Assembly: GCF_001458735.1 (NCBI RefSeq)
Contig: NZ_CZQA01000001.1
Span: forward strand, 248,001 to 312,000
Source of the DNA: Candidatus Nitrospira nitrosa
Lineage (GTDB): Bacteria > Nitrospirota > Nitrospiria > Nitrospirales > Nitrospiraceae
Direction: 5' to 3'
DNA length: 64,000 nt
In this document: positions 1-64,000 of the stretch, one piece after another
Layout of the letters: each line of letters starts with the position of its first letter
Numbering within the stretch: position 1 is the stretch's first letter
Made by a program: the position numbers and the translations under genes
The notes under the pieces: model-generated
The model's database searches: none
The model's input: only the letters and a program-made list of their open reading frames with translations
Told to the model about the DNA's origin: nothing

Positions 1-2
1 CG

Positions 3-134
3 TTCTCGCCTCGCTGGATGGCCTTTCTGAACAGCCTGGGCGGTATTCTCCAGACGTTCGTGACCTCAGGCAGAGCTCCATTTCCGAGCTCGTTCTTGGG
101 TTTGCCACCACACTGCGAGCCAGTCGATGCGTAA
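3..134 (+). CDS. possible C-terminal end of a gene cut by the window edge
   Basis: The third forward frame is open from the window edge to a TAA at 132-134 and reads as about 43 protein-like residues (for example WMAFLNSLGGILQTFV). The stop lies 12 bp before the ATG of the cupredoxin gene, which would fit a same-strand neighbour. Only the tail is present, no domain is recognisable, and another frame is also open here, so the call is weak. Confidence 0.3.
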   Translation, partial: FSPRWMAFLNSLGGILQTFVTSGRAPFPSSFLGLPPHCEPVDA

Positions 135-146
135 AGGGGACAACGG

Positions 147-611
147 ATGAAGGAACGGGAGAGGCTCTACACTCGAGCCGTGGGTGCATGGCTTGGATGT
201 GTGATCGCCGCTGGAGCGATGATCTGGCCATCGACCGGATCGGCGAAGGAGATTCTGTTCGTGGCTCGTGATCTCGACGATCAGCAGGCGGTGTGGCTTC
301 CCAGAGACATTATCCTCCAACCAAGTACAGATTTCACAGAGCCGTTGATCTTTCGGTTTGACAATCCAACGGCAAGGACTCACGTATTCGAAGCACCGGG
401 GTTATTGGAGTCCGTAGAGGAGGGCGGCCTTCGGATCAGCAGACCCATTCGGATTACCATTGCGCCAGACGAGACCGAACAGATCGTCGTAGATAGGAGT
501 CGCATCACGAGGGATGCGCTTACTGAGGGGAAGCCGGTCACCTATCGCTTCTACTGTCCTCTTCATCGGGCCGATGACGACATGGGAGGAAGCATCACCG
601 TAATGAAGTAG
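147..611 (+). CDS. exported cupredoxin-domain protein
   Basis: This 154-residue protein has an N-terminal hydrophobic segment (about residues 11-33, probable cleavage after GSA) and is expected in the periplasm. A likely type 1 copper site is visible: His79 in THVF, then Cys137, His140 and Met146 in the C-terminal FYCPLH...M stretch, the order of ligands in plastocyanin/azurin-type cupredoxins. Such proteins carry electrons or bind copper; the partner is not evident here. An AAGGGG sequence lies upstream of the ATG. The next sequence is a transposase remnant, so the downstream context is disturbed. The copper-ligand assignment comes from motif spacing only. Confidence 0.75.
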   Translation: MKERERLYTRAVGAWLGCVIAAGAMIWPSTGSAKEILFVARDLDDQQAVWLPRDIILQPSTDFTEPLIFRFDNPTARTHVFEAPGLLESVEEGGLRISRPIRITIAPDETEQIVVDRSRITRDALTEGKPVTYRFYCPLHRADDDMGGSITVMK

Positions 612-944
612 TTAGGGACAGAGAGCGGCCATAGGTTCGACATGCAATGCAACGCACACGGGATCGAGCACCGCCTCACCAAGATCAAGCCTCCCTGGAC
701 GAATGGCCAGGTGGAACGCATGAACCGAACGATCAAGGATGCCACCCTCAAACGCGATCATGACGACAACCATCGTCAGCTTGAAGCCCACCTGCACGAC
801 TTTATCAACGCCTATAACTATGGGCGGCGGCTCAAAACCCTCAAAGGCCTCACGCCCTTCGAATACATCGGTAACATCTGGACACAAGAACCAGAACGTT
901 TCACCGCTAACCCACCCCATCAAATGCTGGGACTAAACACCTAG
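612..944 (+). pseudogene. C-terminal remnant of an IS481-family transposase
   Basis: Directly after the cupredoxin stop, the frame encodes the end of a DDE integrase-core transposase: HGIEHRLTK, then PPWTNGQVERMNRTIKDAT, which holds the catalytic Glu, followed by LKTLKGLTPFEYI and the family-typical ending HQMLGLNT. About 110 residues remain of a protein usually near 300 residues; the N-terminal helix-turn-helix and the first two catalytic Asp residues are absent. No intact inverted repeat pair was found around it. It is therefore a dead fragment of an insertion sequence, possibly left by a deletion that joined it to the cupredoxin gene. Confidence 0.85.
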
Positions 945-1121
945 CCCTATTCCTACGCACAGACAATGAAGCCGTGTTTGTCTTCTACTGGTTTCGACTC
1001 GGCCTCTCACTGTTGGGGATCCACTGCTAACGAAACGCGCCCACAGGAGAAGCCTTCCACCCCCATGGTCAAGCCTCCTCACTTGACAGTCTCTCCCCTC
1101 CCCCGTACGCTGAACAACATC

Positions 1122-1823
1122 ATGGAAGCGACTGCGGGTAAGAAAATCCTGGTCGTTGAAGACGAGCAGGATATTGCACAACTCGTCCAGCACTACTTAC
1201 AGAAAGACGGCTTTCGATCGGTCACGGCCATAAACGGGGTCGAGGCCTTGAAGAAGGTCAAGGCAGAGCAGCCGGACCTCATCGTCCTGGATCTGATGCT
1301 GCCTGAGATGGATGGACTCGAAGTCTGCAAGCGCGTGCGTTCCGCGCCGGAGACTGCGATGCTTCCCATCATTATGCTGACGGCCAAAGCTGAAGAGTCC
1401 GACACGATCGTCGGTTTGGAATTGGGGGCCGATGACTACGTCACCAAACCCTTCAGCCCCAAAGCACTGGTTGCCCGCGTGAAAGCGCTCCTGCGTCGGA
1501 TTGATCGTACCCCGTCAACCGGAGCGGAGCACTACCGGTATGGTGCGTTGACGATGAATTCGACTCGGCATGAGGTCAGCCTCAATCAGGAGGAGGTACC
1601 TTTGACGGCCAAGGAATTCGGCCTCCTCGAGCACCTCCTTCGTCATCGTGGTCGTGTACTCACACGGGAGGTGCTGCTCAATGCCGTCTGGGGATATGAC
1701 TACTATGGCACAACCCGAACAGTGGACGTGCATATCCGCCGGCTGAAGCAGAAGCTGCCACCCCTGGAAGATGCCATCGTGTCCGTGAAGTCCCTCGGGT
1801 ATAAACTGAAAGACTCAGATTGA
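1122..1823 (+). CDS. phoB: PhoB-like response regulator (OmpR family)
   Basis: A 233-residue DNA-binding response regulator. The receiver domain (residues about 8-122) has the acidic pair Glu13-Asp14, the phospho-accepting Asp57 in VLDLMLPEMDG, and the conserved Lys in YVTKPF. The C-terminal winged helix (about 135-230) contains LTAKEFGLLEHLLRHRGRV and TVDVHIRRLKQKL. An open frame extends upstream to 966, but only the ATG at 1122 gives the normal family length, so I chose it. It overlaps the following sensor kinase gene and lies opposite a phosphate transporter, which supports phosphate-starvation signalling rather than another OmpR-type role. Confidence 0.85.
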   Translation: MEATAGKKILVVEDEQDIAQLVQHYLQKDGFRSVTAINGVEALKKVKAEQPDLIVLDLMLPEMDGLEVCKRVRSAPETAMLPIIMLTAKAEESDTIVGLELGADDYVTKPFSPKALVARVKALLRRIDRTPSTGAEHYRYGALTMNSTRHEVSLNQEEVPLTAKEFGLLEHLLRHRGRVLTREVLLNAVWGYDYYGTTRTVDVHIRRLKQKLPPLEDAIVSVKSLGYKLKDSD

Positions 1824-1828
1824 TCGCC

Positions 1829-3688
1829 ATGTCGTGGTCGATTCGATGGAAGATCGCGGTAGGCACACTCGTGGCGGTAGCCTGCGGTCTGCTGATCGCC
1901 GGCTGGATGATGATCCAAGCCCTTGAACAGCGCTATCTCACGCAATTCGGCGAGACCTTGGAGGCAAAGGCAAAACTCGTCGACTACGGATTTCTGGCGC
2001 TGTTTCACGCGTCCACTCCCTCAGTCACGCCTGCTCGGCTACAAGATATTGCGCGTGAACTCGGCAGCCGATCCTCCACACGCATTACCGTGATCGCGGC
2101 TGACGGCACCGTCCTGGCAGACACGGCCGTCCGTGATATCGATATCCCAACCCTGGACAATCACGCATCCCGCCCCGAAGTGACGCAAGCGTTCGCGACC
2201 GGCCAGGGGCAAGATGTTCGTCCCAGCCATACAACCGGCGAACGGACGATGTATCACGCGAGACTGCTGAAAGTACCGCACGACACAGCCCCGTGGGTGG
2301 TGCGCACCGCGCTTCCACTCGCTCAAGTAGACCGCGCAAGCGACGAATTCAAGCGCCAACTCGTTCTAGCCATCGGAGTGGCCTTTCTCCTTGCCGTCAC
2401 ACTGAGTATCTGGCTGGCTCACAGTATTACAAAGCCCCTCGCCGAAATTGCCGCTGCGGCTCAAGCCTTGAGTCTGGGAAATTCCACGAGGCGCATCAAG
2501 ACGACGACGCAGGATGAGGTGGGGCTACTCGCGTCAACGTTGAACCAGATGGCCGACCAACTCCATACCAAAATTGAAGAGCTCTCTGAAGACCGTGCGC
2601 AGCTCCTGGCCGTGCTGACCTCAATGGTCGAGGGAGTCATGGTACTGGACGCCCGCGGCCATGTGCTGCAGATCAATCCCGCGCTCGAACGGATGTTCGG
2701 CATTTCACGTGTGGAAGCCCGCGGGCGTCCTTGCGCTGAGCTGTTTCGTCATCAACAGCTCAACAACCTGGTGGCAATGATTCTTCAGGCTCGTACCCCT
2801 CATGAGGATGAGATCGTGCTCCCGCTCAGTGGGCGCCATCTCCATATCGAGGCCTCTCCCGCGGGAGGTGAGCGGGACAACGAAGCCTGTATCGTCCTGG
2901 TGTTCCACGACGTCACGGACTTACGTAGGCTGGAAAAGATTCGGAAAGACTTTGTGGCGAACGTCTCTCACGAGCTGAGAACCCCGTTGACCTCGATCAA
3001 GGGATATGTGGAGGCGCTGCTGGACGGCGGCAAAGACGATCCCTCGGTTGCCGGACGATTCTTGGATATCATCCTGAAACAGAGCGACCGGCTCAATCTG
3101 ATCATTGAGGATCTGCTCGAACTCTCCAAGATTGAATCGGGCCAGATCTCGCTCAAGGAAGAACCCATCGACGTGCGAGCCCTGGTCGACCGAACGCTGT
3201 CCACCATCAAACCGATTGCCGACCGAAAAGGCCACCGACTTGTGACCGCTCTCGATCCATCGCTACAGCTGATTGCAGGTGACGACGACCGGCTTGTGCA
3301 AGTCCTCACGAATCTGCTTGATAACGCCATCAAATATACCCCCGAAGGCGGGACCATCACGGTCGGTGGGACATCAACCCCGTCACCGAACGCTGCCGAG
3401 CCATTGCTCCACACGATCGATCTGATCGTGGCTGACACAGGGATTGGCATCCCCGAACGGGATCGCCCTCGTATCTTTGAGCGGTTCTACCGAGTGGACA
3501 AGGCTCGATCGCGAGACCTGGGTGGAACAGGCCTGGGACTCGCCATCGTGAAGCACCTCGTTGAGGGCCACGGTGGCCAGGTGTGGGTAGAAGCCAATCA
3601 GCCTCAAGGCAGTCGTTTCGTCGTTCGACTACCGATCAAGGGCGGAAAGAGATTGCTCACTCAGTGGAACCAGGACAGTACCGTATAA
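1829..3688 (+). CDS. phoR: PhoR-like sensor histidine kinase
   Basis: Membrane kinase of about 619 residues. Order: transmembrane helix 1 (about 9-30), periplasmic sensor region (30-175), transmembrane helix 2 (about 176-197), HAMP, PAS (about 255-360), HisKA with phospho-acceptor His381 in NVSHELRTPLTSI, and a HATPase domain with NLLDNAIKYTP, DTGIGIP and GTGLGLAIVK. A TTG at 1820 overlaps the preceding stop (TTGA) and is an alternative start; ATG 1829 is three codons later. It is translationally coupled to the phoB-like gene. Its stop overlaps the convergent pit gene by 28 bp. The phosphate role is inferred from architecture and context. Confidence 0.83.
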   Translation: MSWSIRWKIAVGTLVAVACGLLIAGWMMIQALEQRYLTQFGETLEAKAKLVDYGFLALFHASTPSVTPARLQDIARELGSRSSTRITVIAADGTVLADTAVRDIDIPTLDNHASRPEVTQAFATGQGQDVRPSHTTGERTMYHARLLKVPHDTAPWVVRTALPLAQVDRASDEFKRQLVLAIGVAFLLAVTLSIWLAHSITKPLAEIAAAAQALSLGNSTRRIKTTTQDEVGLLASTLNQMADQLHTKIEELSEDRAQLLAVLTSMVEGVMVLDARGHVLQINPALERMFGISRVEARGRPCAELFRHQQLNNLVAMILQARTPHEDEIVLPLSGRHLHIEASPAGGERDNEACIVLVFHDVTDLRRLEKIRKDFVANVSHELRTPLTSIKGYVEALLDGGKDDPSVAGRFLDIILKQSDRLNLIIEDLLELSKIESGQISLKEEPIDVRALVDRTLSTIKPIADRKGHRLVTALDPSLQLIAGDDDRLVQVLTNLLDNAIKYTPEGGTITVGGTSTPSPNAAEPLLHTIDLIVADTGIGIPERDRPRIFERFYRVDKARSRDLGGTGLGLAIVKHLVEGHGGQVWVEANQPQGSRFVVRLPIKGGKRLLTQWNQDSTV

Positions 3689-4659
3689 GCACCGGCTCCC
3701 AGCAAGGCAGCACCTGGTAAGGTGAAGATCCAGGCCGAGAGAATCTTGGTCGTGACCCCCCACCGCACCGCAGAAAGACGTTTGGTCGAGCCGACCCCTA
3801 AGATCGACGAGGTGATCGTATGAGTCGTGCTCACCGGCAGCCCAAACTGAGCCGTAAACAGCAAGACCGTCGCCGCCCCGGTCTCAGCGGCAAATCCATG
3901 CACCGGTTCGAGCTTGACCATTTTCATACCTAAGGTATGGATAATGCGCCACCCACCGACGGTTGTTCCCAACCCCATCGCCAAGGCACAGGACACAATC
4001 ACCCACGTCGGCACTTCGCTCGATGTCAGCTGACCTGAAGCCACGAGAGCCAGTGTGATGACGCCCATCACCTTTTGCGCGTCATTCGCCCCGTGACTGA
4101 ATGCCATGAAGCTCGCCGAGACAAGCTGAAGCCGACTGAACAGTTTTGTCGCCACACCTCGATGAACACGAAAAAACGACCAGCTCACGAGCGCCATGAT
4201 GAGAAACCCCATCCCAAACCCCAGCAGCGGGGACAGGACCATGGCCTCAAGAATCTTGTTCAACCCCTTGAATTGCACGACCGCCCAGCCTCCATGAGCG
4301 ACCGCTGCGCCCACAAGGCCGCCGATCAATGCGTGAGACGAACTCGTCGGAAGCCCCAGAATCAGTGTGAACAGATTCCAGCAGATGGCACCCGCCATCG
4401 CACCGGCCACGACGACGTTTGTAATCGCGTCTGGAAACACAATCCCCCCACCGATCATTTTTGCAACGGCGGTCGAAAAGAAGGCGCCGGCAATGTTCAG
4501 TGCCCCGGCCAGCAAGACCGCTGTCAGCGGCCTCAGGACGCGCGTGGAAACGACCGTCGCCACGGCGTTGGCACAATCGTGCCAACCGTTCGAAAAATCG
4601 AACAGCAGAGCCAACACCACGGTCACCAGCAATAATCCGCTCAATTCAGGCATGGGCAC
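3661..4659 (-). CDS. pit: low-affinity inorganic phosphate transporter (PiT family)
   Basis: A 332-residue, strongly hydrophobic membrane protein with both PHO-4 signature repeats: FDFSNGWHDCANAVATVVSTR near the N-terminus and MAFSHGANDAQKVMGVI in the second half, plus GLPVSTTHTITSSILG. PiT carriers import phosphate (or metal-phosphate) driven by an ion gradient. It lies downstream of the DUF47 gene on the same strand, a standard Pit-accessory pair, and converges on the PhoBR-like genes. At 332 residues it is shorter than E. coli PitA (about 500) but normal for bacterial short-form PiT proteins. Confidence 0.9.
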   Translation of the reverse strand: MPMPELSGLLLVTVVLALLFDFSNGWHDCANAVATVVSTRVLRPLTAVLLAGALNIAGAFFSTAVAKMIGGGIVFPDAITNVVVAGAMAGAICWNLFTLILGLPTSSSHALIGGLVGAAVAHGGWAVVQFKGLNKILEAMVLSPLLGFGMGFLIMALVSWSFFRVHRGVATKLFSRLQLVSASFMAFSHGANDAQKVMGVITLALVASGQLTSSEVPTWVIVSCALAMGLGTTVGGWRIIHTLGMKMVKLEPVHGFAAETGAATVLLFTAQFGLPVSTTHTITSSILGVGSTKRLSAVRWGVTTKILSAWIFTLPGAALLGAGAYTVLSWFH

Positions 4660-4756
4660 TCTCGTTCTTGTTCAGGAAAACAGACTGGGGTCACTGACCT
4701 GGGTGGGAGATTCTCCTACCCGTGCGCTCTGAGGAGTCAGGTCCGGATAGCACCAC

Positions 4757-5377
4757 CTAAGCCTGCTTGAGGACGATACATTCGATCACGTTGGCAACAT
4801 CCTCACAGCGATCGGTTCCCTCTTCAAAGGTCTCGTAGATCTCTTTCCACTTGATGACGGCGATCGGGTTCGTTTCTTTTTCAAAGAGTGCCGAAATCGC
4901 GTCACGCGAGACTCGGTCGGCTTCGTTCTCCAAACTGTTCACCGCCACGCTATATTCTTTTACTTCTTCATGCGACATGCCGATCCGATCCACTCCGCGC
5001 CCCACCGCCACGGATGCCTGATAAAGAATATCCGCCAACCGAACAGCGCAAGGAGTCGGCTGCTCGATCTTGTAGATAGCGAACCGATCCGCCACCGCTT
5101 CAATCGCGTCAAGAATGTCGTCCAACGCGCTGGCGAGATCGTGAATATCCTCTCGATCAATCGGCGTGATGAACGTTTGATTGAGACGCATGGCGATATC
5201 ATGCGTGATACCGTCGCCGATATGTTCCACCTCTTTAATACGCGCAATCTTTTCTTGACTATTCGTATAGTCTTCCATCAAATCCTTGAGCAACCGACTG
5301 CCCTCAATCACATTACGCGCCGCCTTCTTAAAGAGTTCGAAGAAGGCTTCCTCTTTGGGAAGTATGCTGAAGATCAT
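4757..5377 (-). CDS. DUF47 family PhoU-like protein, Pit accessory protein
   Basis: A 206-residue, all-helical protein of the TIGR00153/DUF47 family, distantly related to PhoU. Recognisable are the N-terminal FSILPKEEAFFELFKKAA, the metal-site-like VEHIGDGITHDI, and the central TPIDREDIHDLASALDDILD. Such proteins are almost always next to pit genes and are thought to modulate the transporter. I chose the ATG at 5377 because AGGAG lies about 11 nt upstream; a GTG at 5404 in the same frame is possible. It is 97 bp upstream of pit and 77 bp downstream of fabH, so the three minus-strand genes may be co-transcribed. Confidence 0.88.
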   Translation of the reverse strand: MIFSILPKEEAFFELFKKAARNVIEGSRLLKDLMEDYTNSQEKIARIKEVEHIGDGITHDIAMRLNQTFITPIDREDIHDLASALDDILDAIEAVADRFAIYKIEQPTPCAVRLADILYQASVAVGRGVDRIGMSHEEVKEYSVAVNSLENEADRVSRDAISALFEKETNPIAVIKWKEIYETFEEGTDRCEDVANVIECIVLKQA

Positions 5378-5454
5378 GATTCTCTGTACTCCTGAATCAG
5401 GCACTCATTCGGACGAAAATGCAGGCTCATGTTGACCTCTGTTGATCATCGGCG

Positions 5455-6447
5455 TTACCACCGAACAAGGCTCGTTGCCCAGGTGAGCCCTCCACCAAAA
5501 CTGCCCAGGAGGACTAAATCTCCAGGTGAAATGCGCCCATGCCGGACTGCATCATCGAGCGCGATGGGAAGCGAGGCCGAAGACGTATTGCCGTAGCGTT
5601 CAATCACCGATGCGACTCTCGACCGCTCGATCTCTAACCGATCCGCGATCTGATCCAGGATTCGTCCGTTCGCCTGGTGCAGCACCACTTGCTTGAGATC
5701 ACCCGACTGTACACCGAACTCCTTCAAGATCTCGTGCACAGCCTGCTCCACGCGTCGAATGGCCACCCGAAACAACGGCGAGCCTTGCATGTGCAACATA
5801 TGCTCTCGCTTTTTCACCGTATCTGCCGATACAGGACTCCGTGATCCCCCACTGGGGATTCGAATGAGACCATGAGAGGCCCCGTCCGCGTACAGCCTGA
5901 TTCCAAGGATTCCTCGCCACTCCGGGGTGGAATCGTGCTCTCCTCGAAGGATGACGGCCCCGGCGCCATCCCCGAATAACAGCGCAGTCGCAGGATCCTG
6001 AAGATCGAGCGCACGAGACTTCACCTCAGCCGCCACAACCAGACACGTCTTCGCCTGGCCGCTGTGAATCATGGCTTGTGCCATCGAGAGCCCATACAAA
6101 AATCCCGAGCAGGAGGCAGACACATCAAACGCCCCCACCGGCTTGCAACCTAACCCCCGTTGCACCAAGCAGGCCGTCGAGGGGAAGGCCATATCCGGTG
6201 ACGTGGTAGAAAGGACAATGGCATCAATGGCCGAGGCCTCACAACCGGCAGCCTCCAACGCCCGGCGCCCCGCAGCAATCGCCAGGTCCGATGCCGCTTC
6301 TTGCTCCCCTGCCCAGTGACGTGACCGAATGCCCGTCAGCCGTTGAATGTGGGCTGGGGATACCCCGACAACCTGGGCAATCTCCTCGTTCGGCACGACC
6401 CGAGACGGGAGGTAGCTGCCCGTTCCAATTACTCGTGTTCTAATCAT
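5455..6447 (-). CDS. fabH: 3-oxoacyl-[acyl-carrier-protein] synthase III
   Basis: A 330-residue thiolase-fold condensing enzyme that starts fatty acid synthesis by joining an acyl-CoA primer to malonyl-ACP in the cytoplasm. The full triad is visible: Cys113 in FDVSASCSGFLYGL, the His in VVLHQANGRILD and the Asn in ERYGNTSSASLPIAL; the C-terminal GSFGGGLTWATSLVRW is also typical. Length matches the family. It stands apart from any fab cluster and may be the first gene of a fabH-DUF47-pit transcript. Its start faces the BamD-like gene across a 150 bp divergent spacer. Confidence 0.92.
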   Translation of the reverse strand: MIRTRVIGTGSYLPSRVVPNEEIAQVVGVSPAHIQRLTGIRSRHWAGEQEAASDLAIAAGRRALEAAGCEASAIDAIVLSTTSPDMAFPSTACLVQRGLGCKPVGAFDVSASCSGFLYGLSMAQAMIHSGQAKTCLVVAAEVKSRALDLQDPATALLFGDGAGAVILRGEHDSTPEWRGILGIRLYADGASHGLIRIPSGGSRSPVSADTVKKREHMLHMQGSPLFRVAIRRVEQAVHEILKEFGVQSGDLKQVVLHQANGRILDQIADRLEIERSRVASVIERYGNTSSASLPIALDDAVRHGRISPGDLVLLGSFGGGLTWATSLVRW

Positions 6448-6597
6448 GGCCCTGCTCGCACCACTCCTGAATCAGTCGGGCAAACCCGATATGGGACTCT
6501 GGATGTGGAGCGGGATTATAGGGGCGGCAAGAAGGTAGGTCAACAAAACCACACACCCAATTGCTTTTTGTCTATATCCTTGCTATCCATATAAGAT

Positions 6598-7590
6598 ATG
6601 CAGATGGGTCTCGTGCAAGCAGATAGTGCCTCTCGATTCACACCGTCCAGGCTGTGCCTGATGACTTCGCTCGGCCTCTACTGCCTGCTGTTCTCCTCCT
6701 GCGCCGGCGATCTTACAGCCAGCGACGTCCGAAGTGGGCTCAAAAAGGCCCTCAGCAGTACGGATGAGCAAATCTTTCTCGGGGACACGGTCGATAACCA
6801 TTACCATCCCAATGTGATCATGAAACGCGGCGAGGCCTACTTTGAGAAGGAAGAGTATTCGGAAGCACTCGTCGAATACAAACATTTCCTAGAACTCCAC
6901 CGGAATCACGTGCTCGCTCCCTATGCCGCCTTTAGGATTGGGGAGATTCATGTCAAGATGGCAAAAACGATCGATCGCGACCCTGAACCGATTCAAAAGG
7001 CGATCGCCGCATTCGAGCAGATGCGGAAAGAATTTCCCGGCAGTCGGTATGATGCGCAAGCACAGCAAAAACTCGAGGAGTGTCACGATTGGCTGGCGCA
7101 GATGCATCTCTTCGTGGGTCAATTCTACTATCGAAGAGGCTCATACCTGGCGGCAGCGCACCGGTTCGAGCAAGTGCTCAAGACCTATCCGGACAAGCCT
7201 GTTGCGGCGGACGCGATGTACTTCATCGCCAAGTCATATCACGAGATGGGTGCCGATGACTGGGCAAAAGACCATCTCACGGTGTTGGCGGAAAAATACC
7301 CAGACAGCAAGTTCGCCGGCGACGGAAAACAACTGCTCGCAAAAATCAGCCCGGCTCAGCCAAACGCGTTGTTGGCGCAACAGTCTGAATCCTCATCCCT
7401 CTCGGATGCCGGACCAGGCCTAGCACGAAACGGCCAATCCAGCTTCTTATCTCAATCCCCTGCTGGCTCTCCCCCATCATCTACGATGGGAATATTTGGC
7501 ATCCAGCCCTCCCTCGATTCCCTTGGTGCTGCGGCAACCCATTCGCTGAAATCAGGGTTCACCGCCTGCCGCCTTGGCGCCTGGTGCTAA
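6598..7590 (+). CDS. BamD-like outer membrane assembly lipoprotein with TPR repeats
   Basis: A 330-residue lipoprotein: an N-terminal stretch with Arg residues, a hydrophobic core and a lipobox LLFSSC (Cys about residue 35) precede at least four TPR-like repeats (for example FEKEEYSEALVEYKHFLELH and GSYLAAAHRFEQVLKTYPD). This is the plan of BamD/YfiO, the outer-membrane protein insertion factor, usually about 245-280 residues. The tail after about residue 245 is Ser/Gln/Pro-rich and low in complexity, which is unusual for BamD. An internal ATG at 6661 would leave a poor, uncharged signal peptide, so the upstream start is preferred. It could instead be a CpoB/YbgF-like TPR protein. Confidence 0.75.
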   Translation: MQMGLVQADSASRFTPSRLCLMTSLGLYCLLFSSCAGDLTASDVRSGLKKALSSTDEQIFLGDTVDNHYHPNVIMKRGEAYFEKEEYSEALVEYKHFLELHRNHVLAPYAAFRIGEIHVKMAKTIDRDPEPIQKAIAAFEQMRKEFPGSRYDAQAQQKLEECHDWLAQMHLFVGQFYYRRGSYLAAAHRFEQVLKTYPDKPVAADAMYFIAKSYHEMGADDWAKDHLTVLAEKYPDSKFAGDGKQLLAKISPAQPNALLAQQSESSSLSDAGPGLARNGQSSFLSQSPAGSPPSSTMGIFGIQPSLDSLGAAATHSLKSGFTACRLGAWC

Positions 7591-7682
7591 TCCAAGAAGA
7601 CCTGAGTACTGAATATCGAGTGCTGAGGTAGAAGAAAGACTACTCGGAGAGGGTTGGCGACCAAGCGAGCTGATACAGCATT

Positions 7683-8426
7683 TCATTGCCCCAAATACCA
7701 GCCGATCCCATATCGCTCCAAGAAGCTGGTGATCATCGTCAACGAGTTGGCGTAGATCATCACCCCGACGATGATCAGCATGACTCCGCTCACGGTCGAT
7801 ACACCCCACAAATAGACTCGTACTTCTTTGAAGTAAGCCAAGAATCGATCGACACCCAGCGCCGTCAGAAATAACGGCAGCCCCAACCCCAATGAGTAGA
7901 AGGTCAGTAACACAACCCCACTGAACATGGAATCGGTCGTACTCGCATAGAGCAGAATCGAACCCAGGACCGGCCCGACGCACGGGGTCCATCCGGCCGC
8001 AAAGGCCACCCCGATCAGGAACGATCCCAAGTACCCAGCCGGTCGATTGCGAAACTGATACCGATGCTCCATCTTGAGGAATGTGAGATTGAGGATCCCG
8101 AGCAGATATAACCCGAACAGAATGATCACGACACCGCCGATGCGGCGAATGAGATCCTGGTGGCTAATCAAGAGCTGTCCCAGAAAGCTCGCGGAAGCAC
8201 CGAACGCGATGAACACCGACGAAAACCCGCCGATGAAGAGCAGAGAATTCACAATGATCGCCTTCTTGAACTTTTCTCGTTCAGAGGCGTCGGTAAGTTG
8301 CTCGACCGAAAGTCCGGTGATGTAGGAAATATAGCTCGGCACCAGCGGCAGAACACAGGGGGACACGAACGAAAGCAGCCCGGCAGAAAAGGCCGCGATC
8401 AGTGAAATCTGTGGAATGGATTGCAT
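7683..8426 (-). CDS. ccdA: cytochrome c biogenesis protein CcdA (DsbD-type transmembrane domain)
   Basis: A 247-residue membrane protein with six predicted helices. The two conserved redox cysteines sit in FVSPCVLPLVPSYISY (Cys24) and AAGWTPCVGPVLGS, as in CcdA and the core of DsbD. It carries electrons from cytoplasmic thioredoxin across the inner membrane to periplasmic thiol proteins, often for haem attachment to cytochromes c. It directly follows the tlpA/resA-like gene: a GTG at 8432 would overlap that gene's stop by one base and is an alternative start. The pairing suggests that this protein re-reduces that thioredoxin. Confidence 0.9.
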   Translation of the reverse strand: MQSIPQISLIAAFSAGLLSFVSPCVLPLVPSYISYITGLSVEQLTDASEREKFKKAIIVNSLLFIGGFSSVFIAFGASASFLGQLLISHQDLIRRIGGVVIILFGLYLLGILNLTFLKMEHRYQFRNRPAGYLGSFLIGVAFAAGWTPCVGPVLGSILLYASTTDSMFSGVVLLTFYSLGLGLPLFLTALGVDRFLAYFKEVRVYLWGVSTVSGVMLIIVGVMIYANSLTMITSFLERYGIGWYLGQ

Positions 8427-8431
8427 GATCA

Positions 8432-8989
8432 CTAAGACTTCATCAGAGCCTGAATTAAGTCACGGGCCTCTGGTGAGTCCCAATCTCGGGCGCCAAAGAT
8501 TTTCTGTCGCACGACGCCCTGGCGATCGACCATAAACGTGACGGGGATCGTTCGGGCACCATAGGCCAGCCCAACCCGATACTCCGAGTCATGAAGAATC
8601 GGGAACGTAAAGCCCATCCGTTTCTGGAAAGGCCGCGTGACCGTTGCTCCCTGGGCATCCGTCGACACGGCCAAAATTTCGAACTCACCTCGTGGCAAGG
8701 TGCGATAGAGTTGTTCCATCGCCGGCATCTCGACACGACAGGGTCCACACCAGGTCGCCCAAAAATTCAGCAGCACGACCTTTCCCCTGAGCTGCGAGAG
8801 ACTCATGGCATTCCCGGCAAGATCCCGCAATATAAAATTCGGAGCCTCATCCCCTACTTGGACGACTCCGCGGGCAACAGCCAACTGTTTGACCGACTGC
8901 GGCGGTTGAGCCTCAACAACAGATGCTGCAACCAGCCCACCGACTGCGAGCAGCACCGGAAGAATCGAGATCTTTCGAATCAACTTCAT
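8432..8989 (-). CDS. TlpA/ResA-like periplasmic thioredoxin
   Basis: A 185-residue protein with an N-terminal signal peptide or anchor (hydrophobic residues about 8-25, possible cleavage near VEA) and a thioredoxin-like AhpC/TSA-Redoxin domain. The active site is Cys81-Gly-Pro-Cys84 in NFWATWCGPCRVEMPAM; the cis-Pro is in ARTIPVTFMVDRQG. Such proteins reduce apocytochrome c or other exported disulfides. I chose ATG 8989, which begins MKLIRKISIL; a GTG three codons earlier is possible. It is coupled to ccdA, the probable electron donor. Whether its client is cytochrome c or something else cannot be told from this window. Confidence 0.88.
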   Translation of the reverse strand: MKLIRKISILPVLLAVGGLVAASVVEAQPPQSVKQLAVARGVVQVGDEAPNFILRDLAGNAMSLSQLRGKVVLLNFWATWCGPCRVEMPAMEQLYRTLPRGEFEILAVSTDAQGATVTRPFQKRMGFTFPILHDSEYRVGLAYGARTIPVTFMVDRQGVVRQKIFGARDWDSPEARDLIQALMKS

Positions 8990-9317
8990 ATTCAACACTC
9001 AGAGCACAATGCTGAGAGATTCACCTTCGCAAGAGCGAGATCGTAATGTACATGGTGATACATTCACCAACACCCAGCTCACGATGTTCCCTCCATACTC
9101 AGGTTATGTTACAAGTCCCTAAAATCCTGAGTCAAGTAAACGAGGCTTGCCTTTTCTCCTGAATAAACCACATGAAATGATGGACAAAGCCAAGCGATTT
9201 CCTCTAGAATCTGTTTCGCATGTTCGTGGCTTGTCACTCGCCACTATTTTCTCACATTACCAGACTCCGTAGACAGACCGACGTTGGATTTCTATAACCT
9301 CAACCCACGAGGGGCCT
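8990..9317. other. 328 bp spacer and metK leader without a recognised gene
   Basis: This divergent spacer between the tlpA-like gene and metK holds no convincing coding frame. I looked for a SAM-I or related riboswitch before metK and did not see its conserved core or a terminator hairpin. A GAGGGG sequence just before the metK ATG serves as ribosome binding site. The promoter(s) of both genes must lie here. Confidence 0.5.
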
Positions 9318-11847
<2,530 letters not shown>

Positions 11848-11938
11848 AAAGCATGACGCGGAGAGGGCACTCTCCATGCTCGGTCAATGCGCGCAGTAGG
11901 GAGCACCCACACTGCACCATCAAGAAGAGAGAGAAAAG

Positions 11939-11966
11939 AAAGGCCGCCTCAACTGAGGCGGCCTTT
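11939..11966 (+). terminator. rho-independent terminator after ahcY
   Basis: A perfect 12-bp stem (AAAGGCCGCCTC / GAGGCGGCCTTT) with loop AACT is followed by further T-rich sequence (TTTTAATTTT). It lies about 90 nt after the ahcY stop and is a textbook intrinsic terminator. Confidence 0.9.
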
Positions 11967-12090
11967 TAATTTTCGGTTACCCTCCTCTCCTTCTCCAAGA
12001 AAACCTACGCTACTCTCAATCCAATCATCCTGAACCGGCTACGGTTGCAATCTAATTATGGAGTGGTAAAGTGAGGGCGAAGAGGGCTCT

Positions 12091-13293
12091 ATGAACTCCC
12101 ACGAGTTCCAGCCGTTGTCACTTGCGGATTTTGGAATTTCGTCTGAACGGGGTTTCCTCCCGTCGGATCCTTGTGAATCGCTGCCCGACTGTCCAACGCT
12201 GAACCACCTAAGTCACGAGCTTCCCAAGCTGTTAAGCGCTCGCCAAGTCCGGCGATTTGTCGATGAAGAGCCGTCGTTCCTGTCATCCATCCCATCGAAT
12301 TGGGGTGAGGATGACTATCGCACCGCAATGCGTATCCTCTCCTTTGCCGGCCATGCCTATGTGTGGGAAACACCGGGACAGCCGGCTGCCAAGCTCCCCG
12401 CCCAACTTGCACAGCCCTGGTACGAGCTAGCCCAGAAGAACTGTCGTCCACCAGTGCTTTCTTACGCCTCCTATGCACTGGATAACTGGCGACGGCTTGA
12501 TCGGGCACAACCCATTCAGCTCGACAACATCGTGCTGCGGCAAAACTTTCTCGGTGGGTTGGATGAGGAGTGGTTCGTCGTCGTCCACATCCAGATTGAG
12601 TACCAGGCAGGACCTGGCCTGGAAGGATTGCTGCGGGCGATCAACGGGGCTGCGACAGGGAAGGAAGATGAGGTGCTGCTGGGTTTGCAAGCCTTAGCAT
12701 CCGCGCAAGCCGCCATGCGAGATACGCTGCTCCGCATGAAAGAGCGATGCGATCCCTATGTGTATTACACTCGTGTGAGGCCCTACATCCATGGCTGGAA
12801 GAACAGCCCGTCACTCCCCAACGGCCTCATCTATGACAAGGTCGAGGCCTACGCGCAACAGCCACAGCAGTTTCGTGGTGAGACCGGGGCACAAAGTTCA
12901 ATCGTGCCGTGCTTAGACGCAGGCCTGGGCATCCACCATGCGCCTGACCCATTGACGGTATACCTCCAAGAAATGCGGGAGTATATGCCACCCCGCCATC
13001 GTGCGCTTATTCATGCTCTGGAGAGTCAAACTGGCAGGAGAGGGCAGGCCCTCCTGTCTGCCTATGTCCATGACCACAAACAACGCAATCCTCAAATTTG
13101 GTCCGCCTACTGTGCTTGCGTTGACCTACTGGCGCAGTTCCGTGAAATCCATATCGGCTACGCCGACAGCTACATCCACCGCCAGCACCAGACCAGTGCG
13201 ACCAACCCTACGGCAGTAGGCACCGGCGGCACTCCCTTCATGACATATCTACAGAAGCACCTGGACGAAACAAAACAGACCATCGGGGCGTAG
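12091..13293 (+). CDS. indoleamine 2,3-dioxygenase family haem protein
   Basis: A 400-residue protein of the IDO superfamily, which opens the indole ring of tryptophan with O2 to give N-formylkynurenine. Family signatures: SYASYALDNWRRLD, FVVVHIQIEYQAGPGLEGLL, RPYIHGWKN, FRGETGAQSS, and the C-terminal ATGTGGTPFM-like segment TAVGTGGTPFMTYL. The proximal haem ligand is probably His354 in FREIHIGYADSYI. GAGGG precedes the ATG. It follows the ahcY terminator and converges on a slipin gene; a cyclase of the kynurenine-formamidase superfamily is 2 kb away. Several bacterial IDO-like proteins act poorly on tryptophan, so the substrate remains open. Confidence 0.82.
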   Translation: MNSHEFQPLSLADFGISSERGFLPSDPCESLPDCPTLNHLSHELPKLLSARQVRRFVDEEPSFLSSIPSNWGEDDYRTAMRILSFAGHAYVWETPGQPAAKLPAQLAQPWYELAQKNCRPPVLSYASYALDNWRRLDRAQPIQLDNIVLRQNFLGGLDEEWFVVVHIQIEYQAGPGLEGLLRAINGAATGKEDEVLLGLQALASAQAAMRDTLLRMKERCDPYVYYTRVRPYIHGWKNSPSLPNGLIYDKVEAYAQQPQQFRGETGAQSSIVPCLDAGLGIHHAPDPLTVYLQEMREYMPPRHRALIHALESQTGRRGQALLSAYVHDHKQRNPQIWSAYCACVDLLAQFREIHIGYADSYIHRQHQTSATNPTAVGTGGTPFMTYLQKHLDETKQTIGA

Positions 13294-13417
13294 GCGCACG
13301 CAACCGGATGGACCGCAGTCCTTCAGCCACTTCCAGTTTTCACATCTTTTAGCTCGCTGCGAGAAGTAAAAAGGAAAAGGTGTACTCTACCGTTTGAAGG
13401 AAAATGGCTTTTCTTCT

Positions 13418-14191
13418 TTAACTGCTGGAAGGACTATTATCTTTGTGCCCTGAGGTCTGCCCACTAATAGGAATAACTCCACTCTGCTGCGGTACACCCA
13501 CAACTATGCTGCTACTCGAAGCTGATTGTAGCGCCCGGAGTTGCAACAATTCCGGATTCCCCTTAATCATCTGCGCAGCATTAGCAAGACTTCTGAGGGC
13601 GGCTGTTTCACCTCGAGCTTTTTCAAGCGAAGCCAATCCCTCTTTCTTGGCTTTAACAACCTGAGTGAATATTGCCTTTAACGGACCGGGAAACATCATG
13701 TCCTTGATGCTAACAGACTGAAGCTGTACCCCTAACTCCTGGCATTTTATTTCAACCATATTCTTCAGCGTGTCCCCCATCTGGCCCCTTTGCTCAAGAG
13801 TTTCATCCATGGTTTTTGAACTCACAATGCTTCTTAGCGCAACCTGCAACTCCTGATATAGAGCCGCTTGATAGTCCTGACTTTTATTTATTGCCTTAGC
13901 AGCGTCTACAACTTGGAACTGCACAGCGAGGCTAATCTTGATGCCTACGCTATCAGAGCTTAGAACCTCTTGCCCTGGAACCGAAATTGAACGTGGGCGA
14001 ATATCTATCTTGGTTATCGTTGTACACCACGGAAAGTACCAATACTGTCCTGCCATCAGAAGGCCTGAAAAATGGCCTCGCGCATATTTGAGACCGGTCT
14101 CGTATTCATAGATCGTAGCTCGGTGTAAGCAATACCGAAAGAGAACCAGGATTCCACCAACCACAAAACTCGCTATGAACAAGTTTTCCAT
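13418..14191 (-). CDS. slipin / SPFH (band 7) membrane protein
   Basis: A 257-residue stomatin-like protein. A single N-terminal hydrophobic segment (about residues 4-20) anchors it, followed by the SPFH domain (about 25-190) with DIRPRSISVPGQEVLSSDSV and ALRSIVSSKTMDETL, then a helical stretch rich in Ala/Glu/Lys and a Ser/Gly/Pro-rich tail ending NSPSSS. Slipins form membrane microdomain scaffolds, often with an NfeD partner protease; no nfeD gene is visible here. The gene is locally richer in AT than its neighbours, which could indicate transfer. It is transcribed alone. Confidence 0.85.
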   Translation of the reverse strand: MENLFIASFVVGGILVLFRYCLHRATIYEYETGLKYARGHFSGLLMAGQYWYFPWCTTITKIDIRPRSISVPGQEVLSSDSVGIKISLAVQFQVVDAAKAINKSQDYQAALYQELQVALRSIVSSKTMDETLEQRGQMGDTLKNMVEIKCQELGVQLQSVSIKDMMFPGPLKAIFTQVVKAKKEGLASLEKARGETAALRSLANAAQMIKGNPELLQLRALQSASSSSIVVGVPQQSGVIPISGQTSGHKDNSPSSS

Positions 14192-14544
14192 GATTCCTCG
14201 TTATTTTGAAGCCCAACTCAGGGAGTCACAGTTCAAGGGCGGAGGTTTTAACCTTCAAAGCCATTGCGCTGTTGCGTTTCCGCCAACTCCCTGAGCTAGA
14301 CCTAGGAAGGCTTTGAACCTTCACGCCCAAAGGCGTACCCTCGGAGAAGCCGCAAAGCCATAGTGATGATGTCACAATGGCTGCCTTTGACTCCTCCATC
14401 CACAATAGAATCTAGACCTGACGTTATCGGCGGGCAAGAAACTTCCATTTCCCTCCCTTCATTTGTAAAATGACCTCGTTGCCTCACCGACTGCAACTCT
14501 CAACTTGTTGGTCTTCTACAATCCTACCAACAACAGAGCCTCCG
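14192..14544. other. 353 bp intergenic region between slipin and DUF429 genes
   Basis: No coding frame here is convincing; an open frame upstream of the DUF429 ATG lacks family similarity. The region contains nested inverted repeats (listed separately) and further short inverted repeats such as TTCAAAGCC / GGCTTTGAA. Divergent promoters for the two flanking genes must lie here, but I cannot place them. Confidence 0.5.
14217..14295 (-). repeat. nested inverted repeat upstream of the slipin gene
   Basis: A perfect 10-bp outer arm (CTCAGGGAGT at 14217-14226, ACTCCCTGAG at 14286-14295) encloses a second 6-bp arm (GGCGGA at 14238-14243, TCCGCC at 14279-14284). Together they can fold into a stem with an internal asymmetric loop 26 nt before the slipin start codon, so it may be a 5' leader structure. 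No T-run follows. Confidence 0.5.
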
Positions 14545-15210
14545 ATGGTTAAGTGCACACCGCTAGTTGTAGTAGGAATCGATCTCGCTGGGTCGCCGAA
14601 GCGACCGACCGGTGTATGCGTACTACGCGATCTTAAGGCTGAAACACGTGTGGCGTTTAGCGACGACAACATCCTCGATTTCGTGAAAAAGGCTCAACCT
14701 ATGCTCGTCCCGATTGATGCCCCACTCAGTCTGCCGAATGGACGGAAGACCGTCCATGATCGTTCACGGGAACACCTGCGTGACTGTGATCGTGAGCTGC
14801 TCCGACGCCGTATTCGTTTCTTCCCTATTACACTCGGTCCCATGCGCATGTTGACAGAGCGTGGTTTGGCACTGAAGCAACAGCTCACAACCATGGGCTA
14901 TCAGACTGTGGAGTGCTACCCCGGCGCTGCCCAAGACCTGTGGGATATTCCTCGCCAACACCGAGATCGGTCTGGTCTTCTGACTGGCCTAAGAAGGCTG
15001 GGTCTGCGTGGGCTTAAGAAGTCAGCAACAAGTGATGAACTCGACGCCGCGACAGCGGCCCTTGTAGGCCGGTGGTTTCTCTTAGGTCAGGGGCGGATGC
15101 TTGGTGGAGACTGGGGAATTCTAATCCCAGCGATAGATGGGGCACGAGAGAGATCATCGCGTCAAAAGGCGGAATCGAACACTAGCGTGAGGGGGACACC
15201 ACCGCAATGA
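14545..15210 (+). CDS. DUF429 domain protein (predicted RNase H-fold nuclease)
   Basis: A 221-residue protein of the DUF429 family. Typical are VVGIDLAGSPKRPTG at the start (first acidic residue in a beta-hairpin), the second acidic position in PIDAPLSLP, a cluster RRRIRFFPITLG, ECYPGAAQDLW, and SDELDAATAALVGRW near the end, which carries further conserved acids. The fold is thought to be RNase H-like; the substrate is unknown. I chose ATG 14545 because it places the GIDLAGS motif at the usual distance from the start. Its end overlaps the convergent cyclase gene by 29 bp. Confidence 0.8.
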   Translation: MVKCTPLVVVGIDLAGSPKRPTGVCVLRDLKAETRVAFSDDNILDFVKKAQPMLVPIDAPLSLPNGRKTVHDRSREHLRDCDRELLRRRIRFFPITLGPMRMLTERGLALKQQLTTMGYQTVECYPGAAQDLWDIPRQHRDRSGLLTGLRRLGLRGLKKSATSDELDAATAALVGRWFLLGQGRMLGGDWGILIPAIDGARERSSRQKAESNTSVRGTPPQ

Positions 15211-16012
15211 TCCGCAGCGGGCCGCCAGTACCGCCGGCAATTTTCATAGGTAGCGCGATGACATCGAAGCCACGACCAGGAAGCTCATCCAGATTGTCCA
15301 GATTTTCAAACACCGGCACATTGTGAGACAGCAGCGCAACATGCGTCTCGAACTTGGTCGACTGGCCATAGTCGATCGAGGCGGTATCGATCCCCACTGC
15401 CTTCACGTGCCGTTCACGCGCCAGCCAGATAGCAGCTTCGGGATGTAAACCTGGGAAATGTAGTGCTCGCACCCCGTCCTCACCTCTCAACTCCGTTCCG
15501 AGATAATACTTCCGGCTTGGCCAGAACTTGGCGTAGCCTGTGTTCAGTAGCACGATGGCACCATTCGGAATGCGACCGTGTCCTGCTTCCCAGCGTTCAA
15601 AATCTGAGATGGCCACAAGATAGTCCCGATCACGAGCACACAGTCCAGTGGCATCAATTTTGACAGCCGCTCCGACCATCCGATCGATCGGGATCTGGTC
15701 CAGCGTCTGTTTCCCTTTCGCAAAGTGGATCGGTGCATCGATGTGGGTGCCTCCGTGCTCAGGCAACTCCATACGGTTTGACGCGTAGTAGTACCCAGCC
15801 GAGGTGTGTTCCGCATGCTGTACAATGAGCTTAAAATCCTCCTCCGTCGGCCAGACGATCGTGTCCGATCCGAATGAATGCGTCAGATCGATAATCCGCG
15901 ATTGCTCCCAAGTGAACTGACCATGCTGAGGATTCGCGACACATCCAATGATTGAGAGGAAGCACAGCTCTGCGATGACCATGCTCGTCATGTGCGTGAG
16001 CCTTCTTAACAT
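15182..16012 (-). CDS. cyclase family (kynurenine formamidase superfamily) lipoprotein
   Basis: A 276-residue protein of the PF04199 cyclase family, metal-dependent hydrolases that include kynurenine formamidase KynB and isatin hydrolase. The metal-binding signature is HGGTHIDAPIHF, preceded by RIIDLTHSFGSDTIVWP. The start at 16012 has AGGAAGAG upstream and yields a signal peptide MLRRLTHMTSMVIAELCFL with lipobox SIIGC, so it is probably exported and lipid-anchored. Cytoplasmic KynB is shorter (about 210 residues). The nearby IDO-family gene would make a KynB substrate, but an exported location argues against simple coupling. Substrate is not known. Confidence 0.82.
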   Translation of the reverse strand: MLRRLTHMTSMVIAELCFLSIIGCVANPQHGQFTWEQSRIIDLTHSFGSDTIVWPTEEDFKLIVQHAEHTSAGYYYASNRMELPEHGGTHIDAPIHFAKGKQTLDQIPIDRMVGAAVKIDATGLCARDRDYLVAISDFERWEAGHGRIPNGAIVLLNTGYAKFWPSRKYYLGTELRGEDGVRALHFPGLHPEAAIWLARERHVKAVGIDTASIDYGQSTKFETHVALLSHNVPVFENLDNLDELPGRGFDVIALPMKIAGGTGGPLRIIAVVSPSR

Positions 16013-16228
16013 CAGACTCTTCCTTGTCGCTCCTCCCCAAGACTTGGATGGAACGGCTGCGCGAAGAGGTTGTCGGAAGCGAAGACACACTCTTCTCGTT
16101 CTTCCTCTAGCAGGGCGTCCCTGGCGGTCTCACTATGCCCGTCGACCGAGCACCGCCCATAATTGTGGATTGTGATTGTTCCCGCGTGCGCGGTTGGGGA
16201 ACACGAGACTGGCAGGGATGTCCCCTGC

Positions 16229-16552
16229 CTACTTCCCAAATGCTTTTTTCAGCAGCGGCTCGATCTCGCCCTTGGCAGCCATCGGATCAAGAATGTCGGT
16301 ATCGCCGTAAAAGGTGCCGTCGATAAATACCTTGGGGAGCGTCGGCCAGTTGGTCATCTTCGTGAGGGCTTCGCGTTTTGCCGGCTGAGACAGGACATCG
16401 ATCAATTCGTACGGATATCCATACTTGTCAAAAAACTGCATGGTTTCCCTGGTGAACCCACACATCGGCATCGTCTTCGTTCCCTTGCCATAGATTAAAA
16501 TTTTATGGGCCTTCACTTCCTTCTGAATTTCTTCGTCCATCTGGTCGGCCAT
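16229..16552 (-). CDS. grxD: monothiol glutaredoxin (Grx4/GrxD type)
   Basis: A 107-residue monothiol glutaredoxin. The active-site motif is Cys31-Gly-Phe-Thr (MCGFT) where the family nearly always has CGFS; the glutathione-binding WPTLPKVFIDG and GDTDIL follow as usual. These proteins bind a [2Fe-2S] cluster with glutathione and pass it on, often in complex with BolA. The bolA gene lies 9 nt upstream on the same strand. I chose the second ATG (16552), as GGAGG then lies 5 nt upstream; the first ATG would abut it. Confidence 0.92.
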   Translation of the reverse strand: MADQMDEEIQKEVKAHKILIYGKGTKTMPMCGFTRETMQFFDKYGYPYELIDVLSQPAKREALTKMTNWPTLPKVFIDGTFYGDTDILDPMAAKGEIEPLLKKAFGK

Positions 16553-16561
16553 CATCTCCTC

Positions 16562-16801
16562 CTACGCTTCGTCGTTCGTTCGTGCCGTCAGTTCCAAGGC
16601 GTGGATCCGCCCATCCTTCATCGGCGCATCTAATGCTTGATAGATCATACGATGCCGGTCCAAGAGATTTTTCCCCTGAAACCCATCCGAAACGATCACC
16701 ACCTTGAGGTGATTCATCGTTCCCGTACGATCTGTCACGGTCACGACCGCATCTGGCAAGGACTTGCGAATGTAGTCGGTCAGCACATCTTGGGTAATCA
16801 C
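16562..16801 (-). CDS. BolA family protein
   Basis: A 79-residue BolA/IbaG-like protein with the class II KH-like fold. The conserved pieces are LKVVIVSDGFQGKNLLDRHRMIYQAL, including the FxGxxxxxRHRxVY signature and the invariant His, and a C-terminal IHALELTART. It begins with GTG, preceded by GGAGG. BolA proteins bind monothiol glutaredoxins through a shared [2Fe-2S] cluster and act in iron-sulfur trafficking; the glutaredoxin is the next gene. No acidic residue excess or extra domain is present. Confidence 0.92.
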   Translation of the reverse strand: MITQDVLTDYIRKSLPDAVVTVTDRTGTMNHLKVVIVSDGFQGKNLLDRHRMIYQALDAPMKDGRIHALELTARTNDEA

Positions 16802-17048
16802 CGGCCTCCACTCCTCTGTTTTTAATACCCTAGCCCAAATCAGCGGTGAAAGGCAATGTGTCCCTCACCTGGTGGTTTTCAACATGGTGGTGGTGCATAT
16901 CAGCCAACTTCGTACAGGAGGTCACAATCCCAAACAATCAAGGCATTGAAAAGATGCACCTTCATAATTCTCACAGTTCGGCACCGACCTTGCGACTATC
17001 GGGTGTATAGACGGAAACCAATCGCCGCTGTTCACCAAGGAGGTTGCT

Positions 17049-17483
17049 ATGAGCGAATTCAAGTCAGGATTCTTCGTTGGAGGTGAGAGCTGCAATGGGC
17101 GAGTACTGGTCGTCGATGACGAGCCCGACATTCGTAAGGTCGTTCGCATGACGCTCCAAAAGGGCGGGTATGATGTTCTCGAAGCCGAGAATGGGGAAAA
17201 GGCCATTGAGGCCATCAACTCCGGCGAGAATCGGCTGCTCCTCGATGTCATCATCTGCGACATCCGGATGCCCAAAGTCAACGGCATCGAAGCGATTGCC
17301 TACTTCCGCCAGAACTATCCTCGCGTTCCGTTGATTGTGTTGACTGGATTCCCGGACACCGACATGGCCACCTCATTACTCCGTCAGGGCGTGGTGGACT
17401 ATCTGGTGAAGCCAGTCGAGGGGGAGAAACTGAAGGCCTCCGTTGCACGAGCCATGGAGCAACGTGAACTGGCCCATCTCTGA
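17049..17483 (+). CDS. single-domain response regulator (receiver only)
   Basis: A 144-residue protein consisting of a receiver domain (about 18-135): acidic residues in LVVDDEPDIRKVV, phospho-acceptor Asp71 in VIICDIRMPKVNG, Thr in VLTGFPD, and Lys in YLVKPVEG. There is no output domain, so it acts as a phosphate relay or by binding a partner. AAGGAGG precedes the ATG. It starts a four-gene set with two histidine kinases and a haem protein, 29 nt upstream of the first kinase, and is the obvious phosphorylation target of one or both of them. Confidence 0.93.
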   Translation: MSEFKSGFFVGGESCNGRVLVVDDEPDIRKVVRMTLQKGGYDVLEAENGEKAIEAINSGENRLLLDVIICDIRMPKVNGIEAIAYFRQNYPRVPLIVLTGFPDTDMATSLLRQGVVDYLVKPVEGEKLKASVARAMEQRELAHL

Positions 17484-17512
17484 TCAGCTGAGCCACAGCC
17501 GGGGGATCACAC

Positions 17513-18622
17513 ATGACGATCTTCTCACCGAGCATTGCTCCCTCACGAACCGAGTCTCAAGGGACTGCAGAGGCTCCCCCGCTGCCTCTGATGAGAGTCG
17601 CCATCATCGGAGCGGGTCGTGGGGGAACGGCCCTCCTTGATGTACTCCATCAAATCGGCACGATTGAGGTCGTCGGTATCGTCGACAAGAATCCAACGGC
17701 ACCCGGCCTCCGGCGAGCCCATGATCTCAACGTGCCGGTCTTTGATCAGGTATCGGGCCTGACCAAAAACCGACACCCCAGTCTCGTCATGGATGTGACT
17801 GGTGACCCCGCGATGGAGTCAGTGCTCCAAGAACAGGTGCCTCCAGGAACCGACATCGTCAATGGCCAGACGTCGCGGCTGCTCTGGTTGCTTATCCAGC
17901 ATGAAACGACGTTGCAAACTGAGCTACTCCATGCGGAGAAACTTGCGGGAATCGGCTCGTTTGCCGCCGGCATCGCCCACGACATCAATAATCCGCTCCA
18001 GCTCATTCTGGGCTTGGCGGAAAACCTCACCGACGAAACAGACCTCGACGCAGTGCACCTTCAAGCAGGCGACATTATTGAAGCCGTAAAACGAACGACG
18101 GCGATTTGTCGAGACCTGACGTCCTATTCTCGCCGTACATCACTTCGACCAGATGGACTCATCGGCGTCAACGGTAAGCTCGATGAGGCCCTGAAGATCG
18201 CCCGCTACGCCGTCGCCCTCCAAGACATTGAGATTCGCAAGCACTACCAACCGGACGTAGTTGCGAAGGGAAACCCTGATCAGCTCCTCCATGTGTTCGT
18301 CAATCTCATTACCAACGCGGTCCAAGCGATGGAACACCAAGGGATCTTGACCCTGGAAACCGCGATGGTAGACGGAGGGACACAGGTCCGTGTATCGGAC
18401 ACCGGCAGCGGCATTGCGCCGGAACTGCTGAACCGCATTTTTGATCCCTTCTTCACGACAAAGCCGCCCGGCAAGGGAACTGGCTTGGGCCTCTACAATA
18501 TCAAGAATGTCATCCATCACATGCATGGAGCCATTACCGTGGAAAGCCAGGTCGGACGTGGATCAACCTTCACACTCACCTTCCCTGGAGAACCCAGCCC
18601 GCAGGGAGAGGGATCATCATGA
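17513..18622 (+). CDS. histidine kinase with N-terminal Rossmann-fold domain
   Basis: A 369-residue soluble kinase without membrane helices. Residues about 27-130 form a Rossmann-like nucleotide-binding module: MRVAIIGAGRGGTALLDVL contains GxGxxG (33-38), then IEVVGIVDKNP with an acidic end of beta-2 and DVTGDPAMESV. A helical linker leads to the H box AAGIAHDINNPLQLI (His156) and a HATPase domain with NLITNAVQAM, DTGSGIAP and GTGLGLYNIK. Fusion of an NAD(P)-type or CoA-type binding domain to a kinase is uncommon and suggests sensing of a cytoplasmic dinucleotide or similar ligand. The next gene overlaps by 4 bp (ATGA). Confidence 0.88.
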   Translation: MTIFSPSIAPSRTESQGTAEAPPLPLMRVAIIGAGRGGTALLDVLHQIGTIEVVGIVDKNPTAPGLRRAHDLNVPVFDQVSGLTKNRHPSLVMDVTGDPAMESVLQEQVPPGTDIVNGQTSRLLWLLIQHETTLQTELLHAEKLAGIGSFAAGIAHDINNPLQLILGLAENLTDETDLDAVHLQAGDIIEAVKRTTAICRDLTSYSRRTSLRPDGLIGVNGKLDEALKIARYAVALQDIEIRKHYQPDVVAKGNPDQLLHVFVNLITNAVQAMEHQGILTLETAMVDGGTQVRVSDTGSGIAPELLNRIFDPFFTTKPPGKGTGLGLYNIKNVIHHMHGAITVESQVGRGSTFTLTFPGEPSPQGEGSS

Positions 18623-21102
18623 ACGCCCCCTCACCTTCTTCGCCAACCGGCGCCAGATGGGGACTCAAGACCAAGATCATCGTGTCTATGCTGCTTGTCG
18701 GGCTGCTCCCACTCGTCGTTGGCCTGGGCATGGCGTTCAGGCAGGGGTCTCAAGAAATCCGAGAGGTCAGTGGGGAAAGCTTCGAAGCCTTAGCCACCGA
18801 AGCGGCCCGAAAACTCGACCTGCTCGTGGTGGAAGAGATCGCGCACACCGCTCGAATCGCGAATGATCCCACCATCATCCGAGAGCTTGAGCGCAGGCGT
18901 GACACCCCTAGCAGCTCCAGAGCGAGTACGGACTTGGAACGGCGATGGATGAACCGAGAGAACACTGCAGTCAAGTCCCTGACGAACAACTCGCTCAGTG
19001 CGCTGCTCCAAGACTACTTTTCCGGGGTCCATAGCGCACCGGGGCAGTTGCTTCCTCAAGTGGTTCGCTCCTCGACCAAGATGCTGTTCCTGACCGACGC
19101 CCAAGGCACACTGGTCGGAACTATGACCGACCACCCGGCTTTTCGTCATCAGGACGCTCGCTGGTGGCGCGGCGCCTTCAACAAGGGTGTCGGCAAGCTC
19201 TACATCGAAGACCTCCATTTTGACGAGAGGGTGAATGTCTATGTGTTCACCATCTCACTGCCGATCATGGATAGTCTCCGACATGGCGCCGTCGGCGTGC
19301 TCCATCGTGTGATCGATGCCAAGGAATTCTTCTCCCCTTCGACCCATACCATTCGGTTTGGGAAGACCGGTCACGTCATGTTGATCGATACCAACGGCAT
19401 CGTCATCAGCTGTCCTATTCTCCCGACCGGCGTTCCGCTGTCCGATTCGAGCTTGACGCCCCTCATCACTCCAAATCACTCCGGATGGGTCCAAGCATCA
19501 AGCGACGGCCATGGAGGGCATGAAACGTCCGTCATCGGCTTTGCGCCACTCCCGGAAACCAGCCGAGCCACCAACGGCTCAATCGAGAAGGGATCCTGGC
19601 ACACGTTCGTCTGGCAGTCATCCGATGAGCTCTTCGCGCCGATTCAGCATCTGTTCAGTTGGGTGCTGATGTTCGGCCTGGTGGCCATCACACTCCTGGC
19701 CTCACTGGGCTATGTCGCCGCCGGCCGCATCGTCACTCCTGTCCGACAGCTTCAGCAGGCAGCCCAGGCCATCGGACGCGGCGAGCTCAAGCGACCGATT
19801 CAGATCAATACCGGTGATGAGCTGGAAGATCTCGCCGATGAATTTAATCGCATGGATGCACAGTTGAAAGCCGCGTTTGCCGGCCTCACCAGCCAAGTGG
19901 AATTGAAAACCCAGGAAGTCCGAGTCCTTCAACAGTCGACAGACCAAATTCTGGATGCCGTTCCGACACCTATTCTTCTGATCGACGCGCACGAAGTCGT
20001 GCAGTATATCAATCAAGCTGGACGCGAATCGTTCCCATCGCAGGGGACGGTGCCAGGCTCGTCACTGTTTTCAATTCTCTCCCTCGACCAGGCACAACAG
20101 AAACGGCTACAAACGGAGTTCCGAGCGAACGGTAACGCACTGCTCACCGCAGCCATGAGTACATCAGAGACCGCGCCACGGGATCCGTTGATGCCGGACA
20201 CCGATCACGATTCGGCGAAGCATCGTGCTCAACTCCAGATCGGATCACGCATCTACCGGTATCAATGGTTTCGTCTGCCGGCCAGACCTGGAGGAGAAGA
20301 CAGCATTGGGCTGGTGCTTCGGGACACGACGGATGAGAGTCGACTACAAGATCAGCTGGTCCAGGCCGAAAAGTCGGGAAGCCTTGGCGTACTCACCGCT
20401 GGAATCGGCCACGAGCTGAACAATCCCTTGTTCGGTATCATCGGCTTAGGCGAGGTCATGCAGGATGAACAAGATATGGAAATGATCAAGAGCTACGCCA
20501 ACGACATTGTGGCCCATGGCCGACGTATGGCCGCCATCATCCGTGACTTCACCGGCGTGATAGACCGTGAGACGTCCGACAAACCGATCTCGGTCCCCAT
20601 GGAGCACATCGTGGATCAAGCCCTAACCACAGCCCAGGCTACGCTGGAAATGCAAAACATCGTGACCCACAAGCACTATGCAGGCACAACACCGGTCCTC
20701 GTCCTTCCGGACCAGCTTCGACAAGCCTTGGTGAACCTCGTGACCAATGCCGTCCAGGCTATGAACGGATGTGGCACACTCACGCTGACCACCGCCGTAA
20801 CAGGTAAGACCGTGACCACGACGATCGCTGATTCCGGTCCGGGCATCTCCAAACAACACCTCTCGAAGGTCTTCGATCCATTCTTCACAACAAAGGGGCA
20901 GGGCGAAGGATCAGGCCTCGGGCTCACCGTTGCAAGGCGCCTGATCCGCAAATGTGGTGGCGACATCCGCCTTGAGAGTCATGAAGGAGAAGGCACCATC
21001 TGCTCGATCACCTTGCCGCTTTGTTCCACACCATTACAGCAAGGAGACCCATGGACTACTTCGGCTTCGCACTCCGCACCACAGCCATCACATTCCTCGT
21101 AG
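18619..21102 (+). CDS. membrane histidine kinase with Cache sensor, HAMP and PAS domains
   Basis: An 827-residue kinase. Transmembrane helix 1 (about 18-40), a large periplasmic double-Cache-like domain (about 45-335), transmembrane helix 2 (about 346-370), HAMP (about 371-425), coiled coil, PAS (about 440-570), H box GIGHELNNPLFGIIG with His598, and a HATPase with NLVTNAVQAM, DSGPGISK and GSGLGLTVARRLI. It is translationally coupled to the Rossmann kinase through ATGA and its 3' end overlaps the haem-protein gene by 52 bp. The receiver two genes upstream is the likely target. The external ligand is not predictable from sequence. Confidence 0.9.
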   Translation: MNAPSPSSPTGARWGLKTKIIVSMLLVGLLPLVVGLGMAFRQGSQEIREVSGESFEALATEAARKLDLLVVEEIAHTARIANDPTIIRELERRRDTPSSSRASTDLERRWMNRENTAVKSLTNNSLSALLQDYFSGVHSAPGQLLPQVVRSSTKMLFLTDAQGTLVGTMTDHPAFRHQDARWWRGAFNKGVGKLYIEDLHFDERVNVYVFTISLPIMDSLRHGAVGVLHRVIDAKEFFSPSTHTIRFGKTGHVMLIDTNGIVISCPILPTGVPLSDSSLTPLITPNHSGWVQASSDGHGGHETSVIGFAPLPETSRATNGSIEKGSWHTFVWQSSDELFAPIQHLFSWVLMFGLVAITLLASLGYVAAGRIVTPVRQLQQAAQAIGRGELKRPIQINTGDELEDLADEFNRMDAQLKAAFAGLTSQVELKTQEVRVLQQSTDQILDAVPTPILLIDAHEVVQYINQAGRESFPSQGTVPGSSLFSILSLDQAQQKRLQTEFRANGNALLTAAMSTSETAPRDPLMPDTDHDSAKHRAQLQIGSRIYRYQWFRLPARPGGEDSIGLVLRDTTDESRLQDQLVQAEKSGSLGVLTAGIGHELNNPLFGIIGLGEVMQDEQDMEMIKSYANDIVAHGRRMAAIIRDFTGVIDRETSDKPISVPMEHIVDQALTTAQATLEMQNIVTHKHYAGTTPVLVLPDQLRQALVNLVTNAVQAMNGCGTLTLTTAVTGKTVTTTIADSGPGISKQHLSKVFDPFFTTKGQGEGSGLGLTVARRLIRKCGGDIRLESHEGEGTICSITLPLCSTPLQQGDPWTTSASHSAPQPSHSS

Positions 21103-21644
21103 GGGGACTCTGGGGAGCGGGCGCACTGCTTTCTGCCAAGGAGCGGTCAACGGCTGCCGGTATTGCTCCGGAGAAAGTCGCCGATTATATCCATGCGGTC
21201 TTGGAAGCGGACCGTTCGTTCTATACCACACACGTCGTCAACCGAATGCAGGAACAGGGGATTGTGGCCGCGACGGAACAGTGGGAGCAAGGCAAAGGAC
21301 TCCCCTTGCCGGCACAATTCCTCCAACATTCCGGTCGACTGGTTGCCGAAGCCGGCTACGGCATTCGCTACAAGCTCATTGGATTCTCCCCAATCTATCA
21401 GCGCAATGCACCGGCCACAGAGTTTGAACGAAGCGCGCTGGAGCTCCTTCGACGGCAGCCAGATCGACCAGTCACCGGAGTGGTATCCAGCGGCAAGAAA
21501 CAGTACTTCCAGGCCATCTATGCAGATCGTGCCCTGTCGCCTGCCTGCGTTGCCTGCCACAATAGCCACCCACTCAGTCCAAAACAGGATTTCAAGCTGA
21601 ACGATGTCATGGGCGGAATCGCGATTACGATCCCACTGGAGTAG
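21051..21644 (+). CDS. DUF3365 (Tll0287-like) haem c protein
   Basis: A 197-residue exported protein: signal peptide (residues about 8-29) and a DUF3365 domain with the haem-attachment motif Cys166-Val-Ala-Cys169-His170 in SPACVACHNSHP. In this family a c-type haem sits in a PAS-like fold and is thought to sense redox state or a gas. AAGGAG lies before the ATG, which lies inside the end of the preceding kinase gene in another frame, so translation is probably coupled. Here the sensor is a separate periplasmic protein rather than fused to the kinase, so it may signal to that kinase's Cache domain. Haem ligation beyond CxxCH is not clear. Confidence 0.85.
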   Translation: MDYFGFALRTTAITFLVGGLWGAGALLSAKERSTAAGIAPEKVADYIHAVLEADRSFYTTHVVNRMQEQGIVAATEQWEQGKGLPLPAQFLQHSGRLVAEAGYGIRYKLIGFSPIYQRNAPATEFERSALELLRRQPDRPVTGVVSSGKKQYFQAIYADRALSPACVACHNSHPLSPKQDFKLNDVMGGIAITIPLE

Positions 21645-21699
21645 CAGAATGGGAAAAGCGTTAGCCCACACTATTCGTGACGGTTCATTGTGAAATCGC

Positions 21700-21853
21700 G
21701 TAGTCGCGTTGCGAGACGAGCACATGGAGCCCTGAGGAACCGAAGCATACGTGAAACAGTATATCGAGGTTGCGAGGGGCGAGCCTGCCTGCCGAAGGCT
21801 CGTCGCAGCAGTGAATTCGCGATTGCAGCAGAAGCGTTCATGAATGCTGCGGG
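21700..21853. repeat. structured intergenic repeat-like element
   Basis: The spacer between the haem protein and the permease contains a segment that does not code but has several local inverted repeats: CGAGCCT/AGGCTCG (21780-21786 with 21796-21802) and GCAGCA/TGCTGC near 21824-21850. Its composition (GAACCGAAGCATACGTG and GAAGCGTTCATGAATGCTGC) looks like a dispersed repeat of the genome, which cannot be tested from one window. It may also end transcription between the convergent genes. Confidence 0.4.
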
Positions 21854-22951
21854 TTAGGAAGGAGTGGACGGGTCGACGAGAATAGCGGTCTGCTTGAGGT
21901 GGTATTCCTCACGATAGATCTGGACAGCCGTCATCAACAAACTGACCATAATCGGTCCGATGAAGATGCCCAGGATGCCATACAGAGCGAGACCTCCAAG
22001 GACGCTCAGTACAAGGGGCAAGACCGGAATCTGCACATCTTGGCCAATCAACCAGGGCCGAAGAAATTGATCGACCATCGACACGACTCCGATTCCCCAG
22101 GCCAGCATGATGAGGGCCTTACCAGTCGTCCCCATCCAGAAGAGATAGAGTGCTACCGGTCCCCAAACCAATCCGGTCCCCCCAAACGGAATCGGTGCCA
22201 GCACGACGGTTAACGCCATCAGTCCGATCGGAAACGGGACATCGAGTGCAAGGTACGCCATTCCGGCCAGGAGTCCCTGGACGATAGCGGTCACCAGCAT
22301 CCCTTTGACGACCGCCCGAATCGTTTGATCCAAGCGAATCAGGATTTTTGACTTATGTGACTCTTCCATCGGAATCAGGTCGTAGAGCACAGAGAGCCAC
22401 TGCCGGCCATCCTTGAGGAGGAAGAACAGAATCAGCAGCGTCATGAAGAAATTGGCCACGAGTGCGAAGGTATTCTTCAGCAATCCTCCCATCCCGCCGA
22501 CTAGCAATTGGCTGAGCTCCTTCACCCCGGTCATCACGGACTGCTCCAATGAAATCGACGGGGTAACGGCACCTGACATCGCAGACTTCAGCCACCCGCC
22601 GATGACCGGAATTGCCGCCACCTGTTCCGGCAACCGCTGCAATCCGCCGGCTGAGATCCAGGTCCGAATGGCTTCTTCAGCCCCGCTCGCTTCCCGGACC
22701 AGCATCACCCCCATCGCCACCAACGGCACGACTACAATGCCCAACGCGCCGACGGTCAGCAGCGCGGCGGACAGCGCGTCCTTTCCGGCAAATAGATGCG
22801 TCAGTCTCTGATGGAGAGGAAACGCCCAATGCGCTAACAAGCCGGCCCACAAGGCGGAAAAGACAAATGGCCTAAACATCAAACCAATCTGGTAGAGCAG
22901 GAGTACCAGAAGCGAAAAGAACACCACGGAAAAGATCTGCTGTCGAGTCAT
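21854..22951 (-). CDS. AI-2E/PerM family permease
   Basis: A 365-residue membrane protein of the AI-2E transporter (PerM/YdiK/TqsA) superfamily with about eight helices. The C-terminal half shows the family features: an amphipathic linker with HKSKILIRLDQTIRAVVKG, then GLLAGMAYLALDVPFPIGL and PFGGTGLVWGPVALYLFWMG. Members export the signal AI-2, act as sodium/proton antiporters, or have no known role, so the substrate is undecided. The start is uncertain: ATG 22951 is used because the protein then begins just before the first helix; a GTG at 23014 would add 21 residues. Confidence 0.85.
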   Translation of the reverse strand: MTRQQIFSVVFFSLLVLLLYQIGLMFRPFVFSALWAGLLAHWAFPLHQRLTHLFAGKDALSAALLTVGALGIVVVPLVAMGVMLVREASGAEEAIRTWISAGGLQRLPEQVAAIPVIGGWLKSAMSGAVTPSISLEQSVMTGVKELSQLLVGGMGGLLKNTFALVANFFMTLLILFFLLKDGRQWLSVLYDLIPMEESHKSKILIRLDQTIRAVVKGMLVTAIVQGLLAGMAYLALDVPFPIGLMALTVVLAPIPFGGTGLVWGPVALYLFWMGTTGKALIMLAWGIGVVSMVDQFLRPWLIGQDVQIPVLPLVLSVLGGLALYGILGIFIGPIMVSLLMTAVQIYREEYHLKQTAILVDPSTPS

Positions 22952-23088
22952 GGAAGATGCCGAAGTCTCATGAAAAGGTCCTGAGTAAATAGCAGATCTG
23001 AGGGCGTCTGTCACGAGAGGAGCTGGAAGGCTGACAGTAACAGGCTTATCGGATGCCGTGGGGAAGGAGCACGAGAAGAAGTGCTGGA

Positions 23089-23532
23089 CTAGAGATCGAC
23101 TTCTCTTCCGATTAATGCGACCGGTTTATTGCGATGCGCATTCATGTCGCGAACGTTGCCGGGCAACCGCTGAGCTTCTTCGGGCCAGCCGGTGACACCC
23201 ATATCACTCACCCCTTGAAACTTGGCACCCTCCTCCATCAGCAGCGTGGGGCAATGCACTTCACCGATGAGAATTGCGGTTTTGAGGAGTTGCACCTTCC
23301 CCGTTGCGGTCACCGTTGCTTTGATCCGTCCACTGCTGACGAGGGAGTCCGCATGGATCGCGCCTTTCACCACACCGTCCTCGCCGACAATGACCTCCCC
23401 TTTCGTGTGCACATCACCTTCCAATCGCCCATCGATACGTACCGTGCCGTCGACTCTGATTTCACCCTTCAGCTCAACCCCCTTCGCCAACAGCGTAATA
23501 TTGCCGTCGTCTCCATACCCGGTCTTCTTCAT
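23089..23532 (-). CDS. bactofilin (polymer-forming cytoskeletal protein)
   Basis: A 147-residue bactofilin. The central DUF583 right-handed beta-helix (about 12-110) shows the regular turn pattern: GVELKGEIRVDGTVRIDG, RLEGDVHTKGEVIVGE, GVVKGAIHADSLVSSG, then TVTATGKVQLLKTA. Short, disordered ends flank it. Bactofilins polymerise without nucleotide and organise cell-wall enzymes at membrane sites. The gene stands directly downstream of a class A penicillin-binding protein gene's 3' neighbourhood (same strand, about 100 bp), which suits a wall-related role. Confidence 0.93.
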   Translation of the reverse strand: MKKTGYGDDGNITLLAKGVELKGEIRVDGTVRIDGRLEGDVHTKGEVIVGEDGVVKGAIHADSLVSSGRIKATVTATGKVQLLKTAILIGEVHCPTLLMEEGAKFQGVSDMGVTGWPEEAQRLPGNVRDMNAHRNKPVALIGREVDL

Positions 23533-23632
23533 GGGACCTCCCCCATACAGGCCAATCGTCTCTACAAGAGTACCTGAGGGCCATGGATAGACCTAACGGT
23601 TTGTGGAATTCAGCGAGGCACGTCCACCCCGG

Positions 23633-25945
23633 TTAAGGAGAGACCCCAAATGTCTCTTTCAGCTGTTCAAGAAACCCACCTCCATGCACTTCGCAGTAGA
23701 CGGTCGGCTCCGTCCCCACGATAAAGAACTCCGTTCTCTGTTCGGGACATTGTGCCGTCGCGAGCTGGCCGGTTCGCGGATCGATCCGACGCTCCACAAT
23801 CCCGGGAGGCGGCTCAAAGTCGCCGTGCTGTCGTGGAATCAGTCGCACGGCCAATTCACTCCAAATCGGAAGAGCAGCTTGTGCACCGGTCAGTTTAATC
23901 GGACGCTCGTCGTCGAACCCCACCCAGACTCCGATCGCAAGATCAGGTGTATAGCCGATGAACCAGGCATCCCGATAGCCATCCGTCGTTCCGGTCTTCC
24001 CTGCAACAGGCCCCTGCACCCCCATGGCTCTGGCCTTGACGGCCGTCCCATGATCCACCACGCCTTTCAGCAATGAGGTGACCAAAAAGGTGCCTTGGGG
24101 GCTGGCGGCTTGGCGCCGATCGACCGTCGGACTCCAGATCGTCTCCCCACCGTCCCTCACGAGGTTGGAAAGGGCCACGGGATGGACGACGACGCCTCCG
24201 TTTGCGAGCCCCGTATAGGCCGCCGTAATCTGGAGCAGAGAAACCGCGGAGCTTCCTAAGGCCAAGGACAGATTGTCCGCAAGCGGTGTCGCAATCCCGA
24301 ATGCCTGGAGCAGGCTCGTAAGCGGCGCAATGCCGGTTCGGTGAGCCGTCCGTACGGCAGGAACGTTCAACGACTGTTCCAGCGCCGTTCGAGCGGAGAC
24401 CTGCCCTCGATACTGTCGATCGTAATTCTGAGGCGACCATGACCCGGTGCCTGATTCCAACGTCAATGGTTCATCCGCCAATAAGGTCGCGGCCGTTAAC
24501 CCGGCCTCTCCTTGATCCCGTGCCGCTTCAAAACCGGCCAGATAGACAAACGGTTTAAACAGAGACCCAGCGGATCGACGGGCCTGCACCGCCCGATTAA
24601 ATTGGCTTGTGCGATAGTCCCGCCCACCGACCATCGCCAGCACATGGCCATGCTTGACATCCAATACGACGACGGCACCTTGAAGCGGCGAGTCTCCATC
24701 GACCAGCGACGGATACGTTTTTTCAAGTTTGGCCAACCCCCGTTGTAGAGCCTGCGCGGCAAGTTGCTGCGCTCGAGGATCGAGGGTCGAGTAGACCCGG
24801 GCACCCTCAGGAATTTCCTGCCTGATACCTTCTTCGATTTCTCGAAGGAGATGGTCGACAAAATACGGCGCATCTGTGAGCACATCTTGAGCCAGCACGA
24901 CCTTCACCGGTCGATTCAGCGAACGCTTCAAGGCGTCCTCCGTCAACAGCCCCTCGTCCCGGAGTCGGCGAAGCACCACGTTTCTCCGTTTGGTGGCATT
25001 CTCAATGTTCTTGACCGGTGAATAGACGTTCGGCCCTTTCACCAACCCCACGATCAATGCCACCTCTTCGATCGACAGGCTTTCCACGGTCTTGCCGAAA
25101 TATCGGTGGGCTGCCTCTCCCACACCGTAAATGGAGACCGGCCCCGCCTGGCCGAGGTAAATTTCATTGAGATAACTTTCGAGGATGTCTTCCTTGCGGT
25201 ACTTGAACTCAAGCGCCACAGCAGCCACGACTTCCCGTATCTTTCGCCCCATCGTGCGCTGCGGGGAGTAAAAGAGGTTCTTCGCAAGCTGCTGGGTCAA
25301 AGTACTCCCCCCCTGCACCACGGCGCCGTGCGTCAGGTTGGTCCAGAGCGCACGGCCAACGGCAATAGGATCAACGCCGACATGGGAGAAGAATCGACGA
25401 TCTTCGACCGCCAGGAGCGCACGAATCAGCGTGGGAGGCACACGGTTCAAGGGAATCCATTCTCGAACCTGTCTGGTTCCGCCGCGCATGCCGCTGATCA
25501 ACGTCGGCTCAAGCGAAACCAGTGCAGTCGGTTGCCCATCGGATGCCGAGAGCACCTCGGTCACAATCCCGTCCGCCAGCGTCAATCTGACCACACGCGC
25601 CGGCAGCCGGCTTTCCTCTTGAGCATGGAGAAAGATGTCGATGGCCTCATTGGTCGCAACATATTCACCGGCCGCCCGTGGACGACCATTGACTCGCCGG
25701 TATTCCAAACGATGGAGACGATCAAACAAACCTGCATCCTGAAGATGCAGGCCAGGTGCGAGGGAAAACGGTGCCCCGTAGATCAGGAGCGGAGGATGTT
25801 CATCACTCTTCGGCAGCGCCAAACTGCCGGAAAGAAAGACGCCATAGCCTCCTAACAGAGCGAGAGCTCCGCCCAAGAGAAGGAGGATGAGTAGAACAAA
25901 CCGCTTCGCGAATGAATAGAGCCGAGAACGAGCACGAGATGCCAT
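23633..25945 (-). CDS. class A penicillin-binding protein (PBP1B-like)
   Basis: A 770-residue bifunctional peptidoglycan synthase. N-terminal membrane anchor (about 12-35), a UB2H-like region (RLEYRRVNGRPRAAGEYV), a glycosyltransferase domain with the catalytic Glu in VEDRRFFSHVGVDP and GGSTLTQQLAKNLF, then a transpeptidase domain with Ser461-Leu-Phe-Lys464 in SAGSLFKPF, an SLN motif in EQSLNVPAVR and KTG in AGKTGTTDGYRDAWF. It polymerises lipid II and cross-links stem peptides in the periplasm. The UB2H-like segment points to the PBP1B rather than PBP1A type; no LpoB-like activator is visible nearby. Confidence 0.93.
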   Translation of the reverse strand: MASRARSRLYSFAKRFVLLILLLLGGALALLGGYGVFLSGSLALPKSDEHPPLLIYGAPFSLAPGLHLQDAGLFDRLHRLEYRRVNGRPRAAGEYVATNEAIDIFLHAQEESRLPARVVRLTLADGIVTEVLSASDGQPTALVSLEPTLISGMRGGTRQVREWIPLNRVPPTLIRALLAVEDRRFFSHVGVDPIAVGRALWTNLTHGAVVQGGSTLTQQLAKNLFYSPQRTMGRKIREVVAAVALEFKYRKEDILESYLNEIYLGQAGPVSIYGVGEAAHRYFGKTVESLSIEEVALIVGLVKGPNVYSPVKNIENATKRRNVVLRRLRDEGLLTEDALKRSLNRPVKVVLAQDVLTDAPYFVDHLLREIEEGIRQEIPEGARVYSTLDPRAQQLAAQALQRGLAKLEKTYPSLVDGDSPLQGAVVVLDVKHGHVLAMVGGRDYRTSQFNRAVQARRSAGSLFKPFVYLAGFEAARDQGEAGLTAATLLADEPLTLESGTGSWSPQNYDRQYRGQVSARTALEQSLNVPAVRTAHRTGIAPLTSLLQAFGIATPLADNLSLALGSSAVSLLQITAAYTGLANGGVVVHPVALSNLVRDGGETIWSPTVDRRQAASPQGTFLVTSLLKGVVDHGTAVKARAMGVQGPVAGKTGTTDGYRDAWFIGYTPDLAIGVWVGFDDERPIKLTGAQAALPIWSELAVRLIPRQHGDFEPPPGIVERRIDPRTGQLATAQCPEQRTEFFIVGTEPTVYCEVHGGGFLEQLKETFGVSP

Positions 25946-26046
25946 GCACTCAGCTTACCCTGCAGACTCTGAGAAGTGGAATAGGGCGTTGGAAGAAAAG
26001 AGCGACAGTTTGTGAAAAGGCCGTCCATAGCCATTTTGCAGAATCG

Positions 26047-27972
26047 TCAGACCGGAACCTCAATTGGAGTGACCGGCAGATCTAACACGAAGGTAGCCCC
26101 TCGTCCCGGTCCGTCACTACGGGCCTGAAGTGTCCCCCCAAGATTCTTGGCAGCAAGCATCGCACTGTGCAGTCCAATGCCGTGCCCATCGGATCTGGTG
26201 GTAAACCCCTGGGTAAAGAGGCGAGAGAGATGGGCTTCCGCGATCCCCACACCGGTATCCATGATCTCAAACCGAACAAAACCGGGACGATCCGTTGCGG
26301 CGCCAACCTGGAGCGTCAATCGGTGAGGCTTGTCCGGTAGCGCTTCCATCGCCTTTTGGGCATTGCTGACCAGGTTGACTAATACCTGCAGAACCTGATG
26401 CCGGTCACAGAACCCTTCGAGGTCCTTGTCGTACCGCTCCACAATCTCGTAGCCTCGTCGATCAAGCGTCGGACGGTGGATGGCGAGGGCTTGCTCCATC
26501 ATATTCTGAAAGCGTACCGGCTCCCACATCGCTCGCGCTGATCTGGCCAGGTGGACCTGCCGGTCGACCACCTGGCGGATATGGTCGACATTGCGACTCA
26601 ATCCGATGAGTTCTGACTCCACCTGAGCGTGATTCTCCGTCACCGATTCGGCCAGCATCGTCAGGTAGGAGGGAATCTGCTTCCCTTGCACATCCTCGGA
26701 CAAGTAATGCACGAGCTCATGCCGATGTTGTTGCAACAGCGAGGCAAGCACGGCGATGTCGTCGATTGGGACTCGCTTCAAGGCACGCGTGGCAACATCG
26801 ATGGAAATATTGACGCTATTGAGTACGTTCCCAACATTGTGCAGCACGGTTGATGCCACATCAGCCATCCCTACCGACCGAGAACGTTCAAGTAATTTGC
26901 GATTCAACTCCTCCCGTTCCGTCTGAATCCGTTTCCGCTCTTCGACCTCCTGCGTGAGTGCGTCATTCGCCTGTTCCAACTGTTCATTTTGTGCGACCAC
27001 TTTGGATTGTGATTGCTCAAGCTTGGTAATGGCATCCCGCAGCTGCGCCTTGGCGTCATCCACATCCGTCACGTCGTGACATGAAACGAGGATGCCTCTC
27101 ACAACGTCCCCTTCCTCGAGAATTGGCATACTGGTCACAGACAGCGTATGGAGTCCGCCCGCTGGGACACGAAACCCGAGCCGAACCCCCTGCTGGAGCA
27201 TCTTGCATTCGATGGCGCGTTCCCATGGATATGCGGACAGTGTGGAAGATGGCGCGTCAGGGTCCTGCTTCCAGTCAAACCGCGAGAGGGGACGACCCAG
27301 GATGGATGATAACGATTGATGAACCAATCGGCAAAATGCCTCATTGGCCAAGATGATAGCCCCTGACCGGTCCACCAGTACCACACTGTCGGTGAGGCTA
27401 TCGAGCGCGCCTTTCACCCGTGGAGGGATGACCTCTGATGGGTCCACATGTCGGAGTGTCCTCGCCAGGAGGGCGAGAGTACCGATGAACATCAGCACGG
27501 CAACCACGGCCACAAACCGAGGCCATGCACCGGTCAGCCAGGTCTCCTCAACAGACCGATGGATTGGTTTGAAGGAGATCTGCAACGTCGCCCAGGGTGA
27601 GGAAGCCCGGTGGATAGGAACCTGTATGTGAGTCAAGGTTGACTGTCGCGCCGGCGGTTCAACCCAATACCGATCGTGATCGCCGACGGTAATCAGCCGT
27701 TCGCCACCCATTACCTGAATGGCCATGGACTGGATCTCTGATTCATGCGCCACTAACGCCCGCACGGCACTCTCCAGCGCCGACTGTTGGCTGGAAGCAG
27801 CAAGGATCGCATACTCGATAGCCAGTGATTCACTAAGGGTCTTTCGCGCCGCAAAGATGTGGGTCCGCTCAGCAGAGTCCAGATCAACCAGTGCCGCTCC
27901 TATGGCCAGAGCACCGATCGTGATCCCGACCAGACAGAGGCTGATCACCAGAATAGGTAAAAACCGATTCAT
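26047..27972 (-). CDS. membrane histidine kinase with PAS domain, HNxGN-type
   Basis: A 641-residue kinase: transmembrane helix 1 (about 5-27), short extracytoplasmic domain (about 30-155), transmembrane helix 2 (about 158-178), PAS (about 190-310), a coiled coil rich in Glu/Gln, the H box TVLHNVGNVLNSV with His378, and a HATPase domain with VLVNLVSNAQKAM, DTGVGIAEA and HGIGLHSAML. The H box differs from the usual HELRTP form. No response regulator is adjacent. The gene begins only 21 bp after the stop of the giant repeat protein, so both are probably on one transcript. Confidence 0.9.
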   Translation of the reverse strand: MNRFLPILVISLCLVGITIGALAIGAALVDLDSAERTHIFAARKTLSESLAIEYAILAASSQQSALESAVRALVAHESEIQSMAIQVMGGERLITVGDHDRYWVEPPARQSTLTHIQVPIHRASSPWATLQISFKPIHRSVEETWLTGAWPRFVAVVAVLMFIGTLALLARTLRHVDPSEVIPPRVKGALDSLTDSVVLVDRSGAIILANEAFCRLVHQSLSSILGRPLSRFDWKQDPDAPSSTLSAYPWERAIECKMLQQGVRLGFRVPAGGLHTLSVTSMPILEEGDVVRGILVSCHDVTDVDDAKAQLRDAITKLEQSQSKVVAQNEQLEQANDALTQEVEERKRIQTEREELNRKLLERSRSVGMADVASTVLHNVGNVLNSVNISIDVATRALKRVPIDDIAVLASLLQQHRHELVHYLSEDVQGKQIPSYLTMLAESVTENHAQVESELIGLSRNVDHIRQVVDRQVHLARSARAMWEPVRFQNMMEQALAIHRPTLDRRGYEIVERYDKDLEGFCDRHQVLQVLVNLVSNAQKAMEALPDKPHRLTLQVGAATDRPGFVRFEIMDTGVGIAEAHLSRLFTQGFTTRSDGHGIGLHSAMLAAKNLGGTLQARSDGPGRGATFVLDLPVTPIEVPV

Positions 27973-27993
27973 AGTCTTCTTGTCGACGGCCGA

Positions 27994-30900
27994 TCAGGCT
28001 GTCCGCTTGAGGGGAGGTTTGTCGTCAAGCACGCGGTTCAACCCCTTGAACTCCGCCGCTTCTTGCTGCTGCGCTCGTGCGGTTTCGTCACGCCGATGTT
28101 TGCGTTCACTGCGCGTGAGTTTCACCACCGGCAGCGGATCAAAATGCCGCCAGGCCGGCATGGTCGCTAGACAACTGGCCAAGATAGCGCCGCTCCGGAG
28201 CGCCCAGGCCACAAAACCGACGGACAGGGTGGTTCCCGTCACCGCCGCCACCCGCGCCATGAGTTCATGGCGCTCTTGTGACACACTCACGGCCTGTTCG
28301 AGCGAAACCGTCATCTCATCGAGCTTGGCCATGAGCAGATCGCTCACGGAGGGGATGCGCGCTGGAGGGTCTGGCTCCAATGTAGGCACCGGCTCCACGG
28401 GTAGGACGCTGAAGAGCGGACGGCCCTGGTCATCGTTGACAAGAAAGAGAGGGGTCTCTCGCTCATCGGCCGTTGGCTGTTTTGACTCCTCGGGCACCCG
28501 CTCTACAGGACGGTTCGGTGGCGGCACCGGCATGAAGGAACCCTGACTGATGGAGCGCACTTCCAGCGGAGGCACGGTGAGTCCGAGTGGACCTGGCACC
28601 GGAGCTGGCCCCTTGTTGCCGGGGATGACGGGACCGGCAGGTGGAGACGTTCCGGGCCCTGGCGTTGGCCCTCCGTCTGAAGGCAGTGGGATTGGCGACA
28701 CCAGTACCGGGGGAACGGTCGGAGCCGGCGGCGGAGAAGGAGGTACACTTTCGGCTACATCCGTCACCGTGACCTGAATGGTTTGGGTGGTACTGGCCCC
28801 TTGGCTATCAGTCACCCGGACTTGCACCACATACACGTTGTCGCCATTGGCATCCGTCGCCACCTCGAAATCCGGTGGCGCTGTGAAGCTCAAGTCTCCG
28901 GTCGTTGTATTGATGGTGAACAGAACTTGATCGACACCCCCGCTGATGCTGTAGGAGAGGGCCTGCGCCGGAAGATCCACATCCGCTCCGGTCACAATGG
29001 TCACGGCACTCACGTTTTCCGCCACATTCAAGGACGCGATGGCACCACCTCCGTCACTGGAGATCGTCGGCGTATCATTGACGGGCGTGATCGTCAACGT
29101 CACGGTGGTTGGGCCAAGGGAGCCCCCAGCCCCATCGTTCACCGTGAAGGTGAAACTGTCGCTCGTTGTTTCGGACCCATCATGGATGTAGATCAGCCGA
29201 TTCGCGGCGATGTCGTCCTGAGTAAAGGTCGTGGCCGAGATGCCCGGAGCAGTAGTCAATTCCAATCGCCCATAAAGAGGCCCGGTGCCAATGGAATAGC
29301 TCAATTGCGCCCCGGTTTGCTCGACATCCGTGACCACCAATTCACTGACGTCGATGGTATCGGTCCCACCTTCTGCCACTGTACTACCGGAATTCACCGT
29401 CACTACCGGCGGATCGTTCACCGCCGTGACATTGACCGTGACCGTCGCGGTCTCCGTCACCCCGCCGCTCGTGATGGTGTAGGTAAAGCTGTCGCTGCCG
29501 GTGAAGTTGGCGGTCGGCGTATAGGTCACCGTCCCGTTCGCCAGGAACGTCACGCTCCCGTTCGCCCCCTGTGTCACGCTCGTCAGCACCGGCGTGCCCT
29601 CAAAACTATCCGCCGTCGCCCCGTTCGTCCCCGTCAGCACGTTGGCACTGATCGCCGTATCCTCCGCCGTCGTCAGGCTGTCATTGATGATATCCGCCAC
29701 CGGCGTCACCGTCACGCTGATCACTTGCGTCGCCGTATTGCCCGCATCATCGGTGATCGTCACGGTGAAACTGTCGGCGCCGTTCCAGTCGGCATTCGGG
29801 CTGTAGCTCCACAAGCCGGTGGCCGGATCGATGCTCGCCGTCCCATTGGTCGCCGCCGTCGTCACGCTAAACACCGTGCCGTCGCTCAAGCCCTCCGCAT
29901 CGGTCGCCGTCAGGGTCCCTGTCACCGTCGTGTCTTCGGGGCCCGTCCCGCTCGTGCCCCCCGTCACTACCGTCGCATCGTTCACCGCCGTGACATTGAA
30001 GGTGAGCGTATTGAGTACAGCATCGTACGCGTTGTTGCTGTCCCGCACCGAGAAGGTGAAGCTGGCATACCCTATCCCGTTCGCGTCGGCCGCTGGGGTA
30101 AAGACCAGATTGCTGGCGGTAATGTCGGCGACGGTGATGACCTGGCCCGCTGTCACGGCCACCCCAGACAGAGTGAGGCTGCCCGCCCCTGGTAACGTAT
30201 CGATCCGTACCGCACTCAGGCTGTCTCCCGCATCCACGTCACTGAACCCGAGGTTGGCGGTGGTGAGGATGTGTGACGAGTCTTCGTTGATCGTCACCGT
30301 GGCATCGGTGCCCGTAGGCGTCTCATTGACATTGGTCAGATTAATCGTAAACGTCTCGTCGTAGGTCAAACCGCCCGAATCGGTCACCCGCACGGTCACG
30401 GCATGGCTCGTCGCCGCTTCATAATTGAGCAGACTGCCGTCTGCCACCGTGATCTCGCCGGTGCTGCTGTTGATCGCAAACCGGCCGCCCGCCGAATCGG
30501 TGAAGCTGTAGATCTTGGTATCCCCCGTATCCGGATCCGTCCCCGTCGCCGTCCCCACCACCGTCCCGTTCGCCGCGTTCTCGGCGACCGTATTGGCAGA
30601 GAGTGTCAGATCCGTTGGTGCGTCATTGACGCCGGATACCAAGACTGAGACATCGTAGTTGCCACTGGTTCCACCATCGCCGTCAGTCAGGACAAAGCGA
30701 ATTGTGAAACCGCCTTCAGCCGGAGAATCAGTATTAATGTCTTCATAGGTAATGTTTTTGACTAAGGCAGTCACAGCCGTGGCTGTCGCATTACCATTAA
30801 GCGTCACAACAAGATCGGTTCCACCGGCGCCGCCGGTGAAGGTCCCGATGGTCATACCTTCATAACTCACATCAAAACCACTCACACCGATCTGACCCGC

Positions 30901-33900
30901 CCCGGTCCCTTGATTGCGAATAGTGAGCACATCTTCCGTGGGTTCAGCTCCTACGGGAATACTGACCGTCAACGTCCCCGTATTAAAATTCGCAGAGTCG
31001 AGATCGGTCACAAGGGCATTACTCCCTTGGTCGATCACCACCGCCCCGTCGCCCTCGATATACGCCAGGCTATCCCCGGCAAGGTTCGTGATCGTCGGCG
31101 CATCATTGACGGCCGTAATCGTGACGGTGGTGCTACCCGTCGCAGTGAGCGCCCCACCGCTTCCCTGGGCCCCTGTGTTCCCATCGTTGAAGGTCCAATT
31201 GATTTGGGCGCTGGACGGAGGGGCCTCGCTTGAGTTGCTGTAGGCAATCTGCTGCATGACCGAGTTGACGAGGCTGTTCGTGGCATTACTGTTGAAGGTG
31301 AATACCAGCGTGCCGCCGCTGTTGGTATAGGTTCCTATGGTGGTGCCCCCCACCACGACATTCCCGCTGGCCGCAGTAATGGAGCTCAGCGTGCCGCTGC
31401 TGGAGAAGACATCTTCGGCATTCGCCCCGCCGTTGCGCGTGAGGGTCAGGGTCGCCCCGTTGAAATTGTTCAGCGCCGAGAGTTCCGCATCAACGATCTG
31501 CACATCGCCATCCAGAACGACCGGGGATCCGCCTTCAGTGAAGGTCGGCGTCCCATCCAGGGTGTTGACCGGATCGAGGGTGGTATCCAACGCACCGGTG
31601 CTGGTATACCGGGTCAACGCATAGTTGTACTCCCCGAGCGCACCAACCTTCGAGGTGCCTGACACCACAATGTGCCCGTCGCTCTGCACCACCACGCTAT
31701 AGGCCCGGTCATCACTGGATGCCGTGTAATCCGTCGTGACAATCCCATCGCCGCTGAAGGTCGTATCCAAGGAGCCGTCGGGGTTGAGTCGCACCAGGCC
31801 AAAATCGTTTCCGTTGATCCCGGCCGTACCTGTGACGAGAATCTTCCCATCGGCCTGAATCGTGAGCCCCTCAGCGAGATCGTTCCCACCGAGGTTGAGG
31901 ATCACCTGGCCTCCGGTGCCGAACCCGGTATCCAACGTCCCGTTGGCGTTGTAGCGGGCGATCGCAACATCGTTGGTACCCCCGGTGTCGCTCCATCCTG
32001 CCACCACAATCTTTCCATCGGCCTGGACCCGCACTTCGTTGCCCGTATCACTGCTGTTCCCGCCAAAGTCGGTCAACACCTTTCCGGTACCGTTGAAACT
32101 CGTATCCAGCGTCCCATCCGTGTTGTACCGAACCAGCGCGAAATCGAAGCTGGTTCCGTTGAACCCAAACCCTGCAAGCACCACCTTCCCATCGGATTGG
32201 ATGGTGAGGCTGTCCGCACGATCCGTGCTCCCAGCGAGATCGGTACTGACGTACCCCGAGCCACCGCCATAGCTGGTATCGAGCGAGCCGTCGCTATTGA
32301 ACCGCATCAGGTTGAAATTGTTGTTCGACAGGTCGGCCGCGACCAAGAATTTGCCATCGGTCTGAAGCGCCACATCCTTCGCCGAGCCATAGACTCCAGA
32401 CGAGGCAATCCCATCGCCGCCACCGAAACTGGTATCCAGCGTCCCGTCGACGTTGAACCGCACCAAACAGACTTGGTAGCCGCCATTGGTCGTGTACCCG
32501 GACAAGACGATCTTGCCGTCCGGCTGCAGGACCGCTGTTTCGGCGCGTCCGATGATGCCAGCCAGCGCAATGCCGTCCCCACCCCCGAAGCTGGTATCCA
32601 GGGTGCCATCGGCGTTGTAGCGCGTCAGGCTGAAGTCATCGCTGCCGCCGCTGTCACTGTACCCGGCGACGAGGATCTTGCCGTCCGGTTGGAGGATGGT
32701 TTCCTTGCCGAACTCCCAGCCCGACCCGAAGCTGGTCGTGGCCTGCCCATCTCCCACGCCAAAGGTCGGCGCGTCGTTGACGCTGCTGACCGTCACGGTC
32801 GTGTCGTAGTTGGCGCTGGTGCCGCCGTCGCCGTCGGTCAATACATATCGCACCGTTCTGGCCCCCGTCGTCGGGGCTGCCGTATCCGTGTTCTCGTAGG
32901 TGATGTTCTGTACCAGGGCCGTCACGGCCGTGGAGGTGGCATTGCTGTTGAACGTGATCACGAGGTTACTGCCGCTGCTGCCGCCGGTGAACGTCCCGAT
33001 GGTGGTGCCGCCGTAAGTGATGTTCCAGCCGCTCACGCCGATCTGACCTGCGCTAGTCCCTTGATTGCGGATACTCAGTACATCTTCCACACTATCGCTG
33101 CCTGCCGCAAACGACACAGTCAGGGTACCGGTATCGAAGTTGGTACTGTCGACATCGGCCACCAGCGCATTACCGCCCTGCTCGATCACCACCGCCCCGG
33201 CGCCTTCGCTATAGCTCAGGCCATCGCCGCTCAAATTCGTGATTGTTGGGGCATCGTTGACCGGCGTAATGGTGACGGTCGTGCTCCCCGTCGCAGAGAG
33301 CGCCCCGCCGCTGCCTTGGCTGCCGTTATTGCCGTCACTGAATGTCCAGTCAATCTGTGCGGACGCAGGCGGCGCATCGCTTGAGTTGCTGTAGGCAATC
33401 TGCTGCATCGCCGAGTTGACGAGAGTATTCGTAGCACTGGCATTAAACGTAACCTGGAGTGTGCCGCTGCTGTTGGTGTAGGTCCCGATGGTGGTGCCGC
33501 TGACGATCAGATTCCCGGACGACAAGCTAAGGGTACCGGTAGCGGAGAAGATATCTTCGGCATCGGCGCCACCGTTGCGCGCGAGGGTTAGGGTCGCCCC
33601 GCTGAACGTATTCAGGCCACTCAGCTCGGCATCGAAGACCCGGGCAGTACCGGCCAACACCACAGGTGCTCCCCCCTCGGTGTAAGCTGCCGCTGTTTGC
33701 ACGGCCACGACTTGCACATGATCGATGACCAAACCTCCGGCATCCCCCGCTAAAGGAGCGACACCCGAAAGCGAGCCCTTCGAGATGATCTGGAGGGTGG
33801 ACGAAGTTGAGGTCGCCGTGAAGCTGACCGCGTAGTCTTGCCAGGACGTGCCGGTAGTGAACTGGCCGATCTCCACACCGTTGATACTGAGCGCCCCTCG

Positions 33901-36900
33901 ATCCTGCACATTGACATCCATCCTTGTAATCGCGGACAGGCTGACCGCATACGTCTGCCCCACGACGGTCGTGAAAGTTTGCTCGACATAGCTCTCGGTA
34001 CCGGCCGGCGCATTTACGCATTCTACCTCAAGGAAGCCCGTTCCATCCGGGGGAGCAGGAATTCCATAATCCCATGGGCTGGTCGTCGCTTCCACACCCG
34101 AATTCCCGGTCCAACCGGCCCCCCCGCTTTCGAACGAACCGTTCGTAAGTAGATTGGTGGAGTCCAGTGCCAAGACCGGCGCATCGTTGACTGCGCTGAC
34201 CGTCACAGTCGTGTCGTAGTTCGCACTCGTGCCGCCGTCCCCGTCAGTGAGCACATAGCGGACAGTGCGGGCCCCGGTCGTGGGAGACGCCGCGTCGGTA
34301 TTTGCATAGGTGATGTTCTTGATCAGCGCCGTGACGGCCGTGGGCGTGGCACTGCTATTGAGGGTAATCACGAGGTTCGTGCCATTGCTGCCACCGGTGA
34401 AGGTGCCGATGGTCACGCCGCCGTAGGTGACCGTGCTGCCGCTCACGCCGATCTGACCGACGCCCGTCCCTTGGTCCCTAATGCTGAGCACATCTTCAGT
34501 GCTGTCCCCGCCGGATGGAATGGAGATGGTGAGTGTGCCGGTATCGAAATTCGATGAGTCGATATCGGCCACCAGCGCATTGCCGGCTTGCTCGATCACC
34601 ACCGCCCCGTCGCCTTCGCTATAAGCCAGGCTATCGCCGTTCAGATTCGTGATCGTTGGGGCATCGTTGACCGGCATGACTGTGATCGCGACTGTGTCGG
34701 TATCGGTGAGGGATAAATCCGCAGCGAGCGATGCCACTTCGCCGGCCGTCAGGGCACGATCGTACACCCGCGCATCATCGATTTGACCGTTGAAGTCGAA
34801 CGCTGTTTGGCCATTGCCATGCTTGCCGATAAAACTATTGGCCCCCTGTGTGTACGAAATAGACGCAGCGGCCGTCGCCGTTGCCACGACCGCGCCATCA
34901 ATGTAGAGTGTGTTCGTATTATTCGTGTCGTCAAAGGTGTAGGCGACATGGTGCCACCCGGTGCCGGCGATGAATTGCCCGGAGGGAAGCTTGACCCAGG
35001 TGGAGCCGTTGTAGTACACGCCTGATACCCCATTCCCTACGCTCGGCTCGTCCACCGTGAGCAGCACGCTGTCGCCCAACGAGATTACGTGGGAGCCGAG
35101 GCTGTCCGCGGCCGTCAGGTTCACCCAGGCCGCCAGCGTCACGTTGGCCGGATCGCCGAATCTCCCGGCAATCTGCATATAGTCATCGACGCCGTCGAGA
35201 CTGAGCACTTGTCCGCGTGTTCCGTCCGTCACATAGGTGGCATTTCCCCCCAGCGTGCCGTTCTGCGCCGTGCCTGGAGCCACATCGTTGGCTGTCCCCT
35301 CGAAGGTGTAGCGAGCTTGAAGGTTCGCGTCGATGTCGAGCGAGACGAGCGTGCTATCGAGCGTGGCAACTGTTAGAGTCGCGCCGCCGTTGTAGTCAGA
35401 GGTTGGAGCATAGGTCAGTCCATTTAATGCTGTATTGATATTGGCCACCGTGCCACGGAAGGTCATCGTCGTGTCAGTGGTCCCGTCGCCGCTGGTAAAA
35501 GTCAGGCCCGTGGTGCCTGCGAGTGTGAGGCTGCCGTTGGTCACGGAGACCGTCACCTCAAAATTCGCACCGCTCGAGTCGGGATCCGTAATCGAGATCT
35601 GATTACCGTTGCCCGATGAAAACACCAGATTCGTGTCTTCGTTGGTACTCTGCGTACTGGGCAGGGCGTTGAGGGGGGCGTCGTTACTGGTCGCATAAAG
35701 CTGCGCGACATCGCCGCTGGTGAGAACGCGGTTGTAGGCTCGCACATCGTCGATGGTACCATTGAAGTAGGTGCTGCCCCCGCTGCGCTGGTCACGCCCG
35801 ATGTATAACTTGTCTTCGCCCGTCACATCGTCGAAGAAACGGTTCGTCGCCGACGAACCGGTGTTGTACGTTACTCCAGCCTGGACCCCATCAATGTAGA
35901 GTTTGTTACCGGATGTGCCATTCGTCACAGTGACGAGGTGCCAGTTGCCATCGTTGATTGAGGCCGTCGTCCTCACATCCAACAGTGCCGTATTGTTCTC
36001 GTAGACCGCGAACCCCAAGCGGCCACCGTTGACCCACAACACAGTCCCACTCGCTGAATCCGCGATGTCGTTGCTAGCGAAGATCACGCCTGAGGTGCTC
36101 GTCGTTTTCACCCACGCGGAGATGGTGCCCTGGGTGAGACCGGAAAAATCCGTGAGATGTGCCGTGAGATCGACATAATCATTCGTCCCGTCTAGCGACA
36201 GCTTCCCCGCGCCGACGATGTTCGTGGACGTGGTGGTGTTGATAGCCGCGCCGTTGGTCAGCGTGCCATCATTGCTATTGCCGCTTGAATCCGTCGCATT
36301 CGAATCGAACGTCCATTGGCCGAGGAGCCCGGTCGAGATGTCGAGCAAGCCGACCCAGTCCATCTGCACGTCGTCACGGACGACGAGCTGCGTCTCAATG
36401 CTGCCCGTCTGGCTTTCCAAGACCCAGTCGCCGCCCAATCCGGCAAACCCTGTGGCGTCGGTACTGGCCGCCACGTCGGCGCCGGTCAGCTCGCTGAGCA
36501 ACGTGGCCGCCGCCTGCCCCACGACGCCTTCCGCAAAGTCGCACCCATAGACCATGAAGTCGGCTTGCTCCGATAGTGCCTGTTTGATCGTCGCAAGCTC
36601 ATCAGCATACTGCCCCGTCATCGACTCCGTCGTTAAGGTGCCCGTGCCGAGTTGCAAGGTTCCGGCATCGCCGTGCGAAATGACATGTATCGCGTCGATG
36701 CCGGTGCGACCGGTCAGAGCACTGGCTATCTGTTCGATCCCGTCCTGTCCGCCATCCAGCACGATGACTTCGATAGTCAGATCCATGCCGCTCAGGAGGT
36801 CCTGATAGTTCGGTACCGTCGGATCAACGAAGACGACCTCCGTCCGCGATTCGTTCGGCATGAACGTCGAGATGGCCTGGAGCAAGTCCTGACTGTCGAT

Positions 36901-37122
36901 CGACGCTTGCGCCTCACCGCCTGCACTGTCGCCGGCCACCGCCGCATCGGCCTGTTCCTGCGCCACTTGTTCTTGCTTGACTTCCGCTGCCGTAGCTGCG
37001 GCGGCGACATCGAACATGAGGCGGGACTCCAGGGAGAGGAGTGACAACTTCGGCTGAGATCCTCTTGGCCTCTTAGAAGCAGGCCCCGGCTTGCTCGGCT
37101 TCTTCTTGTTGTCTTGAGACAT
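27994..37122 (-). CDS. giant mosaic repeat protein (DUF4347, LamG, delta-60, cadherin-like) with C-terminal membrane segment
   Basis: A 3,042-residue protein. The N-terminus is basic, has no Sec signal, and carries an LEPR-like motif LESRLMFD (31-38). Then: DUF4347 (about 90-255), LamG-like domain 1 (about 265-475), LamG-like domain 2 (about 600-795), three copies of a 165-residue module beginning VNDAPTITNL (about 820, 1290, 2010), two copies of a related module (about 1145 and 1855), a carbohydrate-binding-like insert (about 990-1145), seven delta-60 repeats (LQPDGKIVLSG type, about 1455-1840), a cadherin (about 2170-2270), further cadherin-like modules, a Pro-rich linker (about 2790-2880), a hydrophobic segment (about 2955-2990) and a basic tail. 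Probably a surface adhesin anchored at its C-terminus. TTG 37140 is an alternative start. Confidence 0.85.
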   Translation of the reverse strand: MSQDNKKKPSKPGPASKRPRGSQPKLSLLSLESRLMFDVAAAATAAEVKQEQVAQEQADAAVAGDSAGGEAQASIDSQDLLQAISTFMPNESRTEVVFVDPTVPNYQDLLSGMDLTIEVIVLDGGQDGIEQIASALTGRTGIDAIHVISHGDAGTLQLGTGTLTTESMTGQYADELATIKQALSEQADFMVYGCDFAEGVVGQAAATLLSELTGADVAASTDATGFAGLGGDWVLESQTGSIETQLVVRDDVQMDWVGLLDISTGLLGQWTFDSNATDSSGNSNDGTLTNGAAINTTTSTNIVGAGKLSLDGTNDYVDLTAHLTDFSGLTQGTISAWVKTTSTSGVIFASNDIADSASGTVLWVNGGRLGFAVYENNTALLDVRTTASINDGNWHLVTVTNGTSGNKLYIDGVQAGVTYNTGSSATNRFFDDVTGEDKLYIGRDQRSGGSTYFNGTIDDVRAYNRVLTSGDVAQLYATSNDAPLNALPSTQSTNEDTNLVFSSGNGNQISITDPDSSGANFEVTVSVTNGSLTLAGTTGLTFTSGDGTTDTTMTFRGTVANINTALNGLTYAPTSDYNGGATLTVATLDSTLVSLDIDANLQARYTFEGTANDVAPGTAQNGTLGGNATYVTDGTRGQVLSLDGVDDYMQIAGRFGDPANVTLAAWVNLTAADSLGSHVISLGDSVLLTVDEPSVGNGVSGVYYNGSTWVKLPSGQFIAGTGWHHVAYTFDDTNNTNTLYIDGAVVATATAAASISYTQGANSFIGKHGNGQTAFDFNGQIDDARVYDRALTAGEVASLAADLSLTDTDTVAITVMPVNDAPTITNLNGDSLAYSEGDGAVVIEQAGNALVADIDSSNFDTGTLTISIPSGGDSTEDVLSIRDQGTGVGQIGVSGSTVTYGGVTIGTFTGGSNGTNLVITLNSSATPTAVTALIKNITYANTDAASPTTGARTVRYVLTDGDGGTSANYDTTVTVSAVNDAPVLALDSTNLLTNGSFESGGAGWTGNSGVEATTSPWDYGIPAPPDGTGFLEVECVNAPAGTESYVEQTFTTVVGQTYAVSLSAITRMDVNVQDRGALSINGVEIGQFTTGTSWQDYAVSFTATSTSSTLQIISKGSLSGVAPLAGDAGGLVIDHVQVVAVQTAAAYTEGGAPVVLAGTARVFDAELSGLNTFSGATLTLARNGGADAEDIFSATGTLSLSSGNLIVSGTTIGTYTNSSGTLQVTFNASATNTLVNSAMQQIAYSNSSDAPPASAQIDWTFSDGNNGSQGSGGALSATGSTTVTITPVNDAPTITNLSGDGLSYSEGAGAVVIEQGGNALVADVDSTNFDTGTLTVSFAAGSDSVEDVLSIRNQGTSAGQIGVSGWNITYGGTTIGTFTGGSSGSNLVITFNSNATSTAVTALVQNITYENTDTAAPTTGARTVRYVLTDGDGGTSANYDTTVTVSSVNDAPTFGVGDGQATTSFGSGWEFGKETILQPDGKILVAGYSDSGGSDDFSLTRYNADGTLDTSFGGGDGIALAGIIGRAETAVLQPDGKIVLSGYTTNGGYQVCLVRFNVDGTLDTSFGGGDGIASSGVYGSAKDVALQTDGKFLVAADLSNNNFNLMRFNSDGSLDTSYGGGSGYVSTDLAGSTDRADSLTIQSDGKVVLAGFGFNGTSFDFALVRYNTDGTLDTSFNGTGKVLTDFGGNSSDTGNEVRVQADGKIVVAGWSDTGGTNDVAIARYNANGTLDTGFGTGGQVILNLGGNDLAEGLTIQADGKILVTGTAGINGNDFGLVRLNPDGSLDTTFSGDGIVTTDYTASSDDRAYSVVVQSDGHIVVSGTSKVGALGEYNYALTRYTSTGALDTTLDPVNTLDGTPTFTEGGSPVVLDGDVQIVDAELSALNNFNGATLTLTRNGGANAEDVFSSSGTLSSITAASGNVVVGGTTIGTYTNSGGTLVFTFNSNATNSLVNSVMQQIAYSNSSEAPPSSAQINWTFNDGNTGAQGSGGALTATGSTTVTITAVNDAPTITNLAGDSLAYIEGDGAVVIDQGSNALVTDLDSANFNTGTLTVSIPVGAEPTEDVLTIRNQGTGAGQIGVSGFDVSYEGMTIGTFTGGAGGTDLVVTLNGNATATAVTALVKNITYEDINTDSPAEGGFTIRFVLTDGDGGTSGNYDVSVLVSGVNDAPTDLTLSANTVAENAANGTVVGTATGTDPDTGDTKIYSFTDSAGGRFAINSSTGEITVADGSLLNYEAATSHAVTVRVTDSGGLTYDETFTINLTNVNETPTGTDATVTINEDSSHILTTANLGFSDVDAGDSLSAVRIDTLPGAGSLTLSGVAVTAGQVITVADITASNLVFTPAADANGIGYASFTFSVRDSNNAYDAVLNTLTFNVTAVNDATVVTGGTSGTGPEDTTVTGTLTATDAEGLSDGTVFSVTTAATNGTASIDPATGLWSYSPNADWNGADSFTVTITDDAGNTATQVISVTVTPVADIINDSLTTAEDTAISANVLTGTNGATADSFEGTPVLTSVTQGANGSVTFLANGTVTYTPTANFTGSDSFTYTITSGGVTETATVTVNVTAVNDPPVVTVNSGSTVAEGGTDTIDVSELVVTDVEQTGAQLSYSIGTGPLYGRLELTTAPGISATTFTQDDIAANRLIYIHDGSETTSDSFTFTVNDGAGGSLGPTTVTLTITPVNDTPTISSDGGGAIASLNVAENVSAVTIVTGADVDLPAQALSYSISGGVDQVLFTINTTTGDLSFTAPPDFEVATDANGDNVYVVQVRVTDSQGASTTQTIQVTVTDVAESVPPSPPPAPTVPPVLVSPIPLPSDGGPTPGPGTSPPAGPVIPGNKGPAPVPGPLGLTVPPLEVRSISQGSFMPVPPPNRPVERVPEESKQPTADERETPLFLVNDDQGRPLFSVLPVEPVPTLEPDPPARIPSVSDLLMAKLDEMTVSLEQAVSVSQERHELMARVAAVTGTTLSVGFVAWALRSGAILASCLATMPAWRHFDPLPVVKLTRSERKHRRDETARAQQQEAAEFKGLNRVLDDKPPLKRTA

Positions 37123-37397
37123 GGTCGGGGTTTTTACCAAGACATCGTGCGTTTGCTTTCCCAGACTAATACTGGATCACGTCTTTTTCGGCATGTTCGA
37201 TGGAGGCTTCAAGCGTCAGAGTAAACCCTACAAACTGAATACTAGGTCAAATATTTGTGAAGATCTTGTTAATTCTCACTTTTGCCCAGGCACCTCTCAA
37301 AACGTTAGAGATTCCACTGGCTCTCAAGTGAAACTCGGCGGTTTCAAGTTCCAAGTGCAACGGGTGAATGATGGCGCACGTACGCATAGCCTTCTAG
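37123..37397. other. upstream region of the giant protein gene
   Basis: These 275 bp between the giant gene and the IS5 element are poorer in GC than the flanks and contain no convincing gene; the frames that are open look non-protein. The promoter of the giant gene should lie here. I do not see a clear sigma70 pair or a c-di-GMP riboswitch core. The insertion sequence now forms the upstream border. Confidence 0.45.
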
Positions 37398-37406
37398 GCT
37401 CAGGAC

Positions 37407-37910
37407 TCATTCTTTCAGATAGAAGATGACGGTTGCGGCGAGACAGATCGCCGAGAAGAAGGTGTGGGCACAGCGATCATACCGCAGGGCAATCCGACGC
37501 CAATCCTTGATCCGCCCAAACATGATCTCGATTTTGTGCCGTTGTTTGTAGAGGGTTTTGCTGTAGCGGCGCCGTCTCGTTCGGTTCTTACGTGGGGGAA
37601 TGCATGGTGTGAGCCCCTGCTTCTTGAGGGCAGTGATGAACCAATCCGCATCAGAGCCGCGGTCGGCAATCAGATGTTTGGCGTGGGAAAGATTGGGCAA
37701 CAGGCAGCGGGCGCCGGTGCCATCGCTGGCGTGCCCCGCTGTCAGCAGCAGGTACACCGGCTTGCCCGCGTCGTCGCACACCGCGTGGAGCTTCGAATTC
37801 AGCCCCCCTTTCGTGCGACCAATACAGCGAGGGAGAGCCACTTTTGACGCAGACTCGCTGCCGTTCGGTGGGCCTTCAGATGGGTGGCATCGATCATCAG
37901 ACAGTCGCAC
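37407..37910 (-). CDS. IS5-family transposase, second reading frame (catalytic C-terminal part)
   Basis: Up to 167 residues holding the second half of a DDE transposase: IGRTKGGLNSKLHAVCDDAG, then LIADRGSDADWFI with the second Asp, and the Y-x2-R-x3-E-x6-K box as YKQRHKIEIMFGRIKDWRR. The first part of the frame overlaps the upstream frame by 112 nt and is probably used only after a -1 shift in translation near CAAAAG (about 37841) or in the A3G6 run (about 37810). Without a shift the catalytic triad is not joined. Confidence 0.85.
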   Translation of the reverse strand: MRLSDDRCHPSEGPPNGSESASKVALPRCIGRTKGGLNSKLHAVCDDAGKPVYLLLTAGHASDGTGARCLLPNLSHAKHLIADRGSDADWFITALKKQGLTPCIPPRKNRTRRRRYSKTLYKQRHKIEIMFGRIKDWRRIALRYDRCAHTFFSAICLAATVIFYLKE

Positions 37911-38167
37911 GCTTCAGAGTGTCGCGACAACTCGCGGAAAATCTTGTTAAAGATCCCCGCTTGGCTCCAGCGCACGAATCGGTTGTACAGTGTCTTGTGC
38001 GGCCCATTGGCTTTCGGTGCAACCTTCCATTGAAGGCCGTACCGGATCACATAGATGATCCCGCTGATCACCCGTCGATCATCCACTCGAGGCACACCGT
38101 ATGCCACCGGGAAATAGGGCTTGATCCGATTCAACTGCTGCGTGGTTAACAGCAACACGTCACTCAT
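37799..38167 (-). CDS. IS5-family transposase, first reading frame (N-terminal part)
   Basis: 122 residues starting MSDVLLLTTQQLNRIKPYF at the ATG at 38167, with the DUF4096-type DNA-binding part (DDRRVISGIIYVIRYGLQW) and the first catalytic Asp in CLMIDATHLKAHRTAASL. The frame then runs out of register (QKWLSLAVLVARKGG) and stops. Whether the offset is a programmed frameshift, as described for IS427-group elements, or an inactivating mutation cannot be decided from one copy. Confidence 0.85.
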   Translation of the reverse strand: MSDVLLLTTQQLNRIKPYFPVAYGVPRVDDRRVISGIIYVIRYGLQWKVAPKANGPHKTLYNRFVRWSQAGIFNKIFRELSRHSEACDCLMIDATHLKAHRTAASLRQKWLSLAVLVARKGG

Positions 38168-38266
38168 GGTTACCTCCAACCAGAGTGAAGCACAGATCAG
38201 TGACTGAGGGAAACCCTCGAACTTAATGAGTCCTGAGCCTAGGGCCTTGCTGGCCTCGCGCATTCT

Positions 38267-38715
38267 ATGCCAGCAAAACCTTTCTTCTTTGTGTAGGGGC
38301 TGCTCCGTTGGTCTGGGCCATCATGGCATGGGTCGTTCCCGTTCGTTCAACCTCCATGGCCCAAGTATGACCGTTGGGCTTTGCCTCAGTGGTCCTATGG
38401 TATCCGCTATGGGAAGAGCCGCTATTTCGAGGATTGTTGCAAGGCGAACTCATAGAGCGTGGTTGGACACGATGCTGGGTCTATGGTTTGAGCAGCGCGA
38501 ATATTGCGGTTTCTCTCTTGTTTACAGTCTTTCACCTCTGGAGCCATAGCCCAATCTGGGCTGCCCTGGTATTCTTCCCCTCACTGGTCTTTGGCTATCT
38601 TCGTGATCAGTTCAATTCCACGGTACCATCAAGTTTGATGCACATGTGGTACAACGGCGGGTATTTTTTCTTGATCGATTCCTCGCAGCTTCCCACACAG
38701 TCCGACCTCCAGTAA
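38267..38715 (+). pseudogene. decayed CPBP/MrtJ-like intramembrane protease gene
   Basis: From 38374 the frame encodes a glutamic-type intramembrane protease core: WEEPLFRGLLQGEL (Glu-Glu and Arg), SLLFTVFHLWSH (His) and HMWYNGGYF (His/Asn), with the PSLVFGYLRD element typical of the small JDVT-CTERM protease MrtJ. Upstream, the protein-like sequence GAAPLVWAIMAWVVPV is in the same frame but separated by a TGA at 38368-38370, and a plausible ATG at 38267 (MPAKPFFF) is in another frame. At least two lesions are therefore needed to make a full gene. The IS5 insertion ends 28 bp before the ATG and may have removed the promoter. A short functional form from TTG 38374 is less likely. Confidence 0.6.
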
Positions 38716-39038
38716 AAGTTCCCCGCCGCAACATGCAGGAAATAAATAGACCGAAACCAGCCCGGTGTGGACCCGAGCAATCTCGAGGCACATGACGATG
38801 CCGATCAATGAGGTAAGTTGCCGGCTTCGATTACACGTGATGTGGTCCAGTAATCTCTGAAGCAGATACCGCGTGGCTCCATGCGCACGAAAGACTTCGG
38901 TTATTCGTTGGCATGGACGATCTAGGACTGGATAGCTGGCAGGCACGCCACAATCGCCTCTCAAGGCGAATTTGGAGCCCGCAAGAGTCTTCAAAATCAA
39001 GCGGACTAAAAGGAGGAGGGATCTATAAAGTTGGATGG
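38716..39038. other. 323 bp between the protease pseudogene and trpA
   Basis: No gene is supported. A minus-strand frame (about 38629-39000) is open but shows no recognisable family and overlaps the protease remnant. No terminator hairpin with a T-run was found after trpA. The stretch may be debris of an older insertion. Confidence 0.4.
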
Positions 39039-39842
39039 TTAGCCGACGGCCATCGCCGCTTTCAACGATTGCACGAACTCGGCAACATGCTTGACCATAC
39101 CAGGATCTTGTTGATGCGCGGCAATCTGTTTCACGATTGCACTCCCGACGATCACCCCATCAGCCATTTTCGAGACCCGCGCGGCATCCTCCGGTGTCGC
39201 CACACCAAACCCCACGGCAACGGGAGCTGTGGAAACCTTTCGCAGTTTCTCGATATTCTGCTGGATGTCTGTCGCATTGCTCAGTTTTGCCCCAGTGATG
39301 CCTGTCAGTGAAACATAGTAGACAAACCCGTGCGACTCCTTGGCCACCAGTTTCCGTCGATCGGTCGTGCTGGTCGGAGCAAGCAAGAAGATCAGTGGCA
39401 GCCCCACCGCATCTGCCGGACCCTTGAGCGGCCCCGCTTCGTCCGGCGGCATATCGGGGACGATCAATCCATCCACTCCAGCGGCATTTGCCGCTTTGCA
39501 AAATTCTCCACAGCCCATGGCATGGATGGAGTTGTAATACAGCATGAGGATAATCGGAATCTCTGTGCGCTGCCTGAGCAAGGTGACTGACGCAAGGATA
39601 CGGCGAAGCGATGTGCCGCTTTTCAAGGCCCGTTCCGCCGCTTGCTGAATCACTGGCCCATCGGCAATGGGATCTGAAAACGGCACACCAAGCTCGATGA
39701 TATCGGCGCCGGCCTGCTCCAACGCCACAACCAGCTGCTCAGTTTCAGGAAGTCCTGGATCTCCAGCCATGAGATAGGCGATGAGGGCTTTCTCTTTGCT
39801 CTGACGGAGACGTGAAAACGTGCTGTCCAATCGCCCGCTCAT
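39039..39842 (-). CDS. trpA: tryptophan synthase alpha chain
   Basis: A 267-residue TIM-barrel subunit that cleaves indole-3-glycerol phosphate to indole and glyceraldehyde 3-phosphate and passes indole to TrpB. Recognised by the catalytic Glu in [19 protein letters not shown], the Asp in [16 protein letters not shown], and the phosphate-binding [10 protein letters not shown] and GVIVGSAIV. Its ATG overlaps the trpB stop (ATGA). It is the last gene of the trpEGDCFBA set. The length matches E. coli TrpA (268). Confidence 0.96.
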
Positions 39843-41032
39843 AGTGTGACTCCTCGCATCCTGGCCACTTGCTGGACGTCTTTATCCCCACGCCCTGAAA
39901 GATTCGCGATAATAAGTTGTGACTTCTTGAGCGTGGGCGCCAACTTGACCACATGGGCGATCGCATGGGCACTCTCCAACGCGGGAACGATGCCCTCTTC
40001 GCGGGCCAAGAGATCAAACGCCGCCATCGCTTCACTATCCGTCGCGTAGGTATAGTCGATCCGACCCAGATCGTGATAAAGGCTATGCTCCGGCCCAACC
40101 GCGGCATAGTCCAAACCCGCCGAAACGGAATGGGTCAAATTGATCTGTCCATTTTCATCTTGAAGCAGATACGTCATCGTGCCCTGTAGGACTCCCGGCT
40201 TTCCACCGGAGAATCGGGCCGCATGTTTTCCGCTCGTGATTCCGGTTCCCCCGGCCTCGACCCCGACCATCTTGACCTTGGGGTCTTTCAAAAAGGCATG
40301 GAAGAGCCCGATTGAATTGCTTCCGCCGCCGACGCAAGCCACAAGATAGTTCGGCAACTTGCCCTCTGCAGCCAAAATCTGCTTCCGTGCTTCCCGTCCG
40401 ATAATCGCCTGAAAATCGCGGATCATCATCGGATAGGGATGTGCCCCAAGCACCGAACCGAGAATGTAATGAGTGGTCCGTACATTCGTCGTCCAATCGC
40501 GCATCGCTTCGCTGATGGCATCTTTGAGTGTTCGGCTGCCGGCATCCACACCAGTCACCTTGGCCCCCAACAGGCGCATACGGAAAACGTTCAAGGCCTG
40601 CCGTTCCATGTCTTCCGTACCCATATAAATTTCGCACTCCAGCCCGAACATCGCTGCAGCCGTCGCTGTGGCCACGCCGTGTTGGCCCGCCCCGGTTTCA
40701 GCGATCACGCGAGGCTTCTTCATGCGGACCGCAAGCAACGCTTGTCCGATCGCATTATTAATCTTATGGGCGCCCGTGTGACACAGGTCCTCCCGTTTCA
40801 GATAAATCTTGGCACCACCTAGTCTCTTGGTCAGCCGATCGGCGCGATACAGGCTGGTCGGGCGCCCGACATATTGCTTGAGGTAATAAGCTAAGTCCGC
40901 TTGAAAACGGCGGTCTTTTTTGACCTTGGCATACTCCTCTTCCAGCTCAAGCAGGGCCGGCATGAGGGTTTCAGGCACATACCGCCCGCCATAGGGTCCA
41001 AAGCGGCCACGGTTATCGGGAAGCGTCGGCAT
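39839..41032 (-). CDS. trpB: tryptophan synthase beta chain
   Basis: A 397-residue PLP enzyme condensing indole with serine to tryptophan. Lys90 in [19 protein letters not shown] holds the cofactor; the catalytic Glu lies in [14 protein letters not shown] and the phosphate-binding GGGSNSIG is present. The protein is the standard TrpB1 type. The gene lies 48 bp after trpF and is coupled to trpA through a 4-bp overlap. The N-terminus [17 protein letters not shown] is canonical, so the start is certain. Confidence 0.97.
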
Positions 41033-41080
41033 GGAATCAGATCCTCCTTACGGACATTTCGAGCAGTATAACGATGGTAA

Positions 41081-41710
41081 TTAGACGGCCACAAGTCTGG
41101 CGGCTTCGATAAACGCCTTTACCTTATCGTGGTCTTTTTTTCCAGGGCTCAGCTCCACCCCACTGCTGACATCCACACCATAGGGACGAACGTGCGAAAT
41201 AGCCTCAGCAACGTTCACTGGAGTCAGCCCACCAGCCAGAACGACCGACGTGGATCGGGCCGCTTCCTGTGCCAACGTCCAATCCACGGTTTGACCCGTA
41301 CCCCCATAGGCCTGATTGGAAAAGGCATCGATCAGCACCCCTCGCACATTGGCCCGGCCTTGGAATTCCGCTAACGCAAGAAAGGTCCCCCGATCTTTGA
41401 GACGAAGGGCTTTCAGTACGGGACGTCCAAGATCCTGACAATACGATGCGGTTTCATCTCCATGTAGCTGTGCCAGTGCCAGTCCACAGTCATCCAGAAG
41501 CGACCGAACCAGGCCAGGTTCTTCATTCACAAAAACACCCACCGGCAGCACAAACGGCGGAAGCCCGGCCACGATACGTTTCACCATGGCCGGTTCCACA
41601 AAACGAGGACTGTTTCGATACAGCACAAAACCCAGGGCATCCGCACCGGCTGCTACGGCAACCTTCGCATCCCCCACATTTGTAATGCCGCAAATCTTAA
41701 TCTTTACCAT
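41081..41710 (-). CDS. trpF: phosphoribosylanthranilate isomerase
   Basis: A 209-residue TIM-barrel enzyme performing the Amadori rearrangement in tryptophan synthesis. The catalytic Cys is in KICGITNVGDA and the general-acid Asp in GVLIDAFS; GLTPVNVAEAI and VDVSSGVELSPGKKDHDKV complete the phosphate site. Separate trpF and trpC genes, rather than the E. coli TrpCF fusion, are present here. Spacing is 14 bp after trpC and 48 bp before trpB. Confidence 0.96.
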   Translation of the reverse strand: MVKIKICGITNVGDAKVAVAAGADALGFVLYRNSPRFVEPAMVKRIVAGLPPFVLPVGVFVNEEPGLVRSLLDDCGLALAQLHGDETASYCQDLGRPVLKALRLKDRGTFLALAEFQGRANVRGVLIDAFSNQAYGGTGQTVDWTLAQEAARSTSVVLAGGLTPVNVAEAISHVRPYGVDVSSGVELSPGKKDHDKVKAFIEAARLVAV

Positions 41711-41724
41711 CGTAACATCATCAC

Positions 41725-42552
41725 CTACGCAGGCTGGGCACTCTGCGCTGTGGTTCCGAGCAATTCGCGAACCTTATCCGCCGTGTTGTCCGCACGAATG
41801 AGCGACTCTCCGATCAGCATCGCGTGAATACCGGCCTCATTCAACCTGACGACATCCGCCCGTTTGTGAATCCCACTCTCGCTGATGATCAGTTTGTCCG
41901 ATGGAATCCGTTTTGCCAGGCGAAACGTCACACTGAGGTCGGTCGTGAACGTCTTCAAATCCCGGTTGTTGATCCCGATCATCCGTGCGGTCGGAACCCA
42001 CTCTAATACCGTATCCAACTCTCGCTCATGGTGCGTCTCAAACAGGCTATCCATCCCCAGTTCTGTGGCCAAGGCATGAAAGTCGATCAATTGCCGCTTC
42101 TCCAATGCCGCCACAATCAACAAAATGGCATCGGCGCCATGGGCCCGCGCCTCATAAAACTGGATGTCCCCGACCATAAACTCTTTATTGAGTGCTGGAA
42201 TGGGCAATGCTTGTTTAATCTCTTTCAGATACCGGAGGTCGCCCTGGAAAAAATCCTTGTCGGTCAGGACTGAAACGGCCGACGCGCCTTGTTCTCGATA
42301 GACCCGTGCCAGTCCCAGATGGTCAAACCTCTCCGCGAACTCTTCCCGCAAAAGCCCCAGACTCGGTGAGGCCTTTTTGACCTCAGCAATGAGCGAGGGA
42401 CTGGCGGAAGGTTTCGTCGCATCGAGTGTGACAGCGAACCCAAGGGTGGGAGGTGCGTCACGGATCGCTGCCTTGAGATCAGCCAGATAGGTACGGCTCT
42501 GCTTATGCCGTAGTTCTGCCTTTTTATGCTCCAGAATGCGATCGAGAATCAT
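41725..42552 (-). CDS. trpC: indole-3-glycerol phosphate synthase
   Basis: A 275-residue TIM-barrel enzyme closing the indole ring. Motifs: IAEVKKASPSLGLL with the catalytic Lys, LTDKDFFQGDLRYLKEI, PALNKEFMVG with another Lys, GINNRDLKTF, and ISESGIHKRADV. It begins 7 bp after trpD and ends 14 bp before trpF. The N-terminal MILDRILEHKKAELRHKQ is typical. No fusion to trpF. Confidence 0.96.
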   Translation of the reverse strand: MILDRILEHKKAELRHKQSRTYLADLKAAIRDAPPTLGFAVTLDATKPSASPSLIAEVKKASPSLGLLREEFAERFDHLGLARVYREQGASAVSVLTDKDFFQGDLRYLKEIKQALPIPALNKEFMVGDIQFYEARAHGADAILLIVAALEKRQLIDFHALATELGMDSLFETHHERELDTVLEWVPTARMIGINNRDLKTFTTDLSVTFRLAKRIPSDKLIISESGIHKRADVVRLNEAGIHAMLIGESLIRADNTADKVRELLGTTAQSAQPA

Positions 42553-42559
42553 TGTCCCA

Positions 42560-43573
42560 TCAGGCTTTCGTAGTCAATGCAATCAGTCGATCGAGTTTCT
42601 CAGCGGCGGCCCCGGAGTCGATGATCTGCTGAGCAAGGTGGAATCCGTCTTGTAGGGTTTTCGCTTTTTGGCCTACAACCATGGCGGGCGCCGCGTTGAG
42701 GCAAACGATGTCCCGCTTCGACCCTTTCCGGCCCTGCAAAATTTCTTTCACAATTCGCGCATTGTCATCCGGGGAACCACCGGCAAACTCTTTTCTATGG
42801 ACACGGGACAGACCGAATTCCTCCGGTGCGATAAAGTAGCTTGAGACAACCCCGCCTTTACCTTCGGAGACTTTTGTCCGGTCCGACAAGCTGATCTCAT
42901 CCAGTCCATCCATGCCGTGAATCACAAAGCAATGTTGCGCCCCCAGCTCCATCAGAACCCGTCCCAGGATTTCTGTCTTCTGTGCCTCATACACGCCAAG
43001 CACTTGGTGCGTTGCCCCGGCCGGATTGGTCAACGGCCCAAGCACATTCAACATGGTCCGGATGCCCATCTCCTGCCTCGGCCCGGCACAATGCTTCATC
43101 GCGCCGTGGTAATGCGGAGCGAACAAGAATCCGATACCGATTTCGTCGATGCAGTCGACCATGCGATTTGGTTCCAAATCGATCTTGACTCCCAGAGCGC
43201 TCAACACATCGGCACTTCCACTTCTGGAAGATACGGAACGATTGCCATGTTTCGCCACCGTGATGCCAGCCCCCGCCACGACGAATGCTGCCGTCGTGGA
43301 GATATTAAACGTATTCGCTCCATCGCCGCCGGTCCCACAGGTATCCACCACGATGGACGCCCCCACTCTGATACGAGCAGCCCGTGACCGCATTGCCCTG
43401 GCCGAGCCGACGATCTCATCGGCTGTTTCACCTTTTTGCCTGAGTCCCATCAAGTAGGCACCCATCTGTGCCGAAGTCGTCATCCCATCCATGATCTCAG
43501 ACATGACCGTCTCGGCCTCCTGCGCGGAGAGATCGATTCGGTCGGCTAGCTTGGCAAGTGCGTCTTTGACCAT
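42560..43573 (-). CDS. trpD: anthranilate phosphoribosyltransferase
   Basis: A 337-residue enzyme transferring phosphoribosyl from PRPP to anthranilate. The PRPP-binding glycine loop VDTCGTGGDGANTFNIST and the KHGNRSVSSRSGSADVL element are intact, as is the magnesium site DGLDEISL. The ATG at 43573 is used; a GTG two codons upstream is possible. It stands alone rather than fused to trpG. It lies 22 bp after trpG. Confidence 0.96.
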   Translation of the reverse strand: MVKDALAKLADRIDLSAQEAETVMSEIMDGMTTSAQMGAYLMGLRQKGETADEIVGSARAMRSRAARIRVGASIVVDTCGTGGDGANTFNISTTAAFVVAGAGITVAKHGNRSVSSRSGSADVLSALGVKIDLEPNRMVDCIDEIGIGFLFAPHYHGAMKHCAGPRQEMGIRTMLNVLGPLTNPAGATHQVLGVYEAQKTEILGRVLMELGAQHCFVIHGMDGLDEISLSDRTKVSEGKGGVVSSYFIAPEEFGLSRVHRKEFAGGSPDDNARIVKEILQGRKGSKRDIVCLNAAPAMVVGQKAKTLQDGFHLAQQIIDSGAAAEKLDRLIALTTKA

Positions 43574-43595
43574 GGTCACACAGCGGATGAACCGG

Positions 43596-44159
43596 CTAGA
43601 GCTTGAGGAAGTTGTTAAGGAGATCTTTCCCGACCCTGGTCAGAATCGATTCCGGATGGAACTGCACGCCTTCAACGGCGAGTGTTTTATGACGAAGCCC
43701 CATAATCTCACCCTCGGCAGTCTCGGCGGAAATCTCACAGCAGTCCGGCAGATTCGATCGGTTGACGATCAGCGAATGGTAGCGCGTCGCTTCGAATGGG
43801 TTGGGTAATGAGCGAAAGATCGTCTTGCCGTCGTGCTGGATCTGTGACGTCTTTCCATGCATCAGCCGAGATGCACGGATCACTTCCCCTCCATAGGCCA
43901 CGGCCATCGACTGATGCCCCAAACAGACGCCGAGAACAGGGATCTTGCCTCCAAATCGCCTGATCGCATCGACCGATATCCCTGCCTCCTTCGGCGTGCA
44001 GGGTCCGGGAGAAATCACCAGACGGTCCGGATGCAACTCCTCAATCTGATCGAGGGTGATCTTGTCATTTCGAATGACCTGGACATCCTCGCCTAACTCA
44101 CCCAGATATTGAACGAGGTTGTAGGTGAAGGAATCGTAGTTGTCGATGACGAGTAACAT
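43596..44159 (-). CDS. trpG: anthranilate synthase component II (glutamine amidotransferase)
   Basis: A 187-residue class I glutamine amidotransferase supplying ammonia to TrpE. The catalytic Cys is in [12 protein letters not shown] and the His-Glu pair in [11 protein letters not shown]; the oxyanion element SPGPCTP is present. Proteins of this type can also serve 4-amino-4-deoxychorismate synthase (PabA), and no separate pabA is seen in this window, so a shared role is possible. It sits between trpE and trpD in the operon. Confidence 0.95.
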
Positions 44160-44262
44160 AATTGCAATAAGCGCTTATGGCCGATGGCTGATGGCATAAG
44201 CGAGAGAACCGACCATCCGTTCTCTTGCTACCGGCCATATGCGATGTGCCATACGCACGTTC
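44160..44262 (-). repeat. hairpin-forming spacer between trpE and trpG
   Basis: This 103-bp gap is much longer than the others inside the operon and contains a perfect 8-bp inverted repeat (CGCTTATG / CATAAGCG, about 44169-44200) and reiterated GATGGC units. It may be a dispersed palindromic repeat or an mRNA processing site. No open frame of interest is present. Confidence 0.45.
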
Positions 44263-45759
44263 CTACTCCAGCCCCTGCTCCGCCAATTCAATGGCTTTCA
44301 TCATTGCCCGAGCCTTGTTACAAGTTTCTTCATACTCATGGACCGGATTGGAATCAGCCACGATACCGGCGCCGGCTTGGATAAAGGCCCGGTGACGTGA
44401 GACCACGACAGTACGAATATTGATGCACATATCCATGTTCCCAGAAAAGCTGATGTATCCGACCGCTCCGGCATAAGGACCGCGTTTCGTCGGCTCTAAT
44501 TCCTCGATGATTTCCATCGCCCGGATCTTCGGTGCTCCGGACACCGTGCCCGCCGGAAAACAGGCCTTTAGCACATCATAGACCGTCTTGTCTTTGCTCA
44601 ATTTTCCGGTGACATTCGACACGATATGCATGACATGGGAATACCGCTCGACATTCATCAAGGATTCGACACACACCGACCCCCGCTCGGAAACACGACC
44701 AATATCGTTCCGCCCCAAGTCCACCAGCATGATGTGTTCGGCCCGCTCCTTGGCGTCAGCCAACAGCCGTCGCTCGAGTTCCACATCTTCTTCGGCGGTC
44801 GCGCCACGTCTCCTGGTCCCCGCAATCGGTCTCAGCGCCGCGAGACCGTCCTCGCAACGCACAAGAATTTCCGGGGATGAGCCGACCAGTTCCACTCCCG
44901 CGATACGCAGGTAATACATATACGGCGATGGATTCACGACACGAAGCGCGCGATAAAGCTGAAAGGGCGGAGCCTGCAGATTGGCTTCCCACCGTTGTGA
45001 CAGAACGCACTGAAAGATATCTCCTGCTTTGATGTATTCTTTCGCCCGCGAGACCATTTTCTCAAAAGCCGCCTTGTTCATATTGGAGGTAAAGCGGAGC
45101 GGCGCCCGCCGACGTTGTGGCTTGATTCGGCGAAGCGGCCGACGAAGTCTGGCAATCATCTTTTCAATGCGGGTGGTCGCGTCTCGATAGGCTGTGCGAA
45201 TGTCCCGATCCGATCCGGACTTCACATGTGCATTGGCAACAACCTTTATCTTCTGTGACACGTTGTCGAAGATCAGCAGCGTCTCGGTCAGGAGAAAGGC
45301 GAACTGCGGAAGATTGAGATCGTCTTTTCGGCGAGAAGGAAGGTCCTCAAACGTCCTGACAATGTCGTAGCCGAGAAACCCCACGGCTCCGCCAACAAAG
45401 CGGGGCAACTCCGGCACGGTCACGGGACGATAGATCTCAAGAATTTCCCGCAGACGGTCCAAGGGAGCACCTTGGCTGGGGATACGACGAACACGACCGC
45501 CTTTCTTGACACATAAGTCCCCCCCGTCTTCGTAGATGACGAGCGGGGATCCGCTGCCGAGAAAAGAGTAGCGCGCCCATTTTTCCCCTCCTTGAATGCT
45601 TTCCAGCAAATAGGCAGAGGGGCCATGGTCGATCTTGGCAAAAGCCGATACAGGGGTATCCTGATCCGCCAGGATTTCGCGAAATAGAGGAATGAGATTG
45701 CCCTGTTTCGCGTAGGAACGAAACTCATCCAGGCTGAGCGAATAGATCACAGACCGCAC
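44263..45759 (-). CDS. trpE: anthranilate synthase component I
   Basis: A 498-residue chorismate-binding enzyme that makes anthranilate, the committed step to tryptophan. The C-terminal catalytic half shows AGDIFQCVLSQRWE, SPEILVRCEDG, PIAGTRRRG, MLVDLGRNDIGRVS and FPAGTVSGAPKIRAMEII. The N-terminal half carries the feedback-site element LLESIQGGEKWARYSFLG (LLES as in tryptophan-sensitive enzymes). Starts are GTG codons at 45759 or 45750. It lies 9 bp downstream of the LysM lipoprotein gene, which therefore probably leads the transcript. Confidence 0.96.
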   Translation of the reverse strand: MRSVIYSLSLDEFRSYAKQGNLIPLFREILADQDTPVSAFAKIDHGPSAYLLESIQGGEKWARYSFLGSGSPLVIYEDGGDLCVKKGGRVRRIPSQGAPLDRLREILEIYRPVTVPELPRFVGGAVGFLGYDIVRTFEDLPSRRKDDLNLPQFAFLLTETLLIFDNVSQKIKVVANAHVKSGSDRDIRTAYRDATTRIEKMIARLRRPLRRIKPQRRRAPLRFTSNMNKAAFEKMVSRAKEYIKAGDIFQCVLSQRWEANLQAPPFQLYRALRVVNPSPYMYYLRIAGVELVGSSPEILVRCEDGLAALRPIAGTRRRGATAEEDVELERRLLADAKERAEHIMLVDLGRNDIGRVSERGSVCVESLMNVERYSHVMHIVSNVTGKLSKDKTVYDVLKACFPAGTVSGAPKIRAMEIIEELEPTKRGPYAGAVGYISFSGNMDMCINIRTVVVSRHRAFIQAGAGIVADSNPVHEYEETCNKARAMMKAIELAEQGLE

Positions 45760-45768
45760 CTCGTCTCG

Positions 45769-46419
45769 CTACTCGCTTTCCACCATCATGAGCTTTTGGC
45801 CCACTTCGATGATATCATCGGGCAACTTGTTCATCTTCTTCACCTTCTCGATATCGAGACCATACCGGCGGCTAATGCCAAAGAGCGTCTCACCCGGCTT
45901 CACAACATGGACCGTCTGGCCGAGCTTCGGCATGGCATTGGTCGTACTTTGAGACGAAAAACTTTTGGCATCGCCACCACCAGATTCGGTCGGGACTACT
46001 TTTGTCGGTTCTTTGAATGGCTCAAGTTTCTTGGGTTTTCCCACGGCAGAAGGACTTTTCCGCTGCATATCTTCAAGCGCTTTTCGTTCGAGCACCGTGG
46101 CTTCCCTGATCGCTTCGGTCTCTTCCTGGAGACGGGCCATCTGCTCCCGCGCCATCTGTACTTGTGTCGACAGTTCACGATTTCTCGCCTCGAACTCGGC
46201 TAATTCCACCTTCGTCCGCTTCACTTCACTGTCCAGTTCAGCCGTACGCTTTTCCTCCTGGGCCAGGAGTCGCTGAAAGTTAAGGCTTCTCGCCTTTTCA
46301 GCATTGAACTTTTCTTCCAACACCACACACCCGCTCATCACCGTCCCTCCAAATAATAGGATTACGAAGAGAGCGGTCTTCCCCATTCGTGCACAGATTG
46401 GCTGCTCATCCCTCCGCAT
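45769..46419 (-). CDS. LysM-domain lipoprotein with coiled coil
   Basis: A 216-residue envelope protein. A signal peptide with lipobox VMSGC (Cys about 31), a long coiled coil (about 35-115, rich in Glu, Arg and Gln), a charged linker, and a C-terminal LysM peptidoglycan-binding domain (about 165-212: HVVKPGETLFGISRRYG). It is probably a lipid-anchored wall-binding protein. The ATG at 46419 has AAAGGAGG just upstream. It is followed after 9 bp by trpE, so it appears to be co-transcribed with the tryptophan genes although no functional link is known. Confidence 0.87.
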   Translation of the reverse strand: MRRDEQPICARMGKTALFVILLFGGTVMSGCVVLEEKFNAEKARSLNFQRLLAQEEKRTAELDSEVKRTKVELAEFEARNRELSTQVQMAREQMARLQEETEAIREATVLERKALEDMQRKSPSAVGKPKKLEPFKEPTKVVPTESGGGDAKSFSSQSTTNAMPKLGQTVHVVKPGETLFGISRRYGLDIEKVKKMNKLPDDIIEVGQKLMMVESE

Positions 46420-46598
46420 ACACCCTCCTTTTGCCCGGCCGTCACCGATTACCGAGGACGAAGAGACGCTTAGAATAGTGGGCACTGGTGCGAAAGTCAA
46501 AGAGAGCAGCCCCGATAATCATCTCGAAGGCTCCTCTCTTGAAGAGTAGAGTCGTTGCTAACGCGACGGGCTCATCCACTTTAACCGAGGAGGTTGCG

Positions 46599-47615
46599 AT
46601 GATGTGTTATGCGGGCATTGATCTCCATGCCACGAATAGTGTGCTGGTCGTGATTGATGAAGCGGATCGAGTGCTGTATCAGAAACGCCTCCGCAATGAC
46701 CTGGCCGTGATCTTCACGGCCTTAACACCGTATCAGACCACGCTGCAGGGCGTGGTCGTTGAGTCCACCTATAATTGGTACTGGTTAGTCGACGGGCTCA
46801 TGGAAGCAGGGTACCGGGTCCACCTCGCTCATGCACCAGCCCTGCCGCAGTATAGTGGGCTCAAGCATGTTGACGATCAACACGATGCGCAGTGGTTAGC
46901 CCATTTACTCCGGCTAGGTTTGCTCCCTACCGGGTACATTTACCCCAAAGCGGAACGGGCCGTGCGGGACTTGTTGCGGAAGCGCAGTCAGTTGGTTCGG
47001 CACAAGACCATGGTCGTGCTGAGCCTACAAAGCCTGCTGACACGACTGACTGGCAATCGGCTCTCCCTCCCTCGGCTTCGACAGCTCACCCCAGAGGGCA
47101 TTCAGGCACTTGTGCCATTTCCCGAACATGTGCAATCGGTCAGCAGTTCGTTGGCTGTGCTGCAATGTCTGGAGCACGAGATTCACACGATTGAGGGCAC
47201 GGTTCGGGAAGCGGGGCGGACTCAGCCGGGCTATGTGCTCTTACAGACCGTCCCCGGAATCGGGCCGATCTTGGCGGGCACCATTCTCCTGGAAGCCGGT
47301 GACCTGCGGCGGTTTGCGACCGTGGGACACTTCGCCTCCTACTGTCGCTGTGTCGGCAGCGAACATGTGAGTAACGGCAAACGCAAAGGGGCTGGCAACA
47401 CGAAGAACGGCAACAAGTATTTAAGCTGGGCGTTCATCGAGGCGGCGCACTTCGCCATTCGCTATGAGGCCGTGATTCGCACGTATTATCAGCGCAAGCA
47501 GGCACGGACGCATCCCCTTGTGGCGCTGAAGGCCGTGGCCCATAAATTGGCGCGGGCCTGCTATCACATGCTCCGTGCGCAGGTGCCATTCGATCTGTCC
47601 CGCGCTTTTGGCTAG
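46599..47615 (+). CDS. IS110/IS1111 family DEDD transposase
   Basis: A 338-residue recombinase. The N-terminal RuvC-like DEDD domain supplies Asp in CYAGIDLHATNSVLVVID, Glu in GVVVESTYNWYWLV and the Asp pair in HVDDQHDAQWLAHLL; the C-terminal transposase_20 domain has QTVPGIGPILAGTILLEAGD and the conserved Ser region HVSNGKRKGAGN. GAGGAGG precedes the ATG pair at 46599/46602; the open frame extending to 46488 has no such site and is not used. These enzymes are guided by an element-encoded RNA. The gene appears intact. Confidence 0.93.
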   Translation: MMCYAGIDLHATNSVLVVIDEADRVLYQKRLRNDLAVIFTALTPYQTTLQGVVVESTYNWYWLVDGLMEAGYRVHLAHAPALPQYSGLKHVDDQHDAQWLAHLLRLGLLPTGYIYPKAERAVRDLLRKRSQLVRHKTMVVLSLQSLLTRLTGNRLSLPRLRQLTPEGIQALVPFPEHVQSVSSSLAVLQCLEHEIHTIEGTVREAGRTQPGYVLLQTVPGIGPILAGTILLEAGDLRRFATVGHFASYCRCVGSEHVSNGKRKGAGNTKNGNKYLSWAFIEAAHFAIRYEAVIRTYYQRKQARTHPLVALKAVAHKLARACYHMLRAQVPFDLSRAFG

Positions 47616-48058
47616 GCGCGGCAGAGCTGGGGGGAGCTGGGAGCTCGCAAAGGGGTTGAGGCCACACCTCGCACTCCCGATTAGCCCCGGTCTTCCCCCT
47701 TCAACTCCCTCGCCACTGGCGTGGGGACTGAGACGCCTCGACCGTGAGCCATGATGGGGTTGGCGCCAGCCCGCTGGTAGCCAGACGTCCTGTGCGTAGG
47801 TATGCTGGACACGGCCGGGAACCGACGGTTGTCTGGGGCACGAGGTGCCAGGGGCTGGAGTGGATCCCCGACGGGGCTCGCTCCCACGCCTTGATCCTGA
47901 TGGGTGACTGGTGCGGCTCAAATCCGAGCTGACACTGCTGACGACGACAACCGGGATGCGACGGAGTCACGCGACCACCATGGCGAGGGAAGACGTCGTC
48001 GGAGACCTCGCCCCGTTTGTAGGATACGGAGGGCATGATCGGCTGTGCCCTCTTGACC
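47616..48058 (+). ncRNA. probable guide (bridge/seek) RNA region of the IS1111-group element
   Basis: The 443 bp between the transposase stop and the right inverted repeat hold no convincing gene but many GC-rich inverted segments (for example GGGGCTGGAGTGGATCCCC-type pairs near 47850 and GGGGAGCTGGGAGCTC at 47633). In IS1111-group elements the target-guiding RNA is encoded in this 3' part. The exact RNA ends and loops cannot be set from sequence by eye. Confidence 0.55.
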
Positions 48059-48087
48059 GGAGCCTTCGAGATGGGCGACCCCTTTGA

Positions 48088-50271
<2,184 letters not shown>

Positions 50272-50273
50272 GC

Positions 50274-51542
50274 TCACACAGAGGCTTCGACCGGAACCGC
50301 GACCTTCTCATCCTTGAAAATAGTGACGCTGCGTATCGAACGAGGATCGGCCTCGTGGACGACCAATCGGCAGTTCTCGATGCGGAGTTCTTCGCCCGCC
50401 TTGGGGATTCGACCGAGATTTTCTTGGACCAATCCTCCGATCGTCAAAGCTTCATCTCCCCCGAGTTCGACCTTGAGAAAGTCATTTACTTTCCGCACCT
50501 CAGTCCGACCATGAACCAGGATCTGACTCTTTCCGATACGTTTAATGAGTTCTTCCGTGATGTCCGTTTCGTCGACAATCTCACCGACCACCTCTTCGAG
50601 GAGATCTTCGAGCGTCACGAGCCCCATAACACCGCCGAACTCGTTCACAACCACGCCCATATGTCGTTTTTCCTGCTGAAACTGCTTCATCAAATCATCC
50701 GCCGTCTTCCCGGCTGGAACAAAGAGCGGGGGATGAGCAATATCCCGTAACCGTAAATCAGTTCGCCCTTTCGCCAGTTCCGTCAGCGCCTTGGTCTTGT
50801 AGAGAATGCCCGTGATGTTATCAAGGGTGCCGTCATAGAGTGGAATGCGAGAGTATTTGGACTTGTAGAGCTGCTCTTGTGCCTCTTTGAGACAAAGATT
50901 TCCATCCAAAGAGAATACATAGATACGAGGGGTCATCGCATCTTCAGCAGTAATTCCCTTCAGCTGGAACACGTTCTTGATCATCTTCACTTCTTCAGAT
51001 TCAATCTCGCCCGCCTTTCCTCCCTGGTCGAGCATGATCTTCAACTCTTCCTCCGTGACCAGGGGATGCGTGAGTCCCTTTCCTCCGGTCAAACTGTAGA
51101 TCAGGGGCACCATTAAGAACAGGAGCGGCCGCAGCATCACCTGAACCCCATAAATCGGATAGGCCAGATTCAGAGTCACAGGCACAGAAAACTTCGCCGC
51201 CAACGTCTTCGGCACCACATCCACGCAGACCAACAGCACGAAGGTGAGGATCCCGACCATGACGGCAATGGCCTCTTCCAAAATGGTCTTCTCACCATAC
51301 GCATTCAACGTGATAAAAGTGGCAAACATCGGAATCGCCGTACTGACCAAGCGATCCCCCACAAGAATGGCCGAAAAGAGTCTCTGAGGGTCACTGCGGA
51401 GCTCAAGGGCTTTCTCCGCTCGCTTGCTACCAGTCTGGGCCAACGCCCTCAGCTTGGTTTCGTTGACCGAGAAGAAGCCGATCTCGGCAGTGGAAATAAT
51501 AGCGGATAACCCTATCAACCCTAGAAGGATGAGGATGTCCAT
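50274..51542 (-). CDS. CNNM/CorC (HlyC) family transporter-like protein
   Basis: A 422-residue membrane protein with an N-terminal DUF21 domain of about three to four helices (residues 1-180; FSVNETKLRALAQTGSKRA), two CBS domains (about 205-320; AEDAMTPRIYVFSLD and MGVVVNEFGGVMGLVTLEDLLEEVVGEI) and a C-terminal CorC_HlyC domain (about 335-410). Relatives take part in magnesium/cobalt efflux; the older hemolysin name is unsupported. The following 5' region (51543-51816, 274 bp) has no gene. Confidence 0.9.
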   Translation of the reverse strand: MDILILLGLIGLSAIISTAEIGFFSVNETKLRALAQTGSKRAEKALELRSDPQRLFSAILVGDRLVSTAIPMFATFITLNAYGEKTILEEAIAVMVGILTFVLLVCVDVVPKTLAAKFSVPVTLNLAYPIYGVQVMLRPLLFLMVPLIYSLTGGKGLTHPLVTEEELKIMLDQGGKAGEIESEEVKMIKNVFQLKGITAEDAMTPRIYVFSLDGNLCLKEAQEQLYKSKYSRIPLYDGTLDNITGILYKTKALTELAKGRTDLRLRDIAHPPLFVPAGKTADDLMKQFQQEKRHMGVVVNEFGGVMGLVTLEDLLEEVVGEIVDETDITEELIKRIGKSQILVHGRTEVRKVNDFLKVELGGDEALTIGGLVQENLGRIPKAGEELRIENCRLVVHEADPRSIRSVTIFKDEKVAVPVEASV

Positions 51543-51816
51543 GTAATCATCTATTTAGGGACGTTGGACCAGTTTGGCTGGCCTGATGAGAAGCCGGGCG
51601 TCTCCCAGAGGATACCTCTTGGTGCACCCTTTAGAGGATCGTACGATTAGGATACCGGGACCGCTTAGTATAAGGCTCACAGCGAATACATCTATCACAG
51701 GGATCACAAGCAGGCAAGTAATTCAGAAATTCATGCTGAAAAATCAACCAGTTCCACATTGACCATCGGATAACGACGGTCTGACCTCGCTATCTTCTGC
51801 CGTCGTCTTCCAACAC

Positions 51817-52494
51817 CTACCCATCATCTCGTATCACGAAGGACTGGAGACTAAACATTCGGTCAAGACTCGTGGAAGCCTTATGCGCCTCTGGCTCGAC
51901 CAAGAACCGACCGATCTGGACTCGGTACCGACGCCCTTCAGGAAGATCTGTGTGGACAATACGCCCGTCGGCAAAGTTGCGCTGGATCCGCGCAAGTAGA
52001 GCTTGCGCATTGCGAAGATCTGCAAAGGAGCCGGCTTGAACCCTTAAAACCCCCATCCCTTCTGGGCGAGGCTCATAGCCTACGACTCGAAGCTCAACCT
52101 GGTCGGTTCCATTGCCGGTCATCCCAAGAGCTTGGGCACCGGCCAATGACAGGTCCAGGATTCTCCCCCTGGCAAAGGGTCCGCGATCATTGATTCTGAC
52201 CGTGACGTGCCGGCTTGATGTTAATGAGTAGACAACTGCGACGGATCCCAGGGGCAAGGTTTGATGAGCAGCCGTCAGCGCATACATGTCGTACCGCTCC
52301 CCATTGGCGGTCTTATTCCCATGGAACCCTGGGCCATACCATGAGGCCACCCCTCGCTCGACGAATCCAACAGGATAATGTGGAAATTGATCGACCTGAC
52401 GAACAGATGAGGCGCACCCTTGAGACAGGACAACCCCAAGCCCAACGGCAATGATGAGGAAAGCCGACGGGCCCGTGAACGGCCTCAGCCGCAT
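51817..52494 (-). CDS. rlpA: RlpA-like septal lytic transglycosylase lipoprotein
   Basis: A 225-residue lipoprotein with lipobox VVLSQGC, a double-psi beta-barrel domain (about 45-135; GVASWYGPGFHGNKTANGE with the catalytic-type residues, and RINDRGPFARGRILDLS with the catalytic Asp), and a C-terminal SPOR domain (about 148-222) that binds denuded septal glycan. RlpA cleaves such glycan during division. It begins 3 bp after the ACT-protein gene stop on the same strand, so the two genes share a transcript. Confidence 0.92.
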   Translation of the reverse strand: MRLRPFTGPSAFLIIAVGLGVVLSQGCASSVRQVDQFPHYPVGFVERGVASWYGPGFHGNKTANGERYDMYALTAAHQTLPLGSVAVVYSLTSSRHVTVRINDRGPFARGRILDLSLAGAQALGMTGNGTDQVELRVVGYEPRPEGMGVLRVQAGSFADLRNAQALLARIQRNFADGRIVHTDLPEGRRYRVQIGRFLVEPEAHKASTSLDRMFSLQSFVIRDDG

Positions 52495-52497
52495 GGG

Positions 52498-52908
52498 CTA
52501 GAACTCGTCAAGCGATTGATTGCGCAGAATGGTGAGCGCCTTTTCGGTCTTAGAAACGGTCAGAACCACAATAGCCCGTTTCCCTTCCCGCGATGGTGTG
52601 CAATAGCCGCACTTGATATTGATCCGGCTCCTCATCAGCGTGTCCGCTACTTTCCTCAATGCTCCAGGCTTGTTTTCAAGGCTCAAGACAAGAGCTGTCT
52701 CCTCCCGGAATTTGATCTTTGCCGCCCGCAAAGCAGCACGTGCCCCGTCGAGATCAGCCACGAGCAACCGCAACTTGCCTGTCCCCATGACTTCCGGAGC
52801 TGAAAATGCCTTGATATTCACGCCCGCTGCGCCAAGGACTGCCGTCACTCCGGCAAGTGTGCCTGGTTTACTCAATCCACTGATGACGAGCTGTGTTGTA
52901 GTCGGCAT
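52498..52908 (-). CDS. tandem ACT-domain protein
   Basis: A 136-residue protein made of two ACT domains (about 5-62 and 66-130), the second with LSLENKPGALRKVADTLMRSRINI, the first with SGLSKPGTLAGVTAVLGAAGVNI. ACT pairs bind amino acids; free-standing ones are regulatory subunits or of unknown role. The ATG at 52908 follows GGGGAG at a good distance; the open frame upstream to 53028 lacks ACT similarity. It is located between nrdJ and rlpA, same strand. Which ligand it binds cannot be told. Confidence 0.85.
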   Translation of the reverse strand: MPTTTQLVISGLSKPGTLAGVTAVLGAAGVNIKAFSAPEVMGTGKLRLLVADLDGARAALRAAKIKFREETALVLSLENKPGALRKVADTLMRSRINIKCGYCTPSREGKRAIVVLTVSKTEKALTILRNQSLDEF

Positions 52909-53157
52909 AGGATACTCCCCGTAGCTAGCTGATATCACAATCTTCTTCGTTTTGCTGAACGAGCCGCCTGTAATGGAGTCCAGGCCTGATGACGATTCAC
53001 CTGAGTCCCCCACGGCGATAAAGGGCAACAGGACTTTCCAACCCTGGTTCGCCTGATTGAACGTCTCTTGGCTCCAGGATGAGTCCGCAGGATACGCCGC
53101 TTTCGATGCCCGACACAGGATGAAGGCCGCTTACTTTGCATGATCGTGAAAGATCCC

Positions 53158-56100
53158 CTATGAACATCCGCTCGTTGCGCCGCAACTCACGCATTTGAGG
53201 CATGTGCCGTTCCGAACCATGGTGAACTGTTTGCATTCAGGACAAGGGTCACCTTCATATCCCTTCACCTTGGCATTTTGAACTTCGGTCAATGTCAGCG
53301 TTTCCCGCATGACTTCCACTTGCTGGGCGACGCTATGTCCGTTCCCATGGTTATGGCCATTTCCTTTTCCACCGTTCCGGCGGATCGGAAGATGTTCTGT
53401 CACAACGGAAGACTTGGCCAATGTCGCAAGATCCGCTTCCTCATCGAAGCATTCGGGATCCATGTCGTCTTGTTTCATCGAATCCATACGCAGATCTTCT
53501 TCTTTGACCTGGGCAAGGTCATATCGATCAAGATACGTGACGGCCAATTCACGGAAGATGTAATCGATAATCGACGTCGACATCTTGATTCGATCATTCA
53601 GTTTCACGGGGCCGTTCGGTTCAAACCTGGTGAAGACAAAGGCCTCTACGAATTCTTCGAGCGGCACGCCATGCTGAAGCCCAAGAGAGATGGCGATGGC
53701 AAAGCAGTTCATCAGGCTCCTAAACGCCGCTCCCTCCTTATGCATGTCCAAAAATATTTCTCCGACCGTCCCATCCTCGTACTCACCGGTTCGGAGATAG
53801 AGTTTATGCCCTCCGACAATGGCTTTTTGCGTGTACCCGTTGCGCCGACTGGGGAGTGGACGCCGCTTGGCGAGATACCGGACGAGCACGCGCTCGGTCA
53901 CTTTTTCGGCCATTTCCAGCACACCAGGAACCGCCTCCAAATCCTTCCCGCTATCGGACGAGGCGCTCAACGGCTGACTGAGTTTGGACCCGTCGCGGTA
54001 GAGCGCCACCGCCTTGACCATGCTCTTCCAAGCAAGGAAGTATGATGCCTTGACGTCTTCGATCGAGGCTTCAGACGGCATATTGATGGTCTTGCTGATC
54101 GCACCGCTGATGAAGGGTTGCGCCGCAGCCATCATGCGGATGTGGGCGTCGACGGCAATGGAGCGTTGCCCAATACGACCACATCGATTCGCACAATCGA
54201 AAACCGCCAGGTGCTCGGCTTTCACATGTGGCGCGCCTTCGATGGTCATCGTCCCGCAACAGAAATCGTTCGCGGCCGCAATCTCCTCCTGCGTAAAGCC
54301 GAGCGCCTTCAACATATTGAAGTTCTTCTCGTTCAGCTGTACCTCGGTCAGACCAAGTTGCTCGATGCAAAAAGTGTCCCCAAGCGTATATTTATTGAAC
54401 GCGAATTGGATCTCGAATGCTTGCGACAAGCTGCGCTCCAAACGATCGAGCGCGGCGTCATCGAACCCCTTCCGCTGAAGTGTGTCGTGATTGATGAACG
54501 GGGCGCCTTTGAGGGTCTGGGCCCCGACGCAGTAGTGGACGATGTCCTTTACTTGCTGATCCGCATACCCGAGATTGGTCAAGGCGAGTGGGATACTTTG
54601 ATTGATAATCTTGAAATACCCTCCACCGGCCAACTTCTTGAATTTCACCAGCGCAAAATCCGGTTCAATCCCGGTGGTGTCGCAATCCATGACCAACCCG
54701 ATCGTCCCGGTCGGAGCGATCACCGTCACTTGAGCATTGCGATACCCGTACGCTGTCCCAAGTTCGAGCGCATGGTCCCAAGCTCTCCGGGCGGCCAGGA
54801 GTAATTCCGGGGGACAATGTTCAGGACGGATTCCCGCAGGAGCAATGGTCAGCCGTTCATACTCGTCGACAGACGCCTGATAGGCTGCCCGTCGATGGTT
54901 GCGAATGACACGCAGCATGTGTTCCCGATTCTTCGCATAGCCCGGGAAGGCCGACAGTTCAGCTGCCATTTCCGCCGACGTACTATACGCTTCCCCCGTC
55001 ATGATAGACGTGATGGCGCCGCAGATCGCGAGCGCCTTGGGCGAGTCGTAAGGAATGCCTTGACGCATGAGGGCCGTCCCCAGATTCGCGTACCCCAACC
55101 CCAGCGTCCGGAACTGATAGCTTTTCTCGGCGATCGATTGGCTCGGGAAGGACGCCATCAAGACACTGATCTCCAACGCGATCGTCCACAGCCGAACGGC
55201 ATGACGGAACTCCTCGAGTTCGAACTGCCCGTCAGCGCTGTAGAACTTCGTCAGATTGAGCGACGCGAGATTACAGGCCGTATCATCCAAGAACATGTAT
55301 TCCGAACAGGGATTTGAGGCATTGATTCGGCCATCCTCCGGACACGTGTGCCATTCATTGATGGTGGTATCATACTGCGTCCCTGGATCGGCACAGGTCC
55401 AGGCGGCCCACGCAATCCGATCCCACAACTCTCTGGCCTTGATGGTCTTGCAAACTTTGCCGTTGGTGCGTCGTTTCAGCTCCCAATCGGCATCGGCTTC
55501 GAGCGCGGCGAAAAACTCGTTTGGAATCCTGACGCTGTTGTTCGAATTCTGGCCGGAGACTGTTTGATAGGCCTTCCCGTCCCAATTGGTATCGTATTCG
55601 TGAAAGACAAAATGTGTGAACCCCTGCTGCGCATAGGAAAACATCCGTTGGATATAGGCCTCCGGCACCATCTCGCGGCGGGCTGACGCCAGCGCCTCGC
55701 GCAGGACCGAATTCGTCTTTCGATCGAGGTCCAGCCGGAGCGCACCGTTCCCATCGACGGTATGACAGGCCTTCAAGACGGCATTGAGGCGCTGCGCACA
55801 GATCTTCGACCCCGTCACCATCGCCGCCACTTTTTGTTCTTCAATGACTTTCCAATCGATGAATTCTTCGATGTCAGGATGGTCCAAATCCAAACAGACC
55901 ATTTTGGCGGCACGGCGCGTCGTTCCTCCGGATTTGATCGCTCCGGCCGCTCGATCACCGATCTTCAGGAAGGACATGAGCCCGGAAGACCGCCCTCCAC
56001 CGGACAGTCCTTCGCCATCGCCGCGCAGTCTCGAAAAATTTGTTCCGGTTCCTGAGCCATACTTAAACAATCGCGCCTCTCGAACCCACAGATCCATGAT

Positions 56101-56691
56101 GCCGTTTTCATTCACCAGATCATCCTCGATCGATTGAATGAAACAGGCATGCGGCTGTGGATGCTCGAACGCATTCGTCGCCTTCACCACTTCTTGCGTT
56201 TTCGGATCGACGTAATAGTGCCCTTGGGCCGGTCCCGATAATCCATAGGCATAATGCAGGCCGGTATTGAACCACTGGGGGGAGTTCGGCGCAGCCATCT
56301 GGTACGCCAGCATGTAGCACATCTCATCATGAAAGGACTCTGCGTCTTCCGGTGTCTTGAAATATCCATAGGCCCTGCCCCAATGGGTCCAGCACCCGGC
56401 CATGCGCTCAAAGACCTGTCGGGCATCCCGCTCGCCGCCCAGCACCGGCTGGCCATCGGCATCGGCCATCGGCTCGCCGTTCTGATCGCACTGCGGAACG
56501 CCGGCCTTCCGGAAGTACTTTTGCGCCAAAATGTCGATCGCCAGCTGAGACCAGGGTTCAGGAATATCGATATTCTCAAGTTTGAAGACCGTCGATCCGT
56601 CCGGGTTCCGAATCTCGGACGATCGTTTGACGAACGCCAGCCCCTCATATGGACTCACTCCACGACGGGTAAATTTCCGATCAATTCTCAC
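53158..56691 (-). CDS. nrdJ: adenosylcobalamin-dependent ribonucleoside-diphosphate reductase (class II)
   Basis: A 1,177-residue class II reductase making deoxynucleotides from ribonucleotides with coenzyme B12. The NTP-loop regions [10 protein letters not shown] and [16 protein letters not shown], the catalytic [21 protein letters not shown] core, the second catalytic Cys region [15 protein letters not shown], and a C-terminal zinc-ribbon/redox tail (CPEC...[14 protein letters not shown]) are all visible. It starts with GTG preceded by AGGAGG. The upstream region contains tandem NrdR-like boxes around a sigma70-like promoter. No class I or III nrd gene is in this window. Confidence 0.96.
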
Positions 56692-56970
56692 AGGTAGCCC
56701 TCCTAGGAGAGGAAAAGGGTTATGACGATGCGTTGGTTAGGAGCCATCAGGTATGTGATCTCGTCTAATTTCAAGCGACGACTCTACATATAGCTAGCAT
56801 GTTTTTTTGTCAACACCAAGTATTGTGGATGTTTGGGAAATGAGGGGACAGGCTGTGAATAGCCGAGACGCGAGTTGCAGAGCCTATTTTGATGACGTAG
56901 GAACGAGGTTATCCACAGAAAACTTGCTCAAAACAGCCACACAGCAGATGACCCCAGCCATTTTTTATCA
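56692..56970. other. nrdJ upstream region
   Basis: This 279-bp gap contains the nrdJ leader and promoter/operators (listed separately) and the end of the DUF4359 gene's downstream spacer. No cobalamin riboswitch core was seen. A TTATCCACA sequence near 56910 resembles a DnaA box, but only one good copy is visible. Confidence 0.5.
56781..56828 (-). promoter_or_regulatory. tandem NrdR-box-like operators with embedded promoter for nrdJ
   Basis: Two 16-bp sites resembling the NrdR consensus acaCwAtATaTwGtgt lie at 56813-56828 (ACACCAAGTATTGTGG) and 56781-56796 (ACTCTACATATAGCTA), exactly 32 bp apart, the usual spacing for cooperative NrdR binding. On the minus strand a TTGACA -35 (56808-56813) and TATGTA -10 (56785-56790) are 17 bp apart within this interval, about 95 bp before the start codon. 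NrdR bound here would cover the promoter. Confidence 0.65.
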
Positions 56971-57342
56971 CTAAAAGGCCATTCGGCCGATTTTTAACGT
57001 AGCCTCTTCAACACCCCGAAGAGGGATGAATCGACCACCGATCCCAAGCACCACAACGTTCGTACCAGCCACCTGTGTATCATACTGACTGACGAGTCCC
57101 CAGTTGTGTCGTGCCGTATTGGGCCGAACGATTGACTCGAGAAGCTTTCGACTCTGTGACTGGAATACCTGCCGAATAAACTGTTGCTCCCGAGACGATG
57201 TGCCCTGATCCATTCGGTCTATCGCTTTCCCCAATTCCTGTTCCACAAAACGCAAATAGTCCTCCATGGTCGGGTTCGACCATACCAGACCGACGGCTCC
57301 GGCGAGGGTAACGACGAGCACGCTTAAGCGAAGGAGACTCAT
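56971..57342 (-). CDS. small exported protein, DUF4359-like
   Basis: A 123-residue protein with an N-terminal signal peptide or anchor (about residues 4-21, then SNPTMEDYLRFVEQEL, the start typical of DUF4359 proteins) and a soluble remainder ending in LKIGRMAF. Function is unknown in this family. It is on the same strand as nrdJ, but 279 bp upstream with a promoter between them. Alternative: a lineage-specific small periplasmic protein. Confidence 0.6.
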   Translation of the reverse strand: MSLLRLSVLVVTLAGAVGLVWSNPTMEDYLRFVEQELGKAIDRMDQGTSSREQQFIRQVFQSQSRKLLESIVRPNTARHNWGLVSQYDTQVAGTNVVVLGIGGRFIPLRGVEEATLKIGRMAF

Positions 57343-57440
57343 GACGTTCTGAGAAACCAGCTCCGTTTGACAAACAATTATCGGGCCGATTAGTTTAGCC
57401 CAGATTCAGCATACACCGTCTTATCCAGTCTGGAGGAGCT

Positions 57441-57731
57441 ATGTTCGTCTGGAGCAAGAAACTCGTTGGAGTCCTGTTAGGCATCTTCGTGCTGCTACTG
57501 GGAACCTTCCTCCTCCAAGGCCCATCGGAGAGCACCAGCGTCCTCAAGACTCACACGACCCAGTGGATCATTTTGAACTATGCCTGCCTGCTCATCTGGC
57601 TCTTTGTCTGGATGTTCGACCAAGCCCGCGTCCGCGGCAAAAACGTCTGGCTCTGGCTCGTGCCGTTCGTCCTCGCGCCACTTCCCACCCTGATGATCTT
57701 CGTCCTGTTCCTCCAGCGGCGACTATCATAG
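57441..57731 (+). CDS. small membrane protein of unknown function
   Basis: 96 residues with three predicted transmembrane helices (about 7-27, 43-60 and 68-90), a basic loop ARVRGKNVW between the second and third, and a short basic tail QRRLS. GGAGGAG precedes the ATG at suitable distance, which supports a real gene. I do not recognise the family. It is divergent from the DUF4359-like gene across 98 bp. Confidence 0.65.
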   Translation: MFVWSKKLVGVLLGIFVLLLGTFLLQGPSESTSVLKTHTTQWIILNYACLLIWLFVWMFDQARVRGKNVWLWLVPFVLAPLPTLMIFVLFLQRRLS

Positions 57732-57799
57732 TCAGTTACACGGGAAATCCAGCCTATCTCTCTACGTTTGCTATAGAGTCCAAGGCTCCCAACCAATCC

Positions 57800-58063
57800 C
57801 TATAACGAGAGCAACGCTCTTAGCCTCTTCACTTCAGCAAGCAATATGGGTATGTCTTGCCTGGCATGAGCGATGAAGTCTTGGTCGGCATCGGTACTTC
57901 CTGAGAGTTCTATGTCATTTCCTCTATCTCCTCCGCATCCCGTCATAATGAAGCTTGTCCCACTAGAATGATCCCTTCCTTCAATATGTGAAGTCCACGG
58001 CCCAGGAGTTGCCGCTTCACATCGCAGGCGTATTTCTTCCAGCTTCTCATCAGATATGATCAT
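57800..58063 (-). CDS. small conserved hypothetical protein
   Basis: An 87-residue soluble protein beginning MIISDEKLEEIRLRCEAATPG and ending with RQDIPILLAEVKRLRALLSL. The pattern LRCEAATPGPW...IEGRDHSSGTSFI...DADQDFIAHARQDIP occurs in a widespread small family found in many genomes and phages without assigned function. AGGAAG precedes the ATG at 58063. The local base composition is more AT-rich than the neighbours, so it may have been acquired. Confidence 0.6.
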   Translation of the reverse strand: MIISDEKLEEIRLRCEAATPGPWTSHIEGRDHSSGTSFIMTGCGGDRGNDIELSGSTDADQDFIAHARQDIPILLAEVKRLRALLSL

Positions 58064-58258
58064 AGAATACTTCCTCACATGGGAATTCTTGATTGCTGGA
58101 AATCATTATCTCCTGCGCCTGCGCGGGATAATTCCTCGTGTAATTAAGATCGGGGCTTGACGTCGTATACCTGGTCTCTAATTCCTTCCTACCTCCACAA
58201 CATCTACTCGAATTGTAGGCGATTGAGGTGAGAAGACAAGAAAAGTTGGTATGGCGAA

Positions 58259-59545
58259 TCATTTGGGAACAGGCGAGGCCGCTGATTCCATTACAGAGGT
58301 CTGTCTAACTGTCTTCTGTTCTGGCTCGATAGAGTGACGGATTCGCCACACGGCCCAGAGGCCCGGCAAGGCTGCGACTGCCGTTAAAACATAGAATTGC
58401 GCCCATCCCATCACCTCAACGAGATCCGCCGAAGGGCGGCCGACAAATACACGGCCCAGCGCCTCGAGCGAGGACAGTAGCGCGAACTGTGTTGCCGTAT
58501 ATCGAACATCACAGAGCGACATGACTAACGCCACGAACGCGGCCGTCCCCATCCCACCCGTCACATTCTCGATCACGACGGCCACCGTCAGCGCACCGGC
58601 ATGTTTCCCCATCAAGGCCAATACGACAAAGCCCAGGTTCGATACAGCCTGCAAGACGCCGAAGATCAGCAACGATCGGACGAGTCCAGACCTTGTCATT
58701 AAAAGTCCGCCGATAAAGGCCCCTAGCAACGTAGCAAAAATTCCAAGCCCCTTGGCGGCGCCGACCTCGGTCGAAGAAAACCCCAACCCTCCAATGAGAA
58801 AAGCGGTTTGGAGTGCCGACGCAAAGGCATCTCCAAGCTTGTAGAGAACGATTACGGTCAAGAATCCCCAGGCCGTGGGTCTGGAAAAAAACTCTGCCAA
58901 CGGTGCCCCGACAGCCTCCTTCAGACTCTTGGGAGCAGCGACCACCAGGGTCGGATCAGGGCTGAGTAAAACAATACCCACCCCGGCGACCATGACAGCG
59001 GCCATCGCGAGATAGGTCATCTGCCAGCCGACATAGTCCGCCAGCGCCAGCGCACCGGCCCCGGAGGCCAAGAGAGCGATTCGATAGCCATTGACCCAGA
59101 CCGCAGCACCCAACCCACGCTCGTGAGGCTGGAGTGTGTCCGTGCGATAGGCGTCAAACACAATGTCCAGCGACGCCGCAAGGAATGCAACCAGAACGGC
59201 ATAGGCCGCAAGCCACCCCGGGTGAAGCTTTGGATTGGTCACTGCCATGAGCCCTAGGGCAACTGCCACACAAAGCTGCGTCAGCACCATCCAGCCACGA
59301 CGCCGCCCCAACCACGGTGGTACCACGCGATCCATCACCGGCGCCCAGAGGAACTTCAGCGTATAGGGCAGTCCGACCAGCGTGAAAATGCCGATCGTCT
59401 TGAGATCGACGCCTTCAACCGTCAACCAAGCCTGGAGAGTTCCCGAGGTGAGCGCGAGCGGGAGCCCGGATAGAAACCCCAGAGGGAGCATCACGAGGAG
59501 GCGTCGATTCAATAGTGCACCGAAATTGGATGAGCCCTGTGTCAC
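58259..59545 (-). CDS. ampG: AmpG-like MFS permease
   Basis: A membrane protein of about 428 residues with some 12 helices, of the AmpG group of the major facilitator superfamily. Signatures: LGFLSGLPLALTSGTLQAWLT near the start, GLPYTLKFLWAPVMDR in the second helix hairpin, RRRGWMVLTQ, and DIVFDAYRTDTLQPHERG. AmpG imports GlcNAc-anhydro-muropeptides for wall recycling. The start is uncertain; GTG 59545 puts the first helix about 20 residues in. Cell-wall genes elsewhere in the window (PBP, rlpA) agree with the role but are not linked to it. Confidence 0.85.
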   Translation of the reverse strand: MTQGSSNFGALLNRRLLVMLPLGFLSGLPLALTSGTLQAWLTVEGVDLKTIGIFTLVGLPYTLKFLWAPVMDRVVPPWLGRRRGWMVLTQLCVAVALGLMAVTNPKLHPGWLAAYAVLVAFLAASLDIVFDAYRTDTLQPHERGLGAAVWVNGYRIALLASGAGALALADYVGWQMTYLAMAAVMVAGVGIVLLSPDPTLVVAAPKSLKEAVGAPLAEFFSRPTAWGFLTVIVLYKLGDAFASALQTAFLIGGLGFSSTEVGAAKGLGIFATLLGAFIGGLLMTRSGLVRSLLIFGVLQAVSNLGFVVLALMGKHAGALTVAVVIENVTGGMGTAAFVALVMSLCDVRYTATQFALLSSLEALGRVFVGRPSADLVEVMGWAQFYVLTAVAALPGLWAVWRIRHSIEPEQKTVRQTSVMESAASPVPK

Positions 59546-59666
59546 AGCAACGTACCTATTATGAGCATGGATTGAATTGGACTGGTCTCTGTGAAGCAAA
59601 TAAACCCTCAGTGGAACGCAGGATACCATCGCCGCTCACTGTGCCTCAGTAGAATCACAAAACACG

Positions 59667-59698
59667 CGCCCTTCGACAAGCTCAGGATGAACGGACTC
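59667..59698. repeat. dispersed palindromic-type repeat
   Basis: The sequence CCCTTCGACAAGCTCAGG with following ATGAACGG is a very common intergenic repeat motif of many bacterial genomes, REP-like in behaviour. One copy lies between the AmpG-like gene and the small exported protein gene. Copy number in this genome cannot be seen. Confidence 0.5.
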
Positions 59699-59743
59699 TG
59701 ATAAGAACTTTTGAAACGCAGCACTATCCGGTTGGCATTGAAA

Positions 59744-60148
59744 TCAACAGGGCTGTCCGTTGAACAGACAGGGTTTGTAACGAGACAGATCGAACTCGGT
59801 ATTTTCCTGGTAGACCCGTTCATTGCCGTTGACCCCATCCTGCTCAGGATCGCTCCACATCGTGTGATTCCACCAATAGAACAACGGCTGGACTTCTGTC
59901 TGGTACACAGGATTGCCGTAGCTGCTGCGCGAATACTCCTGCACCAGTCGGCCAGTCACATAATCGATCTGGCCGTTGCCTTTCAGGGAATAGAGGAGAA
60001 TGAACAGGCGGGCTTCATGATCATAGAGCTCATCGATACGAGAGTTCAGATCAGGTTCAGCCGGGAGGGCATCCTTCCCCCACCCTGCCGCGGGAGGGCC
60101 AGCTAGAAGCCAACAGGAAACCGACAGAATGGCAAACAGTCGCACCAT
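59744..60148 (-). CDS. small exported protein of unknown function
   Basis: A 134-residue protein with a signal peptide (about residues 4-23, cleavage near AGWG), followed by acidic sequence containing NSRIDELYDHEARLFILLY, aromatic-rich FYWWNHTMW and two Cys near the end (PCLFNGQPC) that could form a disulfide. It is not similar to any family I recognise. It lies upstream of the AmpG-like gene on the same strand with about 200 bp between. Confidence 0.6.
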   Translation of the reverse strand: MVRLFAILSVSCWLLAGPPAAGWGKDALPAEPDLNSRIDELYDHEARLFILLYSLKGNGQIDYVTGRLVQEYSRSSYGNPVYQTEVQPLFYWWNHTMWSDPEQDGVNGNERVYQENTEFDLSRYKPCLFNGQPC

Positions 60149-60273
60149 TCATCACACCCAGACTGGACGAGCTTGTTTCCTCTGTTCAGCCACCAGAAGG
60201 CACTGGAAAGAGCTGAATCGGTGGCGAGACAACCTTGCCGGATTACGCATGACCTCCCTATAATGCCGGTCCT

Positions 60274-61611
60274 ATGGCAACAACCCGTGCCTCTCTACAT
60301 ACGCTCGGCTGCCGGCTGAATCAAGCCGAAACCTCGATCCTTGGGGAAGGACTCAGGCGAAAGGGGTTTGAGCTCGTCGAGTTCGGCCAACCGACGGATG
60401 TACTGATCCTCAATACCTGTTCTGTGACGGAGGACGCCGAACGTACCTCGCGTTACCTGATTCGTAAAACGCTGAAACACTCTCCCCATGCCTTCATCGC
60501 CGTAACCGGCTGTTATGCCCAGACGGGCATGGAGAGCCTCACGCAACAATCCGGGATCGATCTCATTGTCGGCCAGCAGTTTAAGATGGACCTGCCGGCG
60601 TACCTTCCTCCCCCCCATGAGCTTCGAAAACGGCCAGCCGCAGAGGTTCACCACACGAAGACGATCTCGCGCGCAGACTTTGAGCTACCCTATTTCGCCG
60701 AGCCTGGCTCGACTCGTGCCTTACTCAAGATACAAGATGGCTGCAGTGCCATGTGTAGCTTCTGTATCATTCCATTCGCACGGGGGCATGAACGCAGCAG
60801 GAAGCTTGACGATATTCTGAGCGAAGTACGGAGTTTAACGGCCGGGGGCTATAAGGAGATTGTGCTGACGGGGGTAAATATCGGCCAATACAAGCAGCAG
60901 GGCGTTGACTTTTGTACGATGCTTCGCCGCCTCGACCAAATTACGGACCTTGAACGAATCCGCATTTCGTCGATCGAACCCACGACCGTCACCGACGAAT
61001 TGCTCGACCTCCTCGCCTCGTCCAAAAAATTCTGCCCCTATCTGCACATCCCTCTGCAAAGCGGAGACGACGAGATCTTGCAGGCCATGAACCGTCGCCA
61101 CACCATCAAGGAATACAGGGCATTAATTGATAGGGCATTCGCCAAGATTCCCGACCTCGGCCTTGGAACAGATCTGATGGTAGGATTTCCTGGAGAGACT
61201 GAGATGGCGTTCCAAAATACCTTGGCGATCGCAGGGGACCTTCCGTTTTCCTATGTGCATGTCTTCCCCTACTCCGCGAGACCTGGCACGGCAGCCACTC
61301 GTCTGAAACAGCGGGTCCCGTCAGCCTTGGTGAAGAAACGCACCGAGCTGCTGTTGGAACTGGATCGTACCAAGCGGCTTGCCTTTCACAACAAACAGAT
61401 TGGAAAGACGGTTTCGGTCCTATTTGAAGCCGGAACCCGCGGCGCCCATCGGTTCGGCACCACCCCCAACTTTACACGAGTGGCAGTGACAGACGCTGGT
61501 GATCTTCAGAATCAGATCATGCCCGTGACCATTACTGCTGCAACGGACCGTCACGGATTCGGCCACATCGCTTCGGCCCAAGCGATGCCCTCTACTATGG
61601 CACTGCTATGA
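60274..61611 (+). CDS. mtaB: tRNA t6A37 methylthiotransferase
   Basis: A 445-residue radical SAM methylthiotransferase that converts t6A37 to ms2t6A in tRNAs reading ANN codons. The N-terminal UPF0004 cluster cysteines lie in TLGCRLNQAE, LNTCSVTE and GCYAQTG; the radical-SAM cluster is CSAMCSFC in KIQDGCSAMCSFCIIPFARG. HIPLQSGDDEILQAMNRRH is typical, and a TRAM-like end follows. The DGCSAMCSFC form and TLGCRLNQ point to MtaB rather than MiaB. Its stop overlaps the miaB start (ATGA). Confidence 0.93.
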   Translation: MATTRASLHTLGCRLNQAETSILGEGLRRKGFELVEFGQPTDVLILNTCSVTEDAERTSRYLIRKTLKHSPHAFIAVTGCYAQTGMESLTQQSGIDLIVGQQFKMDLPAYLPPPHELRKRPAAEVHHTKTISRADFELPYFAEPGSTRALLKIQDGCSAMCSFCIIPFARGHERSRKLDDILSEVRSLTAGGYKEIVLTGVNIGQYKQQGVDFCTMLRRLDQITDLERIRISSIEPTTVTDELLDLLASSKKFCPYLHIPLQSGDDEILQAMNRRHTIKEYRALIDRAFAKIPDLGLGTDLMVGFPGETEMAFQNTLAIAGDLPFSYVHVFPYSARPGTAATRLKQRVPSALVKKRTELLLELDRTKRLAFHNKQIGKTVSVLFEAGTRGAHRFGTTPNFTRVAVTDAGDLQNQIMPVTITAATDRHGFGHIASAQAMPSTMALL

Positions 61612-62939
61612 GCATGAAAACCCTTCCTCGTGTTCATATCGAGACGTTCGGTTGTCAGATGAACGAGTCTGACAGCGAGCTCGTTCGTGCGATGCTGAAG
61701 CAGGAAGGGTTCGTCTTCACTGAGGACCGTGAACGGGCGGATGTAGTCTTAGTCAACACCTGCGCGATCAGGGAGAATGCGCACAAAAAGATCTACCTCC
61801 ATCTTTCCGAACTCAGGGCGGTAAAAAAGCAACGCCCGCTGGTCGTCGGCGTGCTTGGGTGCATGGCTCAGAATCTCAAAAGCGAGCTGGCCCAAAAGGA
61901 ACCGCTCATTGACGTCTTGGCCGGGCCAGATTCGTACCGACAACTCCCCACGTTGTTGACGACTGCGCTTGACGCCCAAGAACAGGGACTCGCTCGGAAG
62001 GGGTTTGCGCTCGACCTTTCCGAATATGAGACGTATGAAGGAATCCTCCCGGACCGCGACGACGGGGTCAATGCCTGGATCACCGTCATGCGAGGCTGCG
62101 ATAATTTTTGCTCCTTCTGTGTCGTTCCCTATACTCGGGGACGTGAACGATCGCGTGATCCGGAATCCATTCTACTCGAAGCTCGTGATGCCGCAACCCG
62201 TGGGTTCAAACAGATCACCTTGCTCGGCCAAAATGTAAATTCCTACCGCCATGAGGAATGGGACTTTGCCAAGCTCATCGGCGCCGTCGCAGACCAGCCT
62301 GGCATTGAGCGAGTCCGGTTTACTTCGCCACACCCCAAAGACTTTCCTCAGACCTTGATCGAAGCCATCGCCACACATCCTAAAATCTGCAAGCATGTTC
62401 ACCTCCCGCTTCAGTCGGGGAGCGATCGGATCCTCGACATGATGGGGCGCACCTATACCGGTGCTGAATATCTATCCTTGGCAGAACACATCCGAGCCAT
62501 CATCCCCGATGTCGTCCTGACCACGGATATCATCTGCGGGTTCTGTTCTGAAACTGATGAAGACTTCCAGGCCACCGTTCGCCTGGTGGAACAAGCCCAA
62601 CTCGACTCTGCCTATATCTTCAAGTACTCGGAGCGGAAGAATACGATCGCAGCACGAAAGTATATCGACGATGTGCCGGATCAGCTGAAGGGGCAGCGGG
62701 TAGCCAAGTTAATGGAGATTCAACGGGCCATTACTGCGGAGCGCAACCGTCGCTACATCGGGAAAACCGTAAAGATCTTGATCGAAGGCGACGCAACCAA
62801 GTCCTCAACACAGGGCATGGGGAAAACCGACGGAAACATCACGGTCGTTTGGGACAAACACACCGGCCACTCCAAGCCAGGAACACTGCTGACTAAACAC
62901 ATCTTTGACGCCTCAGCTGCAACCCTATACGGGAAATAA
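61608..62939 (+). CDS. miaB: tRNA i6A37 methylthiotransferase
   Basis: A 443-residue radical SAM enzyme that adds a methylthio group to i6A37 in tRNAs reading UNN codons. Cluster cysteines: TFGCQMNESDS, NTCAIRENA, GCMAQNLK, then CDNFCSFC in VMRGCDNFCSFCVVPYTRGRE. LLGQNVNSYRHE and HLPLQSGSDRILDMMGRTYT follow, and a C-terminal TRAM domain (about 375-440). It is translationally coupled to mtaB. Having both paralogues side by side suggests a duplication with retained specialised roles. Confidence 0.95.
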   Translation: MSMKTLPRVHIETFGCQMNESDSELVRAMLKQEGFVFTEDRERADVVLVNTCAIRENAHKKIYLHLSELRAVKKQRPLVVGVLGCMAQNLKSELAQKEPLIDVLAGPDSYRQLPTLLTTALDAQEQGLARKGFALDLSEYETYEGILPDRDDGVNAWITVMRGCDNFCSFCVVPYTRGRERSRDPESILLEARDAATRGFKQITLLGQNVNSYRHEEWDFAKLIGAVADQPGIERVRFTSPHPKDFPQTLIEAIATHPKICKHVHLPLQSGSDRILDMMGRTYTGAEYLSLAEHIRAIIPDVVLTTDIICGFCSETDEDFQATVRLVEQAQLDSAYIFKYSERKNTIAARKYIDDVPDQLKGQRVAKLMEIQRAITAERNRRYIGKTVKILIEGDATKSSTQGMGKTDGNITVVWDKHTGHSKPGTLLTKHIFDASAATLYGK

Positions 62940-62948
62940 GAATTCCGT

Positions 62949-62984
62949 CTCTACCGTCTGGTAGAGGGCTGCCGACGGCAGCCC
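62949..62984. terminator. double hairpin between convergent miaB and SBBP gene
   Basis: Two perfect stems follow each other: CTCTACC/GGTAGAG with loop GTCT (62949-62966) and GGGCTGCC/GGCAGCCC with loop GAC (62966-62984). They lie in the short gap between convergent genes and could end transcription from both sides, although no T-run follows. Confidence 0.55.
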
Positions 62985-63007
62985 CCCAGATGTGATGCTC
63001 CAGGCAC

Positions 63008-64000
63008 TCACTTCACTTCTGCGGTAATGGACTTGCTCCCGCTGTCGTTTCCAATGGTCAGGCTCACCGTCACCGAATTCGTGACGCCGGTCACATCCAC
63101 TCCGTGTCCCTCTAGCGTGAGTCCGTAGTCGTTGCCGAGAATCAACGACCGCAGCACCGCTTCGAGGTGCACGCCATTAATCGTCCCCTCGAAGACGAAG
63201 CGTCCCTTGTACTGTTTGAAGGAGCCGGCCGGAATCGTGGTGGAGAACGTGCCCACATGAACCACCACCGGCTCCATGAGCGGAGCGATCCCGTTATTAC
63301 CGGAACCGAGGGTGAAGGTCGCCTGCAGCTCGAATGCCTGATCGAGCACATGGATCTCAGCTTTCGGCCCAATCGCGGCGAACGAGATGATCGAGCTGCC
63401 CTCGGTAATCTTCGCCACAAACACATCGGTATTGCCGCCGTACGTACTCTGGGCACTACCCGTGGTCCCCGGAAAGTTCGACGATTTGTTAAACCCATTC
63501 ACAGAGGCGTTGCCCGTCGCATCCACCGCAATCCCAGTGCCTGCTTCAAAACCACTGCCGCCCAGATAGGTGGCCCAAGACAACACGGGGTCGATGATGA
63601 GCGGTCGGCTCTGGTCATAAGCCGCTACCTGAAAAGCCACTTGCGCTGTGGTGCGTGACAGGGGCACCACCGACGCCGAGTGGGTGGTCGCGGACTCCAC
63701 AGCCAGCAGCATATAACTCCCGGCCAGGAGGTGCTTCTCCCCCTGGACATCTCGCTGATAGACCACCGGCTTTTGCACACGCAGCGTGGGAGCCATGCCC
63801 GTGCCTGTCTACATCGAGGTTGGCGGCAGGGTCAGGACGAGATCGCCCGCCTGGTCCACCGCCCGCTGGTCCGCGCCCTCGAACGCCACCCTGATCTGGG
63901 TGGGATCAGCCCCAGAGGCCAGGATGAGGTCATACTCGAGCCGGCCCTCCGTTCCGTAATAGACCAGGTCAATCCCAGGATAAAGGTCTTTGAAGACTAT
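63008..64000 (-). pseudogene. SBBP-repeat surface protein, interrupted by an in-frame stop and cut by the window edge
   Basis: From 64000 downwards the minus strand reads the end of a DUF7948-type N-terminal domain (KDLYPGIDLVYYGTEGRLEYD), reaches a TAG at 63809-63811, and continues in the same frame through PVVYQRDVQGEKHLLAGSY, one SBBP repeat (WATYLGGSGFEAGTGIAVDATG) and a C-terminal beta-rich domain ending SKSITAEVK. In intact relatives these parts are continuous, so the TAG most likely inactivates the gene; a new start at 63796 would make only the last 262 residues. Only one SBBP repeat is present where many are usual, so an internal deletion is also likely. Confidence 0.75.

Follow-up and report, generated by a model that had tools for sequence, protein, structure and literature searches.

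Histidine kinases of the AtoS/ZraS type usually have NtrC-type activators as their partners. Tll0287 domains have been described in a 2026 preprint as haem c Cache domains, of which a stand-alone member with an axial Cys showed redox-like behaviour and a fused member without the axial Cys showed the behaviour of an NO sensor (PMC12889525). Nitrospira are major nitrite oxidisers, both in nature and in waste-water treatment, and our search of the open-licence literature found no paper on redox or nitrogen-oxide sensing through two-component systems in this genus, nor any on Rossmann-headed histidine kinases or on receivers with an inserted Rossmann domain. The window, the whole stretch of 64,000 nucleotides from Candidatus Nitrospira nitrosa that was analysed, contains a four-gene operon in which a receiver, two kinases and a Tll0287-family haem protein are encoded together. 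The reading we favour, with moderate confidence, is that Nitrospira and its relatives have here a two-component module in which two inputs address one receiver. The anatomy and conservation of the four-gene unit are firm, and the sensory logic of the operon is plausible.

The four same-strand genes, and the spacing between them, that a first-pass annotation had read from the letters of the window are all present as open reading frames. The first (RR; 17049-17483, on the forward strand, as are the others) encodes a stand-alone receiver of 144 aa without an output domain (Pfam Response_reg, 99.7 bits), and is separated by a gap of 29 bp from that for a soluble Rossmann-domain histidine kinase (RHK; 17513-18622; 369 aa) with Pfam matches to HisKA and HATPase_c. 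A 4-bp ATGA overlap joins the latter to CHK (18619-21102; 827 aa), which encodes a membrane histidine kinase with the architecture TM, double-Cache-like domain, TM, HAMP, PAS-like domain, HisKA and HATPase. Its hydrophobic segments lie at approximately residues 15-40 and 330-365; HAMP, HisKA and HATPase_c were all matched in Pfam, the sensor matched dCache_1 below the threshold (39.1 against 45 bits), and a sequence search with this sensor gave no match in the PDB. Finally, after an overlap of 52 bp with CHK, HEM (21051-21644; 197 aa) begins at an ATG preceded by AAGGAGA, and encodes an exported or anchored haem c domain of the Tll0287/sCache_heme family. Among named relatives, the nearest is Nitrospira sp. 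UW-LDO-01, with an RHK match of 95%. Gene content, order and conservation, the intact active sites, the kinase duplication, the fold of the Rossmann model and the predicted promoter are the elements of this account that can be read from sequence.

The first-pass annotation had suggested a search for co-occurrence of the four families in Nitrospirota, and would have been contradicted by scattered genes in related genomes, which were looked for; instead, the unit was found intact. Among 74 Nitrospirota loci (L039-L112) retrieved with RHK as the query, nearly all that were long enough to hold the unit keep the order RR-RHK-CHK-HEM on one strand, from N. moscoviensis, N. defluvii and N. lenta to members of the Nitrospirales with kinase identities of 42-50%. 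Of the 104 best HEM places in a sample of 395 genomes from the phylum, 98 lie 3.4-3.6 kb downstream of an RHK gene of the same strand; they come from at least 97 genomes, and within the genus of the window the operon is found in at least 49 of the 54 genomes sampled. The four-gene unit is far beyond chance. Its flanks in Nitrospira are a glutaredoxin gene on one side and genes for an AI-2E transporter, bactofilin and a PBP on the other, and elsewhere are genes for an M28 peptidase, malic enzyme or succinate dehydrogenase. As the neighbourhood changes across lineages while the order is kept, the four genes therefore stay together as a unit. A conserved fifth gene that might serve as the output was sought, and the M28 peptidase, malic enzyme and SdhAB genes downstream were set aside as lineage-specific neighbours.

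Median identity to orthologues is highest for RR, at 84%, against 59-67% for RHK, CHK and HEM. Many operon-bearing genomes also carry nxrB. The operon as a strict marker of nitrite oxidation is not upheld, since several nxrB-bearing genomes lack it (G102, G322, G060, G163 and G159); another (G165) retains RR with a broken piece of RHK. Hence the operon is not essential for nitrite oxidation, and would be a dispensable regulator with a conditional role rather than a core part of it.

The signalling residues are intact throughout. In the receiver, D23, D24, D71, T99 and K121 were each conserved in 65 of 65 orthologues, and the kinases retain their H, N and G boxes, with H156, N264, N268 and D296 of RHK present in 71/71 orthologues and H598 of CHK in 65/65. 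In a maximum-likelihood tree, the transmitters of RHK and CHK form one group (95/96) to the exclusion of the other kinases tested, and the branching within the RHK half largely matches that within the CHK half. The two transmitters are therefore sisters, derived from an ancient duplication that was followed by joint inheritance. Some lineages have only one of the kinases: RR and RHK are found without an adjacent CHK in L141 (L215 looks similar, with the locus cut by a contig end); RR and CHK are found without RHK in L211-L213; and in L218, where RR, CHK and HEM are kept, RHK has shrunk to a relic (residues 303-357). Such lineages support the interpretation that each kinase may work with RR, and together with the sister transmitters they back the earlier description of two kinases for one receiver.

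The N-terminal segment of RHK gave Pfam matches to DapB_N and GFO_IDH_MocA just under the cut-off. The model of the isolated Rossmann domain (pLDDT 87) had its best PDB matches in acylating acetaldehyde dehydrogenase and Gfo/Idh dehydrogenases, with Rex lower; phmmer matches in the PDB to TAL effectors were discarded as repeat artefacts. Within the GxGxGG motif, G33, G35 and G38 are conserved in 68/68 orthologues and G37 in 66/68, and D58, at the end of beta-2, in 70/70. Folds that prefer NAD(H) are usually recognised by a GxGxGG motif and an Asp after beta-2. The modelled domain accordingly has an NAD-type fold, beta-alpha-beta with GxGxxG and an acidic residue after beta-2, in agreement with the nucleotide-binding domain that had been proposed for this kinase. 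In the model of full-length RHK the last Rossmann helix runs on into the phosphotransfer helices, with low confidence around residues 139-149. The same domain heads a HisKA_3 kinase adjoining a LuxR-type regulator elsewhere in the same genome, and in relatives it heads GAF-PAS hybrid kinases with GGDEF; hence it seems to serve repeatedly as an input module across the phylum.

Most of the newness of the module comes from a further setting of this domain. Fifteen genomes encode a protein of approximately 264 aa whose ends match RR residues 1-101 and approximately 103-144, and whose insert, between beta-4 (LTG) and the next helix, is the Rossmann domain of RHK together with its linker helix up to SEKLAG. 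Two of the carriers (G081 and G177) are single-contig assemblies, and the fusion is therefore no assembly artefact. Its receiver part, judged by similarity, is a copy of RR in which the phospho-acceptor Asp, the Thr and the Lys are kept, the acidic pair is variable and the loop that follows the Asp is two residues shorter, and some of the fusions may therefore be pseudo-receivers. The GxGxGG motif and the beta-2 Asp are largely kept in the insertions. Two of the fusions (L124 and L138) have an N-terminal membrane helix, the genomes of genus g16 have the fusion and lack RHK, CHK and a free RR of this family, and G378 has two fusion proteins alongside a relic of RHK. The fusion ties the Rossmann domain to the receiver, as a Rosetta-stone link.

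HEM matched Tll0287-like, the former DUF3365, with 65.6 bits against a cut-off of 24.1, as expected from its earlier description as a DUF3365-type CxxCH haem protein. Its motif is C166-V-A-C169-H170-N-S-H173, of which C166, C169, H170, N171 and H173 are conserved in 61/61 orthologues; none of the 61 has a third Cys outside the first 24 residues. The mature domain thus has the CxxCH cysteines only, without the axial Cys of the redox subtype, and HEM is a separate gene, without the direct TM/HAMP fusion of the NO-sensor subtype. Being stand-alone and yet without an axial Cys, HEM is thus a clean member of neither class, and may bind NO or some other exchangeable ligand; a role in NO or ligand sensing is, from these residues, a possible one. 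PDB sequence searches with HEM alone or with a 15-row profile returned no Tll0287 or GSU entry, and the argument on the axial ligand is therefore made from the missing third Cys rather than from alignment to 5B82. Some lineages that keep the kinases (L098 and L142) lack HEM or retain no more of it than the CxxCH region.

Upstream of RR, a predicted sigma-54 (-24/-12) promoter, CGGCACCGACCTTGCG, lies at 16979..16994 on the forward strand. In 20 aligned Nitrospira upstream regions its GGCA/TTGC positions are invariant or nearly so, with divergent flanks, and 37 of 66 loci score at least 10 of the 12 consensus positions, compared with 0.3 expected from shuffles; most loci outside Nitrospira are without the element. 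A conserved upstream element, TGGTGGTGCATATCAGCCA, at 16888..16906 on the same strand is a probable site for an enhancer-type activator, with a possible further half-site, TGGTGGTTTTCAAC, beside it (16870-16883). In relatives the upstream element is a near-perfect palindrome, TGGTGG-N-CCACCA, approximately 90 bp upstream of the -24/-12 box, and in most Nitrospira loci it is conserved amid divergent surroundings, at -160 to -193 relative to the start of RR. The combination of palindrome and -24/-12 box occurs in this genome at the operon and at one other, apparently chance, place. The genome encodes rpoN and about 25 sigma-54 activators. With its -24 GG and -12 GC, its upstream activator site and rpoN in the genome, the operon has the features of a sigma-54 operon, and would thus itself be switched by an enhancer-binding protein.

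In the proposed module, RHK would probably read a cytoplasmic dinucleotide, most likely NAD(H), by its Rossmann domain, the last helix of which is modelled as leading directly into the dimerisation and phosphotransfer helix. CHK would take a periplasmic signal through its Cache domain and relay it by TM2 and HAMP. Both kinases would phosphorylate RR, and their HxxxN motif suggests that they probably dephosphorylate it too, so that RR phosphorylation would report the redox or nitrogen-oxide state of cytoplasm and periplasm together. HEM carries its haem c on the outer side of the membrane and is most likely a source or modulator of the periplasmic signal (redox or NO), perhaps via CHK; against this, it could carry electrons or scavenge NO without any link to CHK. 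As RR has no output domain, it would act by protein contact, on a target of the kinase, activator or motor type. The ligands, the phosphotransfer, the contact between HEM and CHK and the output are thus parts of the module that we infer. More tentatively, the Rossmann domain may be a mobile NAD(H)-sensing module that was placed before several kinase types and, in derived lineages, within the receiver beta4-alpha4 loop, gating the receiver by NADH/NAD+, and that in Nitrospira converges with a periplasmic haem c (NO or redox) input on one receiver, tuning nitrite oxidisers between energy states.

Other arrangements of the same parts have to be weighed. A Rossmann fold alone is no proof of NAD(H) binding. 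The family matches stay below the Pfam cut-off, the catalytic half is absent, and the domain takes structural positions, such as within a receiver, so that it might serve only for dimerisation or protein docking, without a dinucleotide. We consider this rather unlikely, as GxGxGG and the beta-2 Asp persist in nearly all orthologues, and largely in the receiver insertions, and the closest folds are NAD enzymes. Nor are co-transcription and shared ancestry proof that both kinases phosphorylate RR. Two insulated systems could be packed together, with one kinase for RR, the other for a distant regulator and HEM as a passenger, a cytochrome-like redox protein, consistent with the loss of HEM in some lineages and with the different residues that follow the His in the phosphotransfer helix (HDINNPLQLILGLAEN in RHK, HELNNPLFGIIGLGEV in CHK). 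However, the transmitters are sisters, RR persists with either kinase alone, and the gene order is kept across unrelated contexts, making this the least probable of the alternatives.

An unlikely reading, albeit one that deserves more weight than either of these, is a branched pathway in which RR acts as an adaptor or as a sink for phosphate, and a sigma-54 enhancer-binding regulator provides the real output; one or both kinases would phosphorylate this regulator, which may also drive the operon promoter. The best-scoring matches of the RHK and CHK transmitters are kinases of the AtoS/ZraS type, a sigma-54 promoter precedes the operon, and an NtrC-type activator (receiver-AAA-Fis) adjoins the module in three other lineages, namely in g3 genomes, in G236 and, after HEM, in L097. 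Against this, the operon of Nitrospira has no linked activator gene, and the activator of these lineages has no close orthologue in the genus of the window, with a best own match of 53%; furthermore, another Cache kinase follows the activator in the g3 genomes and in G236, and may be its own partner. The earlier statement that there is no DNA-binding output hence applies to this operon but need not apply to the whole pathway, because some relatives have a sigma-54 activator next to the module. The preferred reading remains that both kinases act on the one receiver. The operon is a compact and testable candidate sensor, kept through nearly the whole genus. The Rossmann-headed kinases and the Rossmann-containing receiver would give a direct route from dinucleotide state to a phosphorelay, and for the newly described haem c Cache family the module offers a role that can be tested in a member whose haem domain is a separate gene.

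Among described systems, AtoS/ZraS (NtrB-type) with AtoC/ZraR resemble the module in transmitter type, as the best NCBIfam matches of RHK and CHK (165.8 and 177.2 bits, below the curated full-length cut-off of 646), and in sigma-54 involvement, with RR nearest to AtoC-type receivers. Unlike AtoSC/ZraSR, the module has two kinases, a receiver without AAA or HTH domains, a Rossmann input and, in Nitrospira, no linked activator. The redox repressor Rex shares the NAD-type Rossmann fold in a regulator (Z of approximately 10.4) and provides an analogy for NADH/NAD+ sensing; yet Rex is a DNA-binding repressor, whereas the Rossmann domain of RHK would drive a kinase, and their relation is known from the fold only. 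HEM resembles sCache_heme/Tll0287 (DUF3365; PMC12889525) in its Pfam match, strict CxxCH, stand-alone exported domain and enrichment in Nitrospirota, and differs from the redox-type stand-alone members in having no axial Cys and in its constant place in one operon beside two kinases and a receiver. Lastly, RR shares with receivers of the CheY, DivK and Spo0F type a complete active site without an output domain, whereas it has an N-terminal extension of its own, and its derived copies carry an inserted Rossmann domain.

The Rossmann domain of the operon's soluble histidine kinase (RHK) is also found inside receivers, inserted between beta-4 and alpha-4, in 15 genomes. This fusion is derived from RHK and the operon's stand-alone receiver (RR), and two of its forms carry an N-terminal membrane helix. 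Coordinates are given for six fusion loci (minus strand, L124:1247-2119, L126:1538-2332, L132:6236-7030, L138:5938-6810 and L139:6145-6939; plus strand, L127:5765-6559), and further loci exist. The same domain heads large plus-strand proteins at L120:4277-7705 and L121:4833-8174; in the former it stands ahead of GAF and PAS domains, HisKA, HATPase, a pair of receivers and GGDEF, so it also feeds c-di-GMP signalling. A second Rossmann-headed kinase of the window's own genome (Rossmann, HisKA_3 and HATPase; L119:5971-7762, minus strand, on contig C8 at about 492 kb) has a gene overlapped by that of a NarL/LuxR-type response regulator. Upstream, L119:2-5812 (plus strand) encodes four successive proteins made up of cadherin-like, beta-sandwich-type repeats in tandem; three of them begin like lipoproteins, and the locus end truncates the first.

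A divergent monothiol-type glutaredoxin gene (window 16229-16555, minus strand) stays beside the operon in most Nitrospira loci. In the Nitrospira genome G165, this gene and the AI-2E/bactofilin neighbours still surround a decayed operon (L221:7096-7826, minus strand), in which RR is 97% intact, only a fragment of RHK is left, and neither the Cache kinase nor the haem c protein was found. In two Nitrospirales lineages the haem protein has apparently decayed to its CxxCH region (residues 156-185; L142:9706-9795 and L107:11600-11689).

An NtrC-type sigma-54 activator, with 75-77% identity between lineages, adjoins the module in L097 (4315-5590, plus strand), L211 (2102-8001, minus strand), L212, L213 and L214, and is absent from the window's genus; in g3 genomes and in genome G236, another Cache kinase follows it. 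Immediately 5' of RR in some Nitrospirales (L099, L101 and L103) lies a large multi-PAS hybrid kinase (about 4.1-7.1 kb, plus strand), possibly a third kinase input.
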